Positions 1 to 64,000 of a stretch of DNA of 64,000 nucleotides are shown piece after piece. The notes below the pieces were generated by a model that saw only the letters and a list, made by a program, of their open reading frames with translations, searched no databases and was not told the origin of the DNA. Positions within the stretch are counted from its first letter, which is position 1. Every line of letters starts with the position of its first letter. This stretch comes from Pelosinus propionicus DSM 13327. Lineage in GTDB: Bacteria; Bacillota; Negativicutes; DSM-13327. A program made the position numbers and the translations under genes. The stretch covers positions 1 through 64,000 of the forward strand of contig NZ_FOTS01000009.1 in assembly GCF_900114615.1 (NCBI RefSeq). The letters are read 5' to 3'.

Positions 1-250
1 GCTCTCCGAATGCTTTATAGATTGCGCGCCAACGGCGTAAGCATCCCTTAGGCTTTTCATATCCTATAAGTTCAAGATTAAATCCATTTTCGATAAAAAT
101 TTGATTAGGTGTTTTTCCGGTTAAATACTCTCGAACAGCTTTAACTTTAAAATCAGTATGATAGGATATGGAACGGTCAGATACTTTAATCACATTCGAA
201 TTTTTCAGTAATAGGCTTTGCTCTAAATTGTTGTACAAGATCTTGCTCAT
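1..250 (-). CDS. IS3-type OrfA / HTH transposase subunit, 3' part missing
   Basis: The frame is open from ATG at 250 to the window edge, giving about 83 residues starting MSKILYNNLEQSLL. The stretch SYHTDFKVKAVREYLTGKTP followed by GCLRRWRAIYKAFGE is typical of the helix-turn-helix N-terminal protein (OrfA) of IS3-family transposases, which binds the element ends and is normally fused to the DDE catalytic OrfB by programmed -1 frameshifting. GGAGGATAATA stands directly upstream of the ATG. It is the only gene of the element that is visible, so whether the transposase is intact cannot be judged. Confidence 0.75.
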   Translation of the reverse strand, partial: MSKILYNNLEQSLLLKNSNVIKVSDRSISYHTDFKVKAVREYLTGKTPNQIFIENGFNLELIGYEKPKGCLRRWRAIYKAFGE

Positions 251-298
251 TATTATCCTCCGAAAGATTTAATACTATTGATTATAAACTCAAAAATA

Positions 299-340
299 CC
301 CCTTGTATTGGACTTTTTCTAAAATGTCCAATACAAGGGG
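299..340 (-). terminator. 15-bp perfect hairpin inside the IS left end
   Basis: CCCCTTGTATTGGAC at 299-313 is perfectly complementary to GTCCAATACAAGGGG at 326-340, with a 12-base loop. On the minus strand the right arm is followed by TATTTTTG. It overlaps the terminal repeat. Such structures in IS ends commonly stop or mask transcription entering from the flanking gene, and here it would also end the transcript of the interrupted nuclease-like gene. The role is inferred. Confidence 0.6.
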
Positions 341-346
341 CTCAGT

Positions 347-1480
347 TCAATTATTCATAACTATATCTACTCTTTTTCTACCTTGGTGGAGTTTTTCTTC
401 GATTGTAGGATTAGTTAAAAAAGGATAAAACAACATTTCAAGAATACACTTCACAAATTTATGATATTGAGATGCATTCTTAATACCATAAGGAATTCTC
501 TTGAGATTATCAATTAAATCATCTATTAATCGTCCTATATCTATATTTCCTGTATATTCCATGAAGTCTTGGTTAGTTAGTGACTTAACTTTATTCGATG
601 TTGATTCTCTAAACTTCTCAAATAATTCAGGATGCTTTTGTGTATATTGTCTTAGATAGTCTTTCTTATTAACAAACTCATCTTTTTTTATTTTATCATT
701 AATATATTCAAATACGTCTTTCTTAGGTAATCTGGCTATCTCTTTACCGCTTTTGTATTTTTTAAATTTTACCAATGAAGACATTCTTCTTAAATGCTCA
801 TCTCTTTCTCGATTTATTACAAAATCCCAGTCATATTTTCGTGCATTATATTCAGAAATATATGTTACTATCGATTTTGGAACTAATAATAATTCTCTTC
901 CTTCATAGAATAACAAATCTTCAATTGAACTATCCCAATCATCAATAGAAGCATTCCAATAAGGTAATGTTTCTTCATGCTTCATAGGAATATCCCAAAT
1001 ATCACATTGCGATTTTGTATAATCAATTAGATGTCTTCTAATGATGTTTGTTACCATATCTGACAATTTATCTTTATCTACGTTATCTACAAATACAATA
1101 ATATCTTCAATGTTTTTTACAGTTTCATTTTCAATAGCCCTACTCTTAATAATTTCTTCAACAATATCACTTGCATTATATTTCCCTATGCCTTTTCCAT
1201 TTTTTGTTCCCCGTTTACTAACCCCAAAACAATTTTCTTTCGATTCTGACATAAATTCAAACAAGTCTTTGGCTTTATCATATTCCTTATCAATTATATG
1301 GCCTCTTACCCTTGAAAAAAAGCTTTTAATAGTTCGATCCACCTCAATTGACCATGGATCATTCCTTTTTGAAATTAAATAAGGGTCAAGATATAACGGA
1401 TAATCAACATCAGTATCAATATCAACAAAATCTAATTGAATCTGACTAACTTCTAATTTAAATATTTCGCTGATTCTCAT
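347..1480 (-). pseudogene. Restriction-endonuclease-like protein, C-terminus removed by IS insertion
   Basis: 377 residues from ATG 1480, chosen because AAAGGAG lies 9 bases upstream; an in-frame ATG at 1510 lacks such a site. The last residues are EEKLHQGRKRVDIVMNN, which reads like the first acidic motif of a PD-(D/E)XK nuclease (GRKRxDI). The E-x-K half that should follow is absent. The stop codon TGA is the first triplet of the inserted IS end, so the protein is cut inside its presumed catalytic domain. The N-terminal 340 residues match no family I can name. It sits with helicase and nucleotide-hydrolase genes, which suggests a defence role. The remainder should lie beyond the IS, off the window. 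Confidence 0.65.
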
Positions 1481-1735
1481 AAATTCAGACTCCTTTGTAA
1501 GGTTTCTCATCTATAGCCATTTTAGATATTTCTCTATTGGAACTAACTTGAAAATGAACTTATATATTATTCCCTCATAATGTTAATTCTTTTTTCTTTT
1601 AGCGTCTTCCTTTGATCTAAATTCTTACATAAGCTGGTGAACTAAGGCAACACTAATAAAAGAAGGTAGCCACATATATTAAAGTCAAAGAACCTTCGTA
1701 GTTATGCACACAATATTCTTACTTATTTATCTTAC

Positions 1736-3592
1736 TTATTTACCAAACCTATTACATAAATAATCTTGAAGATTTTTATCTCGACAAAAAACATAGCAAC
1801 CTTTCATGCCTCTAGACATTAAAACCTTATAAACATTTTTAATTAAATAGGTTAACTCTTCTGGTTTTTCTTTTAGGCCAGTCTTCCCCATTACATCATA
1901 ATAGTCATCATAACTGGAATAAATTTTCATCGTATCCGGATCATGTCTTAAATCATTTCCGATAATGACTCCAACGTAGTCAAATTCTAATCCTTGTGAT
2001 GTATGTACACAACCAATCTGATTCATTTTTTCATCATCTATCGCCCATGGAGACTGAGTAGATCTGCTATTCCACGGCATACTAAAATCAAATTCTTGCA
2101 TTTTTACATCATCGATTTCTGCATTAGGATTTCCATTTTTTTCTGATGTCCATGGCCATGCATAACCAGCTAATATTCTTGACTTGAATCCTTCCTCATT
2201 CTTCTTATTTATTTTTTCTAGGAGAATATTAGGATCATCTACTATCATAAAATCAAAAGTATCCCTATCCCATCCATCGAAATTTGCTGTCTCTTTTATC
2301 TGAAGATTGTGATCGACCCAATTTAAAAAGCCTTCTGCTCCGGCGCAACGGAATTGTGCTTCTAATTTTACTTCTACCACTTCAGATTTATACTTAGCTG
2401 CAGTAGATTTAATTTCCGCAACAGTTCCTACATCTTCAGGGCGTATTCTTTGATTATCATCTATAAAAAATACATTTATCCTTGAAGCTTTGACCACATC
2501 TTCTACCTGATTTTCTCCTTTATACATAAACGCCCCCTTTTTCTTTAGTCGGTGAGCCTCATCTACGACTAACACATCGAATACATCATTCTTCGCATCA
2601 TAAAAAGAAGCAGAGCCAGAAAATAGAGCTCCTAATCTTTTTTTGCTGCGTTTATTGTTGTTAGAAAGCATGTCAATCATTACCCCTCTAAAAGAAGCAT
2701 TAGGAGCAACAAATTTTAAATTCTTTTTTCTTTTTAGAAGTTCAACAAACGCATTCATAGCAACTACTGATTTTCCAGTGCCTGGTCCCCCATCTACTAT
2801 TATGGTGGTTTTAGCAGTTGCACTTTTTACACACGCAATAATGCTTTCATACGCCACCTTCTGTTCATCCAGCAAAGTATATACTTTATTACCATCAAAG
2901 ATTTCCGAAACATATTCCACGAATTTTTTAGATGGCCTAATCTTTCCATTTTCTATCTGATAGAGAATATCTAAACCATTGCCTTTCCCGACATATTTAT
3001 TAATAAACTCTTCCAGTTTTTTAGTATCTTTAGCAAAGAAAATTGGTGTTTCTTCAATTATAGTTTTGTATTGCTCAAATAACAAAGGCTCGGAATTCTT
3101 TCTCTTATAATTGTGGAGATAAGCACAAGAGTAAGGTTTTAGATTATCTTTGTAAATGGCTTCATTCATATCTGATAAATATTTCACATACGAATAAGCC
3201 TGATAAGATGGATGTGCCACTTCCCTTACCTTCTTCCCGATTGAAGTTGTGACAATATCCTCTTTATCCGTAGCATTAGCCACACTCCATTGCTTTAACT
3301 CGACAATAATAAAGTTAGCATTACCATCTTGGTCATATCCAGAAATGATAAAATCTATCCTTTTGTTAGTTGACGGTATATTATATTCTATCAATACTCC
3401 ACAGTCATCTGGCACTTTTGAATTCCTTAATATGCTTTCCATATACTTTAATGATTTTGCCCATGAATCCCTCTCAGAATCGCCAACTTTGCGCCCATAA
3501 TTTGACTGAAATTTTAATTCAATATCGTCTGCAATTCGATTTTCATCTACTGCCGTACGAAACCCAATAGCATCATTCTGGTAAATTATCAT
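1736..3592 (-). CDS. PD-(D/E)XK nuclease-like plus DUF2075 (Schlafen-type) helicase
   Basis: 618 residues. The N-terminal part has a nuclease-like pattern: D80 in NKRIDF and the E98-K100 pair in VELKQW, as in PD-(D/E)XK folds. The P-loop GGPGTGKS is at 268-275, the DEAH box (VVDEAHRL) at 344-347, and a late motif near HTSQGLEFDYVGV is like motif V of superfamily 1 helicases and DUF2075 proteins. Its ATG overlaps the stop of the MazG-like gene by four bases (ATGA), so the two are translationally coupled. Nuclease-helicase fusions next to nucleotide hydrolases are common in phage-defence islands. A defence role is inferred; the domains are visible. Confidence 0.8.
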   Translation of the reverse strand: MIIYQNDAIGFRTAVDENRIADDIELKFQSNYGRKVGDSERDSWAKSLKYMESILRNSKVPDDCGVLIEYNIPSTNKRIDFIISGYDQDGNANFIIVELKQWSVANATDKEDIVTTSIGKKVREVAHPSYQAYSYVKYLSDMNEAIYKDNLKPYSCAYLHNYKRKNSEPLLFEQYKTIIEETPIFFAKDTKKLEEFINKYVGKGNGLDILYQIENGKIRPSKKFVEYVSEIFDGNKVYTLLDEQKVAYESIIACVKSATAKTTIIVDGGPGTGKSVVAMNAFVELLKRKKNLKFVAPNASFRGVMIDMLSNNNKRSKKRLGALFSGSASFYDAKNDVFDVLVVDEAHRLKKKGAFMYKGENQVEDVVKASRINVFFIDDNQRIRPEDVGTVAEIKSTAAKYKSEVVEVKLEAQFRCAGAEGFLNWVDHNLQIKETANFDGWDRDTFDFMIVDDPNILLEKINKKNEEGFKSRILAGYAWPWTSEKNGNPNAEIDDVKMQEFDFSMPWNSRSTQSPWAIDDEKMNQIGCVHTSQGLEFDYVGVIIGNDLRHDPDTMKIYSSYDDYYDVMGKTGLKEKPEELTYLIKNVYKVLMSRGMKGCYVFCRDKNLQDYLCNRFGK

Positions 3593-3936
3593 GATAATAT
3601 TTCCAATCTTGTGTATTTATTTTTATTTCCATACGAATTATTTACTTTATATTTCTCACCATTTTTTGAGAGCTTATTCAATATCATTGTATCCATATCT
3701 AATCCTAGTACATTTGCCATATAAATGCAGTAAATAACTACATCAGCCAATTCTTCTGATATGTTCTCAAGCTTTTCTGCTGATACCTCTGTATCACTTC
3801 CTGTCCATTGGAAATTCTCCAACAACTCAGCAGCCTCCAAATTAATGGATATTGCTAAATCTTTAGGATTATGAAACTGCTTCCAATTACGTTCATCCCT
3901 AAACTTTAAGATTTTTTCTATCAGTTCTTTATTCAC
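3589..3936 (-). CDS. MazG-like nucleotide pyrophosphohydrolase
   Basis: 115 residues from GTG 3936, with GAGGAGAAG upstream. The pattern EAAELLENFQW followed by EELADVVIYCIYMANVLGLD is the metal-binding E-x-x-E ... E-x-x-D signature of all-alpha NTP pyrophosphatases (MazG / RS21-C6 type), which hydrolyse (d)NTPs to NMP and pyrophosphate. It is the first gene of a two-gene unit with the DUF2075 helicase downstream (four-base overlap). Single-domain MazG proteins serve in nucleotide-pool cleaning. In this setting it may tune the nucleotide pool during phage attack, which is inference. Confidence 0.85.
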   Translation of the reverse strand: MNKELIEKILKFRDERNWKQFHNPKDLAISINLEAAELLENFQWTGSDTEVSAEKLENISEELADVVIYCIYMANVLGLDMDTMILNKLSKNGEKYKVNNSYGNKNKYTRLEILS

Positions 3937-4305
3937 TACTTCATCTTCTCCTCTCTAAAGATGTATTAAAAGTACGTATTTTGATTTTCCGCCCCTTTGC
4001 GAGTACAATTAGTCACTAATAATCTTTAAAAATGAACAAGAACTACCCATTATCAACTGTGACTTAGCTCCATGACCTATTGGAATGTATCTTACTCATT
4101 TTCAAAAAACTTCTTATTTACATTTCACCTTCAATCATTGATTTTCCTTGTTTGACAAAAAAATACAACGTCTGTTTTTAGAACGTTGCAATAAACTTCT
4201 AACTATATTTTATATCATACATCCTATTGAAGAAGGTTTCTGTAACTTCCATTTAGCTTTTGCCTAAAGAAAATTCAAGCCCTTTCTAGATTCTATAATA
4301 GGTAG
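3937..4305. other. Intergenic stretch, no clear gene
   Basis: AT-rich and stop-rich in all frames. It should contain the promoter of the mazG-like/helicase unit. A short hairpin (CAACGT ... ACGTTG near 4168-4189) is visible but has no good T-run. Nothing else can be supported. Confidence 0.5.
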
Positions 4306-4527
4306 TTGTACACAACCATCAATAGAAGTAATGCGCAAACATTTTATCAATGTCGCGATGAAAGGATGAACTTAGGTGTCATTCAGCGACTGATGATACT
4401 ATTGATCATCCAAAGAATAGTGCTGAAAGAAGATAAAGACCAAATGTTTTTGCAATTCTTTATTGACAGTCTACCCAACTGTCTTCAAGGACAAGTTAGA
4501 GAGTTAATAAATAGTTACAAATCTTGA
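4306..4527 (+). CDS. Possible 73-residue hypothetical protein
   Basis: The frame opens at TTG 4306 with only a poor ribosome binding site, and an internal ATG at 4366 has none either. The product is Leu/Ile-rich in its middle (VIQRLMILLIIQRIVLKEDK) and ends FIDSLPNCLQGQVRELINSY, which looks like a folded small protein rather than random sequence. It is convergent with the 405-residue gene, 16 bases from its stop. No family is recognised. It could be a degenerate gene fragment. Confidence 0.35.
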   Translation: MYTTINRSNAQTFYQCRDERMNLGVIQRLMILLIIQRIVLKEDKDQMFLQFFIDSLPNCLQGQVRELINSYKS

Positions 4528-4543
4528 AAACTAAAATGCTTTC

Positions 4544-5761
4544 CTATACTGGTTTTTCTTTATTTTTTTGTTTTCTTTTAATTAGATCACTTATTAATTC
4601 GTGATAAATTCTTTCAAGAAAAACTCTTTCGTCAAAGTCAGATGTGATTGATGTAGTTTTATCAAACGCTTGAATTAAATTTAATGTATTATTAATAATA
4701 TTTTTTTCATATAGTTCTTGCATATTTTGTCTTGTTTCAGCTTTAAAATTTTGCTGATTATTTGTTATTTTTCTAAACAAATTGAAAATAGTATCATCTG
4801 AAATTGTTCTAATTTCTTTTATTTCTTTTATTAATGTTAATATTGAATTCTGGGCATTTTTCAGAGTATTAATATCTCCAACTTTTTCTTCTAATTTAGC
4901 AATACCAGTATTATGATACACATTAAAAATCGAATCACGAAGTACAGGTATCGCTGTAAATGACTTTGTACTATCTTCTTCATCTACTAACTTATATCTT
5001 ATTTCTAGAGAAAATGTACTCTGTTTTATTTCACTATTAGAAATAACTATACCAAAGTATACTTTACCTACCCCTGGAATACTAACTGCATTTTCTTGTT
5101 CAAGTATAATCTTAATCGCTGAATCACTAATTCTTGCATGCTCAATAGAAAATACTATTTCATTTTCTATTGCAAACTTATTTAAATATAATAAGGATAT
5201 AAATAATGCAATATTATTATTGTAATTTCGATATGTTTTTGACGTCAGTCCACGTAGAAAGACCTCATCATTTTTTACAATAAATCTGTATTGTTTTTCT
5301 ACTGAACCAAGCTTTACTAGCAATTCTTGTACATTTTCTTTTATTAAGTCTTCAAAGTTATTCTTTATGCAAAAATTAGCATATTTGCCCATATGAAAAT
5401 GTACTTCAAAGAACTCATAAGTAAAATCATAAATACCTGTAGATGAACTTTTATCATCTTTAAAATTAAGTATTATTTCTCCTTTATCCGTCAAACCAAT
5501 ATAATCAATATTTGAGAGCGCTTCTATTTTATCGAACTTCGCTTCTATATCTATTTGCTTAAATTCAGTTAGTAAAACTTTTGACCCTTTAATTTTTAGT
5601 TCTTTAGTTGGATGTCCCAAATTAGATATTGGAAACATCTCTTTTACCTTAATATCAATGTCTCTATCTGGACGTAACAATTTACCCAATCTTTCAAGAT
5701 TAGCACTTGATTTTCCTAATTGTTCTGCATTTAGCTCTAAGTAGTATAAATGATTTTTCAT
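4544..5761 (-). CDS. Unrecognised 405-residue protein in defence-like neighbourhood
   Basis: The start is ATG 5761 because TTGGAGGGGG lies 7 bases upstream; an earlier in-frame ATG at 5791 has no such site. The protein is soluble, rich in Lys, Ile and Asn, without signal peptide or membrane segments. Its middle (NDEVFLRGLTSKTYRNYNNN, then SIPGVGKVYFGIVISNSEIK) faintly recalls phage/plasmid DUF932-type proteins, which share a G-x-v-x-x-N-S-E pattern, but this is weak. The C-terminal 120 residues are helical and charged, ending RKQKNKEKPV. It stands alone between the MazG/helicase pair and the Nudix gene. Function unknown. Confidence 0.7.
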   Translation of the reverse strand: MKNHLYYLELNAEQLGKSSANLERLGKLLRPDRDIDIKVKEMFPISNLGHPTKELKIKGSKVLLTEFKQIDIEAKFDKIEALSNIDYIGLTDKGEIILNFKDDKSSSTGIYDFTYEFFEVHFHMGKYANFCIKNNFEDLIKENVQELLVKLGSVEKQYRFIVKNDEVFLRGLTSKTYRNYNNNIALFISLLYLNKFAIENEIVFSIEHARISDSAIKIILEQENAVSIPGVGKVYFGIVISNSEIKQSTFSLEIRYKLVDEEDSTKSFTAIPVLRDSIFNVYHNTGIAKLEEKVGDINTLKNAQNSILTLIKEIKEIRTISDDTIFNLFRKITNNQQNFKAETRQNMQELYEKNIINNTLNLIQAFDKTTSITSDFDERVFLERIYHELISDLIKRKQKNKEKPV

Positions 5762-6103
5762 TACTCTGCCCCCTCCAATCTTTACTGCCATAAATAAATA
5801 TATGCTAATATTCCGAATTTTCCTTCTTAAATCGACACTAATATATATACATCTTCAAAATATTAGGAACTTCCTTTAAATGCTTTGATATCTTCTTAAG
5901 TTTAATAACTCTGATCAAACTATTTCTACTTTAAAAGAAAATCAAAGGGATGTAAGAGTTGTTCTATCTCTGCCTAACAGTCCCCTAAAAAGGCTGTATC
6001 CGTCAATGCCCATCATGCACATAGCCTTGAAAGCCGCTAAATCTATATTTCTCCAGCATTTTGACTATTCCTTCCTAGCATAGTTTTGACATATACCAAC
6101 ATG
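5762..6103. other. Intergenic, degenerate sequence
   Basis: Mostly AT-rich with no complete gene. About 5990-6082 (plus strand) is open and reads LYPSMPIMHIALKAAKSIF... to a TAG, like the tail of a coding sequence, but no start or family was found. Together with the asnB-like fragment just downstream it suggests decayed genes. Confidence 0.4.
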
Positions 6104-6180
6104 CCAGATACAGAATTACTATTGTATTTATATTTAGAATGGAAGGAAGACTGCGTTTCTCATTTAAATGGCATTTTAGA
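6104..6180 (+). pseudogene. Fragment of an asparagine synthetase (asnB-like) gene
   Basis: The plus strand at 6104-6178 reads PDTELLLYLYLEWKEDCVSH then LNGIL, almost identical to DTEVLLHSYLEWKEDCVSHL in the intact asnB at 15947-16015. The DNA is close too: TATTTAGAATGGAA, then AGAAGACTG and TTTCTCATTT, occur in both. Outside this segment similarity stops on both sides, so this is a short remnant, not a working gene. It may be debris of a second asnB copy or of a recombination event. The synonymous third-base differences argue against a recent copy of the window's own asnB. Confidence 0.75.
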
Positions 6181-6288
6181 GAAATATGGGGGACATTTTT
6201 TTACTTTAATGTTATCACACAGTTGAAATTGTCATTATAAATTGAATTCTATGCCATAATATGTTACTCTACCCTAGGGGTGATTTAC

Positions 6289-6687
6289 ATGAAAAAGTTA
6301 ATTAAAGTAGTTGGAGCAATTATCGAAAATGACAATAATGAAATTCTTTGTGCTTTGCGTTCTCCGAAAATGAACATACCTAACCATTGGGAATTTCCTG
6401 GTGGGAAAGTAGAGGAAAACGAAAATCTTTCGGAAGCTATCGTTAGAGAAATTCAAGAGGAACTTAAGTGCGCTATTCAATTTAAAGAGCTTTTTAATGA
6501 TAATACTCATGAATATGATACATTCATCGTAAATTTAATAACTTTGAAATGTAAATTGATTTCTGGTTCTCCAGTAACAACAGAGCATTCAAAGCTTCTC
6601 TGGCTAAAAAGAGAAAATCTCCTATCATTACAATGGGCTCCTGCTGATATTCCTGCTGTAGAACAACTCGTAAACGAAAAAGTATAG
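6289..6687 (+). CDS. Nudix (deoxy)nucleoside triphosphate pyrophosphohydrolase (MutT-like)
   Basis: 132 residues from ATG 6289, preceded by AGGGGTGA at 5-base spacing; an upstream in-frame GTG at 6280 is less likely. The Nudix box starts at GGKVEENENLSEAIV and ends REIQEEL, the full G-x5-E-x7-R-E-U-x-E-E pattern. NHWEFPGGK is the form seen in 8-oxo-dGTP/CTP pyrophosphohydrolases. It converges tail to tail on the DUF3427 helicase, with a shared terminator between. Nudix genes beside DUF3427 helicases recur in many genomes to my knowledge, so the pair may act together; this is inference. Confidence 0.88.
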   Translation: MKKLIKVVGAIIENDNNEILCALRSPKMNIPNHWEFPGGKVEENENLSEAIVREIQEELKCAIQFKELFNDNTHEYDTFIVNLITLKCKLISGSPVTTEHSKLLWLKRENLLSLQWAPADIPAVEQLVNEKV

Positions 6688-6719
6688 TTTTCTCGATTTG
6701 AGATTACTATACTTTTTTT
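6677..6719. terminator. Bidirectional terminator between Nudix and helicase genes
   Basis: AAAAAGTATAG (6677-6687) pairs with CTATACTTTTT (6707-6717), followed by further T on the plus strand and T on the minus strand from the A-run. The left arm overlaps the Nudix stop codon. Confidence 0.8.
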
Positions 6720-6742
6720 ATTGAATCTATTATTTCGACTAA

Positions 6743-9715
6743 CTAGACATTGGCTCTTGTTAAATATTCATAGATAGAATCTTCAACGGGCTGGTTCATA
6801 AGAAACCGCATTTTAACAACTGAAACATATTTACCTTTTCCATCTGGCATAGTTGTTTGCTCAATACTTTCAACAATTGGTGTTATCTCACCCATATAAT
6901 AAAAATCGCTACTTTCCCCATTACTTTTTTTAATAAATAACGGAATTCTTAGTCCCTGTTTATAGTTACGAATAGTACGAACTTCAGGACTATTTAATGT
7001 TCTCTTCGATTTTGTCATCCATTCAAATTCATAATTATTGATAAAACCATCATTGTATTTAGTGGTATCCGATATATTTTCATCTTTATCATACGTAACA
7101 AATATCGGACAGTTACTCTTATTACTACTAACAATATAGCCTCCAACATTTTGTGCAACAGGATTCTGATCCCAGTTTAAAATTCGAAAAACATCTTTTC
7201 TTGAATACTTTCGGTACAATATAAAGCCATTGATATATTTGTCTTGATTAAAAAACTTATCATATACGATTTCAGAGTAATATAACATATCCCTAAGAAA
7301 GCTCTTAAACGTTTCCTTTTTCAATGAATTTTTGAAATCCTGTTCACAGAATATCTCTTCCTTGTTATCAGAAATAATGTTGAGATCATGTGCTTCTCTT
7401 ACACTCATTAGTTTCTTATTTTTCTTTTCAGTCACAAACTCAAAGTTGATGTTTTTAATACAAGATTCTAGCGTCTCATTCGAAATTTCAATTCCATACG
7501 TAGCTAAAGCAACACTTTTAACTTTTTCTTTTTTAATTGATTCTGTTTGTATTAGTTCTTTAAGAATAATGACTTCTTCGATTCGTTTCGTGTTTGCAAT
7601 TTCATTAGAAAACAGTTCCAGTAGCTTCACTTCTTCTGATGATAATCGATTTTTCAAGGTAACTTCTTGGCCTGCGACAAAATTAAAATAGGATCTTGAA
7701 TACTCCGCATAAAGTTGTGGATCTCTAGAACCATGCTCTAGAAAATCTACCATCATCGGAACCTTCCCGATCTTAAATTTCAACAGCTCATAATCTTTCA
7801 CAAGATCTTGTTTAAGCTGCATATTGGCGCTATCAATCGCTTCAAAAATTCGATCTTGAGCAATCTTATCAAAATTAACAGTAGAAGCTCCTGGTATTAC
7901 ACTACTTCCACTAACCATTAATTTACGCAGCGTATCTTTATTGTAGGAAGTATTACCGTACAAGGCGACGGGAACTAAGTAGCTCTTGCTGTAATTGCCA
8001 ATAAAATCAATGATCGTTACATATTCTTTACTATCAGCTTTTCGTAAACCTCTGCCTAATTGTTGCACAAATATTATCGCTGATTGAGTAGGTCTCAGCA
8101 TGATGATCTGATTCACTTTCGGAATATCAATACCTTCGTTAAATATATCTACCGTAAAAATATAATCTAATTTATCCTCTGGACGATTACTCTCTAAGCC
8201 ATTAATTGCAGCAATTCTTTCCTCCTCACTACTGCTACCACTCAAGGAGACCGATTTATACCCTCTACTATTGAAGACCTTTGAGAGCTCATCACTTTCT
8301 TGCAGAGAGCTACAAAAAACCAGCCCTCTTACACAGCCATTATCACATCCGTAAAATTCTGCTTTTTCAATAATGTTATTAACACGTTGGGTTGCTGATA
8401 ATAAATTAAAAGCTGCATTTTCGTCTAGTACTTTTCCGTCTACGGTAATATCAGTTACACCAAAATAATGAAACATACAAAGCATTTGTTCTTCCAAAGC
8501 TCTATGTAGACGTATTTCGTATGCAATATTATAATCAAACTCCTTGAAGATATCAAAACCATCCATTCTTTCTGGTGTAGCTGTCATCCCTAGCAAAAAC
8601 CTAGGCTGAAAATGGTTTAATATTTTCTGATACGTAGGGGCACCAGCGCGATGTGTTTCATCTATAACGATATAATCAAAATGATGCTTATCAAACTGGT
8701 TCAAGTTGTTTTCGATAGAAATGGTCTGTATTGTTGAAAATAAAAAATCGGCTTCAATCTCTTTTTTGTTTCCAGAGTACATCCCCATGCTCTTGTCTAT
8801 ACCAAAAACTTTTATATAACTTTCCATTGCTTTATTAGCAATATTTGCTCTATGAACAATAAATAAAAACTTTTTAGGATTTACTTCTTTTACATCAAAT
8901 GCCGATAAATAGGTTTTTCCCGTTCCCGTTGCCGAAATTAATAAGGCTTTATTTTTACTTTCAGATCTTAATTTTTTCAAACTCTTTAGTGCTTCAACTT
9001 GCATGGCATTCGGCTTAAGAGTATTTTTTTGCAGTACAGTAAGCTTATTTTGATTTTTCTTGAAAAAAGCCCTCTGCGCTTTATATAGTTTTTCATATTG
9101 ATCAATAAATTCCGAATTTACAATTTCAGCGTCTTCAAATTCATTATTAAACTCTTTGATCGCATCGATTATGAGCTTTCCTTTATTGGTTGATGATATT
9201 CTTAAATTCCACTCTTTATTTGTACATAGAGCACTCGCAGTTAGATTGCTACTTCCAATAATTAAATCATAACTATTTCCTTTTTTAAAAAGATACCCTT
9301 TTGCATGGAAATTCCCTGTAGTTACCATTCTTAATTCAATATTTCTAAACTTTAATAAGGTTCTTAATGCCTCTGGTTCTGTGAAATTTTGATATTGAGA
9401 AACCAATATTTTACCATTAATCTTTTTTTGCTCTAGTTCCTTTAACGAATTAATTAGTACTGTAACGCCACTCTTTGTCAAAAATGCAACTGAGAACCAA
9501 AATTCATCACAACTTTTTAAATCTTTATCTACGGTTGTTAATACTTTCTTGCCATTTATTTTGTCATTTAACACTAACTTCGGCAAATACTCTTGTTTAG
9601 AAGGGTGAAAATTATCTATAAAGCCTGTTCTTAGACTTTGAGATAATTCAGTGTATAACATATCCCTATTTTCATCATTTATAACAAATGCTGTAGCGGC
9701 TTCGTATTGTTTCAT
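6743..9715 (-). CDS. PLD-like / superfamily 2 helicase / DUF3427 protein
   Basis: 990 residues from ATG 9715 (AAGGAATGG upstream; an in-frame ATG at 9754 has no site). The N-terminal phospholipase D-like nuclease module has FHAKGYLF (H137-x-K139) and IIGSSNLT, one HKD unit, so it probably works as a dimer. The SF2 helicase core follows: GTGKT at 264-268, DETH at 352-355, GMTATPERMDG, and QQLGRGLRK as motif VI. The last 250 residues fit DUF3427. It resembles RE-helicase fusions of defence islands. Convergent with a Nudix gene. The nuclease-helicase reading is well supported; the defence role is inferred from family and context. Confidence 0.88.
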   Translation of the reverse strand: MKQYEAATAFVINDENRDMLYTELSQSLRTGFIDNFHPSKQEYLPKLVLNDKINGKKVLTTVDKDLKSCDEFWFSVAFLTKSGVTVLINSLKELEQKKINGKILVSQYQNFTEPEALRTLLKFRNIELRMVTTGNFHAKGYLFKKGNSYDLIIGSSNLTASALCTNKEWNLRISSTNKGKLIIDAIKEFNNEFEDAEIVNSEFIDQYEKLYKAQRAFFKKNQNKLTVLQKNTLKPNAMQVEALKSLKKLRSESKNKALLISATGTGKTYLSAFDVKEVNPKKFLFIVHRANIANKAMESYIKVFGIDKSMGMYSGNKKEIEADFLFSTIQTISIENNLNQFDKHHFDYIVIDETHRAGAPTYQKILNHFQPRFLLGMTATPERMDGFDIFKEFDYNIAYEIRLHRALEEQMLCMFHYFGVTDITVDGKVLDENAAFNLLSATQRVNNIIEKAEFYGCDNGCVRGLVFCSSLQESDELSKVFNSRGYKSVSLSGSSSEEERIAAINGLESNRPEDKLDYIFTVDIFNEGIDIPKVNQIIMLRPTQSAIIFVQQLGRGLRKADSKEYVTIIDFIGNYSKSYLVPVALYGNTSYNKDTLRKLMVSGSSVIPGASTVNFDKIAQDRIFEAIDSANMQLKQDLVKDYELLKFKIGKVPMMVDFLEHGSRDPQLYAEYSRSYFNFVAGQEVTLKNRLSSEEVKLLELFSNEIANTKRIEEVIILKELIQTESIKKEKVKSVALATYGIEISNETLESCIKNINFEFVTEKKNKKLMSVREAHDLNIISDNKEEIFCEQDFKNSLKKETFKSFLRDMLYYSEIVYDKFFNQDKYINGFILYRKYSRKDVFRILNWDQNPVAQNVGGYIVSSNKSNCPIFVTYDKDENISDTTKYNDGFINNYEFEWMTKSKRTLNSPEVRTIRNYKQGLRIPLFIKKSNGESSDFYYMGEITPIVESIEQTTMPDGKGKYVSVVKMRFLMNQPVEDSIYEYLTRANV

Positions 9716-9800
9716 ATATAACCATTCCTTATGCAGATTTTTTACCAGTAGCATTTAAAGATTCGTAAGTGTTATTACATCATCTATATTTATTTAATGT

Positions 9801-9854
9801 AAGAAAAGATAACCATAATCTACCTGTTACTAGATTATGGTTATCTTCTCTTAG
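9801..9854 (-). terminator. Terminator of the methyltransferase gene
   Basis: AGATAACCATAATCTA and TAGATTATGGTTATCT form a 16-bp stem with an 8-base loop, followed on the minus strand by TTTCTTAC. It lies just after the stop of the gene ending at 9872. Confidence 0.8.
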
Positions 9855-9871
9855 TTAAATGACAAATCCTG

Positions 9872-10702
9872 CTATTTTTCTAGAAAAACTGCAATAGTCG
9901 GACTATCTTTCCTATAAGGTTTGCCCGTAACGTCACTGAATACTTCCAATTTCTTAAACCCTGCTCCATGTACTTCTTTTGTCAGGGTTTCTGGAGTAAA
10001 GCAGCAATTCCATATACAATATTCTTTGATTTTGTTATCCGTAATTACAGAGGTTTGCTCTAGTGTCACATTGTCGGAATACTTGTACTGTGCATTCAAT
10101 GAAAGGTATTTTTCTGCACTCCAAAATCCTCCATTTTCATGAACTTTCCAAGTATTTAATTCTTCAAACGCATCGTACGTCACCATGGAAAATACATCCA
10201 ATAGGAGCTTTCCGCCGCTTTTTAGACTATGGTATAGTTTTTGTAGTATTAACGCCCTGTTTTCATTTGACAGAGCACCATAATCACAGTAAATAAACGT
10301 TGCTAAATCAAACACATTGTTATAATCCATTTTCAGATAATCCTGATAAATATAAGTTATGTCTAAGTCTTGTTGGTTAGCGGAGCTGTTTGCATACTCT
10401 ATTGACCGCTTAGAGAAATCAAGCCCTGTTACTCTATAACCAGCTTTGCAAAACCGTTCAGTATATAGCCCTGGACCACAGCCGATGTCTAATAATTGAG
10501 GATATTCGGAAGGTGGTGCGGTTTCTTGAATCCACTTTACAGACTGCTCAATAAAGCGCAATTTGCGGCTTGCTCCTTCGTAATCTGGATTAAGGTGGGC
10601 TGTGAGCATATGTTTTGAAATATGTTCATCATTCCAGAAATTAACCTCGCTTTGCTTATAGAGCGATGGACGCTCCAAATACATGAAAATATTGTTATAC
10701 AT
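9872..10702 (-). CDS. Class I SAM-dependent methyltransferase
   Basis: 276 residues; AAAGGGGTG sits 8 bases before ATG 10702. Motif I is LLDIGCGPGLYTERF (SAM-binding G-x-G-x-G loop), followed by VTGLDFSKRSIEYA for the acidic residue binding the ribose. The C-terminal part (ITDNKIKEYCIWNCCFTPET) continues like methyltransferase-25 family proteins. The substrate cannot be told. It is a single-gene unit with its own terminator, facing away from the island. Its fold is clear; the small-molecule target is unknown. Confidence 0.85.
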   Translation of the reverse strand: MYNNIFMYLERPSLYKQSEVNFWNDEHISKHMLTAHLNPDYEGASRKLRFIEQSVKWIQETAPPSEYPQLLDIGCGPGLYTERFCKAGYRVTGLDFSKRSIEYANSSANQQDLDITYIYQDYLKMDYNNVFDLATFIYCDYGALSNENRALILQKLYHSLKSGGKLLLDVFSMVTYDAFEELNTWKVHENGGFWSAEKYLSLNAQYKYSDNVTLEQTSVITDNKIKEYCIWNCCFTPETLTKEVHGAGFKKLEVFSDVTGKPYRKDSPTIAVFLEK

Positions 10703-10730
10703 AATAACACCCCTTTAAATTAGTAAATAA

Positions 10731-10759
10731 AAAAAAGCCGTAGATTTTACTCTACGGCT
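10731..10759 (-). terminator. Strong terminator overlapping the stop of the small gene at 10747
   Basis: AGCCGTAGA (10736-10744) and TCTACGGCT (10751-10759) form a 9-bp stem, with eight T on the minus strand. It overlaps the TAA of the 60-residue frame, showing a real minus-strand transcript ends here. Confidence 0.85.
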
Positions 10760-10929
10760 AATCTTCTTGAGGCGAAGATACGTTTAAGAGTAAAATAAAA
10801 CCAAACAGTAGGCACAAAAACAAAACCGTCAAACGGCTGCTTCTTACCTATTGAATTGATTCTATTTACTCTTTTCCAGTCACATCTACACCACCGATTC
10901 GGTGGTTTTGTGAAGCGCCGGACATACAT
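10747..10929 (-). CDS. Small basic hypothetical protein (60 residues)
   Basis: The frame starts at ATG 10929, or at the GTG just before it, behind GAAGAGGTG. The product begins MYVRRFTKPPNRWCRCDWKR and contains IGKKQPFDGFVFVPTVWFYF, with a basic, Trp/Cys-containing N-terminus and an aromatic middle. The ribosome binding site and a terminator starting within its last codons support expression. No family is recognised. The transcript also contains a small hairpin (ACCACCGATTCGGTGGT), so a structured RNA is a second possibility. Confidence 0.55.
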   Translation of the reverse strand: MYVRRFTKPPNRWCRCDWKRVNRINSIGKKQPFDGFVFVPTVWFYFTLKRIFASRRLAVE

Positions 10930-11031
10930 CACCTCTTCATTAAATTATACTTTATACCGTATTGCTTTGCTTGTCAATGGAGAGAGTATTATACAAGGTT
11001 ACCTCATTTCATTCTTTTCATTGTCATAATT

Positions 11032-11059
11032 TTGTCAAAGTTTTGTAATATAGTAATAT
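11032..11059 (+). promoter_or_regulatory. Likely sigma-A promoter of the secreted protein gene
   Basis: TTGTCA (11032-11037), a 16-base spacer and TAATAT (11054-11059) precede AAGGAG and ATG 11087. The short leader fits a simple constitutive promoter. Confidence 0.6.
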
Positions 11060-11086
11060 CAGACTGAGATTAAGGAGATGTTACAT

Positions 11087-11539
11087 ATGAAAAAGTTACC
11101 TTGCTTCGCACTACTCACCTGCTTCCTTGTCACCTTATCTGGAACCGCTTTTGCCTGGAGTGACCGTTCTGAGGGACGTCCAACACAGAGTCTCTCCAGC
11201 CTGTCCGTATGGCATGATCGAAATGACGAGTTTCATGTGAAAACAACGAACTTTCGTAAACCGCATGTATTTTCTGGCGTGATTCGTACAGATGGCCGGT
11301 TCTACGGCATTGAAGAGAAAAATCTGGAAAACGGTGATTTCGTTAAAGTAGACCGTGACCGCAACAGCATTCGCTTCCGTTTCACAGGGCGCGGGATTGA
11401 TGGATTAGATTTCAAAATCAGAGGAGGAGATACCTTAACTTTTGATATCAATAAAGACGGTCATGACATGCCAACCGATCAAATATTCATCGGTAAAAAA
11501 GGCTGGCATCCTAAAGACAATACGTTTACTTTACGATAA
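11087..11539 (+). CDS. Secreted hypothetical protein (150 residues)
   Basis: The start is ATG 11087, 9 bases after AAGGAG; an ATG at 11078 is too close to that site. The N-terminus MKKLPCFALLTCFLVTLSGT then AFA-WS is a classic Sec signal peptide with cleavage after AFA. The mature part (about 126 residues) is rich in charged residues and beta-strand patterns (FHVKTTNF, GVIRTDGRFYGIEEK, FRFTGRGIDGLDFKIRGGD). No Cys and no known domain can be named. It is a monocistronic unit with its own promoter and terminator. Likely periplasmic. Confidence 0.75.
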   Translation: MKKLPCFALLTCFLVTLSGTAFAWSDRSEGRPTQSLSSLSVWHDRNDEFHVKTTNFRKPHVFSGVIRTDGRFYGIEEKNLENGDFVKVDRDRNSIRFRFTGRGIDGLDFKIRGGDTLTFDINKDGHDMPTDQIFIGKKGWHPKDNTFTLR

Positions 11540-11555
11540 TAACGAATCCATTCCT

Positions 11556-11586
11556 AGCGGGCGTTTCATACGCTCGCTTTTTTGCT
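11556..11586 (+). terminator. Terminator of the secreted protein gene
   Basis: AGCGGGCGT and ACGCTCGCT pair (one G-T wobble) around TTCAT, followed by TTTTTTGCTTTTT. Confidence 0.85.
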
Positions 11587-11626
11587 TTTTATGAAGCACT
11601 TGAGTATAAGGCAGAAGTCGCTTACG

Positions 11627-12256
11627 CTAAATCGACTGCGAAATAGGTAAAATTTCATGAGGTTTATCAACGATATAGTTTGGCTGTTCCTTCTTCGCAT
11701 TATCAATCTGATCGTATCCCCAACTTACCCAGATCACCTTAACACCACTTTTTTTGCCCGCAATGATGTCTCTAACTTCATCTCCAACATAAATCACTTC
11801 GGACTCTTCCAGTTTGTGCGTTTTTAGAAATCTTTTAATATCTTCATTCTTGCCAAACATATTGTTGGAACAAATAACGTCATGAATCACGTCAATCTGG
11901 TTATGGTGAAGACATTCTCTTATATTCTGCTCCGAGTTGGTTGAGACAATTGCGAGGCGAAAGCCGCAGCTGTTCAATTCCTCCAGCAATTCCTTAATAC
12001 CATCAAACAAACGAAGGTCTTTTATGGAGTGCTTATATAATTTATAAATATCCAATGCTAGAAGTGGAAATTTATATAATTTAAAATCTAGAAATTTAGA
12101 TCTTTCTATAATCGATAACCCTTTTAGATATGCAATATCTTTTTGCTCTATCTTCTTGGAATGATACTTTTCTGCAAGCTGGTTATACCCTTCGATCACG
12201 ATATTTTGTGAATCTACCAAAGTACCATCAAAGTCAAATAGTACGTATCTTATCAT
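11627..12256 (-). CDS. HAD-superfamily hydrolase (phosphoglycolate phosphatase-like)
   Basis: 209 residues from ATG 12256, with AGGAGGAG about 10 bases upstream; longer in-frame starts lack this. Motif I is FDFDGTLVDS (nucleophile Asp plus acid Asp), motif II is IVSTNSEQ, and motif IV is VGDEVRDIIAGKKSG. The helical cap inserted after motif I places it with Gph/pyrophosphatase-type subfamily I HADs. Substrate not deducible. It lies between a terminator and the LysR gene; the operon relation is unclear. Confidence 0.85.
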   Translation of the reverse strand: MIRYVLFDFDGTLVDSQNIVIEGYNQLAEKYHSKKIEQKDIAYLKGLSIIERSKFLDFKLYKFPLLALDIYKLYKHSIKDLRLFDGIKELLEELNSCGFRLAIVSTNSEQNIRECLHHNQIDVIHDVICSNNMFGKNEDIKRFLKTHKLEESEVIYVGDEVRDIIAGKKSGVKVIWVSWGYDQIDNAKKEQPNYIVDKPHEILPISQSI

Positions 12257-12365
12257 AACGATACGGCTCCTCCTTTTTTCAATTGTCATCTCGTTCTTAT
12301 TCATTACTATGTCAAAACAAAAGAGAAGATACTGCGAATCATCAGGCATCATTGTTCTACCGATT

Positions 12366-13265
12366 CTATTGATCCTTTTTCTTTCCGATTTTAGCCAATA
12401 TTAATTTTTCTAGAGCTGCTAAAGGAGGTGATAACCACTTGTCACGATGAAAAAGCACCTGCGCTTGAATTGGAATGTCCTGACCATTCCAAGCAAGGCT
12501 AATGATTTCACCACGTTTTATTTCTTCTTCTACAGCAATTTTAGGCAGAAGGGATACGCCCAGCCCATTTTTTATACACTGCTTAATAGATTCGAGACTA
12601 CCAAACTGCATAATCATATTGGCCTTCACGCCTTCTTTTTCCAATAGATTCTTCAAATCCATCGGATATCCACAATATCCTTCTGGCAGAAGGAGGGTTT
12701 GCCCGGCAAGATTTTCGAGTTCCAGCACTAATCCCGTGGACAGCTCATGGTCTGGTGATGTAATAAACACCGTTTCACCATGAAATAACTCTATTTGTCG
12801 TAGCTGCTGCTGCTTGGATTCATCGTTAAGACTAAAAGCAACATCTATACTATTCTGTTGTAACCATTGCGGAAAATCAACACAGTTACCTACTTTAATA
12901 TTGATTTCCACTTTGGGATAAAGCTGCCGATACTCTTTCAATAAAGGAGGAAGCCAGAATGCACAAAGTGTTTCAGCGGCTCCGATATGTAAGGAACCTG
13001 AAATGATTGTACTATCATTGAATAAATTTTTCAGTTCTTCGGCATCCCTGACAATACGCTCAGCAAAGGGGAAAAGCTTCTTTCCTTGTTCTGTTAAAAA
13101 TACTCTTCTGCCAATTCGTTCAAATAATTTTGTACCAAGATATTCTTCTAAGCCACTAATTTGCTCTGATATTGTTGACTGAGAATAATTGAGTGTTCTG
13201 GCAGCCTCTCCAAAATTGAGCAGGCGAGCAACGGTTAAAAAGGCTTCTAAGTGCTTCACATTCAT
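12366..13265 (-). CDS. LysR-family transcriptional regulator
   Basis: 299 residues from ATG 13265 (MNVKHLEAFLTVARLLNFGE). The N-terminal winged helix-turn-helix (AARTLNYSQSTISEQISGLE) and the LysR substrate-binding domain with ITSPDHELS are evident. It is divergent from the amino-acid permease 126 bases away, the usual layout in which a LysR protein controls the neighbouring transporter. The shared intergenic region holds a perfect 16-bp palindrome. The ligand may be an amino acid exported or imported by the permease (inference). Confidence 0.9.
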   Translation of the reverse strand: MNVKHLEAFLTVARLLNFGEAARTLNYSQSTISEQISGLEEYLGTKLFERIGRRVFLTEQGKKLFPFAERIVRDAEELKNLFNDSTIISGSLHIGAAETLCAFWLPPLLKEYRQLYPKVEINIKVGNCVDFPQWLQQNSIDVAFSLNDESKQQQLRQIELFHGETVFITSPDHELSTGLVLELENLAGQTLLLPEGYCGYPMDLKNLLEKEGVKANMIMQFGSLESIKQCIKNGLGVSLLPKIAVEEEIKRGEIISLAWNGQDIPIQAQVLFHRDKWLSPPLAALEKLILAKIGKKKDQ

Positions 13266-13292
13266 ATCATCACATCCATCGGTAAAGCCGAT

Positions 13293-13308
13293 TGTTTTGA
13301 TCAAAACA
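13293..13308. promoter_or_regulatory. Perfect 16-bp palindrome, candidate LysR operator
   Basis: TGTTTTGATCAAAACA is fully self-complementary. A second dyad, CTTATCA ... TGATAAG (13314-13320 and 13336-13342), lies on its permease side. Both sit between the divergent lysR and permease starts. Operator function is inferred from position and symmetry. Confidence 0.55.
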
Positions 13309-13391
13309 GTCGACTTATCAAAAGTTATGCTCTTATGATAAGATATAACCAACTTCTGGGCAAGAAAAATTTGGTTAGGAAGGAGTACTGC

Positions 13392-14663
13392 ATGCGTCAA
13401 CAAGTCGAACTTAGAAAAAGTATTACCTGGATTCAGGGGGCGGCCATGACCATTGGCGCTGTACTGGGAGCAGGAATTCTAGTACTGCCAGCTATGACAG
13501 CCAATATCGCTGGACCAGCAGCTCTGATGAGTTGGCTGTTAATGGGACTTTTCTCACTTCCAATGGTTATTGCCATCGGTTCCATGTCATCACGCTTTCC
13601 TGATTCAGGAGGAATGGCCGCCTATGTCCGTCAAGGATTCGGTGAGCAGGCCAGCTATATTACTGGAATCCTAATGTTAACGGCTATGCCATTTGGTATG
13701 CCAGTAACAGCATTGGTGGGTGCACATTATCTTGGCAGTATTTTGGCTTGGACGTCAGCGAGTATACACTTGGCAGCAGCAGGACTTTTACTGATTGCTA
13801 TTACGCTTAATTATAGAGGTATTAACCTTTCTAGTTATACACAAGTCTTTGTCGTTTCTGCCATCCTTTTCATTCTTACATTTGCTGTTTGGTCAGCTAT
13901 CCCCCAAGTACAGATATCAGCATTCACGCCGTTTCTCCCGCATGGTTGGTTTCCTGTAGGTGAAGCAATGACTCTTTTGTTTTTTGCTTTTATGGGCTGG
14001 GAAATGATTGGAAATTTATCTGAAGAATTCAAGAACCCAGTGCGGGATATCCCTCTGAGTTTGGGAGCAGCCGTATTGTTGACCAATTTATTATACTTCG
14101 CTGTTGCTTTCGTCACTATAGGAACAGAAGTTTACCTTTCTGGAAATCCTATTACAGCAATGGTAACATTGATAGCCTATCGCTGGGGTGATATGGCGGG
14201 TACGCTGGTAGCACTATTGGGGTTTGTTGTGTGTTATTGTCCTGTTCATACTTTCATCGCTGGTTTTTCCCGTCTTGTATATGCACAAACTAGAGATGGT
14301 CATTTTCCTCCATATTGGGGCCAACTACATCGACGCTTCCAAACTCCCCACATCGCCTTGCTTGTCTTCGCGCCAATTTACTTCGTTATTCTTTTATTTA
14401 GTTATGTACTTTCTTGGAATTTAGAATCATTAATTAGTATTCCTTGCGTCAACTTTCTTGTTGTCTATATGCTTGGAATGGCAGCCGTGGCTCGCACCCT
14501 CCCCAATAGGCTTGGAAAGGTCTCAGCCTGGATCAGCGCAATTTTATCAGGTGCTATTTATATATTTGCTGGCTGGTTTTCATTTTTTCCTATCGTTGTA
14601 TCATTATTGGCCATCTGCCAACAGCGCTGGAGTAAAGCGAAACGTGCATTTTCATGCAAATGA
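13392..14663 (+). CDS. APC-family amino-acid permease/exporter (YjeH-like)
   Basis: 423 residues from ATG 13392, after AAGGAGTACTGC. The first helix segment MTIGAVLGAGILVLPAMTAN carries the G-x-G-I-L unwound helix typical of APC amino-acid transporters. About 12 hydrophobic segments follow. RFPDSGGMAAYVRQGFG is like the YjeH/amino-acid efflux branch. The divergent LysR regulator supports an export or stress-linked role. The substrate is probably a hydrophobic amino acid, by family resemblance only. Confidence 0.8.
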   Translation: MRQQVELRKSITWIQGAAMTIGAVLGAGILVLPAMTANIAGPAALMSWLLMGLFSLPMVIAIGSMSSRFPDSGGMAAYVRQGFGEQASYITGILMLTAMPFGMPVTALVGAHYLGSILAWTSASIHLAAAGLLLIAITLNYRGINLSSYTQVFVVSAILFILTFAVWSAIPQVQISAFTPFLPHGWFPVGEAMTLLFFAFMGWEMIGNLSEEFKNPVRDIPLSLGAAVLLTNLLYFAVAFVTIGTEVYLSGNPITAMVTLIAYRWGDMAGTLVALLGFVVCYCPVHTFIAGFSRLVYAQTRDGHFPPYWGQLHRRFQTPHIALLVFAPIYFVILLFSYVLSWNLESLISIPCVNFLVVYMLGMAAVARTLPNRLGKVSAWISAILSGAIYIFAGWFSFFPIVVSLLAICQQRWSKAKRAFSCK

Positions 14664-14719
14664 CCACTGCCCAAAAAAGAAACGTCCCTAACTTTCTAAA
14701 TTGCTGCCATGTAAATACA

Positions 14720-14755
14720 ACAGGTAGAAACAACAGCAACGTCGTTTCTACCTGT
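14720..14755. terminator. Bidirectional terminator
   Basis: ACAGGTAGAAAC and GTTTCTACCTGT form a 12-bp perfect stem between the permease and the convergent secreted protein gene. Confidence 0.75.
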
Positions 14756-14768
14756 TTGTCATCTTTAT

Positions 14769-15338
14769 TTATAGTCCGTCCCACTTTGCTAAATCTTTTA
14801 CTCCATAACGTTTTTCTGCCTTGTCAGATCGCGAAAAGATGTCCATAAAGTACTTCATATCATCGCTATCCCCTTTTATTTGCTCCCATTCACTTATAAT
14901 CCAAGTATCTCCCTCTCGTACTAACCCAATGTTCGACTGATACGGAGCAATATTGGTTCCTATGGTACCAGGCTTTATAATCTCCGCAGAATAGACCGCC
15001 GTCGCCTTCAGTTTTTCTCCATCATAAGTGACATTTTCCAATCCTTGCAGTGTATAGCTTTTCAGTGAAACAAAATTTGCACGTAATTGTTCATCAGATA
15101 GATACCGCAAACCTGGGTTCATGCTTTTTATGGTTTTCACGTCTTTATTCGTTATTGCGGTAAAGAAAGGCACCAGCGCCCGTATCATTTCTCTTTCCTC
15201 TGCTGGTATCGTTGCCCCATCTTTCGCAAGGATCGGCTGCGAGGTAATTTGGTATGGGGCTTGTTGACCTGATACGAAGTTGATTGAAAAAAAGGTCACC
15301 ATTAAAAAAGTAATCCATAATAAGCGTTTTTTTATCAT
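14769..15338 (-). CDS. Exported protein with NTF2-like pattern
   Basis: 189 residues; AAGGAG stands 8 bases before ATG 15338. The N-terminus MIKKRLLWITFLMVTFFSIN is a Sec signal peptide with likely cleavage near VSGQ. The mature part has ALVPFFTAITNKDVKTIKSM and a final GDTWIISEWEQIKGD, a layout like SnoaL/NTF2-like periplasmic proteins of about 120 residues. No catalytic residues are recognised. It is a single gene convergent with the permease. The NTF2 assignment is tentative. Confidence 0.65.
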   Translation of the reverse strand: MIKKRLLWITFLMVTFFSINFVSGQQAPYQITSQPILAKDGATIPAEEREMIRALVPFFTAITNKDVKTIKSMNPGLRYLSDEQLRANFVSLKSYTLQGLENVTYDGEKLKATAVYSAEIIKPGTIGTNIAPYQSNIGLVREGDTWIISEWEQIKGDSDDMKYFMDIFSRSDKAEKRYGVKDLAKWDGL

Positions 15339-15643
15339 TATGACATCTCCTTCTTATTTCTTTCTGCATCCTATATATCGTTTGGGGCTGCCTGTTCAAC
15401 AATGAAAACGCAAATGACTCAATCGTGGATTTACTATCTATAATATATTTCAACTTCTTCCATTGATTCCCTTTGTTTTTTCCTATATTTCTTAGAATTG
15501 TAGAAATTTCTCACATTTCATTGGCAGCACCCACATTATAACTTGTATTTTCGCAAGATTTTTGCGGACAATAAATGTAATTGATCTGTAATTATTATGA
15601 TCTTTGTTAACGGACAGTTTATGAAATAGGAGGTTCATATCAT
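15339..15643. other. Region between divergent genes, promoters presumed
   Basis: Holds the leaders of the exported protein gene (minus) and asnB (plus). CGCAAGATTTTTGCG (15552-15565) is a small dyad. No riboswitch was recognised and no clear -35/-10 pair can be fixed. Confidence 0.45.
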
Positions 15644-17485
15644 ATGTGCGGAATCGTAGGATGGATTGATTGGGAGAAAGATTTGAACCAACAAAGACAA
15701 GTCATTGAAAAAATGAACAGCACGTTACGTCATCGCGGTCCAGATGCAGAAGGTATTTGGCTTTCGACTCGAGCTGCATTTGGGCATCGCCGTCTTAGCG
15801 TAATTGATCCGGAATGTGGCTTGCAGCCAATGGTTTATAAAGCAGGTGATTTTACCTACGCCATCACTTTTAATGGAGAAATTTATAATTATCAAGAATT
15901 GCAGCGAGAGCTAAAGACACTTGGTCACACTTTTTCCACGCAATCCGATACCGAAGTATTATTGCATTCTTATTTAGAATGGAAAGAAGACTGTGTTTCT
16001 CATTTGAATGGCATTTTTGCTTTTGGCATATGGGATGATCGTCAGCAGCATTTATTTTTAGCGCGAGATCATATGGGTGTAAAGCCCTTATTTTATGCGC
16101 AGCGCGGCAGTGCGGTCTTATTTGGATCAGAACCGAAAGCACTACTAGCCCATCCGCTGGTCAAGGCAAGGATCGACAAGGAAGGACTCGTCGAACTGTT
16201 TAATGTTTTTCCACTGCATACGCCGGGTTTCGGTATGTTCCATGACGTATATGAAATTCGCCCAGGATATTCTGCCATTTTTAATCAAAGCGGGAAACAT
16301 ATGACCCAGTATTGGTCTTTGCAGAGTGCACCTCATACCGACGACTTGCAAGGTACCACGGAACATATTCGTGACTTGCTGAAAGATACTGTAAAACGGC
16401 AATTGATTGCCGATGTGCCCATTGTCACGTTATTGTCTGGCGGCTTGGATTCAAGTGGCTTGACAGCATTAGCTGCCAAAGAGTTTCAGCGGGAAGGAAA
16501 GCAGCTTCACACGTATTCTGTTGATTTCGAGGATAGTAAGCAATATTTCGTATCTAGCGCCATACATGAAAGCCTAGATGCTCCTTGGGTAAAACGTGTG
16601 TCCGAGCATGTTGGAACTCAGCATCATATCATTACGGTGGATACTGCAGAACTGCTGGAAAATATCCTGGCACCTATGTATGCCCATGATTATCCTGCTT
16701 TTGGTCAAATCGAAACTTCAATGTATCGTCTGTTTAAAGCAATTAAACAGGATGCAACGGTTGCTTTATCGGGAGAGTCTGCCGATGAAATTTTTGGTGG
16801 CTATAGTTGGTTCGGCAGTGAGGATTTACTGCAGATATCTACCTTTCCCTGGATTGCTGCCTTTGGGAAAATAGAAGTCGCTCAAACAATACTTTCCTGG
16901 TTATCTCCCGAGGTACTGGAAAAGATTAATTTTAAAGAATATATTGCCCAGCGGTATCAAGAGGCTGTTGCAGAGGTTCCTCGTTTACAAGGAGAAAATG
17001 CTTTGGCAGCCAAACAGCGTGAAAGCTTTTACTTGAATCTGACTCGCTTTCTTCCAGTGCTGTTAGATCGAAAGGATCGGTTAAGCATGGCTGCCGGTTT
17101 TGAAGTTCGGGTGCCTTTTTGCGATTATCGTCTGGTAGAATACGCTTGGAATGTACCGTGGGAAATGAAATTTGTTGATAACATCGAAAAAGGAATTTTA
17201 CGTCGTGCTTTTGCAGATGTATTACCCGAAGATGCCCGCAACCGCCGAAAAAGCGGCTATCCTACCTCTCAGCATCCTGACTATGTAAAGGGAGTAAAAG
17301 GATTAGTGCTAGAGATCCTGAATGATCCCAATGCACCCGTTCAGCCCTTTCTTAACGTCCCCATGATAAAAGACATCGTTGGAGATAAGACCGCTAAATT
17401 AACTCACGTGTTCAATATAAATCCATTGGAACGGATTATACAAATCAACACTTGGCTGAAGGATTATCATGTAGAAATAGGTTAA
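15644..17485 (+). CDS. asnB: Glutamine-hydrolysing asparagine synthetase
   Basis: 613 residues, a normal AsnB length. Met-Cys2 is at the N-terminus (MCGIVGW, the glutaminase nucleophile), with RHRGPDAEG and FNGEIYNY for glutamine binding. The synthetase domain carries the PP-loop SGGLDSS at 265-271 and GESADEIFGGY. It converts aspartate, glutamine and ATP to asparagine, glutamate, AMP and PPi. AGGAGG is upstream and a terminator follows. All catalytic motifs are intact. AsnB-like proteins can also amidate cell-wall meso-diaminopimelate, so asparagine synthesis is likely but not proven. A fragment of a similar gene is at 6104-6180. Confidence 0.92.
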   Translation: MCGIVGWIDWEKDLNQQRQVIEKMNSTLRHRGPDAEGIWLSTRAAFGHRRLSVIDPECGLQPMVYKAGDFTYAITFNGEIYNYQELQRELKTLGHTFSTQSDTEVLLHSYLEWKEDCVSHLNGIFAFGIWDDRQQHLFLARDHMGVKPLFYAQRGSAVLFGSEPKALLAHPLVKARIDKEGLVELFNVFPLHTPGFGMFHDVYEIRPGYSAIFNQSGKHMTQYWSLQSAPHTDDLQGTTEHIRDLLKDTVKRQLIADVPIVTLLSGGLDSSGLTALAAKEFQREGKQLHTYSVDFEDSKQYFVSSAIHESLDAPWVKRVSEHVGTQHHIITVDTAELLENILAPMYAHDYPAFGQIETSMYRLFKAIKQDATVALSGESADEIFGGYSWFGSEDLLQISTFPWIAAFGKIEVAQTILSWLSPEVLEKINFKEYIAQRYQEAVAEVPRLQGENALAAKQRESFYLNLTRFLPVLLDRKDRLSMAAGFEVRVPFCDYRLVEYAWNVPWEMKFVDNIEKGILRRAFADVLPEDARNRRKSGYPTSQHPDYVKGVKGLVLEILNDPNAPVQPFLNVPMIKDIVGDKTAKLTHVFNINPLERIIQINTWLKDYHVEIG

Positions 17486-17534
17486 TGCTAACAATATGTT
17501 ATGCGATCAGTCAAAAAACTTAATTCTATACGAT

Positions 17535-17571
17535 AGGACTGGAGAATACAGTATCATGATTATCCAGTCCT
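17535..17571 (+). terminator. Probable terminator of asnB
   Basis: AGGACTGGA (17535-17543) and TCCAGTCCT (17563-17571) pair, followed by GTTTACTG. The T-run is modest. Confidence 0.6.
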
Positions 17572-17745
17572 GTTTACTGCATAATTAAAAAAGCCTATTG
17601 ACGCAATAGATATATCCAATTTCTCTTTTGCGTAAGAGAAGGGTATCATTAAGAAAGAGAAAAGGCCAGACAGATGATCAATTGTCAGGAAGCAACTATT
17701 ATACTACAATAAATACAGAGTGAAAATCGGGGATGTGGCAATTGG

Positions 17746-18639
17746 ATGGATATACGGTTATTACAAACTTTTCTCTTAGTTGCAAAATTAGGCAATGTAA
17801 CACAAGCGGCAGAACAGCTCAATTTTAGTCAGCCAACAGTAACAGCTCAAATTCGAGCACTGGAAGAACATTTCGAAGTGCTTTTATTTGAAAGGGTCGG
17901 TAAAAAGCTTTATATAACGAAAGCAGGTTTGCGTCTTATTGATTATGCAGAGAAGCTATTGTTATTGTATGGGGAAGCGCGAGCAAGCGTACAGGAATTT
18001 TCTCATGATAGAACGATTAAGGTAGGTCTTGGTACGGCTGTGGCAGCACATACACTATCCCCCATCCTGCGAGAGTTTCAAGAGCGGGTTCCCAATGTAT
18101 CAGTTAGCATTGAGCATTGTTTCAATATACCGATTACCGTCAAAGGTATCTTAGATAATAGCTTTGATTTAGCGCTGGTGCATGACAAGATCTCGAACAG
18201 CAGAATTCTGCAGTTCAATGTTGTAGCCGAGAAATTGCTATGGGTTACTCATGCGAGTCTTCTCGATACATATGGCGATACTCTGCAGCAGCACCCTTTT
18301 ATTGCTTTAAAACAAGGCAGTGTCTATCGGGAAAAATACAATCCTTACTTACGGCAACATGCAATCATACCTATTTTAGAATATAGCGATTCTGAGGCAG
18401 TTCGACAGGCTGTTCTAAACGGGTTAGGTATTGGCGTACTGCCCGAGGTGCTGGTTCGATCTCATATCGAAGATGGAATCCTTCACGAATTCTGTGATGC
18501 ACCAAAGTTAGAGATTGATTTTTCGGTAATATTTCATAAGGATAAGACCTTTACCCTGGCAATGCGTACGTTACTAATGGCAATTTCTGAGCATGCCAAT
18601 ATCAATGGTGGTTTATCCGAGTATTTATCATCTATGTAG
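17746..18639 (+). CDS. LysR-family transcriptional regulator
   Basis: 297 residues. The N-terminus MDIRLLQTFLLVAKLGNVTQ leads into AAEQLNFSQPTVTAQIRALE, the LysR helix-turn-helix, followed by a typical effector domain. It is followed 31 bases downstream by an MFS exporter in the same direction, so regulator and transporter probably form one transcript, a less common layout than divergent. About 110 bases upstream is a small dyad (TTCTCTT ... AAGAGAA near 17620-17640) that may be an autoregulatory site. Confidence 0.9.
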   Translation: MDIRLLQTFLLVAKLGNVTQAAEQLNFSQPTVTAQIRALEEHFEVLLFERVGKKLYITKAGLRLIDYAEKLLLLYGEARASVQEFSHDRTIKVGLGTAVAAHTLSPILREFQERVPNVSVSIEHCFNIPITVKGILDNSFDLALVHDKISNSRILQFNVVAEKLLWVTHASLLDTYGDTLQQHPFIALKQGSVYREKYNPYLRQHAIIPILEYSDSEAVRQAVLNGLGIGVLPEVLVRSHIEDGILHEFCDAPKLEIDFSVIFHKDKTFTLAMRTLLMAISEHANINGGLSEYLSSM

Positions 18640-18670
18640 CATCACTGCATAGAGGAAAGGTAAAAACAAC

Positions 18671-19864
18671 ATGAATAAAAGTTGTGACAGTACAGAAATG
18701 ACAACGGGTAAGAAAGTCTTATTTGCTGGATGCCTCGCACATCTGATACACGATGGATTTAGTGACATGCTCTACATTTTTTTCCCAATCTGGCAAGTCC
18801 AGTTTTCTTTAACCTTTGCGGAAATTGGTCTTCTAAAAACATTGTTTTCCGGTTCCTTGGCAGGATTTCAGGTGCCAGCAGGCTATTTAGCTTCCCGTAT
18901 GGGCGAAGTTAAGTTGCTGCTCCTTGGGACGATTCTCACCAGTGCTGCCGTTTTTCTCCTCGGCTGGGCAGCAGCACCCATAATGGTTGGCTGTTTATTA
19001 GTCATTGGCGGATTGGGATCAAGTACGCAGCATCCCTTATCGTCTTCCTTAATATCGAGTGCTTATCCTGATAAAGCAGAACGCAGGACAGCTCTTAGTA
19101 CGTTCAATGTAGCTGGTGATTTTGGTAAACTGTTGTTACCGGGCATGACCGCCCTGCTCATTACGCAATATGACTGGATGACTGCAAGCCATGTCTTAGG
19201 TATTCTGGGTATGATAAGTGTCATTGTCATTTTTCTAATTACAAAAAACATTCGGCAGCAATCTTCATCGAATGAGGGAAAAACGAAGACAGCAGCACTT
19301 GGCTGTTTTGCGTGGAAGGGAAATCAGTCTTTTTGGTCCTTGTCGATGATCGGAGTGATTGATAGTGCAACTCGAATGGGATTTCTTACTTTTTTCCCAT
19401 TCTTATTGCAAGAAAAAGGTGCACAGGTTAGTTTGATTGGATTGGCATTGTCTCTTGTGTTTGCAGGAGGTGCAGCTGGTAAATATATCTGTGGAAAGCT
19501 GGCTACGAGATTTGGTATATTGCGAACAGTAGTGACTACGGAGATGGTTACAACTTTGTGTATTTTAGGAATACTGCTTCTTCCTTTAGAGCCCGTCCTC
19601 TTGCTTGCGCCAATTCTTGGTATTGCATTAAATGGTACTTCATCGGTATTGTATGGCAGTGTACCGGAATTGGTTTCTGAGGAACAATGCAAGCAGGCAT
19701 TTGCTATTTTTTATACAGCAACCATTGGTTCAGGAGCCATATCCCCGTTTCTTTACGGATTAGCAAGTGATATGGTTGGGGTAAACATTGCTGTCGTACT
19801 GATTGCTTTCGTTGTACTTCTTACTCTTCCATTAACATTACCCCTCAGAGGAAAATTTGCTTAA
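18671..19864 (+). CDS. MFS transporter, fosmidomycin-resistance (Fsr)-like
   Basis: 397 residues, start at ATG 18671 after GAGGAAAGG. About 12 hydrophobic segments are present. The N-terminal AHLIHDGFSDMLYIFFPIWQ and the GLGSSTQHPLSSSL loop match the Fsr branch of drug-export MFS proteins, which carry conserved His residues in these places. Its substrate is unknown. Pairing with a LysR gene suggests inducible export. It could also export an endogenous metabolite. Confidence 0.82.
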   Translation: MNKSCDSTEMTTGKKVLFAGCLAHLIHDGFSDMLYIFFPIWQVQFSLTFAEIGLLKTLFSGSLAGFQVPAGYLASRMGEVKLLLLGTILTSAAVFLLGWAAAPIMVGCLLVIGGLGSSTQHPLSSSLISSAYPDKAERRTALSTFNVAGDFGKLLLPGMTALLITQYDWMTASHVLGILGMISVIVIFLITKNIRQQSSSNEGKTKTAALGCFAWKGNQSFWSLSMIGVIDSATRMGFLTFFPFLLQEKGAQVSLIGLALSLVFAGGAAGKYICGKLATRFGILRTVVTTEMVTTLCILGILLLPLEPVLLLAPILGIALNGTSSVLYGSVPELVSEEQCKQAFAIFYTATIGSGAISPFLYGLASDMVGVNIAVVLIAFVVLLTLPLTLPLRGKFA

Positions 19865-19971
19865 TCAGAGTATCACGCTCTATTTTAGGCAAATTTCTAT
19901 TTACTGCGCCTCACCTCTTTTTGTACATCGCAATATGTTGCACCGAATATCTTCTTCTTTGCTCCTACTTG

Positions 19972-20050
19972 CCATTTAAATACAATAAAACTGCAAAATT
20001 TTACAGATTTGTATGAAACTTAAAGGATTTTTATCATATCGAATCTAACA
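19972..20050. repeat. Repeat copy A of the TTTACCA...CCTGCAA intergenic motif
   Basis: Starts CCATTTAAATACAATAAAAC and continues TGCAAAATTTTACAG; about 25 bases later AAGGATTTTTATCATATCGA. The same two blocks, about equally spaced, occur in copy B (23260-23345). It lies upstream of the protease-like gene at 20125 but in the opposite orientation relative to its gene compared with copies B, C and D. Confidence 0.6.
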
Positions 20051-20124
20051 TATACAAATATAAAAGAAAAGCTCATATACTATTGAGATTTCTTTTATAT
20101 ACTTGATTAGGAGGATTCTATATA

Positions 20125-21273
20125 TTGATTAAAAGAAGAAGTATTCTGCTACTTAGTATTGTCTTAGTATTTATGTTTTCAACGGTCTGCTTTGCTTTAC
20201 CGCAGCCATTAGGAAAGCTTAACAGAGATCAAGCTATTGAGCGTTATTTTAACGGAAAGACGATCGATATTATCGAAGGTATTTGGACTACTACAGATAA
20301 TAAGTATGAAATAACTATACTTAAAAATACATCTGGTACTTTTACTGACTCTGACTACATTGGAGTTATTACACGTAGTTCGGAAAGCAGATGGAAATTA
20401 GGAGAAATCAAGCTTTTATTAAGAAAGACAGCCTCATCTCAGCTTTATACAGGAAGTTATTACGTGGAAACTACTAGCATGTGGGGTAATGGAAAGAAAG
20501 ATTACGGATCCACCTTTACCTTGTCTAGCAATAATTTAATTGAATGTTACCTTCCTACTGGAATATATGGGTTGCCCGTTAAAACTACCTTTCTTCGAAC
20601 CTACCCTGCATACGATTCTTTAAATGTGACCACCATGAAGAGTAGTGGAACTGGCTTCTTCATCTCAAAAACATTAGTAGCCACAAATTATAACATGGTA
20701 TCAGATGCCAAGGATATTGAAATTACTTACCAGAATGACACAAAGCTTCCCGCAACAATCGTAGCCAAGGATCCCGCAAATGATCTGGCATTATTAAGAG
20801 TCAATGGGCTAGAAAACATTGTAACGCCTGCAGCAATTGGTCCGTCTCGAGATGTAAAAGAGGGTAATCAAGTTTTCACCGTAGGATTTCCTTTATCTAG
20901 TGAACTAGGCACCCGTGCCAAAATTAATGAAGGCATCGTCAATAGTCTTACTGGATTACAAGATGACTTTCGAATGTTGCAAATCAGCATACCAGCTCTC
21001 CCTGGAAACAGTGGCAGTCCTGTTTTTAATGTTAGAGGACAGGTGATCGGTATTGTCACATCCACTTTAGCAAGTTCTCACTTCTTGAATAAGAAAAATA
21101 TAGTGCCTCAGAATTTAGGCTACGCAATGAAGAGTAATTATTTAAATAATCTTATCACTATGTTACCTGAAGAGGTGACACTTTCTGAAAGTGCCTCACC
21201 CCAGAATCTAGATGCATCACAAGTTGCAGATATCGCAAAACAGTCTATTGTCTACATTGTTGTAAAAAAATAA
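20125..21273 (+). CDS. Exported HtrA/DegP-like protein, catalytic His replaced by Asn
   Basis: 382 residues from TTG 20125, with AGGAGG 10 bases upstream. A Sec signal peptide precedes ALPQP. Residues 20-170 form a novel beta-rich region. From about 175 there is a trypsin-like fold: TGFFISKTLVATNYN, DPANDLALLRV (D220) and PALPGNSGSPVFN (S296). The family has TNxH at the site that here reads TNYN (AAC at 20692), so the triad His is missing while Asp and Ser remain. No PDZ domain. It may be a pseudoprotease that binds peptides, or the single-base change may be a recent loss. Followed by its own terminator. Confidence 0.8.
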   Translation: MIKRRSILLLSIVLVFMFSTVCFALPQPLGKLNRDQAIERYFNGKTIDIIEGIWTTTDNKYEITILKNTSGTFTDSDYIGVITRSSESRWKLGEIKLLLRKTASSQLYTGSYYVETTSMWGNGKKDYGSTFTLSSNNLIECYLPTGIYGLPVKTTFLRTYPAYDSLNVTTMKSSGTGFFISKTLVATNYNMVSDAKDIEITYQNDTKLPATIVAKDPANDLALLRVNGLENIVTPAAIGPSRDVKEGNQVFTVGFPLSSELGTRAKINEGIVNSLTGLQDDFRMLQISIPALPGNSGSPVFNVRGQVIGIVTSTLASSHFLNKKNIVPQNLGYAMKSNYLNNLITMLPEEVTLSESASPQNLDASQVADIAKQSIVYIVVKK

Positions 21274-21279
21274 TAAATA

Positions 21280-21312
21280 AAGCACAAAAAGATTCTCATT
21301 CTTTTTGTGCTT
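21280..21312. terminator. Bidirectional terminator
   Basis: AAGCACAAAAAGA and TCTTTTTGTGCTT form a 13-bp perfect stem between convergent genes, followed by TTCTATTT. Confidence 0.85.
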
Positions 21313-21356
21313 TTCTATTTGATTATATAAACTTACCTGAATAAACAATACTATTA

Positions 21357-22163
21357 CTAAAGGGATTTTATAACAATATCGCCCGTTTCTATAACACGAT
21401 TCGTATCTTTTAAAATTGCAATACAAGATAGCTCACTCACTTCTAGAACTTTCAGTTTTGTAGGCTTTTTGCTATCAATTGCATTATTTTGCTTTGCTAG
21501 CGTGAACGTGTCTTTTGGTCCGATTCCATTTTCTTTTCCTAAATTGATATGTATTTTATTACCATCTATCTTAGTAATAGAACCCTGTAGAGGTATAAAA
21601 TTGTATATTCTACGAACGGTTTGTCGACCACCATCCTTTAGGGCATCCCGAACATCAGCGGTGCCACTACTACCAGTATAATTTCCATTCCAAACGATTT
21701 TTGACGTTTTTACATCGACCAACATAACCTCAAAATCCGCATAAGAGTTACTATAGCCTGGAACAAGCTGCGGAACCCGCATCTGCCCCATTTTGACTTG
21801 TTGCCAACGTGCAGGAGTTGTTTTTGTCTTTGCAGAAACAATATTCCCCATTAGAATATAATCCAGACCTAGCTGATTCCCAACAGAAGAAATGATAGCA
21901 GGATCTATAACACCCTTTGGTTGTAAGCCATTTTGTATAAACGTTTGATTGAGATATTCTCGTTCGATAACGTCACAAGATTTAGCTTGTAAAAGATGCA
22001 CCATGATTGCATCTGCAGCTGATTCTCCAGTTAACGGAAACTGCGTTTTGTTTTCTAATTCTAAAACGCCAATTTTTTTCGGAGCAATTGGTGCTTCTGC
22101 AAAACTCAAGTTCGGCAAAAGCAATAAGCATATACCTACTGCTAACAATAATAATTTCTTCAT
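21357..22163 (-). CDS. CsgG-domain exported protein
   Basis: 268 residues; AAAGGAGAAAATT precedes ATG 22163. Signal peptide MKKLLLLAVGICLLLLPNLS with cleavage after SFA. The start of the mature protein (KKIGVLELENKTQF) and GESAADAIMVHLLQAKSCDV, then VIEREYL, fit CsgG-like envelope proteins that assemble near the outer membrane or act as lipoprotein cofactors. No lipobox Cys is present at the cleavage site, so it is not a lipoprotein. The C-terminal 80 residues (LGKENGIGPKDTFTLAK) look like a FlgT-type beta-domain. Its presence agrees with an outer membrane. Confidence 0.78.
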   Translation of the reverse strand: MKKLLLLAVGICLLLLPNLSFAEAPIAPKKIGVLELENKTQFPLTGESAADAIMVHLLQAKSCDVIEREYLNQTFIQNGLQPKGVIDPAIISSVGNQLGLDYILMGNIVSAKTKTTPARWQQVKMGQMRVPQLVPGYSNSYADFEVMLVDVKTSKIVWNGNYTGSSGTADVRDALKDGGRQTVRRIYNFIPLQGSITKIDGNKIHINLGKENGIGPKDTFTLAKQNNAIDSKKPTKLKVLEVSELSCIAILKDTNRVIETGDIVIKSL

Positions 22164-22398
22164 AATTTTCTCCTTTACTAGTACAGTAAAATTTTACTAA
22201 AAAAGCTCATTTCATAGTATAAAACATTTTAGGATTAATTTCATCTTCCTAAAGATATAGTGGAAAAAAATATTCTGATATCTGAGGCCTTTAGTAGCCA
22301 AATTTCCTCTTGATAAAAATTGCTTTAATGATTGAGCAATTGGTGTATTTTCTACTCAGTATTTTCCCCGGTCAATAGCCACATTGTGTTTACTCTGG

Positions 22399-23112
22399 CT
22401 AATTATAGAATTCCAGATACGTTGGCAATTCTATCGCCGCTAGTCGTCCTCCAAAAATTCCTCCACAGTCTACACAGATCTTATCTTTATTTACTTTGTC
22501 ATACCAAACTTTCGCCTTTTTCTTATCCTTTACAGTATTGCTGCCATGAAGCAACCAAGTGGGAGTATGTCCGAATATCAATATTTTATCAGGATATGCT
22601 GGGCACCAAGGAAATTCTTTTTTCATCCATACTAATTCATCCTCGGTATTTACTTCAACGGGCTTTTGGCTATTAGCCCCTGCATGGCTAAAGATATATT
22701 TGCCAACTACAAAATAAGCAGGTAAACGTTGGACGAATCGCAGTATATGTGAAAGTTTTTCGCTAGATAGATTCTTGATTTCCTCATACATTTCTCTACC
22801 ACCATTATGATGTATCCAATTATATAAATCGTTCGATGGGCGTTCTCGCCAAGTGTCCGTTGTCAGCATTTCGATGATACTTTTTTCTAAAAACTGCTCA
22901 TGATTGCCTTTGAGTATGATTGCTCCCTTCTTCTGCAAAACTTCACAAGTAGCAAGGCAATCTAAATTTTCATTTCCCCGATCAATTAAATCCCCACATA
23001 CAATTAGTAAATCTTGATCCGAATTGTAGTCTGCTTTTCCTATTAAATCTAAGAATCTCTTGTTTTGCCCATGTAAGTCTGAAGTGGCTAAGATGCGATC
23101 AACCGTTTTCAT
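22399..23112 (-). CDS. Calcineurin-like metallophosphoesterase (Ser/Thr phosphatase PrpE/ApaH type)
   Basis: 237 residues from ATG 23112. The PPP-family motifs are all present: SDLHGQ (GDxHG-like), CGDLIDRGNENL (GDxxDRG), and LKGNHEQ (GNHE). IFGHTPTW and IFSHAG supply the later His ligands. Such proteins remove phosphate from Ser/Thr/Tyr in proteins or cleave dinucleoside tetraphosphates. The gene is alone, about 150 bases downstream of repeat copy B, which is in the orientation expected for a promoter. Confidence 0.85.
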   Translation of the reverse strand: MKTVDRILATSDLHGQNKRFLDLIGKADYNSDQDLLIVCGDLIDRGNENLDCLATCEVLQKKGAIILKGNHEQFLEKSIIEMLTTDTWRERPSNDLYNWIHHNGGREMYEEIKNLSSEKLSHILRFVQRLPAYFVVGKYIFSHAGANSQKPVEVNTEDELVWMKKEFPWCPAYPDKILIFGHTPTWLLHGSNTVKDKKKAKVWYDKVNKDKICVDCGGIFGGRLAAIELPTYLEFYN

Positions 23113-23361
23113 TTTACACCTCGCATATGTATATACTGCTTAACACTACACTGCTTATATCCTTATCAAGGATTGTATTTGATACATTCTTTCAGATACA
23201 TTCTAATCAGACTAACTGTATGCAACGCTATAAGATACTATAGCTTATTCTTATACATATTTACCACATAAATACAAAAAACCTGCAATATTTTACAATT
23301 CAAATCATCTTTTTGAAGGATTTTAAAAGCTATCGATTCTAGCAACCTAAAAGTATTCGCC
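23113..23361. other. Leader region of the phosphatase with repeat copy B
   Basis: Contains copy B of the intergenic motif (23260-23345) and otherwise AT-rich DNA with no gene. Confidence 0.5.
23260..23345. repeat. Repeat copy B of the TTTACCA...CCTGCAA intergenic motif
   Basis: TTTACCACATAAATACAAAA then AACCTGCAATATTTTACAA, then AAGGATTTTAAAAGC and TATCGATTCTAGCA. On the minus strand, toward the phosphatase gene, it reads TTGCAGGTTTTTTGTATTTA then TGTGGTAAATA, which resembles a SigH-type promoter (AGGATTT, about 11 bases, G..AAT) without matching it fully. Confidence 0.6.
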
Positions 23362-23413
23362 TTAATAAAGCAGCCCTGAGTCTAATTACTTGGACTCAGG
23401 GCTGCTTTATTAA
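23362..23413 (-). terminator. 21-bp perfect hairpin ending the glycan cluster
   Basis: TTAATAAAGCAGCCCTGAGT with a final C (23362-23382) pairs perfectly with GACTCAGGGCTGCTTTATTA and a final A (23393-23413), loop of 10. It lies after the stop of the glycosyltransferase gene at 23485 (minus). Confidence 0.8.
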
Positions 23414-23484
23414 AGATCACTTTTGTTTCTATTTTAAGTTCTGAAAAAACTTACTGCATTTTCCTTGCTTTATATTGACGTATT

Positions 23485-24327
23485 TTAAATGATTACACTG
23501 GTTTTATAGTCGTTGGTTTGCCCAATAATGGAACATCCCCATGATAGTATTTTATCATCATTTTCTTTCCAGGTATGATTATCTTTATTCGTATTTCTCA
23601 TGTATGTAATGTTATATTTATCGGTAGAAAATATTTTAAACCCTTTTTTCATGCAATCTTGAGACATATATACATCTTCTAGATTAGAAATATCTCGAAA
23701 TTGAACGTGGTCAAAAACTTTTCTTTTTATAATTTTCTTACCACCATCTAAGAATGACAACTTATCATCTAGGTATCTATATTCTTGAAAAGGATTCCGA
23801 AGTATAAGAAGCCGTTTTTCTTCAAGGTAAGTATAATATGTAAGTTTGCCAACGATATCAGCATCCGTATATAAAAACGCATGCATTAGGTCCGTCAAAT
23901 AATTGGGAGCATAGTAATCATCATCATCAAATGTTGCAATATAATCATAATTCGCTTTTTTAATAGAAAAATTGTAACAGTATCCTAAGGATTTCTCTTG
24001 TGGCACTTGATAAATATAAACATTTTTATAATTTTCCGCCTTTTTTTCCCACTTATACCTATCGATATCATCTCGGTTTAAAATGATTATAAGTTCTTTT
24101 TTCCCCCAAACTTGGTTTTGATAGTTTTGAAATATATTATCCATGCAATGAGGTTTATTTGTGCAAGTCACAATCGAAGTACTTTTCATTACTTCCTTAG
24201 CGCATATCTCTCTTAACTTCCTCATAAAGCATTTTCTTGAATCCGGGTTATCCACAAGCTCTGAAACTTCTTTTTTCCTATAGATCGGAAGAAAGGTATC
24301 AAATAATTGCTTTATTGTGCAATCCAT
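23485..24327 (-). CDS. Family 2-type glycosyltransferase
   Basis: 280 residues. A GT-A fold is suggested by STSIVTCTNKPHCMDNIFQN at about residue 50 (first strand and nucleotide site) and YDYIATFDDDDYYAPNYL, in which DDDD is the D-x-D metal/UDP-sugar site. A short stretch of about 45 residues precedes the GT domain. The acceptor is not known. It is the last gene of a minus-strand group with a SAM methyltransferase and a GT4, so it may add a sugar to a surface glycan (inference). Confidence 0.8.
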   Translation of the reverse strand: MDCTIKQLFDTFLPIYRKKEVSELVDNPDSRKCFMRKLREICAKEVMKSTSIVTCTNKPHCMDNIFQNYQNQVWGKKELIIILNRDDIDRYKWEKKAENYKNVYIYQVPQEKSLGYCYNFSIKKANYDYIATFDDDDYYAPNYLTDLMHAFLYTDADIVGKLTYYTYLEEKRLLILRNPFQEYRYLDDKLSFLDGGKKIIKRKVFDHVQFRDISNLEDVYMSQDCMKKGFKIFSTDKYNITYMRNTNKDNHTWKENDDKILSWGCSIIGQTNDYKTSVII

Positions 24328-24385
24328 GTAAGCATCACCTCTTTAAAATAGTCACTCCATTTGTAAAACTTAAGTTCTAATGAAA

Positions 24386-24946
24386 TTACAGTTTTCGTAC
24401 AAACAATAAATTGTCATATATCGTTACAAACTCAAATTGATTTCTTTTACAAAGTTCGTTTACGGCTTTCATGACTCCAGGCCAATACTCGGAATAATCA
24501 TGAAAAGCAATGAATCCCCCTGCCGCGACTCTTGGTACATACTGAATAATGTCATGTTTGACACTTGTATATTCGTGATCGCCGTCTATAAATAATGCAG
24601 AAATAGATTCAGGACAATCCTCATACGCTTCAAAGCTATGCTTCTTTATTGGAATGACAAATTCCCCTAGTCCATGCTTCTTCATATTATTCTCAAAAAA
24701 ATCATAAGGGGGTACAACAAATGGATCTACGGCATAAACCGGACGTTTCGTCTTACTTAACAAAGAACTTCCAAGCGCTAACGCCGTTGTACTCTTTCCT
24801 TTATATGAACCGATTTCAACTATCGCTCCGGATACGTGATCAACCATTGAAGGTAAATGTAATAATGCAATTTGCTCACACGGAGACAGCCACCCTTCAA
24901 TACCTTCTACAATTGAGAGCAGCTCGTAAATACTTTTGATTGGCAT
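24386..24946 (-). CDS. Methyltransferase-24 family SAM-dependent methyltransferase
   Basis: 186 residues. GAIVEIGSYKGKSTTALALG is the SAM-binding motif I, VYAVDPF the second acidic site, and ALFIDGDHEYTSVKHDI the D-G-D-H metal/active-site pattern common to this family. It is often found with glycosyltransferases, as here, where it may methylate a sugar or a lipid-linked glycan. Start is ATG 24946 after AAAGGAGTTTTTT. Confidence 0.85.
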   Translation of the reverse strand: MPIKSIYELLSIVEGIEGWLSPCEQIALLHLPSMVDHVSGAIVEIGSYKGKSTTALALGSSLLSKTKRPVYAVDPFVVPPYDFFENNMKKHGLGEFVIPIKKHSFEAYEDCPESISALFIDGDHEYTSVKHDIIQYVPRVAAGGFIAFHDYSEYWPGVMKAVNELCKRNQFEFVTIYDNLLFVRKL

Positions 24947-24983
24947 AAAAAACTCCTTTCTTGATCTTCAAGCCTTTCCTATG

Positions 24984-26162
24984 TTACAAAACATCAATCT
25001 GCTTTTTCATCATTTTCGCTATACCTTCCCAAGAATATTGTTGGTTTACATATTTTTGACCATTATCGGCAACTGATTCTAATCGTTGTCTATCTCTTAA
25101 AACCTCGTTTAATGTCAAAGCGAAATTTTCATGTGCAGCATGAAAATAGTGTGTACCTTGGGCAAGATTGATTCCTTTTACGCCTATGTCGGTTGATAGT
25201 AATGGGATTCCAGCAGACAGAAATTCTAACGTTTTAATTTTTGTTCCTGTACCAAAAAATGCGGGATTAATGGCAATATCTACCTCTGAAAAAAGTCTAA
25301 CTTTCTGTTTATGATCAATTTCACCTAAAATTTTTACATTTGGAATATTTATTTTAGAGAATTCAAGACCACATTGACCAGCAATTATAAAATCGATGTG
25401 TTTACATTTTGGGGCCAATTGATACACGATAAATTTTACAATCTCGATATTCGGCTCATGCATACTTCCAATGAAAAAAGCTGTACCCTTTTGATTCGTC
25501 AATGACTTACTTACCCTTTGGTGCCATTCTTCAGGATTGATTCCATTTGGTGAAAGTTTAATTTTTTGATTATCAACAGAGAAAGCTTTTAAAAAGCTTT
25601 CTCGCTCCTCCTCTGATGTTGCGAAAACAATTGCAGCATTTTTAATTAAAATTTCTTCTAGTTTTGTAATATAATTTACATATTCATGGGAGCGGTTGCC
25701 ACGCCAAACATGTTTAGCAAATTCTGATTCATGGTTATGGCTATTGTAAATTCTTGGCTTCCTTTTCAAACCAAAATAGATATCATATTTAAGCATGAAA
25801 GGAGATTCATGAATGATAATATCACTAGCTTCATAAAACTGATAATAATACTTGAGGAATGAGGTTGGAGGCTCATGAATTAATGAGCAGCTTAATGCAG
25901 CATGGGTTGAAAATCGTGGTCCAATCCCTTCACCCATCAGCATTTTATCGATTTCATGCTGAATCTCATTTGTAGGGATTTTGTATTCTCTAAAGGTATC
26001 AGAATATGTAACGTTCTCCACTTCAGGGGTATATTTTTGCGATAGTAAAGTAATGTCATAATCGTTACTCAGCTGATTATAAAGGTGAAAATACCGAAGT
26101 ACCCCACCCGTGTTGGGAGGAAAAATTGTGGGAAAATGATTCAGAACCAAGAGTTTTTTCAT
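24984..26162 (-). CDS. GT4-family glycosyltransferase
   Basis: 392 residues. The N-terminus MKKLLVLNHFPTIFPPNTGG is the first strand of a GT-B fold. The C-terminal domain has AIVFATSEEERESFLKAF, KLSPNGINPEEWHQ, then FFGTGTKIKTLEFLSAGIPL, a conserved GT4 donor-sugar motif (E..AxG.P) seen in family 1/4 enzymes. It probably begins the minus-strand cluster. The substrate is unknown. Confidence 0.85.
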   Translation of the reverse strand: MKKLLVLNHFPTIFPPNTGGVLRYFHLYNQLSNDYDITLLSQKYTPEVENVTYSDTFREYKIPTNEIQHEIDKMLMGEGIGPRFSTHAALSCSLIHEPPTSFLKYYYQFYEASDIIIHESPFMLKYDIYFGLKRKPRIYNSHNHESEFAKHVWRGNRSHEYVNYITKLEEILIKNAAIVFATSEEERESFLKAFSVDNQKIKLSPNGINPEEWHQRVSKSLTNQKGTAFFIGSMHEPNIEIVKFIVYQLAPKCKHIDFIIAGQCGLEFSKINIPNVKILGEIDHKQKVRLFSEVDIAINPAFFGTGTKIKTLEFLSAGIPLLSTDIGVKGINLAQGTHYFHAAHENFALTLNEVLRDRQRLESVADNGQKYVNQQYSWEGIAKMMKKQIDVL

Positions 26163-26473
26163 AAAACACCTCTATTCACGAAATGCTGGTAATCACTCTC
26201 ATTAGCACAATTTTAAGACTCTTTATTGCCAATTCTCACATTGCCTCTGGCGTCTATTCTTGCAAAAAATGAACTACAAAATATGATATTAAAAGCTTCT
26301 TCCTTTTGTTACTGTTTCTATTTTTCACTTTCATCGTTTCCTTCACAATACGATTTGAAATTTCATTATCAACGTCAAATGTCTATCAGTATACTCTTCA
26401 TGAAGGTTGCATAGTATCACATATATAGTGACTAACGTTAGTAGTTACATTGTCAATCTGAGGAGGTGCAATT
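26163..26473. promoter_or_regulatory. Divergent promoter region with 12-bp palindrome
   Basis: 311 bases between the GT4 gene (minus) and the glycosyltransferase-like gene (plus). ACTAACGTTAGT at 26431-26442 is a perfect palindrome in the plus leader, 32 bases before TTG 26474. It may be an operator, but no regulator gene is adjacent. The rest is AT-rich and holds no gene. Confidence 0.45.
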
Positions 26474-27286
26474 TTGACCAAGTTATTAATTACTTGTCTT
26501 GGGGAAAATAATGAAACATTCCACTTTAGAATCATTACTTTATTTAAAACGATCAAAACGTTTGGAGGCCATTTAGCCGAGGCAAAATTACGAGCAAATT
26601 TCGTTGATGCCATCGATAAAAATATTTATGAAACCTTAACAGCTATGGGCGTACAAGTAAAGATTGTTAAGCCTTATGATCCAAAATTACAAAGGCACTG
26701 CAACAAAATTAGAATGCTTGAAATTGAAGAAGAGTATGATGTTTTAGTGGCATTAGACTGCGATACTGCAGTTACACGGGATTTTACCTCCGAAATATCG
26801 TCCGAGAGTTTCCGTCGCTGCGATTCATTGTTGGATCCGCTTACCATTCACGAATGGCGATATTTGTATAACTACTTTAACCTGTCTATGCCAGATGATG
26901 AAAAGAAAATTCATGCGAATAGTGCGGTTCTCTTTATTCCCCAAAAATATGTCAAAGCATTACGAATTACCTGGTTGTACTATGCAAACCTAATTACTGA
27001 CACCTTTTTCTCCAATGATCAATGGAGTAAATTGGGGCAGCACAAATATTTCACAGATCAATTTGCACTCTCCTTAGCTCTTGCCCATCAAAAAATAGAT
27101 ATACAGTTATTGCCTGCTGAATTTAATATTCATATAAATGGCTCATATCAAGCTTGGGCCGATCAGCTTCACCCATACATTTTAAGTTACCACGACTTTG
27201 TAAGTCATGATTGGAAATTGAATACTACTGCTATGTCAGTACCAGATCAATATATAAATAAAATTAACGAGATCCTTTCTAAATAA
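26474..27286 (+). CDS. Glycosyltransferase-like GT-A protein (hypothetical)
   Basis: 270 residues from TTG 26474, 8-9 bases after AGGAGGTG. The start of the protein, TKLLITCLGENNETFHFRII, and EEYDVLVALDCDTAVTRDFT, with a D-x-D motif (DCD), suggest a nucleotide-sugar-dependent glycosyltransferase of the GT8/GT-A type. Late His residues (LSYHDF, SHDWKLN) could be metal ligands. It lies divergent from the glycan cluster, which supports the assignment. Family membership is not certain. Confidence 0.65.
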   Translation: MTKLLITCLGENNETFHFRIITLFKTIKTFGGHLAEAKLRANFVDAIDKNIYETLTAMGVQVKIVKPYDPKLQRHCNKIRMLEIEEEYDVLVALDCDTAVTRDFTSEISSESFRRCDSLLDPLTIHEWRYLYNYFNLSMPDDEKKIHANSAVLFIPQKYVKALRITWLYYANLITDTFFSNDQWSKLGQHKYFTDQFALSLALAHQKIDIQLLPAEFNIHINGSYQAWADQLHPYILSYHDFVSHDWKLNTTAMSVPDQYINKINEILSK

Positions 27287-27380
27287 CATTGTAATGCTCA
27301 GGTTATTTTGTATGTAATATGTACGATGCACATACGCCATTATCGATTAATAAACTATAATACTTTCACCTATTACACAT

Positions 27381-27417
27381 TTAAGGTAGAAGCAACAGAC
27401 TGTCGCTTCTACCTTAA
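27381..27417. terminator. Bidirectional terminator
   Basis: TTAAGGTAGAAGC and GCTTCTACCTTAA form a 13-bp perfect stem between two convergent genes. Confidence 0.8.
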
Positions 27418-27471
27418 ACTGTTTTATTACCCATTAGTCTCTAAAAGGAATTTGACAATGTTTGACCTTAA

Positions 27472-29292
27472 TCAGATTCTAATATCGGAAGGAATGTTGA
27501 TCACATTGACAATTGCAGGCTCAATATCCCCGGTAACCGCCGTAATGGTTCTAAAAGGATCATAATTTCGTAAATCACCAAAATCAAGTCCCGTTAAAAT
27601 TTCGATATTGCTGACAGCTACTTGATACGTTTTATAACTGCCAAATGCAAAATCCAAGTCTCTAATCAGATTTTTTTGCGTCTGCAAATAGGCAGTTACT
27701 GATAGATTGCCATCCCTTTTCACCATAATCGCTATTTTCCAGAATTCAGCGGGAATTTTCACACCACGGTATAGGACATCGTCCTCGCGAAAGACCGGTC
27801 CTGTGAATACAGTTACTTTTAGATTATAGGTTTCCGTGTTACTTAAAATATAGTTTTCTAAATCTAGCCATATCATTTGATTAAAGTTCTTATGCTGGGG
27901 AGAGCAATTTGTGAAATGAAAGGTATCTTCGTTGGCTTTCTTGGCAAGTGAGCCCCATACGGGATCCCGTCTACGAACCAGATGACCCCGGTCGATATCA
28001 TTGTTGTTATACAATTCAGGACCACATTGGTATTTGCGGTTAAGACGAGAATCATAATACCATTTGCGGGCACGCGGTACAGAAACGAGGTGTCCTCCAT
28101 CAATATTGACTGCCGTATAATACGCTAAACGACGTGATTTACTCATAACAATCGAGAAATGGGTATAATCTAATACTGTTTTTCCGTTTGTTAGCTTAGC
28201 AACATCTCGCCTTAGATCCGGCCGCAGCGTGGGAAGAGGTACTGCGTAATTTTCACCAAGGAAGATCGCATCATAACCTGCAGATCTTTCATACCATTCC
28301 ATATCTAAATTTCCTATTACCATCGGGTTTCTATCATAATTTGCTAACTCTGAGCCGGCAAAAATACTATCAAGTAAAACTTGCTGCTCTTCAAGCAGTG
28401 TGGGCTTTAGTCTATTAAGATATTTCATAATACTACTGATACGAACGCCTTCATTTACAATATATTTGCTACTATCATCAGGATCAGGAACGCCTGTATG
28501 GTGAAGAGCGATCGTCACCCACTCGTCATTAAAAACAGGAGACCCTGATGCCCCTGGCAAAATGCCGCTTGTATAGTTGATAAAATCGTCGTATACGTCA
28601 ATGATTTTTTTCTCCCTGACAGCGACTACTTTAGGTGCTCCTGAAGGGTGCTGAATGATTGAAATCGACTCACCTAAAAGTGCCTTTCCTGATTCCGGGT
28701 ACAAAGGTAAGAATCCAAATTCACTTAATGTCGTTCCCTCTGCAGAGTCATTTTCTAATGCAACTACTGTAAAGTCTAGTTTTGCATCCGTTATAAACAA
28801 ATGTTCCGGCACAAAACGAAAACTCTTAATCTGCAATGGCATTAAGTTGAGATCAACCTCATAGCTAAATTGAGCGAGGCTAAACTGAGCTGCTTCTTCA
28901 CACTCTAAGATATGATGATTGGTCAGCAGCAAACAAGGCGCAATGAGAAATCCTGTACCATGACCAAGCACTCTACCGACCGAATCACGTATTTCAATTC
29001 TACACACCGATTTACTCGCTTTCATCCCCGCTTGCATATAAGAGACGGGTAATAAGTCACTTTCTCCGATGATCCGTTTCATCGACAAACCATCTCGAGG
29101 ATTGATGAGTGTTTTGCGAACAGCCACTCGATAGGATGTATCTACCTCAATAGGACTGTGCGTCGAAAGTTTTGCAGCAATATACTCTCTCTCTCTGGTT
29201 CTTTCGATGTACCGCTTCAGAGAATTATGTTCCTGTCTGCCTGCAAGGTTCTTTTTTAATCTAGGAAGATCGTGATTTGATAGATGCGACAA
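27472..29292 (-). CDS. Trypsin-like protease fused to NucA/EndoG-type nuclease
   Basis: 606 residues. The first domain is trypsin-like: TNHHIL (H127), LDFTVVAL (D173), GASGSPVF (S249), a complete triad. The second, from about 330, is a DNA/RNA non-specific endonuclease with DRGH at 434-437 (catalytic His) and TFHFTNCSPQHKNFNQMIWL with the metal-binding Asn. No signal peptide is seen, so the protein is cytoplasmic or uses another export route. A protease activating a fused nuclease is a toxin or defence-like architecture. Activation by self-cleavage is an inference. The start is supported by AGGAGG upstream. Confidence 0.88.
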   Translation of the reverse strand: MSHLSNHDLPRLKKNLAGRQEHNSLKRYIERTREREYIAAKLSTHSPIEVDTSYRVAVRKTLINPRDGLSMKRIIGESDLLPVSYMQAGMKASKSVCRIEIRDSVGRVLGHGTGFLIAPCLLLTNHHILECEEAAQFSLAQFSYEVDLNLMPLQIKSFRFVPEHLFITDAKLDFTVVALENDSAEGTTLSEFGFLPLYPESGKALLGESISIIQHPSGAPKVVAVREKKIIDVYDDFINYTSGILPGASGSPVFNDEWVTIALHHTGVPDPDDSSKYIVNEGVRISSIMKYLNRLKPTLLEEQQVLLDSIFAGSELANYDRNPMVIGNLDMEWYERSAGYDAIFLGENYAVPLPTLRPDLRRDVAKLTNGKTVLDYTHFSIVMSKSRRLAYYTAVNIDGGHLVSVPRARKWYYDSRLNRKYQCGPELYNNNDIDRGHLVRRRDPVWGSLAKKANEDTFHFTNCSPQHKNFNQMIWLDLENYILSNTETYNLKVTVFTGPVFREDDVLYRGVKIPAEFWKIAIMVKRDGNLSVTAYLQTQKNLIRDLDFAFGSYKTYQVAVSNIEILTGLDFGDLRNYDPFRTITAVTGDIEPAIVNVINIPSDIRI

Positions 29293-29450
29293 TAAATAAA
29301 CCTCCTTTCTTCTCTAAAACAAATATGTTCCAAGGGATTCCCCCTCATTGACACTTGAGTCAATTTACCTCATCATTCTTTAGTTATGAACTTTTTAAGA
29401 ATTTAGAAGCATTAATTAGAGCTTTTTTCATTTTTTGTTGTGTTTATGCA

Positions 29451-29494
29451 AAAAATGCCTGAATCTTCGCTAGTTGCAAAGGTTCAGGCATTTT
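29451..29494 (-). terminator. Terminator of the small gene at 29508
   Basis: AAAAATGCCTGAA and TTCAGGCATTTT form a 12-bp stem around a 19-base loop, with T-rich flanks on both strands. Confidence 0.75.
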
Positions 29495-29507
29495 CTTACT
29501 CAATATT

Positions 29508-29828
29508 TCAGCTTTCTTTTTTGAAATTTAAAGTATTTTGCAGCATTTCAGCGGAGGCCTGGACAGCCTTTTTCGTTTTCCCGCCAACTATGATATGGTA
29601 TTCCGGCTTCCACCACGATCCACCAACCTTATCAAAAATGATGTTCGTCTGGGGATATTTCTCTGCTGTTTTTTTCACACTTTTAGTAATATGTCCCTTA
29701 AATAAAAATAGAACAGTCATTGATAATTCACTGCGGACAGGATTCTGTAAACGGTATATTTTATTATCATTTTTAATTACTGGTTTATCATTCATTTGTA
29801 GTTGTTTCTCTTGCTTAAGGTGTCTCAC
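29508..29828 (-). CDS. Hypothetical protein (106 residues)
   Basis: GTG 29828 follows AAGGAGGAACAAAA with normal spacing. The product is basic, begins MRHLKQEKQLQMNDKPVIKN, and ends in a helix QASAEMLQNTLNFKKES. It has HITKSVKKTAEKYPQTNIIF and a Trp/Gly segment VGGSWWKPEYHIIVGGKTKK. No known domain. Overlapping frames on the other strand are discounted because this one has a good ribosome binding site and a terminator. Confidence 0.65.
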   Translation of the reverse strand: MRHLKQEKQLQMNDKPVIKNDNKIYRLQNPVRSELSMTVLFLFKGHITKSVKKTAEKYPQTNIIFDKVGGSWWKPEYHIIVGGKTKKAVQASAEMLQNTLNFKKES

Positions 29829-30001
29829 TTTTGTTCCTCCTTTTTATTATATTTTGATTTTAACAGGTATTGTCATCAAAACATATACCCAATTTTTCAA
29901 TTTATGCTTTCTACAAAAATATTTTCTCGAATCCTTACTTCCGCAATCGTCACGCATGGCAAATCGCCTTTACAATTGCTATCGGAAACACTCAGTTGCG
30001 C

Positions 30002-30025
30002 CTCAATCTCAATCTCAATCTCAAT
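30002..30025. repeat. Four tandem CTCAAT hexamers
   Basis: CTCAATCTCAATCTCAATCT then CAAT, four perfect units, in the spacer between the VOC gene and the 106-residue gene. It is not within any supported gene, so slipped-strand switching of a protein is not suggested. Confidence 0.6.
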
Positions 30026-30069
30026 CTTCTTGCAAATTTTACATTCACATTTAAAAGCGTATATAAGAA

Positions 30070-30096
30070 AAGCGCCTCTTTTGGACGCTTCAGTTC
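30070..30096 (-). terminator. Weak terminator of the VOC gene
   Basis: Minus-strand AAGCGTCC AAAAGA GGCGCTT followed by TTCTTATAT. There is one bulge, so this is a modest call. Confidence 0.5.
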
Positions 30097-30115
30097 TACT
30101 ATTATGTATAACTCT

Positions 30116-30490
30116 TTATATAACCCCTTGCAAAAATTCTAACCGTTCTCCATCAGGCCCAAGAAAAAAGAAATTTTTCAAGCTTCTTCCTATCCCTGCA
30201 GGCGTATCAGACAACGTTACTACCCCAGCAGCATGGAGTCTTTCCATTTCTGCGTATACATCTTCTACCTCAAAGGCAATGTGATCTACAATACCAGCAG
30301 CACGCTCCGACGCACTTTCTTGCAAGCGTTGTACCAGTTCAATGATTTGCCCGCCAGAATTGAGAAAAATCAACTTAACGCGTTCATCTTGGTATGAGTT
30401 TACCACTTCACAGTCTAAAACCTGCTGATAAAATAAGCTTGATCGATCAGCATCTTTCACTACTAGTCCAATATGCGCTACTTTGTACAT
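30116..30490 (-). CDS. VOC-superfamily glyoxalase-like protein
   Basis: 124 residues; TAAGGAGTGAAGATAA precedes ATG 30490. The fold is marked by VAHIGLVVKDADRSSLFY, IDHIAFEV-like VDHIAFEVEDVYAEMERLHA, and the end GPDGERLEFLQ, where His and Glu residues serve as metal ligands in glyoxalase I and methylmalonyl-CoA epimerase relatives. The substrate is not clear. GPDGERLE suggests the lactoylglutathione-lyase-like branch. Confidence 0.85.
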   Translation of the reverse strand: MYKVAHIGLVVKDADRSSLFYQQVLDCEVVNSYQDERVKLIFLNSGGQIIELVQRLQESASERAAGIVDHIAFEVEDVYAEMERLHAAGVVTLSDTPAGIGRSLKNFFFLGPDGERLEFLQGVI

Positions 30491-30620
30491 TTATCTTCAC
30501 TCCTTATATAAAAATCGTTTCTGTTATCAGATGACTATCCACATTTTATTTACCATATCATTCTATCAACCCGAAAGTCAATACCAAACAAATGAATGAA
30601 CATGTTTCTCATATCCGTAA

Positions 30621-31685
30621 TTACTGTGATATAATTACTAGTTTTACAGGTAAGTTGGATGCACCTGGAGGACTAAAGGTAAACGATAGCGCTTCACTTT
30701 TGTCGTAAGTGCCTAAGAAAGAGAATTCTTTCCATTTGTTATCCTCAAAATGTACTTTTCCGCGCGGTGTTGGCATAGGACTCCAATCAACCTCCGGGTG
30801 GTGTATCCCTAAGCCGCCGGCATAATATCCGCCTAGCGGCACTAAATAGTATGAAATTTTCCGTCCGTTTCTGCCGGGCGGTACAATATCATAGACTACA
30901 CCATAATTCCCATAATTGATCACTTGCGATCCATCCGTTGCGTCAATTCCCTGCAAATAACGGTCAATTACGTTGTCAGCCAGGGTTATCCCTACGGCTC
31001 TATAAAGTATGGGATCATAAGGCTCCGCTGAGGAAAGTTTACGATTTGCCCCCTCGAAGGTACCGCGCAAATGCCATTGATCGGCAGGCAGTACTTGCGC
31101 TGTTTTAGAAAAATTAACACTATCTTCAAATAAGGACAACATCATGACTTTTATATGAATGGGATGATCTGCTGTTAAGTCGTAAATGCCATGAATCAAC
31201 ATATTCGGCAATACTGCAGTCTCACTTATTTTTGCCGATAGGGGTACCACTCCACCTGGCGGAATCGTTATCTGATAAGATGGTGTACCAGAAAGATATT
31301 TCATCTGTGTTTCTTTTCCTACTGCCAACCAGGCGTAGCCTGGCCCACCCAAACTCGAATTACTAACATTGACATGAGCGACTTCTGGTCCTTTGTTTTC
31401 TAACAAGACTTCCATCGTTTTTGCAGTTTTGGAAGCGTTCACATGATAGAAAAATAGACGAGCCTTTCCTTCCACCTTATCCTGATACAAAATCCCATCT
31501 TCCTCGACCATTTCAGGACTGTCTGAAAGCAGCAGAGTTCCCTCCTGAGAAGTACTTTTCATTTCCCACTCGGGAAGCCTTTCGATTTTATCCAACTTAA
31601 TTTCGCCATAGTTCGCAGCAATGGCTTCATTTCCTAGCATTACAATCGCCATTACCATCCAAATTAATTTTATTGTGTACTTCAT
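30621..31685 (-). CDS. Secreted hypothetical protein (354 residues)
   Basis: ATG 31685 follows GAAAGAGG. The signal peptide is MKYTIKLIWMVMAIVMLGNE ending AIAA. The mature protein is rich in beta-strands with long aromatic-Gly segments such as GGYYAGGLGIHHPEVDWSPM. No catalytic motif or repeats. The RLFFYHVNASKTAKTMEVLL segment recalls copper-amine-oxidase-like periplasmic proteins of Firmicutes, but this is not strong. A promoter and a hairpin (possible attenuator) lie upstream, suggesting regulated expression. Confidence 0.65.
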   Translation of the reverse strand: MKYTIKLIWMVMAIVMLGNEAIAANYGEIKLDKIERLPEWEMKSTSQEGTLLLSDSPEMVEEDGILYQDKVEGKARLFFYHVNASKTAKTMEVLLENKGPEVAHVNVSNSSLGGPGYAWLAVGKETQMKYLSGTPSYQITIPPGGVVPLSAKISETAVLPNMLIHGIYDLTADHPIHIKVMMLSLFEDSVNFSKTAQVLPADQWHLRGTFEGANRKLSSAEPYDPILYRAVGITLADNVIDRYLQGIDATDGSQVINYGNYGVVYDIVPPGRNGRKISYYLVPLGGYYAGGLGIHHPEVDWSPMPTPRGKVHFEDNKWKEFSFLGTYDKSEALSFTFSPPGASNLPVKLVIISQ

Positions 31686-31742
31686 CTTGTGCCTCTTTCA
31701 CCTTATATAGTACTGCTACTTGTTTTTTGCTCAAATAAAAAT

Positions 31743-31767
31743 CCCCCCAAACGACGTATCGTAGGGG
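31743..31767 (-). promoter_or_regulatory. Terminator-like hairpin in the leader of the 354-residue gene
   Basis: On the minus strand CCCCTACGA TACG TCGTTTGGGG is followed by GGATTTTTATTTG. It lies downstream of a good promoter and about 60 bases before the start codon, so it could end transcription early unless disrupted. It is a candidate attenuator or short riboswitch platform. No known riboswitch class was recognised. Confidence 0.5.
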
Positions 31768-31814
31768 AGAATACAATTTCACTACTGCCCTAATGTCAGA
31801 CTTTACTAATTACA

Positions 31815-31843
31815 AGTATATTTCCATTTTAAGCCTCTGTCAA
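31815..31843 (-). promoter_or_regulatory. Sigma-A promoter
   Basis: TTGACA (31843-31838), 17-base spacer, TATACT (31820-31815) on the minus strand: near-consensus. It drives the leader and gene ending at 30621. Confidence 0.75.
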
Positions 31844-32040
31844 CAGCTTTGCTATTTTTTTACAAGCACTGCCTACTCCGTTGCAAGAGAACTTCAGCTG
31901 TATTTTGCAATCCGTTTCCCCCTCTTCTTTATGCTATTATTTCCTCTCCAATTTTTTCTCTTGTATTATACCTTAAAGTCATTCTCTGCTTTTCCTTGTT
32001 TATATTATTTAACTAAAGACGCTAGTGCCTATCTATAAGT

Positions 32041-32079
32041 AAGAGAGAACGTTCCTAAAAATCAGGAACGTTCTCTCTT
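32041..32079 (-). terminator. 16-bp perfect hairpin after the small peptide gene
   Basis: AAGAGAGAACGTTCCT (32041-32056) and AGGAACGTTCTCTCTT (32064-32079), loop of 7. It is about 95 bases downstream of the 48-residue gene on the minus strand. The following T-run is weak, so termination is likely but not certain. Confidence 0.6.
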
Positions 32080-32173
32080 GTTTTGCGGCACTGGTGCAGT
32101 ATGCTAGGAAATCAGCGCTACAATTGCGTTGAAAAACAGCTATCCTGCAAAACAAAGCTCCGGCGGTAAAAGA

Positions 32174-32320
32174 TCAGCTGCTGCTAGTTGTATGGTCTTG
32201 GATATTGACTTCTTGCTGCTCGGCCGATGCCTCTTCAGCCCCAGACTCAGCAGCTAATAACATCATCAATTCAGCTTCAGACACAGTGGAAAACATGCCA
32301 GATATCAATTTTTCTCTCAT
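32174..32320 (-). CDS. Small acidic peptide (48 residues)
   Basis: ATG 32320 stands 8 bases after GGGAGG. The peptide starts MREKLISGMFSTVSEAELMM, then LLAAESGAEEASAEQQEVNI and ends TTSSS. It is strongly acidic with an amphipathic N-terminal helix, like a leader or signal peptide of a ribosomally made product or a small adaptor. No Cys and no double-Gly motif. It is downstream of and codirectional with the methyltransferase at 32486. Function unknown. Confidence 0.55.
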   Translation of the reverse strand: MREKLISGMFSTVSEAELMMLLAAESGAEEASAEQQEVNIQDHTTSSS

Positions 32321-32485
32321 GCTTCAAACCTCCCTTGCTGTGCTTATGCTACCAGTTACCGCATGATTAGTTATTGTCCTGTGACCAAATTCTTATACAC
32401 TGCATTTTCAAAAAGATGCTTAAAATAAACTTGTGATTTTATATTTGTCGATAAACACCATTCGTTTGCTCCTAACACTTCAATC

Positions 32486-33211
32486 CTACGCTTTTCTTGC
32501 ACGCAAAAAAAGAAACTGAGGTTTTTGAGTGAGGCGTTCATAAGCGTGTGGATGTGCTTCTCTAAATTTTTCTGTCGGCATCGGTTCTATTAGTTTCTCA
32601 ATCCTGAAACCAGCATTAATGACAGGTGAAATGATGTCACACAAAGGTCTCCTATAGAATTGAACTTTGACTTTTCCTTTATTCGTCTCCCATTCATCTT
32701 CAATAATTTCCGTTAGAAAGTAGTTTTCTCTATTAAAATATGTAAAGTCCATAAATGGATGATGCACAGAGAAAACGAGTGTTCCCAAAGGCTTTATTAC
32801 GCGATTAAACTCATCCATGACAAGATTCCAGTCTTTAACATAATGAAGTGTCAGGGATGATACTACAATGTCTATGGACTGGTCTCTAATGAAGCTTAAG
32901 GGTTCATTCAAATCGGCTCTTATAATATCAGCATGATCACCTATTCTTTTCTTTGTCATTTCTATCATGCTGGGGCTAAAATCGATGGCTGTTACATCTG
33001 CTCCCTTATCCAGCAGCCATTTACTATACCACCCAGCCGCACATCCCGCATCTAATACCTTTTTCCCTGCTACACTAGGAAGCAATGACAAGGTAGCCGG
33101 TCTTTCATAATACGCATTAAATGGTTTCGTATCCACACATTCAAAATAATAGTCCGCCATTGTCTCATATGAATTAAAAGAAATTGATTTTTCATTTACT
33201 CCACTTGCCAA
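32486..33211 (-). CDS. Class I SAM-dependent methyltransferase
   Basis: About 241 residues from TTG 33211, 7 bases after GGGAGG; an upstream TTG at 33226 lies before the site. Motif I is VLDAGCAAGWYSKWL (SAM loop), with VTAIDFSPSMIEMTK for the acidic residue and VVSSLTLHYVKDWN. The C-terminus has RPLCDIISPVINAGFRIEKL. Similar to UbiE/Methyltransf_11-type enzymes. The substrate is not known. Confidence 0.85.
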   Translation of the reverse strand: MASGVNEKSISFNSYETMADYYFECVDTKPFNAYYERPATLSLLPSVAGKKVLDAGCAAGWYSKWLLDKGADVTAIDFSPSMIEMTKKRIGDHADIIRADLNEPLSFIRDQSIDIVVSSLTLHYVKDWNLVMDEFNRVIKPLGTLVFSVHHPFMDFTYFNRENYFLTEIIEDEWETNKGKVKVQFYRRPLCDIISPVINAGFRIEKLIEPMPTEKFREAHPHAYERLTQKPQFLFLRARKA

Positions 33212-33342
33212 AGTTACGCCTCCCAATTTATGCAGTATGTAAGCCAGTTATCCTGTAGTATAACCTAATTTTGTCCATATATTGAGATTCGCGAGAATTC
33301 AACAAACCCCTGCCATATTAATTATACCTAACAATAAACAAC

Positions 33343-33367
33343 GCGCTATGGAGTAAGCCAATAGCGC
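33343..33367 (-). terminator. Probable terminator of the DoxX operon
   Basis: GCGCTAT and ATAGCGC form a 7-bp stem, then minus-strand GTTGTTTATTG, after the DoxX stop at 33439. Confidence 0.55.
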
Positions 33368-33438
33368 ATTGCTTAGTAAGTCATACATCAATTTAATACG
33401 ATAAGCAGATATTCGTAAATAGTAGTAGGATATTGTCG

Positions 33439-33855
33439 TTATTTTTCAACTGTCTGGTTTGTCGCAGAACCTGTTAATGAACGCAATAGATTTCCTAAAG
33501 TAAAGGTGTGACTTCCTGACAAAATCAATGATATTGCAGCCGCAAGTAATGATACGTCAAATTCATAGCCGCCAATAAATCCTTTACTTATTTTGACGGA
33601 AAAGATTGCCCCTAACATAACAAATACAATTCCCAACGCTGCAAGGCGTGTAAATAGTCCAAGAATCAGGAAGGCGCCGCCTACGGTTTCAATGGCCGCT
33701 ACTACATAGGCGAGTAAAGGCGGCAGTCCGATTGAAGCAAACCACTGCACAATCCCATCCATTCCAGATATTTTTTGCAATCCATGAGCTAAAAAGATGG
33801 CTCCTAAAGAAACACGAAGTACAAGCATACTCCATTCATAATAACGTTTTGACAT
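33439..33855 (-). CDS. DoxX-family membrane protein
   Basis: 138 residues with four hydrophobic helices. VLRVSLGAIFLAHGLQKISG, ASIGLPPLLAYVVAAIETVG and GAFLILGLFTRLAALGIVF carry the DoxX/CatD signature (E in helix 2 and the FxH-G-x-x-K motif). DoxX proteins often work with dioxygenases in oxidative and quinone stress; this one follows a dioxygenase gene and a sigma factor. The partner role is inference. Confidence 0.88.
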   Translation of the reverse strand: MSKRYYEWSMLVLRVSLGAIFLAHGLQKISGMDGIVQWFASIGLPPLLAYVVAAIETVGGAFLILGLFTRLAALGIVFVMLGAIFSVKISKGFIGGYEFDVSLLAAAISLILSGSHTFTLGNLLRSLTGSATNQTVEK

Positions 33856-33934
33856 GATCTAGATTCCCCCTATTAATTGTTTATTAGTTTAGACAATGTA
33901 TTTTTGATTATAGATACGGCTTCTTTTAATTTTT

Positions 33935-34570
33935 TTATATCATTTTACTAACATCTTCACTTGTGAAAACACCAACGCCTTCCATTCCCTTTACTACAAA
34001 TCCTTTACTTATAATATTGCGCAGGGCGGCTCTGGCACGATGAATTCTTGATTTTGCTGCATTCGTATTGATATTCAAAATACTAGCCGCATCTGGAACT
34101 GAAAGTCCCTCGAGATCATGTAATATAAGAAGTACTCGCTGGGTTTCCGGCAGTTTCAATATTGCTTGCTGAACGAGAAATTGATTGTACTTCGTCTCAC
34201 ACATCGTGTCAGGATCTTCATTGGGGCGCTCAATTGGCAGCATTGCGCTTTGGAGTCCTTCATCCCACTCCATCTGACGATTCGTTTTACTTCTTTTCTT
34301 ACGAAAGTTAAAACATATATTAGAACTTAATCGATAGACCCAAGTATATAAACTTGAACGTCCCTTAAAGGTTTGTAATGACCGATTAATCTGGATAAAA
34401 ATCTCTTGTAATGCATCCATTGCATCATCATGATTTCCAAGCATACGATACGTTAAAGAATAAAGTCTTGCCTGATATTGATTTATAAACAACTTTAATG
34501 CTCTTTCCTTATCTCCTTCATTAAAAAAACGAAGAATTTCCTCATCCGTTAAATTTACATTTTCATCCAT
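33935..34570 (-). CDS. ECF-type RNA polymerase sigma factor
   Basis: 211 residues from ATG 34570 (AAAGGAGGAAAAAGTAATT upstream). Region 2 is RMLGNHDDAMDALQEIFIQI and region 4 is LPETQRVLLILHDLEGLSVPD then AASILNINTNAAKSRIHRAR, the normal -10 and -35 recognition parts. No anti-sigma gene is next to it. The gene sits between a LigB dioxygenase and DoxX, 21 and 79 bases apart, so it may control that small operon. Confidence 0.92.
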   Translation of the reverse strand: MDENVNLTDEEILRFFNEGDKERALKLFINQYQARLYSLTYRMLGNHDDAMDALQEIFIQINRSLQTFKGRSSLYTWVYRLSSNICFNFRKKRSKTNRQMEWDEGLQSAMLPIERPNEDPDTMCETKYNQFLVQQAILKLPETQRVLLILHDLEGLSVPDAASILNINTNAAKSRIHRARAALRNIISKGFVVKGMEGVGVFTSEDVSKMI

Positions 34571-34591
34571 AATTACTTTTTCCTCCTTTCT

Positions 34592-35398
34592 TTAATGAAG
34601 CACATTGGAAGGTTGAAAATCTGTAAATTCAATGATTCTCATTCCTCCGTAAGACAGGTGTTCATTTTCTCGAATATACCCAGGACTCTCTGATCCCATT
34701 ACTCCAAGTAACATAAACAAACCGAGGAAGGCAGATTTCGGTTTTACATTTTCAATTCGTTCCTGATCCAATGTTAAAAGCTCCATCCCTTTCCCCTCTG
34801 AAAGCAGCTTAACAATTAACTGATCAAAATTCTCGTGTTCGATTAACCATCCATCATCCATAAAACGGGCATGCCTTTGAGAAAAGGCACCTAAAACAAG
34901 AAATAATACTTTCCCCCGCCAACTTCTTAGCGTATTCCCTAAGGTCCTTCCCCAGCGGAAAGCACAAAGCATTGATCCCGACACTGAAAGTGGAACAATC
35001 GGTATATTTCCTTCTGGAAACATAAATTGTAATGGAATGGCGATAGTATGGTTTGCACAATATTTGCCAATACTAGGATAGATCAAGCTTTTTTCACCCG
35101 CTTGTAAGAGTAAATTTGCCAATTCAGGATGCCCAGCGACACTATATTTACTTTTACCTTGAACTCCACTATTATCCATAATGCTTTCATGATGCAATGA
35201 GTTATCGATAAAAAAAGATTCTTTTGTCTGCCAATGAGTTGTGACCGCAACTACGGCCTCCACACCCCACTCTTGCATTCTCATTCCACAATCTCGGAGT
35301 GCTTTTATAGTAGAAGAGGATTGATCGTTCATTTCCTTTGCTAGCAATATCGGAATATGAGGTACAATGATTCCATGAATATTGGACTCTATCTTCAT
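34592..35398 (-). CDS. Extradiol (LigB-type) aromatic ring-opening dioxygenase
   Basis: 268 residues. Conserved class III features: PHIPILL near the start, VTTHWQTKESFF, CANHTIAIPLQFMFP and GAFSQRHARFM, where His residues bind iron and act in catalysis. The closest known types are LigB and DOPA dioxygenases. It is the first gene of a three-gene unit with the sigma factor and DoxX. Start ATG 35398 has AAAGGATAAAATGA upstream. The substrate is probably a catechol. Confidence 0.82.
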   Translation of the reverse strand: MKIESNIHGIIVPHIPILLAKEMNDQSSSTIKALRDCGMRMQEWGVEAVVAVTTHWQTKESFFIDNSLHHESIMDNSGVQGKSKYSVAGHPELANLLLQAGEKSLIYPSIGKYCANHTIAIPLQFMFPEGNIPIVPLSVSGSMLCAFRWGRTLGNTLRSWRGKVLFLVLGAFSQRHARFMDDGWLIEHENFDQLIVKLLSEGKGMELLTLDQERIENVKPKSAFLGLFMLLGVMGSESPGYIRENEHLSYGGMRIIEFTDFQPSNVLH

Positions 35399-35737
35399 TT
35401 CATTTTATCCTTTCTTATTTTTTTAACCCTTCAACTATACGTTTTTATCACTAACTACTTAAACGTGAATTACTTTATAAATCGTTCTATATTAGTAGTC
35501 TATATACTCTTAGTGTTTGTTTCTGCAAAAAAAGATATGGGTTATTGTTAAAAATTTATTTTCTATCGAAATTGCTATAGTTAAAAGCATCGAATCTCTT
35601 ACATTAAATCGTTTACGAATGTAACAAAGATTTCAATATTTGTATATTGGTTCCAACCGTCATTATTTTGTCACATTTATGTACTATTCTACTATTAGTA
35701 TTTCAAGTAAATTCCAAAGGAAAGGAGTTTATCATAA
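35399..35737. other. Divergent promoter region, no gene
   Basis: AT-rich spacer of 339 bases between the LigB operon and the 90-residue gene. TTGTCA (near 35667) with AT-rich downstream sequence may be the plus promoter. No operator, repeat or riboswitch was recognised. Confidence 0.45.
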
Positions 35738-36010
35738 ATGCAGCCAATCAATAAAATCTCTCCTATACGAAAAATGGACGCTGCCTATCTCCAAATCTCT
35801 AGGCAAAATCAGATGATTCATATACAAAAAAGCAGTAACGATTATAAGCGTAATTACGACTCAGCCAATGCACAACCCCAAGAAGACATCGTTGAGATTA
35901 GTGTCCAAGGATTACGTGCATTACGGCAGGAGGAGGATTTAGCATCTGTGCAGAGCAGCACTGCTCCCCTGTCATATATTTCACGTTTAATTGCAAATTA
36001 CGAAAAATAA
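35738..36010 (+). CDS. Hypothetical protein (90 residues)
   Basis: ATG 35738 after AAAGGAAAGGAG. The product is polar with Gln and Asn runs (SNDYKRNYDSANAQPQEDIV) and VEISVQGLRALRQEEDLASV, likely helical, no signal peptide. No family recognised. It is divergent from the dioxygenase operon and convergent with the cupin gene. Confidence 0.6.
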   Translation: MQPINKISPIRKMDAAYLQISRQNQMIHIQKSSNDYKRNYDSANAQPQEDIVEISVQGLRALRQEEDLASVQSSTAPLSYISRLIANYEK

Positions 36011-36048
36011 TATCTGCCTGTTAGGCTTTTATCATAACAGATCATTTT

Positions 36049-36465
36049 TTAAAAGCTGCTATACCACTCATCTAGACTTCCATCATCTTCAACGGTAACT
36101 TTATCGTTACCGGAAGGATATTTAAAAAACAATAATTTAAATCCTGCTTTGGATTTTTGTGCGTAGGTAATCCCTTGATGAATTAAGTAAAAGTCTCCTT
36201 CTTTTACGAAGGTTTCTTCTCTTGTATTTACGTTCATATATTTACTTTCCCCTGCTAATACGTAGGCATATTCCGTTGTCGTTGTATGATAATGCGGTTT
36301 TTCAATTGTATACTCTGTGTACTCTGTAATGCCAGCTTCCACATGGGGGTCACGTAAATATTCCAGTTCCTGAGGCAAGGCTAATTCGCCCACTAGGTAT
36401 TGACGCTTTGAATTGCCTAATGCCAATTTAATGTTTTTTCCGCTTATTACTTCGATTTTTTTCAT
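36049..36465 (-). CDS. Small cupin-domain protein
   Basis: 138 residues. KPHYHTTTTEYAYVLAG holds the H-x-H-x4-E metal site and a Gly turn; FVKEGDFYLIHQGITYA is the second cupin motif. The start follows AAGGTGAAAA. The gene lies 25 bases after pfkA in the same direction, so it is the last cistron of the PTS operon. A single-domain cupin there could isomerise or mutarotate a sugar phosphate, but this is inference. Confidence 0.8.
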   Translation of the reverse strand: MKKIEVISGKNIKLALGNSKRQYLVGELALPQELEYLRDPHVEAGITEYTEYTIEKPHYHTTTTEYAYVLAGESKYMNVNTREETFVKEGDFYLIHQGITYAQKSKAGFKLLFFKYPSGNDKVTVEDDGSLDEWYSSF

Positions 36466-36490
36466 TTTTTCACCTTACCCTTACCGTCCA

Positions 36491-37450
36491 TTAAATTGAC
36501 AATATTTGAGATAAATTGTACATTTCTTGATCAAATACTTTCCGTTTTGTAAGGGCTTCCATAATATCTATGTTAATCAAGTGATTGTCTTTTATGCCAA
36601 TGGCACGATTCGTTTTTCCCTCTATCAACAGATTAACAGCCATAGCTCCCATTTTGCTTGCTAATATTCGATCAACAGCGGTGGGTACTCCGCCACGTTG
36701 AAGATATCCTAGCACAGTAACTCTTGATTCAATACCAGTATTATTCAATATTTCATTTTGTAACTCTGCAGCAGATCCTCTGCCTTCGGCCAGCATAATA
36801 ATATTATGGGCTTTGCCGCGCTTTCTGCCTTGCAGCATTTTCTCGCAGATTTTCTTCACTTCATATTGTTCTTCTGGAACTAAGATACTTTCCGCCCCTC
36901 CAGCAAGACCTGCGTAAAGCGCAATATCTCCGCAGTGCCTCCCCATCACTTCAATAATGGTTACTTTCTCATGAGACATAGATGTATCTCTTATTTTGCT
37001 GATAGAATCGAGCACTGTATTAATTGCCGTATCAAAACCAATTGTATAATCGGTGTATGCTAAATCGTTATCAATCGTACCGGGAATTCCCATCACTTTT
37101 ATATTTCCACGGCCAAGTTTATTGACTCCTTGAAAAGAACCATCTCCACCGATTACGACGAGGCCGTCAATTTCATGCTTCTCTACTATCTCTATTGCCT
37201 TATTGATACCAGCTTCTGTTTTCATTTCTTCACATCTAGAAGTTTTAAGAATCGTTCCGCCTCGATGAATGATATCGCCAACCGATGCTATATGCATTTC
37301 TTTTATTTCACCATGTAATAGCCCCGTATACCCTCTTTGGATTCCAACGACTTTGAGACCATGATAAATCCCAGTCCTCACTATAGCTCGAATGGCTGCA
37401 TTCATGCCTGGGGCATCTCCTCCGCTGGTTAACACTCCTATCTTTTTCAT
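36491..37450 (-). CDS. pfkA: ATP-dependent 6-phosphofructokinase
   Basis: 319 residues from ATG 37450, after [47 protein letters not shown] (GGDGS phosphate loop) and [20 protein letters not shown], with the catalytic Asp in TIDND, mark a bacterial PfkA. The usual full length is 319-320. It phosphorylates fructose 6-phosphate. It is inside a polyol PTS operon, 44 bases after tkt, so it is a dedicated or extra copy. TxDxD ATP-dependent signatures are consistent; a PPi-type GGDD change is not seen. Confidence 0.93.
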
Positions 37451-37494
37451 GAAACCGTTCTCCTTTAACACTACAGCTTCTATTATTTCTTCCG

Positions 37495-39492
37495 TTATTT
37501 GCCTTTCACTACCTTTTTGGTTACTGCAACAACATTTTCTGTTGTAAAACCAAATTTATTAAATAGTGTTTTTGCTGGCGCTGATGCTCCAAAACCTTTC
37601 ATGGTGACATACCCACCATCAAGTCCAACATACTTGCCCCAACCAAAATCGCTGGCTGCTTCTACCACTACTCTCCCTCTTACGGCTTTTGGCAGCACGC
37701 TTTCTTTATATTCGTCTGACTGCTCCTCAAAAACATCTACAGACGGCATACTTACAACTCTTATGTCAATATTTTCTTTCGCTAATTCTATTTTAGCATT
37801 GACTGCCAATTCCACTTCTGATCCGCTTGCTATAATAATTCCATCTGGCATCGCTTTGCTGGAATCAGCTAGAATATAACCACCTTTTAACGCTTCTTTG
37901 CTTGCCCCTTTTAATTGTGGCAGGTTTTGTCTCGATAAGACTAAAGCAGTTGGTGTTTTTACCGAAGTAATAGCATAGTACCACGCAGCACATGTTTCCG
38001 TTGCATCTGCTGGTCTAAATACCGTGAAGTTTGGCATTGCTCTCAGCATGGCTAGTTGTTCAATAGGCTCATGAGTAGGACCATCTTCACCAACACCGAT
38101 ACTGTCATGAGTCAATACATATGTAACTGGTAATTCCATTAATGATGCCAATCTTGCCATTGGTTTCACATAATCACTAAATACAAAAAATGTCCCAACA
38201 AACGTTTTTAGTCCTCCATGTAAAGCAAGCCCATTACTGATGGCGGCCATTGCAAGCTCTCTTACACCATAATGAATATTTCTGCCACTATAGTTTGCTT
38301 TTGAAAAATCTCCAGCATCTTTCATATTCGTTTTGTTGGAAGGCGCAAGGTCAGCACTACCGCCAATAAAATTCGGCAATATATCCTTAATACGATTAAT
38401 CATAATTCCAGACAGGTTTCTTGTCGCATCTGCTTTATCAGCGTATGCCCAAAACTCATCGTTATCCATGAGATTTGTTAATGCGTTACCATCAAAATAT
38501 TGCTGCCAAAGAGTGTTCATCTCAGGATATTTTTTACTATAAGTCGAAAACAGAGCATTCCAAGCTACTTCATCTTCGGCCTTTTTTTCAGCAATCTTTT
38601 TGTAATGATGATATACTGCATCAGGCACATAAAATGCATCTTGTTTTTCCCATCCGAGATTTTCTTTCAACGCTACAACATTTTCTACACCTAAGGGTTC
38701 CCCATGAGCACTTGCTTGACATTGTTTCGCAGGGCAGCCATAGCCAATTTGTGTTCTTACTATGATAAAGGAAGGCTTATTGGTTTCTGCTTTCGCCGTT
38801 TGAATTGCTTTGCCAATTTTCCCAAGATCATTTCCATCCTCGACTACAAGGGTCTGAAAACCAAATGCCTGCATTCTTTTTTCCACATCTTCTGTAAAGG
38901 CGATGTCTGTACTGCCTTCTATGGTAATGTTGTTGCTATCATAAATTACAATTAACTTACTTAAACCTAACGTTCCAGCTAATGAAAATGCTTCTGATGT
39001 GATTCCCTCCATCATGCATCCATCACCACCTAATACATAGGTATAATGATCTACAATCGGAAATCCCTCTTTATTAAAGATAGAAGAAAGATGAGCTTCC
39101 GCCATTGCCATACCAACGGACATACCCATACCAGCGCCAAGTGGTCCAGTGGTAGCCTCCACTCCTACGGTATGGCCATATTCTGGATGACCTGGAGTTA
39201 ATGAATCTTCTTGCCTAAATTGCGCTAAATCTTCAATTGATAAATTACCATAACCAAATAAATGTAATAAAGAATAGAGTAAGGCTGAACCATGTCCGGC
39301 TGATAAAACAAAGCGGTCCCGATTGATCCATTTTGGATTTTTAGGATTGTGCCTCATCTGATTAGCCCACAATTCATAAGCCATGGCTGCGCAGCCAAGA
39401 GGTAGACCAGGATGACCGGAATTGGCTTTTTGTACAGAATCTGCCGATAGAATTCGAATTGCATTAACTGACATCTCATCAATATTGCTCAT
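37495..39492 (-). CDS. tkt: Transketolase
   Basis: 665 residues, normal length. [40 protein letters not shown] and [20 protein letters not shown] (thiamine-PP motif GDG...) are the transketolase signatures; [20 protein letters not shown] and PADATE follow. It transfers two-carbon units between ketose and aldose phosphates, using xylulose 5-phosphate. GGGAGAGAAACAA is upstream of ATG 39492. It lies just after a hairpin that separates it from the DRL gene. Confidence 0.94.
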
Positions 39493-39521
39493 TTGTTTCT
39501 CTCCCTTTTACATACTGTATT

Positions 39522-39567
39522 TTACAATAAAAGCTGATATGAATTTTCATACCAGCTTTTATTGTAA
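39522..39567 (-). terminator. Intercistronic hairpin between the DRL gene and tkt
   Basis: TTACAATAAAAGCTG (39522-39536) and CAGCTTTTATTGTAA (39553-39567) form a 15-bp stem, with inner pairing of TATGA and TCATA. It may attenuate tkt-pfkA expression relative to the PTS genes or stabilise the upstream mRNA. Confidence 0.6.
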
Positions 39568-39586
39568 CTCTTAATCAATAAATATT

Positions 39587-40882
39587 CTACTTGTTATAAA
39601 TCGCATCTTGTTCTTTACGAAGTTTATAAATTAATGTTGTTTGATCTAATTCTACCATATCGAGGGTTAAAAGCTGGCCTTTTTTCGCATCTTTTAGCAT
39701 ACGTGTCTTATTCGATACCAAACCGTAAGGAACATAACCTTTCGCATCAGATTCTGCAGCGCTAGCAATTGATCCATAAGTTGTGTAACAACCGATACCA
39801 TCAATATATTGACCTGCTTTCAAATCTGTTTTTGCAACGGTAATACATTCACTAACAAGTCCATCGATTGGAACTATAGTAGATTCTCCATCAATAACTG
39901 CTTTAGCGACTGTTAATGGCGTTTCTAAATTGCATAAATGATATGGGCGATACAAAATCCATAATGGGCCATTACCCATGCTGTGATAGCGCATTTGATA
40001 AGCAATTTCTTCATTTTCAGTAGAAACAGCAACAAATACCCCTGGAGCAATGCCGTTTACATATTCAACAACACCATGTTTATTTAAGATACCGCCATCT
40101 TGTTTAAGTTTATATAGATCTGGCAGCTCTTTCACTGTTGCTGCAATACCATGTCCGCCAATTACATCTGGAACTAACCCTGTAGCATTTGACATAGCTG
40201 TCATTTCTACCATTGTCTTTGTACCATCTTTAAAAGAACAAAGCATCTTAGGACTCATTTTACGGCGAGTTGCTTCTTCTAACACGCTGTCCGGATTACA
40301 TGCATAATCCAATTTGTTGTTTTTACCTTTACCCATGACTTTGACATCCATACCCATTGCTTTTGCAAAACAATATAACTCCATAACAGCACCTGGCTCA
40401 TCACCAGCTGAACCGGTATAAATAACACCTTGTTGTGCCGCTAATCGCTTAAGGTACGGTCCAATAACAACATCGGTTTCTACATTCAGCATAACTACAT
40501 GCTTGCCATTTCTCATGGCATCTGTTGCAACTTTTGCACCTACATCAGGAACTCCAGTAGCATCAATTGCACATTCTACCAAATTAGCTTGAGAAATAAG
40601 ATCTGCATTGACAGTAGCAACATATTTACCAGCTTCTATCCATTTATTTGCATCTGCAAGTGTATCAACTATGGCAATTTGATCATCTTTTATACCTGCA
40701 TAGTGAAAGGCATGCACAGCATTTTCAATATTAATGTCAGAAACAATGGCCGGCATGATACCTTGCATCAATACCATTTGTGTCACCATTCCCCTACCCA
40801 TTTGTCCTGCTCCTACAATACCTGTGCGGATGATTTTTCCTTCTTGTTGACGTTTAATTAGTTTCTGATTCATATTTAACAT
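39587..40882 (-). CDS. DRL-type NAD(P)-dependent oxidoreductase with SAF domain
   Basis: 431 residues from ATG 40882 after AAAGGAGCTTTACT. The N-terminal Rossmann motif is RTGIVGAGQMGRGMVTQMVL. Then ECAIDATGVPDVGAKVATDA and GSAGDEPGAVMELYCFAKAM. The C-terminal SAF-like part has KTDLKAGQYIDGIGCYTTYG. These are features of the homoserine-dehydrogenase-like proteins that include Brucella DRL (1-deoxyxylulose 5-phosphate reductoisomerase-like). Placed between a polyol PTS and transketolase, it probably oxidises or rearranges the phosphorylated polyol to a ketose phosphate. Exact reaction unknown. Confidence 0.85.
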   Translation of the reverse strand: MLNMNQKLIKRQQEGKIIRTGIVGAGQMGRGMVTQMVLMQGIMPAIVSDINIENAVHAFHYAGIKDDQIAIVDTLADANKWIEAGKYVATVNADLISQANLVECAIDATGVPDVGAKVATDAMRNGKHVVMLNVETDVVIGPYLKRLAAQQGVIYTGSAGDEPGAVMELYCFAKAMGMDVKVMGKGKNNKLDYACNPDSVLEEATRRKMSPKMLCSFKDGTKTMVEMTAMSNATGLVPDVIGGHGIAATVKELPDLYKLKQDGGILNKHGVVEYVNGIAPGVFVAVSTENEEIAYQMRYHSMGNGPLWILYRPYHLCNLETPLTVAKAVIDGESTIVPIDGLVSECITVAKTDLKAGQYIDGIGCYTTYGSIASAAESDAKGYVPYGLVSNKTRMLKDAKKGQLLTLDMVELDQTTLIYKLRKEQDAIYNK

Positions 40883-40959
40883 AGTAAAGCTCCTTTTAGT
40901 TTAATTATTTTAAAATTCACAACAAGTTAAATAGTTCAGCTTCCTGCAAAATTTAATCG

Positions 40960-41328
40960 TTAAAAAATTTCAATAATACCACCTAGGGTAATATCTTCGG
41001 GGTTAATATCTTCCCCCTCCAGCATAATGCAACCAGGACGTTCCGGTTCTGTCCCACCTTTAAAGCTCAAGGTGCAATGACCAAGTTCTTTTAATGTATG
41101 TGGCGCTTCCGAGCCAATTGCAGTTATGGTAAATGCCTTATCGCAAATAATTACAGTATCGCCTACTGCTAAATCTGCAAGGAGTGGTGCAGGCTTGTGC
41201 AAAACCGCTATCTCTTGCAATTCTAGTGGTGCTCCTTCATTAAAAAGGATGATAAAATTTAAGTCCTTATCACTGAGAAACTCTAAAGCACCTGTTCCCC
41301 AGCCAGTAATCGCAGAATGATATTTCAT
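40960..41328 (-). CDS. srlB: PTS glucitol/sorbitol-type EIIA
   Basis: 122 residues; CAGGGAGGATAAGAA before ATG. H44 in AVLHKPAPLLADLAVGD is at the place of the phosphorylated His of GutB (EIIA). The N-terminus TGWGTGALEFLSDKDLNFII and the C-terminal GEDINPEDITLGGIIEIF fit the family. It accepts phosphate from HPr. The neighbours are EIIBC and EIIC2. Confidence 0.92.
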   Translation of the reverse strand: MKYHSAITGWGTGALEFLSDKDLNFIILFNEGAPLELQEIAVLHKPAPLLADLAVGDTVIICDKAFTITAIGSEAPHTLKELGHCTLSFKGGTEPERPGCIMLEGEDINPEDITLGGIIEIF

Positions 41329-41359
41329 TTCTTATCCTCCCTGTATCCTTTTGCTTTCT

Positions 41360-42370
41360 TTAGTACATGCCAAAGCTGAATAAATATGCAATAACGACTG
41401 ACAAAGGTCCGGTAATGATGCGTGAATATAACACTGCCGGCACACCAAGTTCAATTGTTTCAGGTTCAGCTTCTCCGAGGCTTAATCCTACGGGAACAAA
41501 ATCTCCGCCTACTTGTGCATTGATTGCAAACAAAGCAGGCAATGCATATTGCACGGGAATATGACCTAATCCAATTTCAACTCCCAATAAGGTTCCCACA
41601 ACTTGCGCAATAACTGCACCTGGTCCAATAACTGGTGATATAAATGGCAGGGAGCACACAACAGAAATGACCAGCATCCCTGGCAGCGTACTTGCCAACG
41701 GCGAAATGGTAGTTGCAATTAGGGTTCCAATACCAGATACTTTAATAATCCCAATGATCATACTTACAAATGCCATAAAGGGCAATATACTTTTTATGAC
41801 CATATCAATGGTGTCGCGACCAGCTTGATAGAATTTATTCACAACTCCGCCAACACCAATTCCAAGGCGAGTAATTATATTTTTCTTTTTCCCAGCATTC
41901 ATTGCTGCAAGTTCCGCTCTTGCCTGCGCTTTTGTTTTTGGCTCAGAACTAGTTTTTTTAGTCTCAACAGCAGTTCCTTCTTTGCTTGTTAAAACCGCAT
42001 CTTCCGCAGCATATGCCAGTGTTTTTTCGGTGACTGCTGAAACATATAAGTTTTCGGTAATAAATTGAGCAAGAGGCCCTACTTTTCCAACGGGTGTCAA
42101 ATTTACTGTAAACACTTTCTTTTTTGGGTAAACACCACAACGCGCTGTGCCCCCACAATCCACAACAGCAACCAGCATCTCATGATCCGGGACGGATGTT
42201 ACAAACCCATCAATCGCTTGGCACCCCGTCATTTCTGCTATTTTAGCAGCTACTGGATGGATACCGCCACCAGTTACACTCACAATTTTATTGCACGTAT
42301 CAGTCGGCATGATTGTTAAAGGACCACCCCAGCCGCCGTTTCCTTTTGAAATGGTAATCGATTTATACAT
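41360..42370 (-). CDS. srlE: PTS glucitol/sorbitol-type EIIBC
   Basis: 336 residues. The EIIB part is at the N-terminus with ISKGNGGWGGPLTIMPTDTC and the phosphorylated Cys in VAVVDCGGTARCGVYPKKK; the EIIC part with several membrane segments begins near IDMVIKSILPFMAFVSMIIG. It phosphorylates the incoming polyol. Gene order matches E. coli srlAEB. Confidence 0.93.
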   Translation of the reverse strand: MYKSITISKGNGGWGGPLTIMPTDTCNKIVSVTGGGIHPVAAKIAEMTGCQAIDGFVTSVPDHEMLVAVVDCGGTARCGVYPKKKVFTVNLTPVGKVGPLAQFITENLYVSAVTEKTLAYAAEDAVLTSKEGTAVETKKTSSEPKTKAQARAELAAMNAGKKKNIITRLGIGVGGVVNKFYQAGRDTIDMVIKSILPFMAFVSMIIGIIKVSGIGTLIATTISPLASTLPGMLVISVVCSLPFISPVIGPGAVIAQVVGTLLGVEIGLGHIPVQYALPALFAINAQVGGDFVPVGLSLGEAEPETIELGVPAVLYSRIITGPLSVVIAYLFSFGMY

Positions 42371-42406
42371 AAAATCATTCCTCTCTATTAATAATGACAG
42401 TGATGT

Positions 42407-42925
42407 TTATTGTTCTCTTGCTTTCATTGAGGCATAAATCTTTTCAGTAACAAAACCGCGTATAAAGATGACAATAATCCCAACTAAGAAGTACCTAACA
42501 GCTAAGGAACCTAAAGGAAAACCAAGGGCTGTAACACCTGCAGCAATTCCCATATAAACAAACAGCTCACCACCATTAGCATGAGGGAACAATCCTGTTA
42601 CCGGATGCAGAAAACTAACTGTCGCATCATAAAAGGCAGGCTTATGTTTTTCTTCTACAAATCGTCCAAAGCTATAGCACATAGGATTCCCTAAAAATAA
42701 AACGGATAATATAGGCAATATTGTATAACGAGTAATAATATTAGTGGTTGCTTTCTGTGCCAATCTCTGCACACGTTCTTCACCAATTAATTTAATAACA
42801 GCACTCACTGCCGTCATCAGTACAACGATGAGCGGAATAATCCCCATTACCCATCCTGCAAAAGTATCTGCTCCTGCTTTAAAAAGCTCCATAAACCCAT
42901 TTGCCAATTCTGCTATTAATTCCAT
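42407..42925 (-). CDS. srlA: PTS glucitol/sorbitol-type EIIC2
   Basis: 172 residues from ATG 42925, 8 bases after GGAGGCG; an upstream ATG at 42940 precedes that site. GFMELFKAGADTFAGWVMG and NPMCYSFGRFVEEKHKPAFY are conserved parts of the SrlA/GutA membrane component. It makes the transport channel with the EIIC part of SrlE. Confidence 0.92.
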   Translation of the reverse strand: MELIAELANGFMELFKAGADTFAGWVMGIIPLIVVLMTAVSAVIKLIGEERVQRLAQKATTNIITRYTILPILSVLFLGNPMCYSFGRFVEEKHKPAFYDATVSFLHPVTGLFPHANGGELFVYMGIAAGVTALGFPLGSLAVRYFLVGIIVIFIRGFVTEKIYASMKAREQ

Positions 42926-43012
42926 ATTCTGCGCCTCCATTTTGTAGTTTATTTTTTCAATCTAGTACATATATGGCGAAAATCATTAGAACATCATAAA
43001 GGAATGATCCTT

Positions 43013-43402
43013 TTACACTTCTACAGGATTCAATCTGACATTCAAAGCATCTAATGCCTGCATGTGTGCTTTATATGCTTTCTGTTTTTTTTCCGGCAAC
43101 TGTCCATATTCTGCTCGCAATTGGTAAATACTTTTACCAATTATCCCAGCAACCTCTTTGAAGCCATTAAAAACAGTATATCCTTCCATAATTTCACCTG
43201 CTGTAATAATACCCTCACTATTACAAGCAATTACAACTATGTTGCCAGGTCTAAACCTGCCTTTTTTGCTTCCGATACCAACATTACCCATTTTATGCAC
43301 TCTTCGAACTGCCTTTTTATATTGCTGAACTTGTATATATGTGCCAATTGCTTGAATCATCATAAGAATTATCAATCCCAAAAATAAATTGCTCAAATTC
43401 AT
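43013..43402 (-). CDS. GutM/SrlM-family transcriptional activator
   Basis: 129 residues from ATG 43402 with AGGAGG 9 bases upstream. The N-terminal hydrophobic segment LFLGLIILMMIQAIGTYIQV is followed by KAVRRVHKMGNVGIGSKKGR and FRPGNIVVIACNSEG, the pattern of GutM proteins that act with polyol regulators. The membrane anchor suggests a sensor or co-regulator linked to the PTS. Confidence 0.88.
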   Translation of the reverse strand: MNLSNLFLGLIILMMIQAIGTYIQVQQYKKAVRRVHKMGNVGIGSKKGRFRPGNIVVIACNSEGIITAGEIMEGYTVFNGFKEVAGIIGKSIYQLRAEYGQLPEKKQKAYKAHMQALDALNVRLNPVEV

Positions 43403-43429
43403 TGCAAACAACCTCCTATCTTCTATCAT

Positions 43430-44434
43430 TCACATCTCAATCAAAGCATTTGCACAATCAAGATCAGTAATCAATATATTTAAGAATCCACCATTAATCG
43501 CACCCAGTACGGCTTGTGCTTTCTGACTGCCGCCTGCTATACCAATCCGTTTTTGTACTTTTTTCAATAGTTCGATTGGCATTCCCGCCACCCGATCATT
43601 AAACTCTCTGAAGTTTTCTGTGCTGCCAGATTGATCAAAAAATTGCAGCGAAATATCTCCGACGGCTCCAGCTGCAGCGAAACTATCCAACACCTCTCCA
43701 TCAATATAACCAGTAGTCAACAGGGTTGAACGTCCTCGCTCCGGTATGCCAATTCCCATAATGACAGTTCCTACATTTCGATACAGATTAAAGATACTTC
43801 TCACTGATTTTTCGTTGAGGAATCCTTCTAGTACAGTTACATTCGAAAAAATTGCCGGAGAAAAAAATTGCACACAATCACCACCAAATAATTTCGCAAA
43901 TTCACCAGCAATATAGTTGGAATGGATGTCCAATCTACTTTCACCAATACCACCAACGATAGGTACAAAGGTACATCGAATGGGCTCTTCAATATTACGC
44001 TTTGCTCTAATCACATTTTGCAGCGTCATTCCCATCGAAACCCCTACAATATCGCCATCATCTAACGTTCTGGATAAAAAATTTAATGTTTCTTCTCCTA
44101 AGCTGCTGCTAATCCGTTCTGTACCTGTTTCAATCGGACTGGACTCGACTACAATAACTTCTTTCAGGTTAAACTTTTTTTCTAATTCTCGCTCTAATTT
44201 TCCAAATGTTAAGTTGTAGGGATTCGTGACTTCAATTTTCACAATGCCAAGTTCTTCCCCTAATTTAATCATCCTTGAAACAGATGGCCTAGAAATATTT
44301 AGCTGATCACAAATTTCTTGCTGGCTCATTTTATCATCATAGTAGAGGCTGCAGCACTTAAAAATGAGCCTTGTGTCATCAATAATCTTTTTGATAGAAA
44401 CACCCCCCACCAATCTTCCGTATCTCTTTGCCAT
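43430..44434 (-). CDS. SorC/DeoR-family sugar-binding transcriptional regulator
   Basis: 334 residues from ATG 44434. The N-terminal helix-turn-helix is KMSQQEICDQLNISRPSVSR. The C-terminal SorC effector domain has IVGVSMGMTLQNVIRAKRNI and GGIGESRLDIHSN, then DRVAGMPIELLKKVQKRIG. It sits first in the PTS operon, so it likely controls its own operon in response to a phosphorylated polyol. No clear ribosome binding site is visible before the ATG; a later start such as GTG near VGGV is possible. Confidence 0.9.
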   Translation of the reverse strand: MAKRYGRLVGGVSIKKIIDDTRLIFKCCSLYYDDKMSQQEICDQLNISRPSVSRMIKLGEELGIVKIEVTNPYNLTFGKLERELEKKFNLKEVIVVESSPIETGTERISSSLGEETLNFLSRTLDDGDIVGVSMGMTLQNVIRAKRNIEEPIRCTFVPIVGGIGESRLDIHSNYIAGEFAKLFGGDCVQFFSPAIFSNVTVLEGFLNEKSVRSIFNLYRNVGTVIMGIGIPERGRSTLLTTGYIDGEVLDSFAAAGAVGDISLQFFDQSGSTENFREFNDRVAGMPIELLKKVQKRIGIAGGSQKAQAVLGAINGGFLNILITDLDCANALIEM

Positions 44435-44462
44435 GGTATACTATTTGTCTTTACAGTTCATA

Positions 44463-44491
44463 ATTATACATTACCACTATCACTTTATCAA
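44463..44491 (-). promoter_or_regulatory. Sigma-A promoter of the PTS operon
   Basis: TTGATA (44491-44486), 17-base spacer, TATAAT (44468-44463), minus strand. The transcription start would lie about 20 bases before the SorC gene. Confidence 0.8.
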
Positions 44492-44512
44492 TCTATCACA
44501 ACTAGAACATAC

Positions 44513-44546
44513 GTAAAAGTATTTTTGTGCAATTATTCACTTTTAC
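44513..44546. promoter_or_regulatory. Inverted repeat upstream of the PTS promoter
   Basis: GTAAAAGT (44513-44520) and ACTTTTAC (44539-44546), spaced by 18 bases, about 20 bases upstream of the -35 box. A candidate SorC or catabolite-control site; symmetry only. Confidence 0.5.
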
Positions 44547-44591
44547 ATTTGTTCTATTATGTTATTTTGCGTTAATTTAATTATTTAAAAA

Positions 44592-44628
44592 ATCAGGACT
44601 CCTTCATCTAATGAGGGAGTCCTGATTC
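44592..44628 (-). terminator. Terminator of the type I secretion operon
   Basis: AATCAGGACTCC and GGAGTCCTGATT with an inner helix TCAT/ATGA; TTTTTTAAAT follows on the minus strand. Confidence 0.85.
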
Positions 44629-46806
44629 TCAACTTACATTTTTACTCTCAACTTCTTGCAACTTATATAATTCATAATAACTACCTTTTTGGCTTAGGAG
44701 CTCAAGATGCGATCCTTGTTCAACAATCTTCCCCTGCTCCATTACGATAATAGTATCGCAGTCACGTATGGTCGTTAGTCGATGAGCGATCATAATTAAT
44801 GTTCGTCCTGCTGCCATTTGGCCGAGATTTGCTTTTATAATATTTTCTGATTCATTATCTAATGCACTGGTAGCCTCATCAAATATAAGAATTCTTGGAT
44901 CTGTAAGCAGTGCCCTGGCGATGGCGATACGTTGTTTTTGACCACCCGATAATGTAGTGCCGCGTTCACCAACAATCGTGTTATAACCATTGGGCATTTC
45001 TTTGGCAAATTCATCTACCCCTGCAATTTGTGCAACCTTTTGTATTTCCTCCATACTCGCATCCAATTTCGCTAACGCAATGTTATCTTTAATGCTTCCA
45101 TTGAACAGATAAGTTTCTTGCAATACTACCCCTACCTGCCGCCTCAACCAAGCCGGTTCGACTTGAGCCATATCTACACCATCAATTAGTATTCTGCCTG
45201 TTTCTGGCACATACAGCCTTTGAATGATTTTAGTCAAGGTGCTTTTACCTGATCCCGATCTGCCAACAATTCCTACACTAGCTCCAGCATCTATTTTGAG
45301 ATTAATCTGGCTTAGTATCTCATTTGTATCTTCACGATAGCGGAAAGTGACTCGATCTAATACAATTTCTCCACGAATCGTTGATAGGGTCGTTCGATTT
45401 GGATCAAAAACAGGTTCTGATTTTTCACTCATAATATCATCGAGCTGATTAATCGATACTCTTGTCTGTTGGAAATTCTGCCAAATATCCACTAATCGCA
45501 ACACTGGAGAAACTACAAAACTGGAATACATTTGAAAAGCAATTAATTCTCCAACTGTTAACCGGTTCTCCATAACTTGATTGATACCAACCCACAGTAT
45601 GCCAATCATGCAAAGCTGCTGTATTAACGCTGCTGCATTATGACCGATATTGTTTATATTGGCAGTGACAAAAACCGATTTAATATATCTTGATAACATT
45701 TCATCCCACTTTTGAATAAAATATTTTTCTACCGCCAATGATTTTATGGTTTGAATGCCAGTAATGGCTTCTATCATAAAGGTTTGGTTTGCAGTCTCAA
45801 GTTTAAATTTTTCTTTCAATTTTCGCCGAAATAAAGGAGTTAAAATTAAATTAAGCACAATATAAAGGCCTAGAGCTACTACTGTTACTCCAGTAAGATA
45901 AGTACTGTACGTTAGCATGATCACAAGATAGATTATTGAAAACGCACTGTCGAGAACCGCAGTGAAAGCAGATCCGACAATAAACCCTCGAATTGTATCC
46001 AACTCTCGAATGCGAGATACAATCTCACCAACTTTATATTTTTCGAAAAACCGTATTGGTAATGCCATAACATGATGAAAAATTCTAGCACTAAGTGTAA
46101 CATCGATTTTACTTACATGATGATTAAACATACAACTTCTTAAGCCATTAATCCACGCTTCAAATATGCAAAGGATTATCATACCGACAATAAATATATT
46201 GAGGGTACTAAGACCGTGATGTACTAAAACTTTATTAATAATCACCTGGGTAAATAAAGGGCTTACAAGTCCGAAGATCTGTAACACTAATGAAAGCAGC
46301 AGTATTTTCCCAAAGGCTTTTTTATATTTCACAATAATAGGAAGAAACCAAGCTAAACCAAATTTAGGCTCTTCCGTTTCAATAAAACTAGGCTGTTTTG
46401 CAATCAGGATAATTTTGCCACTCCATTGGTCTAAGAAAATACTTTCTTCAATACTTACTGGATGGTTCTTATAAGGGTCAAATACAATCGTATTTTTCCC
46501 ATCTCGATTCAGTATGATTATATAACATCCATTTTTTAAGATCCCCATTGCAGGCAGGGGGAAAGATGCTTTACTTTTTTTATTATTGTAATCCGTGAAA
46601 TGAGCTTTTAGTCCCATTTCTTTCGCTGTTCGAATGAGAGTCGTCAGATCCATTCCGGTATCGCCTATGATATGCGCACGACGTATTTGTCTTTCATCAG
46701 CTGCAATACCAATCATTTGAGCTATCATTAGTAAGCATTTCAATGCTGAATCAACAAAAATACCTTCTTGTTTATTCACTTCTTCTTGTCTGTTTTGTTT
46801 AGCCAT
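44629..46806 (-). CDS. HlyB-type ABC transporter with inactive C39-like domain (copy 1)
   Basis: 725 residues. The first 140 residues have the C39 peptidase layout but the Cys is replaced: DSALKCLLMIA reads D-S where peptidases have D-C-G. The later catalytic His region (GILKNGCYIII) also lacks His. Then a 6-helix exporter domain and an ATPase: GIVGRSGSGKSTLTKI (Walker A), TTLSGGQKQRIAIARA (signature), ILIFDEATSALD (Walker B). This is as in HlyB, whose CLD domain binds an unfolded substrate without cleavage. Last gene of the operon, 3 bases after hlyD. Confidence 0.9.
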   Translation of the reverse strand: MAKQNRQEEVNKQEGIFVDSALKCLLMIAQMIGIAADERQIRRAHIIGDTGMDLTTLIRTAKEMGLKAHFTDYNNKKSKASFPLPAMGILKNGCYIIILNRDGKNTIVFDPYKNHPVSIEESIFLDQWSGKIILIAKQPSFIETEEPKFGLAWFLPIIVKYKKAFGKILLLSLVLQIFGLVSPLFTQVIINKVLVHHGLSTLNIFIVGMIILCIFEAWINGLRSCMFNHHVSKIDVTLSARIFHHVMALPIRFFEKYKVGEIVSRIRELDTIRGFIVGSAFTAVLDSAFSIIYLVIMLTYSTYLTGVTVVALGLYIVLNLILTPLFRRKLKEKFKLETANQTFMIEAITGIQTIKSLAVEKYFIQKWDEMLSRYIKSVFVTANINNIGHNAAALIQQLCMIGILWVGINQVMENRLTVGELIAFQMYSSFVVSPVLRLVDIWQNFQQTRVSINQLDDIMSEKSEPVFDPNRTTLSTIRGEIVLDRVTFRYREDTNEILSQINLKIDAGASVGIVGRSGSGKSTLTKIIQRLYVPETGRILIDGVDMAQVEPAWLRRQVGVVLQETYLFNGSIKDNIALAKLDASMEEIQKVAQIAGVDEFAKEMPNGYNTIVGERGTTLSGGQKQRIAIARALLTDPRILIFDEATSALDNESENIIKANLGQMAAGRTLIMIAHRLTTIRDCDTIIVMEQGKIVEQGSHLELLSQKGSYYELYKLQEVESKNVS

Positions 46807-46809
46807 ATC

Positions 46810-48228
46810 TTATCTCTCTCTCAAAGATTCGCTTTGGTATTTTTTAAAGGGTTCTAAGAAAAATTCATAGATTTGCTTTTGCTGGGTTTTAATTTCAGCG
46901 TTAACCGTCATACCACTATTAAGACGTGTCTCCTGATTATTCACTACTACATAGTCTTTGTCCATTTGCAAAAGAACTCGATATACATTGCCTTTTTCTC
47001 GGTCTTCTACTGCATTCGGGCTAATCGTAGTGACGATTGCAGGCACCGTTCCGTATTTTTGAAAATTAAAGGATTCAATCTTAATCTCAGCAGACTGTCC
47101 TTGTCGTATAAAGCCAATATCTTTATTCGCCACCCACGCCTCAACTTCTAAGCTGACTTTATCAGGCACTACCTCTAGCAGTACTTGGGCTGGTGTTACT
47201 ATACCTCCAATCGTATGCACTGCTAAATTGCTTACATATCCATCATCTGGAGCAACGATAGTTGCTAAACGATTCTTTTCTTCTGCCTTTTTCAATGTTT
47301 CCCTGAGATAGAACAGTTTTTGTCTTGCCTCAACCAGTTTTGTATCAAGATCCACATTTTTTTCTGCTATAACCCGTGCTAACGATGCCTGACTTTTCGC
47401 TAACAAGGATTCTTGTGCTTTGATTATGGATTCTTGCTCTGTTAAATTTTGTTCCATTTCTTCACGTTTACTTTGCTGATCGATCAAAGTGAGTTTTGAT
47501 ATCGCATTCTCATTTACTAATTGCTCTAATTTGCCCTCTTTTTCTTCGGCAAGCTGATGCAACTTTGTTAGTTTCTTCTTCTCTGTTTGAGCACTTTGCA
47601 AATTTTGCTGATATTGCTCCATTGTATGCCGAGCCTCTTCAATTCTTGTCTGATATTCAAATTTTCGACTATTATAAAGATTGATCTGCGCTTGTATATC
47701 TTTGTCATCTGCTTGGGGTATCGTGTGCGGCAGAAAGGCTCGATTTTCTTTTTCGGCTGTCAAGCGTTCTACTTCAAGACTGGCGTTAATCGCTTCTCTT
47801 CTCACTTTCGCTAAATCATCTGCAGAATATGTAGTATCTAACTCTAACAACAAGTCACCTTTTTGGACTTTTTGTCCATCTACTACATAAATCTTTTTAA
47901 TGATCCCCTTATCTTCCGCTTGAAGTACTCGAACATAGCCATTAGGGATGATTTTTCCTGGCGCTATCGCGACTTCATCTACACTGCCAAATGTCACCCA
48001 CAGCAATCCAATAATTGCTAGTATGAAAAATGTCCATAATACAGTTCGACTGCCATAAGATGGCGGCGATTCAACAATTTCCAATGCTGCAGGTAAAAAT
48101 TCAGCTTCTTTACTTTGAAATTTTTCGATGTTCTTAATTTTTACTCTTTCATAAAATTCCTTTATCTTTTCCAAAATCGTCTGTAAGTCTTCATGATTCT
48201 TTATAAAACCAAACATTTTATTAAACAT
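46810..48228 (-). CDS. HlyD-family membrane fusion protein
   Basis: 472 residues. One N-terminal membrane helix (LWTFFILAIIGLLWVTFGS), then VAIAPGKIIPNGYVRVLQAE and a lipoyl-like VVDGQKVQKGDLLLELDTTY, then a long coiled coil rich in Gln/Glu/Lys with LAEEKEGKLEQLVNENAIS, and a C-terminal beta-domain. Its start overlaps the preceding ABC gene by 8 bases. With a TolC-type channel it would span the periplasm. A TolC gene is not in the window. Confidence 0.92.
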   Translation of the reverse strand: MFNKMFGFIKNHEDLQTILEKIKEFYERVKIKNIEKFQSKEAEFLPAALEIVESPPSYGSRTVLWTFFILAIIGLLWVTFGSVDEVAIAPGKIIPNGYVRVLQAEDKGIIKKIYVVDGQKVQKGDLLLELDTTYSADDLAKVRREAINASLEVERLTAEKENRAFLPHTIPQADDKDIQAQINLYNSRKFEYQTRIEEARHTMEQYQQNLQSAQTEKKKLTKLHQLAEEKEGKLEQLVNENAISKLTLIDQQSKREEMEQNLTEQESIIKAQESLLAKSQASLARVIAEKNVDLDTKLVEARQKLFYLRETLKKAEEKNRLATIVAPDDGYVSNLAVHTIGGIVTPAQVLLEVVPDKVSLEVEAWVANKDIGFIRQGQSAEIKIESFNFQKYGTVPAIVTTISPNAVEDREKGNVYRVLLQMDKDYVVVNNQETRLNSGMTVNAEIKTQQKQIYEFFLEPFKKYQSESLRER

Positions 48229-50374
48229 GGCTGTCTCCTTGCTGTTGATAGAGATTATAATACACGCCTCTGTTTTCTACGAGCTGTACATGTGTCCCGT
48301 GCTCTATAATTTGACCACGCTCCATAACAATGATTGCATCACACTCTTTCACATTCGCCAAACGATGAGCAACGATGATCATCGTACGTCCATCTGCAAT
48401 TTGCTTTAAATTCCCCATGATAATCCGCTCCGACTGATAATCTAAGGAACTGGTAGCTTCATCAAATATTACAATCTTTGGATTGGAAATTAGCGCTCGA
48501 GCAATTGCAATTCTCTGGCGCTGTCCACCGGATAATGCAGTCCCTCGTTCTCCTACAATCGTGTCATATCCTTCAGGGAGTTCAAGAATAAAATCGTGAG
48601 CACCTGCCAGTTTAGCAACCCGATTAATCTCTTCCATGTTTACCCCTTGACGGGCAAGAGCGATATTATCCCTGACACTGCCATTGAACAGGTAGTTATC
48701 CTGCAGCACTACACCTATTTGTTGTCTTAACCAAGCCGGATCAGCTTGCGTTATATCTACGCCATCAATCAAAACCCGCCCCGCTTCTGGAATATATAAT
48801 CGCTGAATAATTTTGGTTAGGGTACTTTTCCCCGAGCCCGATCGTCCTACGATACCGATCTTCATACCTGGTCTTATGTGCAGATTGATTTTTCGGAGTA
48901 CTTCATCATTCTCAATGTAATATCTAAAGGTTATATTTTCAAGTTTTATTTCGCCTTTGATTTCTGATAATCGAATTGCATCTGGCAAACTGGTTGGCTC
49001 TGGTGCTGCATTTAATATATCTCCAATTCTTGTTACAGCGAGCTTTGTCTGCTGAAAAGATTGCCACATGCCTACTAAACGTAATAAAGGTGCACCAGCC
49101 TGATTCGCCATCATTTGAAATGCAATAAACTGACCAATTGTTACCGCTCCATCAATTACCATAAATCCGCCAAACCAGATAAGCAAGTATGCAATCAGTT
49201 TTTGTGTAAGGCTCCCCCCGTTATTTAACACAACGCTGAACTGCGCCTTATCTAAATTAGTACTAACGCTTTTAGATAACAATCTCTCCCATTTAAAATT
49301 AAATTGCGGCTCCACTGCTAAAGACTTTACAGTATGAATGCCCGTTATCGCTTCAACAACAAAAGCATTATTCTCTGCGCTGGCATTCCAAGAATCTTGC
49401 AGCCTTTTTTGATACATTGGCGTTCCTATTATATTGATTGCGAATTGAATGGGTATAGCAGCAATAGCGATTAAAGTCAACGGTGCACTATAATAAAACA
49501 TTACAGCAAAAAATATCATAGAAAAACCTAAGTCAATCAATACCGTCACAGCGGTACCAGTTAAAAATTCGCGAATATTATTTAAAGCAGACACTCTCAT
49601 TAGAGTATCTCCTACTCGTCTCTTTTCAAAGAATTGTATAGGTAGATGCATTAAAAGACGAAACATTCTAGTACCTAAAATTACATCAATTTTATTTGTG
49701 GTATGGGTAAATAGATACGTCCTTATCAGGTTCATTATCGTCTGAAAAAGAACGACAAACACCATACCCATGACAAGTATATTTAACGTAACTGTTCCAT
49801 GATTAATGATTACTTTGTCAATGATCACCTGTGTACATAACGGTATTACTAGTCCAAATAATTGAAAAAAGAATGCAGCTCCCAAAATTTCTATGAAGTA
49901 GCGCTTATAGCGGACTATAACAGGTATAAACCAAATTAAATTAAATTGTCTACTGATGTCTTTTAAATTAAAGGAGCGCTTACATATAATTGCTTGCCCC
50001 GTCCAACCAAGAAGAAATTCTTCTAAAGGCATCACAATGGAGTGTCCATGCCTTGGTGAGTACAGTGCTATTTTCTTTGCATTATTTTCCCCAATTACTA
50101 TATAATCGCCGTTATTCATCTTCGCAATTGCAGGAGACTGAATAGCAGAAAACCCTCTTTTCCCTAATTTTACTACTTTTGCTTTTAAATCAATCTTTTT
50201 TGCAGCTTTTATTAAGTCCTTTGGATCAGAGAGATCGTCACTAATCCCATATTCTTTTGTTAATTTTTCTTCGTCAATTGGCATTCCGAAGCCTTTTGCT
50301 ATCACAGCTAAACAAATTTTCCCGGTGTTAATGTATGTTAATGGTTCTTTTTCCATGCTTATTTTTTCTTCCAT
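48221..50374 (-). CDS. HlyB-type ABC transporter with inactive C39-like domain (copy 2)
   Basis: 717 residues from ATG 50374 (AAAGGAG upstream at 6 bases; an earlier in-frame start at 50398 lacks one). It is a paralogue of the gene at 44629, with the same Walker A (GIVGRSGSGKSTLTKI), ALSGGQRQRIAIARA and IVIFDEATSSLD. The C39 Cys site reads NTGKICL, Cys replaced by Thr, so this copy is also not a peptidase. First gene of the operon. Two such exporters in one operon could form a heterodimer or serve different substrates. Confidence 0.9.
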   Translation of the reverse strand: MEEKISMEKEPLTYINTGKICLAVIAKGFGMPIDEEKLTKEYGISDDLSDPKDLIKAAKKIDLKAKVVKLGKRGFSAIQSPAIAKMNNGDYIVIGENNAKKIALYSPRHGHSIVMPLEEFLLGWTGQAIICKRSFNLKDISRQFNLIWFIPVIVRYKRYFIEILGAAFFFQLFGLVIPLCTQVIIDKVIINHGTVTLNILVMGMVFVVLFQTIMNLIRTYLFTHTTNKIDVILGTRMFRLLMHLPIQFFEKRRVGDTLMRVSALNNIREFLTGTAVTVLIDLGFSMIFFAVMFYYSAPLTLIAIAAIPIQFAINIIGTPMYQKRLQDSWNASAENNAFVVEAITGIHTVKSLAVEPQFNFKWERLLSKSVSTNLDKAQFSVVLNNGGSLTQKLIAYLLIWFGGFMVIDGAVTIGQFIAFQMMANQAGAPLLRLVGMWQSFQQTKLAVTRIGDILNAAPEPTSLPDAIRLSEIKGEIKLENITFRYYIENDEVLRKINLHIRPGMKIGIVGRSGSGKSTLTKIIQRLYIPEAGRVLIDGVDITQADPAWLRQQIGVVLQDNYLFNGSVRDNIALARQGVNMEEINRVAKLAGAHDFILELPEGYDTIVGERGTALSGGQRQRIAIARALISNPKIVIFDEATSSLDYQSERIIMGNLKQIADGRTMIIVAHRLANVKECDAIIVMERGQIIEHGTHVQLVENRGVYYNLYQQQGDSHV

Positions 50375-50731
50375 CGCTGCTCCTTTCTTTGGAATCAAAA
50401 CATCTCTTATTTCCAGTTTTATAACATCACTATATACGTATAGATTTTGTCACATATTCAGTATCCTGGCAAGACTTTAAAGCAACAAGAGGACTAAAGT
50501 AACACTTTTTGTATAACAAAAAAATTGCTACTCTCAGTACATTCTGAAAGGCAGCAATCTATTTTAAAGACAATATGATGCTTAATAACGGAAGTTCGTC
50601 AATCATAAGCTTGTCATAAATCTGTCATATTTTTCTTATATTATAACAACAGAACACCAAAATTGGAAAAATCTAAGAATCATAACGAATAATTGTCAAT
50701 TATAAAACAAATCTATTGAAGAGGTGACAAC
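50375..50731. other. Divergent region upstream of the secretion operon and the Imm74-like gene
   Basis: 357 bases. TATACGTATA (50433-50442) is a perfect short palindrome near the secretion-operon start. An imperfect hairpin (ATTGCT ... AGCAAT near 50525-50560) is seen. The plus ribosome binding site GAAGAGGTGACAAC precedes ATG 50732. No gene is supported within. Confidence 0.45.
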
Positions 50732-50971
50732 ATGAAAATAACCGCAACAACTTCCTATCTTAAGGTAGAAATCGCTGATAAAGAAACAATCATTCAAGGA
50801 AAAATGCTTACAGACGGATTCATTGCCTTTAGTGATACAATGAACTATTGGGAACCTCCATATGAAGATATTAAAATTAAAGAGAATATAAAAACTGAAC
50901 TTATAAACTGCTTAATGAAAGGAACTCAAGATTCGGACTTTAAGATTATCTTCACTAAAGAATCTAATTAA
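50732..50971 (+). CDS. Imm74-like immunity protein (79 residues)
   Basis: ATG 50732 with GAAGAGGTG upstream. A small alpha+beta protein: KITATTSYLKVEIADKETII, GKMLTDGFIAFSDTMNYWE and PPYEDIKIKENIKTELINCL. The Trp-Glu-Pro-Pro centre and flanking strands match the Imm74 family, immunity proteins of polymorphic toxin systems, by memory of the family. It is convergent with the 214-residue gene, 12 bases away. Such tail-to-tail pairing fits toxin-immunity or a related shared control. The family match should be verified. Confidence 0.6.
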   Translation: MKITATTSYLKVEIADKETIIQGKMLTDGFIAFSDTMNYWEPPYEDIKIKENIKTELINCLMKGTQDSDFKIIFTKESN

Positions 50972-50983
50972 TAAACTTTAACT

Positions 50984-51628
50984 TTAATCCTTCTTGTTAT
51001 TTGTCCTAAAAACCTCTCCTTCAGATATATCCATTTGGTTTTCCCTGCGTTCATCATTTCGGTAAAATATATTGCTTTGATCAGACTCTGCCATATCTCC
51101 TTTGATACAGCCATCCAATTGGATATTTCGGTAAGGACTATCCCAGCCCCCAGATGAAATTTCTTCAATTTTTGTTACAATTTTATTATCTATATCAGTA
51201 ATAACTTTCTCCACACTTTTCATTTCTGGTGATACATATTTATAATATAGATCAGTGACGACTTTCACTATCGATCCAATTACACTTCCACGTTCAAACC
51301 AGCTTTGAACATTGCCAATTTCACGAGTATCACAGATTTCTTCTATTGAATTATTTGCAAAATAACGATTCACATTTCCTAAATAGACAGCTCCTCCTGC
51401 AATCCCCCCCCTAGTCTCAGTATGAATATCTAATATACTCCCAACTGATTCTATAGCAATTTCGCTTCCTAAAACTGCCTTGTAATTACCGCTAGGCTTC
51501 TCTACTCCAAATCCACCATTAGAACTATTATTTAAGAGCTCTAATCCAAAACCGCCACTAAAGCTTGTATTCGAATTATCTGCTCCAAAGCTTCTATTAG
51601 AATCTTTTTCAGAACTATCATGACTCAT
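50984..51628 (-). CDS. Gly/Asn-rich hypothetical protein, candidate type I secretion substrate
   Basis: 214 residues, GGAGGTAAGAATAT before ATG 51628. The N-terminal 45 residues are polar and Gly-rich with two related units, FSGGFGLELLNNSS and NGGFGVEKPSG. The middle has HTETRGGIAGGAVYLGNVNR; the C-terminus is polar with EISSGGWDSPYRNIQLDGCI. There is no signal peptide and no GGxGxD RTX repeats. It lies beside an Imm74-like gene and a HlyB/HlyD operon. It is a candidate exported effector; the effector activity is not recognisable. Repeat copy C lies about 65 bases upstream in a promoter position. Confidence 0.6.
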   Translation of the reverse strand: MSHDSSEKDSNRSFGADNSNTSFSGGFGLELLNNSSNGGFGVEKPSGNYKAVLGSEIAIESVGSILDIHTETRGGIAGGAVYLGNVNRYFANNSIEEICDTREIGNVQSWFERGSVIGSIVKVVTDLYYKYVSPEMKSVEKVITDIDNKIVTKIEEISSGGWDSPYRNIQLDGCIKGDMAESDQSNIFYRNDERRENQMDISEGEVFRTNNKKD

Positions 51629-51690
51629 ATATTCTTACCTCCGTTTCACTTAGTTCTTTATATAAAATAAAAATGCCTGTTTATATTCTA

Positions 51691-51729
51691 TTTACCATTA
51701 AGTCTCAAAATCCTGCAATAAAATTACAT
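51691..51729. repeat. Repeat copy C of the TTTACCA...CCTGCAA intergenic motif
   Basis: TTTACCATTAAGTCTCAAAA then TCCTGCAATAAAATTACAT. It is 62 bases upstream of the 214-residue gene. Minus-strand reading TTGCAGGATTTTGAGACTTA then ATGGTAAATA, with AGGATTT and G..AAT spacing like an alternative-sigma promoter. Confidence 0.6.
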
Positions 51730-51786
51730 TTTTTGTAATTCTATGCAAGTTTTTTTTTTACTGATACCTTAAGATTTAGTATAAAT

Positions 51787-51853
51787 GATAATAATCCAGA
51801 CTTCCTGTAATGTTTCTTAACTTAGAATATTGCAGGGAGTCTGGATTATTATT
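51787..51853 (-). terminator. Terminator of the nitroreductase gene
   Basis: AATAATCCAGACT and AGTCTGGATTATT with a CCTG/CAGG inner part, flanking the nitroreductase stop at 51849, with AT-rich tail on the minus strand. Confidence 0.7.
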
Positions 51854-52433
51854 TTATTATACTTACAGTACCTTCTTTACGTGGAGCAGCTTTCGGCTGA
51901 TTGCCTGAAATGTATCCTAGCGCCGCAGCACCGTATACTTTATAATTTTGCGGAACTGCCAGTGTCGTTAATACGTCTCGCACGACGGGTTCATCACCAA
52001 ACCAAGCCAATTGATTGATCCAACATGAACCGATATGCAGTGAATGAGCAGCTAAGAAGATATTCTGAAGGGCCAGTGACGAATCAGCCATTGCATTTGA
52101 ATACTGCCGATCATTTGACACTATAATCAGAGTCGGCGCATGGTAATAAAAATTATAGCTGTCACTTTCTGCCGCCTTTTTACCTGCTACCTTTGCACGA
52201 TATGTTGTTTCATCAACTACCAGATCTTTAAAGGCGTCTCGAATACAAGTATTAAGCTGCAGCAGCTTTTCTTCACTTTGTACAACACTAAAGTGCCAAG
52301 ATTGAGAATTACTGCCGCTTGGCGCGTATTTAGCAGTTTCTATAATTGCCTCAAGCTCTGCATCTGTAATTTGTTCACTCTGATAACTTCTAATGCTTCT
52401 GCGGGTTAAAATATTCTGTAGAACTTCGTTCAA
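51849..52433 (-). CDS. Nitroreductase-family FMN oxidoreductase
   Basis: 194 residues. ILTRRSIRSYQSEQITDAEL (FMN-binding R-x-R), APSGSNSQSWHFSVVQ and ADSSLALQNIFLAAHSLHIG, then GSCWI, are the nitroreductase landmarks. It reduces nitro or quinone compounds with NAD(P)H in the cytoplasm. Monocistronic with its own terminator. The substrate cannot be told. Confidence 0.9.
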   Translation of the reverse strand: MNEVLQNILTRRSIRSYQSEQITDAELEAIIETAKYAPSGSNSQSWHFSVVQSEEKLLQLNTCIRDAFKDLVVDETTYRAKVAGKKAAESDSYNFYYHAPTLIIVSNDRQYSNAMADSSLALQNIFLAAHSLHIGSCWINQLAWFGDEPVVRDVLTTLAVPQNYKVYGAAALGYISGNQPKAAPRKEGTVSIIK

Positions 52434-52518
52434 TCAATATCCCTCCCAACATGTAGTAGTACTACAAATATTAAATCATGGGATTAGAAATGTCAAATAC
52501 ATCCTACTACTCATTTTT

Positions 52519-53751
52519 TTAAGAGTGTTCTATTCTCGCTGCCGTCTTAGCCTTTACTTCTTCTGGATCAACAACAATTCTAGCAACACCAGTTTTTATG
52601 GCGGCTTTTGCCACGGCTGCTGCCACGGCTGGAGCAACACGTTTATCAAACACATCAGGAACAACATAATCTTCCCGCAATTCTTCTTCTGTTATTAGCT
52701 CAGAAATCGCATACACTGCTGCCAATTTCATTTCTTCATTAATTTGACGAGCCCTAACATCGATTGCTCCTCGGAAAACTCCTGGAAAGACCGAAACATT
52801 ATTCACTTGATTTGGAGAATCTGAACGGCCCGTACCAGCTACTTTTACCCCAGCAGCTTTAGCATCTTTATAGCTAATTTCTGGCTCTGGATTGCACAAG
52901 GAAAATACAATAGAATTTTCCTTCATGCTCTGAACAATTTCTGCGGTAAAGGAACCAGGCTGGGAAACACCGATCAGCACATCGGCACCTTTCGCAACAT
53001 CAGCGAGACTCCCTTTCTCCTTGTTTAAGTTGGTTTTCGATAACAATGACTCCTGAACCCGATTTACCCGGGACATTTCCATCCCTTCATACATAGCACC
53101 TTTAGAGTTCATCATAATAACATGTCCTACGCCAGCATTGAGTAATAACTGTACAATGGCGGTGCCTGCTGCACCAGCACCATTAACGACAACTTTAACA
53201 TCGGACAATTGTTTTTTTACTAATCGCAACGCACCAATAGTAGCCGCTACAGCAGCAATAGCCGTGCCATGCTGGTCATCATGAAACACTGGAATATCCA
53301 TTTCTTTTTTTAACGCATCCTCAATATCATAGCATTTAGGAGAAGAAATATCTTCTAAATTAATCCCTGCAAAATTAGGCTGCAGCATACGAACTGTTTT
53401 AATAAATTCATCTGCATCCTTCGTCTCAATGGATAAAGGAATCGCATCTACATCAGCAAAGGTTTTATATAGCACAGCTTTTCCTTCCATTACAGGTATA
53501 GCTGCCTCTGGACCAATATCCCCAAGTCCTAATACTCTAGTACCATCGGTAATCACTGCCACCATATTACCTCGACAGGTATATTCAAAGGACAAATCTT
53601 TCTCACGGTGGATCTCCATACAGGGCTCAGCTACTCCCGGAGTATATGCTAGACTCAGATCATAACCATTTCTTATAGGAGCCTTGGCTATTACGCCTAA
53701 TTTGCCATTATTTTCTCGATGATATTGTAAAGCCTCATCATGTAAATTCAT
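52519..53751 (-). CDS. Malic enzyme (malate dehydrogenase, decarboxylating)
   Basis: 410 residues from ATG 53751, 8 bases after AAGGAGAG; an in-frame TTG at 53781 has no site. SLAYTPGVAEPCMEIHREKD, VFHDDQHGTAIAAVAATIGAL (metal and malate site) and VVVNGAGAAGTAIVQLLLNA (NAD-binding G-x-G-x-x-G) are clear. It converts malate to pyruvate and CO2 with NAD(P) reduction. The short length fits the bacterial NAD-type without the phosphotransacetylase tail. Confidence 0.92.
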   Translation of the reverse strand: MNLHDEALQYHRENNGKLGVIAKAPIRNGYDLSLAYTPGVAEPCMEIHREKDLSFEYTCRGNMVAVITDGTRVLGLGDIGPEAAIPVMEGKAVLYKTFADVDAIPLSIETKDADEFIKTVRMLQPNFAGINLEDISSPKCYDIEDALKKEMDIPVFHDDQHGTAIAAVAATIGALRLVKKQLSDVKVVVNGAGAAGTAIVQLLLNAGVGHVIMMNSKGAMYEGMEMSRVNRVQESLLSKTNLNKEKGSLADVAKGADVLIGVSQPGSFTAEIVQSMKENSIVFSLCNPEPEISYKDAKAAGVKVAGTGRSDSPNQVNNVSVFPGVFRGAIDVRARQINEEMKLAAVYAISELITEEELREDYVVPDVFDKRVAPAVAAAVAKAAIKTGVARIVVDPEEVKAKTAARIEHS

Positions 53752-53918
53752 ATTTATCTCTCCTTCTAACTCAATAAACAAGTAATGACTTCATCCACAT
53801 TATACGTTTTATTAGAATATAATGATAATATCGAATATTCATCAAATGATAACTTTAAGTTATTCATCTTATTCTAGATTACTATACTTTTATGATGCCG
53901 TTATCGTAACATAATGAA

Positions 53919-53949
53919 AAGAAAGTCGTCCGTTTAGGACGACTTTCTT
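53919..53949 (-). terminator. Terminator after the two tiny membrane proteins
   Basis: AAGAAAGTCGTCC and GGACGACTTTCTT, loop GTTTA, a 13-bp stem; TTTCATTATG follows on the minus strand. Confidence 0.75.
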
Positions 53950-53982
53950 CTCATATCTTTTACTAAAACAAAGGGAAGAATA

Positions 53983-54084
53983 CTATAAATTTAATAAAGC
54001 CATAATTGTGTTACCTGCAGTATACACTACTAATAATCCTGCAATGAATACGATAGGATGTTCTTTCCAGTCGCAATTATTCAA
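53983..54084 (-). CDS. Tiny membrane protein (33 residues)
   Basis: TTG 54084 follows AGAGGTG by 6 bases. The product MNNCDWKEHPIVFIAGLLVV continues YTAGNTIMALLNL, a single likely membrane helix after a polar N-terminus. It is below the size usually reported. It is 45 bases after another tiny membrane protein gene and followed by a terminator, so the two probably form one transcript. No family named. Confidence 0.55.
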   Translation of the reverse strand: MNNCDWKEHPIVFIAGLLVVYTAGNTIMALLNL

Positions 54085-54129
54085 ATTAAACACCTCTTTC
54101 CTCATTTCCTACTATTAACAATGCCATGC

Positions 54130-54216
54130 TTATGGCAATTTAAAGTACATGCACAATACAGTACCTAACGTGATCGCACCAACACAAAATGATCCGTATA
54201 AAATATCTAGCAGCAT
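54130..54216 (-). CDS. Tiny membrane protein (28 residues)
   Basis: ATG 54216 is 7 bases after AGAGGAGG. The product MLLDILYGSFCVGAITLGTV continues LCMYFKLP, one membrane helix. Good ribosome binding site, codirectional with the 33-residue gene downstream. Possibly a small subunit or regulator of a membrane complex; unknown. Confidence 0.55.
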   Translation of the reverse strand: MLLDILYGSFCVGAITLGTVLCMYFKLP

Positions 54217-54423
54217 CGAACTACCTCCTCTACTACGTTAAAGCAATTACAATTCAATATAATATCAAATCATTACTGTAAAAATATGTAATGCCATGGG
54301 AAGTTATTAATTTTATTTATTGACAATTTTCGAGGTTCAATCCTACTTCTTCACAATATTGCCTATTCGTTGGCCTCGTAAGTTTATATTTTCTTTATCC
54401 CAACTATTATATGAGCCAATGCC

Positions 54424-54453
54424 AAAAAAGCCACTCCGTATGAGTGGCTTTTC
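54424..54453 (-). terminator. Terminator of the GGDEF gene
   Basis: AAAAGCCACTC and GAGTGGCTTTT, loop CGTAT; T-rich on the minus strand from the A-run. Confidence 0.8.
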
Positions 54454-54483
54454 TAAACTATTTTATTGTACCTAACGTATGCG

Positions 54484-56238
54484 TCACGCTACTACTACCG
54501 TCCGATTTCGTCCTTGGGTTTTCGCTTTATATAGTGCCTCGTCAGCACGCTGGAATAAACTTGCAATATCATCACCAGGATTCATTTCAGTTACTCCAAT
54601 GCTAACTGTCACTGTTACTTTTATATCTGATGCAGGTGTAAAAGATTCCATTCGTAATCTTTCACGAATATTCTCGGCAATTGGTAAAGCTTCGTTATAG
54701 TTTGTGTTCGGCAACAATATAGTAAATTCTTCACCACCATAACGAAAAGCTTCATTTGGTTCTGTTAGCAAGAACATAAATATCTGGCCTAGCTTGGCAA
54801 GAACCTTATCTCCTTCCCAATGTCCATAATTATCATTGTAGTATTTAAAATAATCAATATCAATTACCATTAAAGACAAAGAGCCATTATTTTTTGCCGC
54901 AGCAGTTATCTCTTCAGCCAATCTTTTATGTAAGTATCTTTTATTATACAAACCTGTCAATTCATCTGTTAGGCTAAGGTCTCGATAATGTTCTACCTTT
55001 TCATCCAGCTCATCCTTTTTTAAACGTAAAATTCTTACCCGATCTGCTAGGGCAAAGGTAAGTAAAATGGATTCCCCTGCTGTAGCCACTAATAAGTAAT
55101 TAACAGCGGGAAAGGGATTATCAATATAGGCGGCAAGGGACCATAGCAATACTCCCATAAGCAGCAGACCCCAGGCAAATAAATAATAGCGCGCAGGCTT
55201 AAATCCCTGTCTAAAACGAATGGCTGCTAATATCATCATAAAGATAGGACCTAAAAGTCCCAATCCATGAGCAATATGATTGGCCCAAACATTCCATCCG
55301 TAAGCACCTAACGCTCCCTGTAGTACAGCTAACAACATAATTCCAGTCAGAATTTTATCAAATACAGGAGCATTAGCCCGAACCTGAAGGAATTCACGTG
55401 TAAAGTAAACAGAAAAAATAAAGGTTGCCCCTAGGAGAATCCAGAAAATACGATTATACAGCCCATAAGGAATATCTACAAACAGCTTTAAATAACCATG
55501 TACTTGAAATTGATAGAAAAACATAGAACCCATATATAAAACGTAAAATAAATAAACCTTCTCACGTAAAGCGAAGAAAATAAAAAGATTTAATAATACC
55601 ATAGCCAGAAGAACACCATAAACTACACCAAAACCTGACTGTTTTAAGAAAGATTCTTTTAAAAAAGCTTCTTTTTGCCAAAGTATCACTGGTAAGCGAA
55701 GAGCTGATGTACTTTCTAAGCGAAGATATAAATAGTTGCTTTCGCTAAATTGATGAGGAAGTGAAAATACCCATGTATTGTGAGTAATTTCTTTATTTGC
55801 AGCTGGCCTGCTTACCCCTATTTCTGATATTAAATAATTAACTTCCTTATCTATCGTAGGCATATATAAATCAATTTTATCTATGTTCGGGTTATTTAAT
55901 TGTAAAAAATAGTCCTCTGGTGATTTTCCAATTACCTCTGCAGGTAACTTGAAACGTACCCAATAAACTGATTTGGTGATCCCCAAAGACAGTATTTCCT
56001 CAGGATAATCTAGATATCTTTCATTCCATTCTGGTGAAATTATCTCAGAAAAACGATAGCTACCATTTACATCTTCTAAAATTTGAAAATTAGTTGCTGA
56101 ATAAGAGTTTTTCTCGCTGGCAATTGCCATATTCACAATAAGAGTATTAATAATTGCAACCATTAGCAGCAATATCATTCTTTTTTTTGTTTTATCACTA
56201 TTACAAGTTGTACGTATGTTGCATGCAATTCGTAACAT
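54484..56238 (-). CDS. 7TMR-DISM sensor with GGDEF diguanylate cyclase domain
   Basis: 584 residues. A signal-anchor helix near residues 20-40 is followed by an extracellular 7TMR-DISM extracellular domain (about 45-190), then seven hydrophobic segments (about 200-400) and a short coiled-coil linker. The GGDEF domain starts with LTGLYNKRYLHKRLAEEI and has YGGEEF at 501-505 (active GGEEF variant). No RxxD allosteric site is visible just before it (ends TEPNEAFRYGG). It makes cyclic di-GMP from two GTP upon an external ligand. It is preceded by repeat copy D. Confidence 0.93.
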   Translation of the reverse strand: MLRIACNIRTTCNSDKTKKRMILLLMVAIINTLIVNMAIASEKNSYSATNFQILEDVNGSYRFSEIISPEWNERYLDYPEEILSLGITKSVYWVRFKLPAEVIGKSPEDYFLQLNNPNIDKIDLYMPTIDKEVNYLISEIGVSRPAANKEITHNTWVFSLPHQFSESNYLYLRLESTSALRLPVILWQKEAFLKESFLKQSGFGVVYGVLLAMVLLNLFIFFALREKVYLFYVLYMGSMFFYQFQVHGYLKLFVDIPYGLYNRIFWILLGATFIFSVYFTREFLQVRANAPVFDKILTGIMLLAVLQGALGAYGWNVWANHIAHGLGLLGPIFMMILAAIRFRQGFKPARYYLFAWGLLLMGVLLWSLAAYIDNPFPAVNYLLVATAGESILLTFALADRVRILRLKKDELDEKVEHYRDLSLTDELTGLYNKRYLHKRLAEEITAAAKNNGSLSLMVIDIDYFKYYNDNYGHWEGDKVLAKLGQIFMFLLTEPNEAFRYGGEEFTILLPNTNYNEALPIAENIRERLRMESFTPASDIKVTVTVSIGVTEMNPGDDIASLFQRADEALYKAKTQGRNRTVVVA

Positions 56239-56326
56239 TATGTTATAAATCTCCCCCTTTGCCTTATGGAAAGACTTTTCTATTCGCTTTTTAATAATTA
56301 TGAATCATTATTTTATAATAACTATA

Positions 56327-56365
56327 TTTACCATATAACATGAAAATCCTGCCAAATTTCTACAA
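56327..56365. repeat. Repeat copy D of the TTTACCA...CCTGCAA intergenic motif
   Basis: TTTACCATATAACATGAAAA then TCCTGCCAAATTTCTACAA. It lies 89 bases upstream of the GGDEF gene and overlaps a terminator for the ytf operon. Minus-strand reading GGCAGGATTTTCATGTTATA then TGGTAAATA. Confidence 0.6.
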
Positions 56366-56383
56366 AACTTGGCAGGATTTTTT
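56343..56383. terminator. Terminator of the ytf-type operon
   Basis: AAAATCCTGCCAA and TTGGCAGGATTTT form a 13-bp stem, loop ATTTCTACAAAAC, with T-runs in both directions. Confidence 0.8.
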
Positions 56384-56437
56384 AAGAAAACTCCAATCAT
56401 GTATTCAGGTTGATAAACTACTTCTGTTAGATCTATT

Positions 56438-57421
56438 CTATGAGATTGATTTAGTACGCTCCTTTCTAGAAACAACGATTCTTTGCAGTACAATAAATAG
56501 ACAGAGTAAAAATGCAACAGCAATTTTGGTCCACCAAGAACTTAATGTTCCTTGAAACATGATTAGAGTTTGAATGACCCCTTGTATCAAAACCCCGAAA
56601 ACTGTTCCTGTGATAAATCCAACACCGCCTGTTAAAGGTGTTCCACCAATTACAGCAGATGCAATCGCATCCATTTCTAATCCCATAGCATGCAGTCCAT
56701 AACCCGAAAGCATATAAAAACTAAACACAACCCCTGACAGTGCGGAACAAAATCCACTTAGACCATATACTAACACTTTTGTCCTGCCAACCGGAAGTCC
56801 CATCAGCATTGCTGATTGAGCATTGCCGCCGATCGCATATACTGCACGTCCGAATTTAGTATAATTGTTAAGATATAATGCTGCTGCTACTAATGCAAGA
56901 GCAATCATAACGCTAATTGAAATATAATTGTCAAAAGGTAGTGGTATTCGGTAGGTTGCTATAAATTGATAAAAGGAATTGGTAATCATTATGGTATCAA
57001 TGCTGATTACATAGCATAGTCCTCTAGCTAAAAACATACCTGCAAGAGTTACAATAAATGGCTGTATCGTAAAGAAATGAATAAAGCTACCTTGCACAAT
57101 CCCAAATAAAAATCCCATAAGCAGCATTAATGGTATAACAATCAATGCACTAAGGTGCTGTATTTCCAGCAAATATGCGGAAAGCATACATACTAATGCA
57201 ATTACAGACCCTACTGAAATATCAATTCCGCCAATAATAAGTACAAAGGTCATACCGATTGCAGTAATAATTAGAAAGGCATTATCAATAAGCATGTTGA
57301 GCAGCACTTGTGTGGAAAAAAATCCATTATACAATACAGAGCCCGCAGCAAATAAAGCAAAAAACAATACAACCGTAATTATTAGATTAATATACTTATA
57401 ACTTAGCTGCATTTTTTTCAC
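56438..57421 (-). CDS. yjfF: Sugar ABC permease, YjfF-like
   Basis: 327 residues from GTG 57421, 7 bases after AGGGGG; longer in-frame starts lie inside ytfT. ITAIGMTFVLIIGGIDISVG then SVIALVCMLSAYLLEI is the conserved BPD_transp_2 loop. GTPLTGGVGFITGTVFGVLI marks the C-terminal part. It overlaps the preceding permease gene by 26 bases. With YtfT it forms the transmembrane part of a galactofuranose-type importer. Confidence 0.88.
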   Translation of the reverse strand: MKKMQLSYKYINLIITVVLFFALFAAGSVLYNGFFSTQVLLNMLIDNAFLIITAIGMTFVLIIGGIDISVGSVIALVCMLSAYLLEIQHLSALIVIPLMLLMGFLFGIVQGSFIHFFTIQPFIVTLAGMFLARGLCYVISIDTIMITNSFYQFIATYRIPLPFDNYISISVMIALALVAAALYLNNYTKFGRAVYAIGGNAQSAMLMGLPVGRTKVLVYGLSGFCSALSGVVFSFYMLSGYGLHAMGLEMDAIASAVIGGTPLTGGVGFITGTVFGVLIQGVIQTLIMFQGTLSSWWTKIAVAFLLCLFIVLQRIVVSRKERTKSIS

Positions 57422-58475
57422 TTGGAATCCCCCTCTTTTGAGCCCATTTAGAAAATACAATTTTTCGAAATTTAGCAGATTGCAGTAAGCAGATAATAAT
57501 GACAACAATGGATTTGACCACTAGTGTAATCTCTGGAGGTACTCCTAAGGCATAAATTGTCGTTGTAATACTTTGAATCACTAGAGCTCCAATCAAACTT
57601 CCTACCAAGGAAAATCGACCACCATCAAGAGAATTCCCACCAAGTGAGACTGCTAAAATGGCATCTAGCTCGATAAATAACCCCGCATTATTTCCATCCG
57701 CTGAACTTACATTGGAGCAGATAATAAGTCCTGCCAAGCCAGCACACAATCCAGAGAAGGCATAGACAGAAAAGATATATTTACTCACTTTGATTCCTGC
57801 AAACCTACTAGCAACAGCGTTAATTCCGATTGATTCAATAAACATACCTAAAGCTGTCTTTCGTACTGCATAAAAGGTAATGCCGAAAACCAGCCCTACA
57901 ACAAAGAGGGAAAAAGGCAAACCCAATATATATCCAGTGCCAATAAATTGAAAGGGTTTATAATATACTGTAATAATTTGTCCTTGCGTAATCAGCTGAG
58001 CGATTCCTCGACCAGCAACCAGTAGAATCAGCGTGGCAACAATCGGCTGAATTCCCACTTTAGAAATTAATAATCCATTCCACATTCCTAAAAGAGTGGT
58101 AACCAAAAGTGCAGTAATGATGGCAACAGGCATGGGAACAAGTGTAATGAGTGTTTTAACGCCATCTACGTATTCTAATTTTCCACCAATTAGGGAAGCT
58201 ACTACCGCTCCAGAAATAGCAATCATCGATCCTACAGATATATCAATTCCTTTTGTAGCAATGACCAAGGTCATACCAATGGCCAGCAACATTAAAGGTG
58301 CGGCACGATTTAAAATGTCAATGGTAACCCCGTAGAAATGTCCATCTTTCATTTCAATCATAAAAAAATCCTTCGTAAAAAAGAAATTGAAAAGTAAGAC
58401 AAAAAATAATGCTGCTAGAGGCCAACAGAGTCTAGAACTTGTAAATCGATTCCAATTAGACTGTATTTTCTCCAT
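57396..58475 (-). CDS. ytfT: Sugar ABC permease, YtfT-like
   Basis: 359 residues from ATG 58475, just after AGGGGTGTAGAAGG; longer starts would overlap the ATPase gene. LLAIGMTLVIATKGIDISVG then SMIAISGAVVASLI is the family loop; GGNSLDGGRFSLVGSLIGAL is in the C-terminal part. Its start is 5 bases after the ytfR stop. YtfT-type permease. Confidence 0.88.
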   Translation of the reverse strand: MEKIQSNWNRFTSSRLCWPLAALFFVLLFNFFFTKDFFMIEMKDGHFYGVTIDILNRAAPLMLLAIGMTLVIATKGIDISVGSMIAISGAVVASLIGGKLEYVDGVKTLITLVPMPVAIITALLVTTLLGMWNGLLISKVGIQPIVATLILLVAGRGIAQLITQGQIITVYYKPFQFIGTGYILGLPFSLFVVGLVFGITFYAVRKTALGMFIESIGINAVASRFAGIKVSKYIFSVYAFSGLCAGLAGLIICSNVSSADGNNAGLFIELDAILAVSLGGNSLDGGRFSLVGSLIGALVIQSITTTIYALGVPPEITLVVKSIVVIIICLLQSAKFRKIVFSKWAQKRGIPSEKNAAKL

Positions 58476-58479
58476 CCTT

Positions 58480-59997
58480 CTACACCCCTGCAATCGTCTG
58501 CATAATATATTTTTCTTCCATTTCTTCACCTGAAATCTCTGCTATCTTTACTCTATCTCTTAAAACTGCCATACGACTGGAGCATCGAACCGATTCATCC
58601 AGTTCTGAAGATATAAATACAACGGACATGCCGGTTTCTGCCAGAGACAGTATTAATTTTTGAATCTCAACTTTAGCACCTACATCAATCCCACGTGTAG
58701 GCTCATCCAGTATTAAAAGCTTAGGTTCTGTCAGCAGCCATCTGGCTAATATTACTTTTTGCTGATTTCCTCCGCTTAAATTTTTGATTAGTTGTTCGGG
58801 TCCAGCAGTCTTAATATTTAGTAATGCAATATATTTTTTTGAAATCTCATCCTGTCTTTTTTTCGTTATGTGTTTCATCCACCCTAACTTGGCTTGTAAT
58901 GCCAAAATAATGTTTTCTCTTACAGAAAGATTTTCGATAATCCCTTCCGTTTTTCTATTTTCAGAACAATACGCCAGGCCATATTGAATTGCATCAGCGG
59001 GGCTTTGTATGGCAACAGTTTGTCCTTCAATGACGATTTCTCCGCTATCGGCTTTATCAATACCAAAAATAGTACGGGCAACTTCTGTTCGACCAGATCC
59101 TAATAAACCTACAAGACCAAGCACTTCACCTTTACATATATCTAGGTCAAAGGGATGAATCGAACCTTTGTGACCAAGACCACGCACCTGCAAAAAATTA
59201 TTACGCCGTTCTTGAAGAATATCCAGTTTTAGTGTCTTGCAGCTACTTTCAAATCCATCAAACGCTTTGCCAATCATTTTTGCAATCAACTGAACACGGG
59301 GCAGATTTACAGTCTCATAGGAACCAACCAATTCACCATTACGTAATATGGTAATCTTATCGGAAACGTCATAAACTTGCTCAATAAAATGAGTTACAAA
59401 AATAATTCCTAAACCTTGCTTTTTTAACTTACGCATAAGTCCAAACAGTTTTTCAACTTCTTGAGCATCCAAACTCGAAGTCGGTTCATCCAATATTAAC
59501 ACTTTAGCCGATATGTCAAGTGCTCTTGCAATCGCTACCATTTGCTGTATTGCAACAGAGTAACGCTCTAAAGGCTGGGTAACATCAATCCCAAGGCTCA
59601 AGCGCGCCAATAGCTCCTGCGATTTGCGATTCATTTCCTTCCAATCAATACTGCCAAAGCGCAATGGCTCTCTGCCTATAAAAATATTTTCGGCAACTGA
59701 TAAATTGGCACAAAGATTAACCTCTTGATAAACTGTACTAATTCCTAGCTGCTGGGCATGATGAGGCGACTTGGGCGCAATGGCTTTACCGTCTAAAAAG
59801 ATATCTCCAGCATCAAGAGGATCAACACCTGTCAACACTTTAATCAAAGTCGATTTTCCAGCTCCATTTTCTCCCATTAAACAGTGAATTTCTCCAGGTT
59901 TTAGTTCAAAATCTACATTGTTGAGAGCTTTAACCCCAGGAAATGCTTTACAAATCCCCTTTGCCTTTAATAAAGAATTTGCATCATCCATTGTCAT
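58480..59997 (-). CDS. ytfR: Sugar ABC ATPase with two ATP-binding domains, YtfR-like
   Basis: 505 residues. Domain 1 has MGENGAGKSTLIKVLTGVDP (Walker A) and ISAKVLILDEPTSSLD. Domain 2 has GLLGSGRTEVARTIFGID (a degenerate Walker A, usual for RbsA/YtfR-type) and NLSGGNQQKVILARWL, ILDEPTRGIDVGAKVEI. It powers import. Start by GGAGGTGAA upstream of ATG 59997. Between ytfQ and this gene is a strong hairpin. Confidence 0.9.
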   Translation of the reverse strand: MTMDDANSLLKAKGICKAFPGVKALNNVDFELKPGEIHCLMGENGAGKSTLIKVLTGVDPLDAGDIFLDGKAIAPKSPHHAQQLGISTVYQEVNLCANLSVAENIFIGREPLRFGSIDWKEMNRKSQELLARLSLGIDVTQPLERYSVAIQQMVAIARALDISAKVLILDEPTSSLDAQEVEKLFGLMRKLKKQGLGIIFVTHFIEQVYDVSDKITILRNGELVGSYETVNLPRVQLIAKMIGKAFDGFESSCKTLKLDILQERRNNFLQVRGLGHKGSIHPFDLDICKGEVLGLVGLLGSGRTEVARTIFGIDKADSGEIVIEGQTVAIQSPADAIQYGLAYCSENRKTEGIIENLSVRENIILALQAKLGWMKHITKKRQDEISKKYIALLNIKTAGPEQLIKNLSGGNQQKVILARWLLTEPKLLILDEPTRGIDVGAKVEIQKLILSLAETGMSVVFISSELDESVRCSSRMAVLRDRVKIAEISGEEMEEKYIMQTIAGV

Positions 59998-60047
59998 TTC
60001 ACCTCCGTATCAAAATCAGTAATCGATAAAAGAAAAACCCACTCCTC

Positions 60048-60076
60048 CAGGGGTTATCTTGTAAAGATAACCCCTG
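60048..60076 (-). terminator. Intercistronic hairpin between ytfQ and ytfR
   Basis: CAGGGGTTATCTT (60048-60060) pairs perfectly with AAGATAACCCCTG (60064-60076), loop GTA. It may end part of the transcripts or protect the ytfQ mRNA, giving more binding protein than ATPase. Confidence 0.7.
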
Positions 60077-60130
60077 ATTGTTTCTATTTTACATAGAACT
60101 GGTGGGGTGGATCGGTATATCTGTATAATT

Positions 60131-61138
60131 TTAGTATTTACGATTTGGTAATTCTTTGGAAGCCACTTCTGCAGGGAACACACCTTCTTTTGTGACAATG
60201 CGTTTGTCAAGGGTCTTACCTGCCACCAAGTCTTTTGTAGCTGTCATCAATTGATCGCCGAGCAGTGGGCTGCATTCAATCGTTGCATTTAATTTTCCTG
60301 CAATCATAGCCTCAAATGCACCTTTAACTCCGTCAATCGAAACAATGATAATATCTTTGCCTGGTTTTAGTCCAGCTTCTTCAATTGCTTGAATCGCACC
60401 AATTGCCATATCATCATTATGGGCATATAATACATCAATTTTTTGTCCATCAGCTTTGGCTGATTTTAGGAATGATTCCATCACTTCTTTACCTTTGGCA
60501 CGTGTAAAATCACCAGTTTGCGATTTAATGACTTTATAGTTGGCGTGTTGTTTTAAGATTTCTTCAAAACCAGCTTTACGATCAATCGCAGGAGCAGAGC
60601 CAACGGTTCCTTGCAATTCAACAATATTTACAGCCTCATTATCTTTTTTCATGAAATCAACTAGCCATTTACCAGCTCGTCTGCCTTCTTCCACAAAATC
60701 GGAGCCCATAAAGGTAACATAATAATCTTCTGCATTGCCACTGCTCATTTTAATGGACCGATCTGTTAAGATTACAGGTATTTTAGCAGCCTTTGCTTCT
60801 TGCAGTACTGCATCCCAGCCTGTTTCTACAACAGGAGAAAAAGCAATTACATCCACTTTTTGCTGTATAAATGACCGTATGGCTTTTATTTGATTTTCTT
60901 GTTTTTGCTGGGCATCCGAAAACTTAAGTTCAATACCAGCCGCTTGTGCAGATGCTTTTATGGATTCGGTATTTGCTGTGCGCCATTCACTTTCTGCACC
61001 GATTTGGGAGAATCCCAGAACGATTTTTTTGTCTGCCGGCTTAGTTGTTGTTTCCTGCTTAGCTCCTGAACAGCCTGCCAGAGCTAACATCATAATTCCG
61101 ACACTCAAGGCAATCGTAACCTTTTTCCACTTTGCCAT
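60131..61138 (-). CDS. ytfQ: Sugar-binding lipoprotein, YtfQ-like
   Basis: 335 residues. The signal peptide ends LALAGCSG (lipobox with Cys at about 23). The start of the mature part, KKIVLGFSQIGAESEWRTAN, then DVIAFSPVVETGWDAVLQEA and YYVTFMGSDFVEEGRRAGKW, is diagnostic of YtfQ, the galactofuranose-binding protein. It delivers the sugar to YtfT/YjfF/YtfR. A paralogue with the same sequence style forms the second half of the fusion gene upstream. Confidence 0.92.
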   Translation of the reverse strand: MAKWKKVTIALSVGIMMLALAGCSGAKQETTTKPADKKIVLGFSQIGAESEWRTANTESIKASAQAAGIELKFSDAQQKQENQIKAIRSFIQQKVDVIAFSPVVETGWDAVLQEAKAAKIPVILTDRSIKMSSGNAEDYYVTFMGSDFVEEGRRAGKWLVDFMKKDNEAVNIVELQGTVGSAPAIDRKAGFEEILKQHANYKVIKSQTGDFTRAKGKEVMESFLKSAKADGQKIDVLYAHNDDMAIGAIQAIEEAGLKPGKDIIIVSIDGVKGAFEAMIAGKLNATIECSPLLGDQLMTATKDLVAGKTLDKRIVTKEGVFPAEVASKELPNRKY

Positions 61139-61357
61139 GTTTCTTACCCTCCTTATTTTTTAGAACCAGTAGTGCTAGTTCATGCGTCACCTAAAAGCAA
61201 TGGTAAATTTGCATTCTTTTTTCGCCTCGCTGATCGAAAGAATATTTGCACACTTATCCAATGTTTTATATGACCAATGTACTGGTTTTATTATAAGGCG
61301 GCAGCGTTTGTTCGTATTTAGAATAATCAGTAATTTCTTATATTTTTCCGCACTGTT
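61139..61357. other. Promoter region of the ytf-type operon
   Basis: 219 bases with no gene and no clear operator. It must hold the promoter and the ribosome binding site of ytfQ (AGGAGGGTAAGAA). Confidence 0.5.
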
Positions 61358-63223
61358 TTAGTACCTGCGATGCAGATAGTCTTGCCTTGCCGTTTCTGCA
61401 GAAAATACGCCTTCAGAAGTAATAATCCTCATTGGGAGCTGCCGCCCTGCCATCAAACTTTTTACCGCTTGCATAAGCTGGGGACCAAGAAGAGGATTAC
61501 ACTCCACAGTACTGTTTAACTTACCTGCCATCATCGCTTTAAAAGCCGCTGCTGTAGCATCAACAGAGACAATCAGAATATCCTTGCCCGGTCTAAGTCC
61601 AAATTCCTCAATCGCCTTAATGGCACCAAGAGCCATGTCATCATTATGAGCATAAACAACATGAATTTGATTGCCATATATGGCTAACGCAGCTTTCATG
61701 ATCTCCTGCCCGCCAGCCTCGGTAAAATCGCCAGATGCAGAATAAATCACTTGAAATTGAGGATAATTAGCAATAATTTCAGCAAATCCTTTTTTTCTAT
61801 CAATAGCCGGCGCCGAATCAATTGTTCCTTCCAATTCAATCACATTGACTGATTTTTTAGCTATTTTTTTTTCCACGAGCCATCGGGCAGCTCTGCGCCC
61901 TTCTTCAAGAAAATCGCTGCCAATAAAAGTAGCATATAGCGAATTATCATCAGGTTTAATTGCTCGATCCGATAAAAGAACAGGAATTCCTGCCATTTTA
62001 GCTTCTTCCAATACCTCATCCCAGCCTCCTTCTACAACAGGAGAAAAAGCAATCACATCCACCCCCTGGGTAATAAAAGATCGTATGGCGTGAATCTGCA
62101 TGTCTTGTTTTTGATCAGCCTCTAAAAAAATAAGCTCAATACCTGCCTCTAATGCTGCATTCTTTATGGATTGAGAATTTGCCCTGCGCCAATCGCTCTC
62201 CGCCCCAAGCTGAGAAAATCCCAATACAATTTTTTTGCTTCGATTTTCTTTTTTAGGTTCATTCCCTGCTTTCAAATATTCCAAGACATTGTAACGGGTA
62301 ATTTTATTGCTCCGAGGGATAATCTTCTTTGGTATTCCCTTCTCATGATTTAATATATCCACAGCATATAAAATAGCCTCTCGTCCACCTGTGAGACAAG
62401 TAAATGTCCCTTCCAATATACCTTTTTCTACCAATTGCAATCCCCCATTAGGACCCGAAAAACCGTCTACTCCAACAAACTGTATTCCATTAGCCCCATG
62501 CTTTTTTGCAGCTTTGTAAGCCCCCAGCGCCATATAGTCGCTATGAGCAAAAACAACGTCAATCTGGGGGTACTGCTGCAGCAGTTTTTCCATTTCATCT
62601 TCTGCTTTGTCTCTTTGCCAATCAGCAATTACAGTTGCAACAATTTTAATATTGTTATACTGTCCCAGGACTTCCCGAAATCCAGCACTTCTTTCTTTAA
62701 GAGAAGGTAATCCTGCTGGCCCCTGAATTTCTACTACATTCCCGCCATTATGCAATAGATCTGCGATGTATTTCCCTGCTTCTTTACCAAGAGATTTATT
62801 ATCAGGTCCGATATATAATGTGTACGCATATCCTTCAACTGCTCGATCCAATACAATGACTGGAATCTTTTTATAAGCCTTTGCTACAATTGGTGTCAGA
62901 TCCGCAGAATCATTGGGTGAAATAATTAATAAATCAATTCCCGCTTCCAGCAGTTCTTCTACATCTCGAATCTGCTTATCACTGTTTTGTACGGCATCTG
63001 TAAAAACGATTTTAACATCTGCATGTTTTAGTGCTTCTTCTTTGATTTCTTCATTCATAATCACTCTCCAAGGCTCAACTAAATTAGCCTGGGAAACACC
63101 AATTACAAACTTCACCTGATCGGAACTTGCTACTTGGCTTGATGGATGATAACACCCTGCCATCATTGTCATTGTAACCAAAAGAACAATCATACTCTGC
63201 TTGACTCTAAACACCCAATTCAC
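61358..63223 (-). CDS. Tandem two-domain sugar-binding lipoprotein
   Basis: 621 residues from GTG 63223. The signal peptide is followed by the lipobox MMAGC. Domain 1 (about 37-325) is a Peripla_BP_4-type protein beginning VKFVIGVSQANLVEPWRVIM. Domain 2 (about 337-621) is a YtfQ-type protein beginning KIVLGFSQLGAESDWRRANS and sharing DVIAFSPVVEGGWDEVLEEA with YtfQ. Two binding domains on one lipid anchor are unusual. It overlaps the regulator gene by four bases (TGA/GTGA), so it is coupled to it and likely acts in sensing rather than transport. No permease gene is fused. Confidence 0.85.
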   Translation of the reverse strand: MNWVFRVKQSMIVLLVTMTMMAGCYHPSSQVASSDQVKFVIGVSQANLVEPWRVIMNEEIKEEALKHADVKIVFTDAVQNSDKQIRDVEELLEAGIDLLIISPNDSADLTPIVAKAYKKIPVIVLDRAVEGYAYTLYIGPDNKSLGKEAGKYIADLLHNGGNVVEIQGPAGLPSLKERSAGFREVLGQYNNIKIVATVIADWQRDKAEDEMEKLLQQYPQIDVVFAHSDYMALGAYKAAKKHGANGIQFVGVDGFSGPNGGLQLVEKGILEGTFTCLTGGREAILYAVDILNHEKGIPKKIIPRSNKITRYNVLEYLKAGNEPKKENRSKKIVLGFSQLGAESDWRRANSQSIKNAALEAGIELIFLEADQKQDMQIHAIRSFITQGVDVIAFSPVVEGGWDEVLEEAKMAGIPVLLSDRAIKPDDNSLYATFIGSDFLEEGRRAARWLVEKKIAKKSVNVIELEGTIDSAPAIDRKKGFAEIIANYPQFQVIYSASGDFTEAGGQEIMKAALAIYGNQIHVVYAHNDDMALGAIKAIEEFGLRPGKDILIVSVDATAAAFKAMMAGKLNSTVECNPLLGPQLMQAVKSLMAGRQLPMRIITSEGVFSAETARQDYLHRRY

Positions 63224-64000
63224 CGCCAGTTGCCTTTTTTACGATATTCTGCCGGAGATAATCCCACGACTTTCTTAAAGGTATTACTGAAATAATGTTG
63301 ATTACTGTATCCTACTCTTTCTGCCACTTCATACAGTTTAATCGTAGGATCCCCCATCATTTGAATGGCTTTTTCGATTCTCACCTGCGTTAAATACTCG
63401 ACGAAAGAAACACCAATTTCATTTTTTAATAAACGGCTTAGATACGTAGGACTAATCTTAATCATTTCCGCTAGATTCTGAAGTGAAAAGTCTTCCTTGT
63501 AATAATTGGCTTCTATGTGCTTCTGGGAAAGAAGTACAGCGGGAGTATAACTAACCTTACGGTTTAGCTCTAAGGTTAATTCATGATAAACGGCGGAAAC
63601 ACTACTTAGTAAATCCATTAATGGTTGTTGAGCGACAATTACGACTTGCTCTAAATTCTGCTCAATAACCTGCTGTAAAGAAGCACTAAGTTCATACCAA
63701 TCACTTGGATTAAGAATGGGTGTTATCGCAATCAGCTGATCCGCGCTATCATGAAAAATGATATAAGGCTGCCATTTCTCTAATAAATCTTTACAAATAT
63801 TTTCTATGGAAAACACCAGCAATTCTCGATCCCAATCTTTGAGAAGCTGCCCACGGGTGTACTGTCCAGCCACTTTCAGAGCAATCATTCCGGATATTGG
63901 CGAAAAATCTAATTCTAAAAAGGAGAGCTGATCTCTAATGTATCCCTCACTTAATAGGCCAGTTACCCAATCCTTACAAAAAGCTTCTCTTAACAGCGGC
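63220..64000 (-). CDS. AraC/YesN-type regulator, N-terminus missing at window edge
   Basis: The frame is open from the stop at 63220 through ATG 63888 to the window end, so the true start is beyond 64000; about 259 residues are visible. The last 105 residues are an AraC DNA-binding domain: NYYKEDFSLQNLAEMIKISP, TYLSRLLKNEIGVSFVEYLT and VAERVGYSNQHYFSNTFKKV. The upstream part (KDWVTGLLSEGYIRDQLSFLE) is like the linker of YesN response regulators, whose receiver domain would be off the window. It overlaps the tandem binding-protein gene. Probably it controls the sugar-uptake genes downstream. Confidence 0.85.
   Translation of the reverse strand, partial: PLLREAFCKDWVTGLLSEGYIRDQLSFLELDFSPISGMIALKVAGQYTRGQLLKDWDRELLVFSIENICKDLLEKWQPYIIFHDSADQLIAITPILNPSDWYELSASLQQVIEQNLEQVVIVAQQPLMDLLSSVSAVYHELTLELNRKVSYTPAVLLSQKHIEANYYKEDFSLQNLAEMIKISPTYLSRLLKNEIGVSFVEYLTQVRIEKAIQMMGDPTIKLYEVAERVGYSNQHYFSNTFKKVVGLSPAEYRKKGNWR

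What the first reader, a model, noticed from the sequence alone, without database searches (positions are those of the whole stretch)
6289..9715. Nudix hydrolase convergent with a PLD-helicase-DUF3427 protein
A second nucleotide hydrolase/helicase-nuclease pair lies 2.4 kb from the MazG one. Two different (d)NTP pyrophosphatase families each next to a nuclease-helicase in 10 kb suggests a shared theme of nucleotide-pool control in defence.
Basis: partly seen in the sequence, partly recalled or inferred. Interest (0 to 1): 0.6.

Follow-up and report, generated by a model that had tools for sequence, protein, structure and literature searches.

The report
Nudix partner of SauUSI-type restriction enzymes
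A bacterial enzyme that cuts foreign DNA carrying modified cytosine sits beside a small enzyme that probably destroys modified-cytosine building blocks, and the two stay together across bacteria and archaea, suggesting that this kind of restriction enzyme, long thought to work alone, has a partner.

Summary
The pair is real. The large protein is a SauUSI-type, 5-methylcytosine-dependent type IV restriction enzyme (full-length match to 7CLG, 765 bits). The Nudix is PADLOC candidate PDC-S07, a NudG/MutT2-like protein; its assayed relative 3GWY hydrolyses 5-methyl- and 5-hydroxymethyl-dCTP.

The association is far above background. In 398 same-phylum genomes, 15 of 17 full-length SauUSI loci have this Nudix within 2 kb (14 immediately adjacent; about 0.03 expected). 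Of 80 named bacterial and archaeal loci, 69 have it within 600 bp, in three orientations. The same Nudix kind flanks, or is fused to, unrelated McrA-type SRA-HNH enzymes (12 of 20), but is next to 0 of 14 McrBC genes.

Most likely the Nudix clears C5-modified dCTP, so that the nuclease does not meet modified cytosine in its own chromosome: an anti-modification partner. Depriving phages of modified dCTP is the main rival.

Co-localisation of PDC-S07 with type IV systems was already reported in Streptococcus suis; I found no paper giving the pairing, fusions or mechanism.

The parts
6289..6687 (+). Nudix hydrolase of the NudG/MutT2-like kind (PADLOC PDC-S07), 132 aa, complete Nudix box, Asp at the position of NudG D118
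6743..9715 (-). SauUSI-type type IV restriction enzyme, 990 aa (1003 aa if the ATG at 9754 is used)
9134..9508 (-). PLD-type nuclease domain (PLDc_2); HxK and GSxN residues invariant in 16 aligned relatives
8567..9019 (-). ResIII/DEAD helicase domain; Walker A and DExH residues invariant
8042..8329 (-). Helicase C-terminal domain
6758..7612 (-). DUF3427, proposed modified-DNA recognition domain, full length
6677..6717 (.). 12-bp perfect inverted repeat (6677-6688 and 6706-6717) ending in T on one strand and A on the other; possible shared terminator of the convergent genes
   Evidence: read directly; not found by the scan, whose loop limit is 8
3589..3936 (-). MazG-like protein resembling DCTPP1/RS21-C6; member of the second pair, found in 10 of 96 SauUSI loci
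1736..3592 (-). Schlafen-group-3 helicase, partner of the MazG

Best explanation
The pair is a restriction plus anti-modification module. Shown: a complete SauUSI-type, modified-cytosine-dependent nuclease gene lies next to a complete NudG-like Nudix gene, and the two are kept adjacent across bacteria and archaea, in changing orientations. Shown: the same Nudix kind is separately joined to a second, unrelated family of modified-cytosine nucleases, as the neighbouring gene or fused in one chain. [quoted passage not shown] Inferred: this keeps salvaged, or nuclease-released and re-phosphorylated, modified cytosine out of the cell's own DNA, so the nuclease cuts only invading modified DNA. A type IV system has no methyltransferase to protect self; here a pool-cleaning enzyme would keep self unmodified. 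My confidence in the substrate class is about 0.7, and in a functional partnership with the nuclease about 0.85. The confidence given below is for the whole self-protection mechanism.
For: SauUSI identity: 765 bits over residues 20-986 to 7CLG, PADLOC mREase_IV 789 bits, catalytic residues invariant. SauUSI cuts m5C and hm5C DNA (PMC3874153, passages). Nudix: second PDB hit 3GWY (9.4e-17), third NudG; Foldseek top hit 3gwy_B, with the MutT2:5mdCTP complex in third place. 3GWY (Q5LBB1_BACFN) has kcat/Km 4.8e6 on 5-Me-dCTP and 4.4e6 on 5-MeOH-dCTP (PMC5158307, passages). The NudG D118 column is Asp in 200 of 201 rows; only MutT has Asn. Adjacency: 15 of 17 within 2 kb; 69 of 80 named loci within 600 bp (44 tandem-up, 18 tandem-down, 7 convergent), including archaea. 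Other Nudix hits near SauUSI: 2 of 80 loci. McrA-type HNH: 12 of 20 adjacent or fused; the fusion model's top Foldseek hit is ScoMcrA. On the tree SauUSI adjacency needs at least 9 changes and HNH adjacency at least 4 on starred branches. In the 15 genomes with a nearby copy it is the only hit at E <= 1e-25.
Against: No substrate was measured for this Nudix. Structure alone does not separate it from MutT or BdRppH (Z 18.9 to 21.0). McrBC, which also cuts m5C DNA, has no such neighbour in 14 of 14 cases. Six of the 12 genomes checked because their SauUSI locus lacks a Nudix within 600 bp have no PDC-S07 copy above 90 bits anywhere, so the nuclease can exist without it. In IMG/VR contigs only 12 of 80 SRA-HNH genes have the Nudix next to them. 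SauUSI works in E. coli as a single polypeptide (PMC3874153, passages), though E. coli has its own nudG. C5-methyltransferase genes are only insignificantly rarer in SauUSI genomes, 2 of 17 against 107 of 381, p 0.17.
Confidence: 0.42

Rival explanations
1. Offence: the Nudix destroys the 5-methyl- or 5-hydroxymethyl-dCTP that some phages make before replication, so that phage DNA synthesis is starved or incorporates plain cytosine, while the nuclease cuts whatever modified DNA is made. Two enzymes attack the same phage trait at the nucleotide and the DNA level.
For: 3GWY is as active on 5-MeOH-dCTP as on 5-Me-dCTP; phage kinases for 5-methyl-dCMP and 5-hydroxymethyl-dCMP are reported (PMC10742078, passages); PADLOC lists the Nudix on its own as a defence candidate.
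Against: No phage assay was found. Phages that modify cytosine after replication would be untouched, yet the pairing is very broad (Bacteroidota, Bacillota, Vibrio, methanogens). It makes the same substrate prediction, so my data do not exclude it.
Confidence: 0.25
2. Physical partner: the Nudix domain is a subunit or sensor of the nuclease, for example reading modified nucleotides released by cleavage, rather than a separate pool cleaner.
For: SRA-HNH-Nudix fusions exist and form one clade; HNH genes often overlap the Nudix gene.
Against: With SauUSI the genes occur tandem in both orders and convergent, so equal expression is not maintained; no fusion with SauUSI was seen; SauUSI is active alone.
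Confidence: 0.13
3. Ordinary house-cleaning Nudix (8-oxo-dGTP or general) that lies near restriction genes only because both sit in variable gene islands.
For: PDC-S07 members occur in 118 of 398 genomes, mostly not beside a restriction gene; the nearest relative of this Nudix (79% identity) is an orphan (L065).
Against: About 0.03 adjacent pairs expected by chance against 14 observed; other Nudix hits near SauUSI in 2 of 80 loci; 0 of 14 McrBC genes have it; fusions; Asp where MutT has Asn.
Confidence: 0.08

Closest known systems
SauUSI (Staphylococcus aureus type IV restriction enzyme, PDB 7CLG)
   Same: Full-length homology of the nuclease: PLD, helicase, DUF3427. In the S. aureus record NZ_CP077890 the gene just upstream of SauUSI is a Nudix identical to PDB 5X1X.
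   Different: The review that I read in passages treats SauUSI as a single polypeptide sufficient for activity; here its Nudix neighbour is convergent instead of upstream.
E. coli NudG (Orf135), B. fragilis Q5LBB1 (3GWY) and mycobacterial MutT2
   Same: Same Nudix kind; NudG has the same Asp at D118; close sequence and fold; these relatives hydrolyse 5-methyl-dCTP.
   Different: E. coli nudG lies among metabolic genes; here the gene is tied to a restriction enzyme.
PADLOC candidate PDC-S07
   Same: Model hit at 173 bits; its co-localisation with RM type IV, 23 of 23, was reported in S. suis (PMC12813430, passages).
   Different: The passages seen give no protein function, partner family, fusion or mechanism.
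ScoMcrA / EcoKMcrA SRA-HNH type IV enzymes
   Same: The same Nudix kind sits beside or fused to SRA-HNH proteins of this kind.
   Different: Unrelated nuclease fold; not present in this window.
DCTPP1 / RS21-C6 dCTP pyrophosphatases
   Same: The window MazG resembles DCTPP1 (2.5e-15), a family credited with 5-methyl-dCTP hydrolysis (PMC10742078, passages).
   Different: All-alpha fold unrelated to Nudix (recalled); paired with a Schlafen-type helicase of unknown target.

Membership tests
SauUSI-type type IV restriction enzyme | N-terminal PLD nuclease, central SF2 helicase, C-terminal DUF3427 in one chain | tested here: met
   Pfam architecture; 765-bit full-length alignment to 7CLG
SauUSI-type type IV restriction enzyme | Catalytic PLD residues and helicase motifs present | tested here: met
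   H137, K139, G154, S155, N157, Walker A and DExH invariant in 16 rows
SauUSI-type type IV restriction enzyme | ATP-dependent cleavage of m5C/hm5C DNA, not of plain DNA | not testable with these tools
   needs an assay
NudG/MutT2-like 5-substituted dCTP pyrophosphatase | Complete Nudix box | tested here: met
   G39, E45, R53, E54, E57, E58 invariant
NudG/MutT2-like 5-substituted dCTP pyrophosphatase | Asp at the position of NudG D118 (role in base recognition recalled) | tested here: met
   Asp in 200 of 201 rows, the exception being MutT
NudG/MutT2-like 5-substituted dCTP pyrophosphatase | Hydrolysis of 5-methyl-dCTP preferred over dCTP | not testable with these tools
   known only for relatives
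MutT 8-oxo-dGTPase | Asn at MutT N119 (role recalled) | tested here: not met
   Asp in the window protein
PADLOC PDC-S07 | Match to model PDLC04899 | tested here: met
   4.4e-52, 173 bits, residues 3-133
DCTPP1-like MazG (window 3589-3936) | Sequence homology to DCTPP1/RS21-C6 | tested here: met
   6SQW/2A3Q 2.5e-15; best hit is a pyrophosphatase, 4QGP, 5.3e-21

The most novel reading that the evidence does not exclude
Type IV restriction enzymes of at least two unrelated families (SauUSI and McrA-type SRA-HNH) are not solitary: they form restriction-antimodification systems, the mirror image of classical R-M. Classical systems protect self by modifying DNA; these would protect self by destroying modified dCTP. 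The DCTPP1-like MazG and Schlafen-type helicase pair beside it would be a third, independent instance, implying that this helicase also acts on cytosine-modified DNA.
Probability: 0.33. Interest if true: 0.85.

Novelty: new variant of a known kind. Interest (0 to 1): 0.66.

Why it matters
Type IV restriction enzymes are usually described as single genes without a protective partner. If most SauUSI-type enzymes travel with an enzyme that clears modified dCTP, that would explain how they avoid cutting their host and move between hosts, give a function to defence candidate PDC-S07 and to the S. aureus protein solved as 5X1X, and make a testable link between nucleotide salvage and restriction.

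Tried and rejected
Generic Nudix hitchhiking in a defence island was rejected: other Nudix hits lie near SauUSI in only 2 of 80 loci, and McrBC genes served as a negative control (0 of 14 near the Nudix; this also counts against a universal rule for m5C enzymes). Convergent orientation as a meaningful feature was rejected.

C5-methyltransferase exclusion was tested and is not significant: 2 of 17 SauUSI genomes against 107 of 381 others, p 0.17.

Telling NudG from MutT by fold failed: Z values of 3r03, MutT2, MutT, NudG and 3gwy lie between 18.9 and 21.0. My own Nudix HMM scores E. coli MutT at 102 bits and NudG at 129, so a score cut-off of 70 bits does not exclude MutT; the Asp/Asn column does. 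The VIA second look at the fusion model listed only Nudix chains; the SRA-HNH part rests on Foldseek and sequence.

A Pfam/PADLOC tally over 136 neighbour proteins (136 of the 690 neighbour ORFs, chosen as immediate neighbours of at least 150 aa and under 400 bp away, at loci without a SauUSI) gave the McrA-type HNH as the only recurring restriction family among the 25 families shown. The tree has few columns for 201 rows, and 88 of 195 inner branches are open, so the starred counts are the safer ones.

Dropped rows: one partial Nudix hit, G150, was not fetched; L179 gave no Nudix ORF; four DUF3427 loci (G093, G095, G117, G151) were not fetched for neighbourhood and are judged from coordinates alone. 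The query contains fusion proteins, which may bias that count.

Papers searched for prior art: (one search listed only 20 of 599 papers). Searches looked for substrate data. The original SauUSI paper is not held, so its text was not seen.
Full report
OBSERVATION. The window holds a Nudix gene at 6289-6687 (+) and a 990-1003 aa PLD-helicase-DUF3427 gene at 6743-9754 (-), tail to tail with 55 bp between stop codons. A 12-bp perfect inverted repeat at 6677-6688/6706-6717 could end both transcripts (read; inference). The MazG and Schlafen-group-3 helicase pair at 1736-3936 is also present.

WHAT THE LARGE PROTEIN IS. It matches SauUSI (7CLG) over its whole length with 765 bits (the entry's own name is 'Putative helicase', and that it is SauUSI is recalled) and PADLOC's type IV enzyme model with 789 bits. 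PLD, Walker A and DExH residues are invariant among 16 relatives. SauUSI cleaves DNA containing m5C or hm5C with ATP or dATP, and DUF3427 is its proposed recognition domain (PMC3874153, passages).

WHAT THE NUDIX IS. It is PADLOC candidate PDC-S07. Best solved relatives are 5X1X of S. aureus, 3GWY of B. fragilis and NudG of E. coli. A model (pLDDT 94.7) has 3gwy_B as top Foldseek hit and the MutT2:5mdCTP complex third, but fold alone does not exclude MutT. 3GWY hydrolyses 5-Me-dCTP and 5-MeOH-dCTP at about 5e6 per M per s, with much lower activity on canonical NTPs (PMC5158307, passages). At the position of NudG D118 and MutT N119, Asp is found in 200 of 201 aligned rows and Asn only in MutT; the role of this residue in base recognition is recalled.

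ASSOCIATION, SAME PHYLUM. Of 398 genomes, 47 carry DUF3427 (49 matches). Seventeen matches are full-length (at least 190 bits); 32 are a weaker second group (at most 111 bits). By coordinates, 15 of the 17 have the Nudix within 2 kb: 14 immediately adjacent (7 convergent, 3 tandem downstream, 4 tandem upstream) and one tandem at 1.8 kb. The two exceptions are G174 (none) and G248 (14 kb away). Of the second group, 7 of 32 are adjacent and one more lies within 3 kb. Chance would give about 0.03 adjacent pairs for the 17. In all 15, the nearby copy is the only PDC-S07 hit at E <= 1e-25 in its genome.

ASSOCIATION, NAMED GENOMES. Among 80 SauUSI-type loci from Bacteroidota, Bacillota, Vibrio and archaea, 69 have the Nudix within 600 bp, one at 1047 bp and 10 none in the held stretch. 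Of the 69 loci with at least 600 bp held on both sides, 63 have it within 600 bp. Orientations of the 69 positive loci: 44 tandem upstream, 18 tandem downstream, 7 convergent (with L238 corrected). Other Nudix hits occur in 2 of the 80. Whole genomes were searched for those 10 loci, for L279 (the 1047-bp case) and for G174: 5 of the 12 have a PDC-S07 copy above 90 bits elsewhere, 1 is the L279 copy itself (by its coordinates), and 6 have none. In an S. aureus plasmid record the gene upstream of SauUSI is identical to 5X1X. Three further plasmid loci (Hymenobacter, Latilactobacillus, Lactiplantibacillus) have the Nudix directly upstream; a Paracoccus one has none within the stretch annotated (5 of the 21 plasmid records were opened).

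A SECOND NUCLEASE FAMILY. The neighbours of the PDC-S07 genes in the window and 119 of 120 fetched loci cluster first into SauUSI-like proteins (23 loci including the window), and one further cluster is an HNH protein in 8 loci, always the next gene downstream on the same strand. This HNH protein matches EcoKMcrA (3.6e-20) and two of four examined have weak SRA hits. Seven Nudix ORFs carry an N-terminal extension of this kind (L156, L158, L163, L171, L172, L175; L180 short), and the model of L158 has ScoMcrA as top Foldseek hit. Over the 398 genomes, 20 McrA-type HNH matches include 7 beside a PDC-S07 Nudix and 5 fused to one; 8 have neither. Controls: 0 of 14 McrBC matches lie near a PDC-S07 Nudix in 80 Nudix-bearing genomes; in IMG/VR contigs 12 of 80 SRA-HNH loci have the Nudix directly downstream and 68 do not.

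EVOLUTION. On a 201-row tree, SauUSI adjacency needs 16 changes (at least 9 forced by starred branches) and HNH adjacency 8 (at least 4), while the fusions form one clade. So the pairing was made or lost repeatedly. The nearest relative of the window Nudix (79% identity, L065) is an orphan without SauUSI.

THE MAZG PAIR. The window MazG resembles human DCTPP1 (2.5e-15). DCTPP1, RS21-C6 and Orf135 are cited together as 5-methyl-dCTP hydrolases (PMC10742078, passages). A similar MazG occurs in 10 of 96 SauUSI loci (window included) and 0 of 125 other loci (p 1.8e-4). Nudix, SauUSI, MazG and helicase form one consecutive same-strand run in L206 and L214.

MECHANISM. Shown: the partnership, by gene order and fusion. 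Inferred: substrate (5-substituted dCTP) and purpose. I favour self-protection because the pairing covers hosts and nucleases widely, and because a mobile m5C nuclease needs a host whose DNA stays free of m5C. Offence against phages that make modified dCTP has the same substrate prediction and is not excluded. Against both: McrBC lacks the partner, and some SauUSI enzymes live without it.

NOVELTY. The nuclease and the Nudix kind are known; co-localisation of PDC-S07 with type IV is reported for S. suis (PMC12813430, passages). My searches found no paper describing the SauUSI-Nudix or SRA-HNH-Nudix pairing or a mechanism; the original SauUSI paper was not held.

Noticed in passing
window 1736-3936 (-): MazG (DCTPP1-like) next to a Schlafen-group-3 helicase whose N-terminal part reads like a PD-(D/E)XK nuclease (by eye); the pair recurs beside SauUSI elsewhere.
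   Followed up: partly
window 347-1510 (-): 387-aa protein matching PADLOC candidate PDC-M36A (102 bits), no Pfam family.
   Followed up: no
window 4544-5791 (-): 415-aa protein between the two pairs with no Pfam or PADLOC match.
   Followed up: no
window 9806-9847: 17-pair hairpin just past the methyltransferase gene 9872-10702 (-) and upstream of the SauUSI gene.
   Followed up: no
L065 7974-8399 (-): Orphan Nudix, 79% identical to the window's, in G359, which had no DUF3427 match but has two C5-methyltransferase genes about 17-20 kb away on the same contig; a single case.
   Followed up: partly
L171 7029-8384 (+), L172 3991-5409 (-): SRA-HNH-Nudix fusions in which Pfam no longer finds HNH, perhaps a decayed nuclease with a kept Nudix.
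   Followed up: no
L128 18572-19375 (-): NudG-like Nudix fused to a 2-thiouracil desulfurase domain, 14 kb from a SauUSI-type gene.
   Followed up: no
L091 3273-5642 (-): DUF2357 plus PDDEXK_7 protein directly upstream of a PDC-S07 Nudix; possibly another modification-dependent nuclease.
   Followed up: no
L203 3613-10614: Two inverted, partly broken SauUSI-Nudix copies in a linear S. aureus plasmid record, possibly an assembly artefact.
   Followed up: no

What the first reader, a model, noticed from the sequence alone, without database searches (positions are those of the whole stretch)
61358..64000. Two-domain binding lipoprotein coupled to a YesN-type regulator upstream of a YtfQ-type transporter
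The protein has two full periplasmic binding domains in tandem, the second being a YtfQ paralogue. It overlaps a response-regulator-like AraC gene. Domain duplication plus genetic coupling suggests a sensor that reads the same sugar that YtfQ carries, perhaps with a histidine kinase just off the window.
Basis: partly seen in the sequence, partly recalled or inferred. Interest (0 to 1): 0.62.

Follow-up and report, generated by a model that had tools for sequence, protein, structure and literature searches.

The report
Tandem sugar-sensing lipoprotein controlling ytfQ transporter
A Pelosinus-like bacterium carries a membrane-tethered protein made of two different sugar-binding modules that, together with a sensor kinase and a DNA-binding regulator, very probably detects free L-arabinofuranose and switches on the matching transporter, an unusual two-module version of a known kind of bacterial sugar sensor.

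Summary
On the contig the minus-strand order is histidine kinase (YesM type, dCache-HAMP) > response regulator (YesN type, intact receiver) > tandem binding lipoprotein > ytfQ-ytfR-ytfT-yjfF, beside an L-arabinose cluster. The two binding domains are not copies of each other. D1 is nearest to the fructose-sensor domain of BT1754. D2 is a GafA/YtfQ relative with its furanose pocket kept; it split from YtfQ once, long ago. The module is conserved across Negativicutes, Clostridia, Bacilli and Spirochaetes. D1 is constant; D2 accompanies only YtfQ-type transporters and was lost at least twice in Clostridium. A conserved regulator-type box, 18-19 nt from a -10 and without a -35, lies upstream of ytfQ. 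It is unique in this genome, recurs upstream of ytfQ, ytfR or the transporter ATPase gene in most HK/RR-bearing loci, and was not found in 15 ytf operons without them. Best reading: a three-component L-arabinofuranose sensor in which D2 binds the sugar, D1 touches the kinase, and the regulator activates ytfQRT-yjfF. New variant of a known kind (AraPST, CuaDSR, XylFII-LytS). Ligand, D1-kinase contact and activation remain untested.

The parts
61358..63223 (-). Tandem solute-binding lipoprotein, 621 aa: anchor 1-24, D1 about 38-322 (BT1754/RbsB-like), short linker about 320-330, D2 331-621 (GafA/YtfQ-like)
   Evidence: ORF, Pfam, PDB sequence hits, AF2 model and fold matches, alignment of 24 tandem proteins
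63220..64000 (-). Response regulator of YesN type, 403 aa: receiver + AraC-type HTH; the gene continues beyond the window edge to contig position 64431. The YesM-type histidine kinase (587 aa) follows outside the window at contig 64447-66210 (contig C51 coordinates equal window coordinates)
   Evidence: Contig extension L003:3221-4432 (regulator) and L003:4448-6211 (kinase); Pfam Response_reg 4.8e-25, HTH_18 2.9e-22; dCache_1, HAMP, His_kinase, HATPase_c; catalytic motifs
61286..61359 (-). Conserved promoter of ytfQ: A/T-rich two-part box TATAAGAAATTACTGATTATTCTAAATAC (second part 61314-61328), 18 nt gap, -10 TATAAT at 61290-61295; no -35 hexamer
   Evidence: Footprint in Negativicutes, model R1 unique in own genome at 64.7 bits versus 16.7 for the next, recurrence in other classes, no -35
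60131..61138 (-). ytfQ (gafA): transport binding protein, 335 aa
   Evidence: NCBIfam NF041827 379 bits (below the 510 cut-off); PDB 6hbd, 5ocp, 2vk2
58480..59997 (-). ytfR (gafB): ABC transporter ATPase
   Evidence: NCBIfam NF041861 722 bits (below cut-off 850)
57396..58529 (-). ytfT (gafC): permease (true start probably downstream of the listed GTG)
   Evidence: NCBIfam NF041862 334 bits
56438..57508 (-). yjfF (gafD): second permease
   Evidence: ORF; position after ytfT and homology to the yjfF slot in all related loci

Best explanation
A three-component furanose sensor. The tandem protein is tethered to the outside of the inner membrane. D2 (GafA/YtfQ-like) binds free L-arabinofuranose (possibly also D-galactofuranose). 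D1 (BT1754/RbsB-like) is the part that touches the dCache ectodomain of the YesM-type kinase and probably also binds a furanose in this organism. Ligand-driven closing is passed to the kinase, which phosphorylates the YesN-type regulator. The regulator binds the box upstream of ytfQ, takes the place of the missing -35, and activates ytfQ-ytfR-ytfT-yjfF. Shown here: gene order, domain identities, pocket and motif conservation, the box and its co-occurrence with the regulator. Inferred: ligand identity, D1-kinase contact, sign of the regulation.
For: Kinase, regulator and tandem protein form one tight gene string, 15 nt apart and then overlapping by 4 nt, and in most relatives the three genes stay together next to the ytf genes. 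D2 keeps the GafA pocket (W345, R346, D419, R420, R476, F500, N527, D555; exceptions W>F in the two Peribacillus and F>Y at the F500 position in three), while the segments matching YtfQ 74-86 and 207-225, nearly invariant in YtfQ, are relaxed: 29 of 89 YtfQ-conserved positions are not kept in D2. D1 is present in every kinase/regulator string found by the D1 scan; D2 is present only with YtfQ-type transporters. Where the transporter uses a D1-like binding protein (Paenibacillus, some Clostridia) the sensor is D1 alone. In the two genomes with single D1 plus ytf that were searched whole, no D2-like copy lies elsewhere. The R1 box is the only strong match in the own genome. Outside the loci used to build it, it lies mostly 20-57 nt upstream of ytfQ, or ytfR when that is a separate unit, or 51-74 nt upstream of the class B transporter ATPase gene. 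It has no match in 15 Selenomonad-type ytf operons without HK/RR. In L049 the split ytfQ and ytfR units each have one. Matches also precede giant GH43 enzymes in Paenibacillus and Ruminiclostridium, and the own locus adjoins araA, araB, araD and chvE-gguAB, both pointing to L-arabinose. Precedents with two SBPs, one for sensing and one for transport: CuaDSR and the systems listed in PMC10384115. GafA binds L-arabinofuranose (PMC10191376).
Against: No binding, phosphorylation, DNA-binding or expression data. The R1 box was not found in the Spirochaete loci, Cohnella or G665, so the link is not universal. GafA pockets look the same for L-arabinofuranose and D-galactofuranose, so the exact sugar cannot be read from sequence. 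The surface relaxed in D2 was not mapped on coordinates. Box-regulator binding rests on co-occurrence only. Both domains could in principle contact the kinase.
Confidence: 0.75

Rival explanations
1. Two-input gate: both pockets work and read different furanoses (D2 L-arabinofuranose; D1 another, for example fructofuranose- or ribofuranose-like), and the kinase integrates them.
For: D1 pocket residues (N47, E50, W52, R53, D126, R127, R178, W202) are intact in Negativicutes, Clostridia and Spirochaetes. D1's nearest solved relative is a fructose sensor, 2x7x. D1-only sensors pair with transporters that use a D1-like binding protein.
Against: D126 is Gly in 12 of 43 fused D1s (at least 2 changes on the tree) and R53 is Gln in five Bacillaceae, so a working D1 pocket is not needed in those systems. 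In Pelosinus N228 is Ser. No gene for a second sugar was identified as a target of the box in this genome.
Confidence: 0.3
2. The tandem protein is a second transport binding protein that feeds YtfT/YjfF (as in transporters with several binding domains) and is only incidentally next to a regulator.
For: D2 is a YtfQ relative with an intact pocket and lies directly upstream of the transporter genes in Negativicutes.
Against: A separate ytfQ exists in every whole genome checked. The tandem gene is joined to the regulator, not to the transporter, and the box and promoter sit between them. D2 has lost YtfQ-conserved positions in two segments. D1-only versions keep the kinase/regulator but not D2.
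Confidence: 0.07
3. D1 alone is the sugar sensor and D2 is a modulator, for example a ligand sink or a domain that lets the sensor dock near the transporter and report transport.
For: D1 is constant, D2 was lost at least twice in Clostridium without loss of the regulator box.
Against: D2 pocket residues are kept in nearly all D2s, better than D1's; a non-sensing domain would not need them. D1's pocket decays only in proteins that have D2 (12/43 fused versus 0/13 single sensors; not phylogenetically independent).
Confidence: 0.15

Closest known systems
AraPST of Geobacillus stearothermophilus and the YesM-YesN + ChvE loci (for example AOT13_11420-11435 of Parageobacillus, PMC13068155)
   Same: SBP + YesM-type kinase + YesN-type regulator next to a CUT2 arabinose transporter. 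More distant kinase relatives found here (about 41%) show this order, SBP-HK-RR-chvE-gguA-gguB.
   Different: Single binding domain only 27-28% identical to D1; ChvE/GguAB transporter instead of YtfQRT-YjfF. The AraPST name and targets are partly from memory and from citations in PMC10384115.
CuaDSR of Ruminiclostridium cellulolyticum (PMC10384115)
   Same: Lipoprotein SBP that binds the kinase ectodomain, YesN/AraC regulator, separate SBP for transport.
   Different: One binding domain, cellobiose ligand.
XylFII-LytS of Clostridium beijerinckii
   Same: Extra SBP dedicated to sensing a pentose with a histidine kinase (cited in PMC13068155, PMC10384115).
   Different: Single binding domain; D-xylose; kinase type recalled as LytS.
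GafA/YtfQ furanose-binding proteins (2vk2, 5ocp, 6hbd/6hbm; PMC10191376)
   Same: Fold and pocket of D2.
   Different: D2 is fused behind D1, forms its own clade and has lost YtfQ-conserved positions.
BT1754 fructose-sensing domain (2x7x; PMC3404733)
   Same: Fold and closest sequence of D1 (about 39% identity).
   Different: BT1754 is one hybrid kinase-regulator protein; D1 is on a separate tethered protein.
BvgS / CdgH tandem periplasmic domains (PMC8534201, PMC5431781)
   Same: Two binding-protein domains in tandem used for signalling.
   Different: There the domains are built into the transmembrane receptor and are of the PBPb type, not separate type-I sugar domains.

Membership tests
SBP-dependent three-component system (YesM/YesN type) | Histidine kinase with extracytoplasmic sensor domain, PF06580 and catalytic motifs | tested here: met
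   dCache_1, HAMP, His_kinase, HATPase_c; PHFLYNTL etc.
SBP-dependent three-component system (YesM/YesN type) | Response regulator with receiver and AraC-type HTH | tested here: met
SBP-dependent three-component system (YesM/YesN type) | Dedicated SBP gene linked to the kinase/regulator, with a second SBP for transport | tested here: met
SBP-dependent three-component system (YesM/YesN type) | Regulator controls the linked transporter | tested here: inconclusive
   Box conserved at transporter genes and co-occurring with HK/RR; no expression data
SBP-dependent three-component system (YesM/YesN type) | SBP binds the kinase ectodomain and ligand triggers signalling | not testable with these tools
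   Needs binding or two-hybrid and reporter assays
GafA/YtfQ furanose-binding proteins (for D2) | Sugar-pocket residues (W, R, D-R, R, F, N, D) | tested here: met
   Kept across the 43 aligned D2s except conservative W>F in two Peribacillus and F>Y in three rows
GafA/YtfQ furanose-binding proteins (for D2) | NCBIfam NF041827 equivalog cut-off (510 bits) | tested here: not met
   411 bits for the tandem protein as a whole; the local YtfQ itself reaches only 379
GafA/YtfQ furanose-binding proteins (for D2) | Lies within the YtfQ clade | tested here: not met
   D2 and YtfQ are separated by one branch, SH-aLRT 99: sister, not a transport YtfQ
BT1754-type fructose sensors (for D1) | Fold and sequence similarity to 2x7x | tested here: met
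   203 bits, 5e-59; Z 32.0, rmsd 1.4 A over 283 residues
BT1754-type fructose sensors (for D1) | Fused to a hybrid two-component kinase | tested here: not met
   Separate tethered protein
BvgS/CdgH tandem-domain receptors | Tandem binding domains inside the transmembrane receptor | tested here: not met
   Tandem protein carries no kinase or cyclase domain

The most novel reading that the evidence does not exclude
A two-pocket, two-ligand tethered receptor: D1 and D2 read two different furanoses (or the same sugar at two affinities) and jointly set one kinase, so the sensor is a chemical AND/OR gate that tracks free furanose released by arabinan-degrading enzymes, with Bacilli and Clostridium lineages having each discarded one of the two inputs.
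Probability: 0.27. Interest if true: 0.6.

Novelty: new variant of a known kind. Interest (0 to 1): 0.45.

Why it matters
It gives a natural series (D1 only; D1+D2; D1 with D2 lost; D1 pocket decayed) in which one can test how a transport binding protein was recruited into signalling and which half talks to the kinase. It would also be a dedicated sensor for a furanose sugar form that exists only briefly after release from plant polymers, and it supplies a ready promoter box as the reporter.

Tried and rejected
Recent duplication of the local ytfQ into the sensor: rejected, D2s group apart from all YtfQs. D1 as a copy of D2: rejected, different branches, about 30% identity. Box as a general regulon site: rejected for this genome, one strong match only; 1-mismatch hits are at the control level and the one read lies in a coding region. 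Box upstream of the kinase operon or of chvE: none found. Literature search for a tandem SBP in a three-component system: none found in the open-licence library; subscription papers are not covered.

Full report
Observation. The ORF at 61358-63223 (minus) encodes 621 residues with two complete Peripla_BP_4 domains. Its GTG start overlaps the stop of the regulator gene by four bases. The window is the first 64 kb of a 137 kb contig. Extending it shows that the regulator is a full YesN-type protein (receiver plus AraC-type HTH, 403 aa, contig 63220-64431) and that a YesM-type kinase (dCache-HAMP-His_kinase-HATPase_c, 587 aa, contig 64447-66210) precedes it by 15 bases. The catalytic motifs are intact. 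Further upstream lie a ROK regulator, gguB, gguA and chvE, a fucI-like isomerase, araA, araD, araB and galM (the ara and galM names rest on my reading of the translations and on homology between loci). Downstream is ytfQ-ytfR-ytfT-yjfF.

What the domains are. D1's best solved relative by sequence is 2x7x, the fructose-binding sensor domain of BT1754 (203 bits). D2's are the furanose-binding proteins 6hbd, 6hbm, 5ocp and 2vk2. An AlphaFold2 model of the tandem protein (24 own-locus sequences; pLDDT 89.7, pTM 0.84) agrees: D1 fits 2x7x at Z 32.0 and 1.4 A, D2 fits 2vk2 at Z 42.2 and 1.1 A and the L-arabinofuranose complex 6hbm at Z 41.3. D1 and D2 are therefore different sugar-binding branches, not a duplicated pair.

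Distribution. The full-length tandem protein is present in all 8 searched genomes of the genus (two genomes of a sister genus have no match) and in at least 8 more genomes of the class, with a further one cut by a contig end. A scan of genome contigs with a D1 alignment found it in Pelosinus, Lucifera, Propionispora, Ruminiclostridium, Clostridium, Neobacillus, Peribacillus, Gracilibacillus, Lederbergia, Cohnella, Paenibacillus and Spirochaete assemblies. Three arrangements occur. A: kinase, regulator, tandem protein, with ytfQRT-yjfF. B: kinase, regulator, D1 alone, with another CUT2 transporter whose own binding protein is D1-like (42-47%) in Paenibacillus and Clostridia. C: regulator, D1 alone, ytfQRT-yjfF, kinase in some Clostridium. 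D1 was always there and D2 went only with YtfQ-type transporters; note that the scan itself used D1, so tandem-like systems without D1 would have been missed. More distant kinase relatives, found by searching with the kinase, have SBP-kinase-regulator-chvE-gguA-gguB in three of four genomes, the AraPST-like arrangement.

History. In a tree of 43 D2 and 45 YtfQ sequences one branch separates the two sets (SH-aLRT 99), so D2 arose once and long ago. In the D1 tree the single D1s of arrangement C lie inside the fused clade, in two places, so D2 was lost at least twice in Clostridium, or lost once and regained, which is less likely. In the two arrangement-C genomes searched whole, the only YtfQ-type protein is YtfQ itself; every tandem genome checked has a separate ytfQ.

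Pockets. Binding-site residues are reported as identical in the three solved GafA/YtfQ proteins, with Asp111 and Arg38 of the E. coli protein named (PMC10191376). The other pocket positions I used are assigned by homology to ribose-binding protein, from general knowledge. D2 keeps them in all clades apart from conservative aromatic swaps (W>F in two Peribacillus, F>Y in three rows). Of 89 positions at least 95% conserved in YtfQ, 29 are not kept in D2, and most of the strongly lost ones fall in the segments 74-86 and 207-225. I infer that these include permease contacts that a sensor no longer needs; this was not mapped on a structure. D1 keeps its pocket in Negativicutes, Clostridia and Spirochaetes and in all 13 single sensors, but the key Asp is Gly in 12 of 43 fused D1s (at least two changes on the tree) and Arg53 is Gln in five Bacillaceae. 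The counts are not phylogenetically independent.

Link to transcription. Aligning the leaders of ytfQ showed a box, TATAAGAAATTACTGATTATTCTAAATAC, followed after 18-19 bases by TATAAT, conserved across six family-level groups of Negativicutes. There is no -35 hexamer; the box occupies its place, as at activator-dependent promoters. A profile of it has a single strong match in the own genome, at ytfQ (64.7 bits, next 16.7). Searched over 75 loci, it lies mostly 20-57 bases upstream of ytfQ in loci of Clostridium and Bacilli that were not used to build it, upstream of ytfR where ytfQ is elsewhere, and 51-74 bases upstream of the transporter ATPase gene in three arrangement-B Paenibacillus. In L049, where ytfQ and ytfR are split, each has one. 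Fifteen Selenomonad-type ytf operons without the kinase and regulator have none. In Paenibacillus and Ruminiclostridium, matches also precede giant secreted GH43 proteins, which fits arabinan or arabinoxylan breakdown. No match was found in the Spirochaete loci, Cohnella or G665.

Mechanism. The most likely reading is a three-component sensor: tethered tandem protein, kinase, regulator, with D2 binding L-arabinofuranose, D1 contacting the kinase, and the phosphorylated regulator activating ytfQRT-yjfF. CuaDSR shows the same plan with one binding domain: CuaD binds the kinase ectodomain and a second SBP serves transport (PMC10384115). Ligand, contact and sign of regulation are inferred.

Novelty. 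Three-component SBP systems and tandem binding domains inside receptors (BvgS, CdgH) are both known. A separate, tethered protein with two unlike sugar domains, with this evolutionary series and promoter box, was not found in the open-licence literature searched. I therefore call it a new variant of a known kind.

Noticed in passing
window 61181-61287: The ytfQ leader of this genome carries an insertion of about 93-107 nt between the -10 and the ribosome-binding site that other Pelosinus lack; a related piece (82-91% identical, interrupted by about 48 nt) lies at G000:C72:136305-136462, so it looks like a small mobile repeat.
   Followed up: partly
L103:10920-17498 and L083:11130-18872: Giant ORFs (2193 and at least 2581 aa) with GH43, CBM and, in L103, S-layer domains follow the tandem gene, with a box match upstream.
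   Followed up: partly
L119:8911 onward: A 539-aa Bacteroidales protein with a D1-like domain (42%) at residues 31-293 and an unexamined C-terminal part; possibly a fused sensor.
   Followed up: no
L098:10013-14485: In Paenibacillus aceris a second YesN-YesM-SBP set (regulator, kinase, 359-aa binding protein) sits directly after the first, followed by what look like CUT1-type sugar transporter genes.
   Followed up: no
L003:11900-13402: A 500-aa fucI-like isomerase lies between araA and chvE in the arabinose cluster; a close relative (77%) sits after yjfF in L047, so it may act on the imported sugar.
   Followed up: no
window 50984-51628: A 214-aa low-complexity Ser/Asn/Gly-rich ORF beside an ABC exporter with an apparent peptidase-like N-terminal region (48221-50398); not studied.
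   Followed up: no
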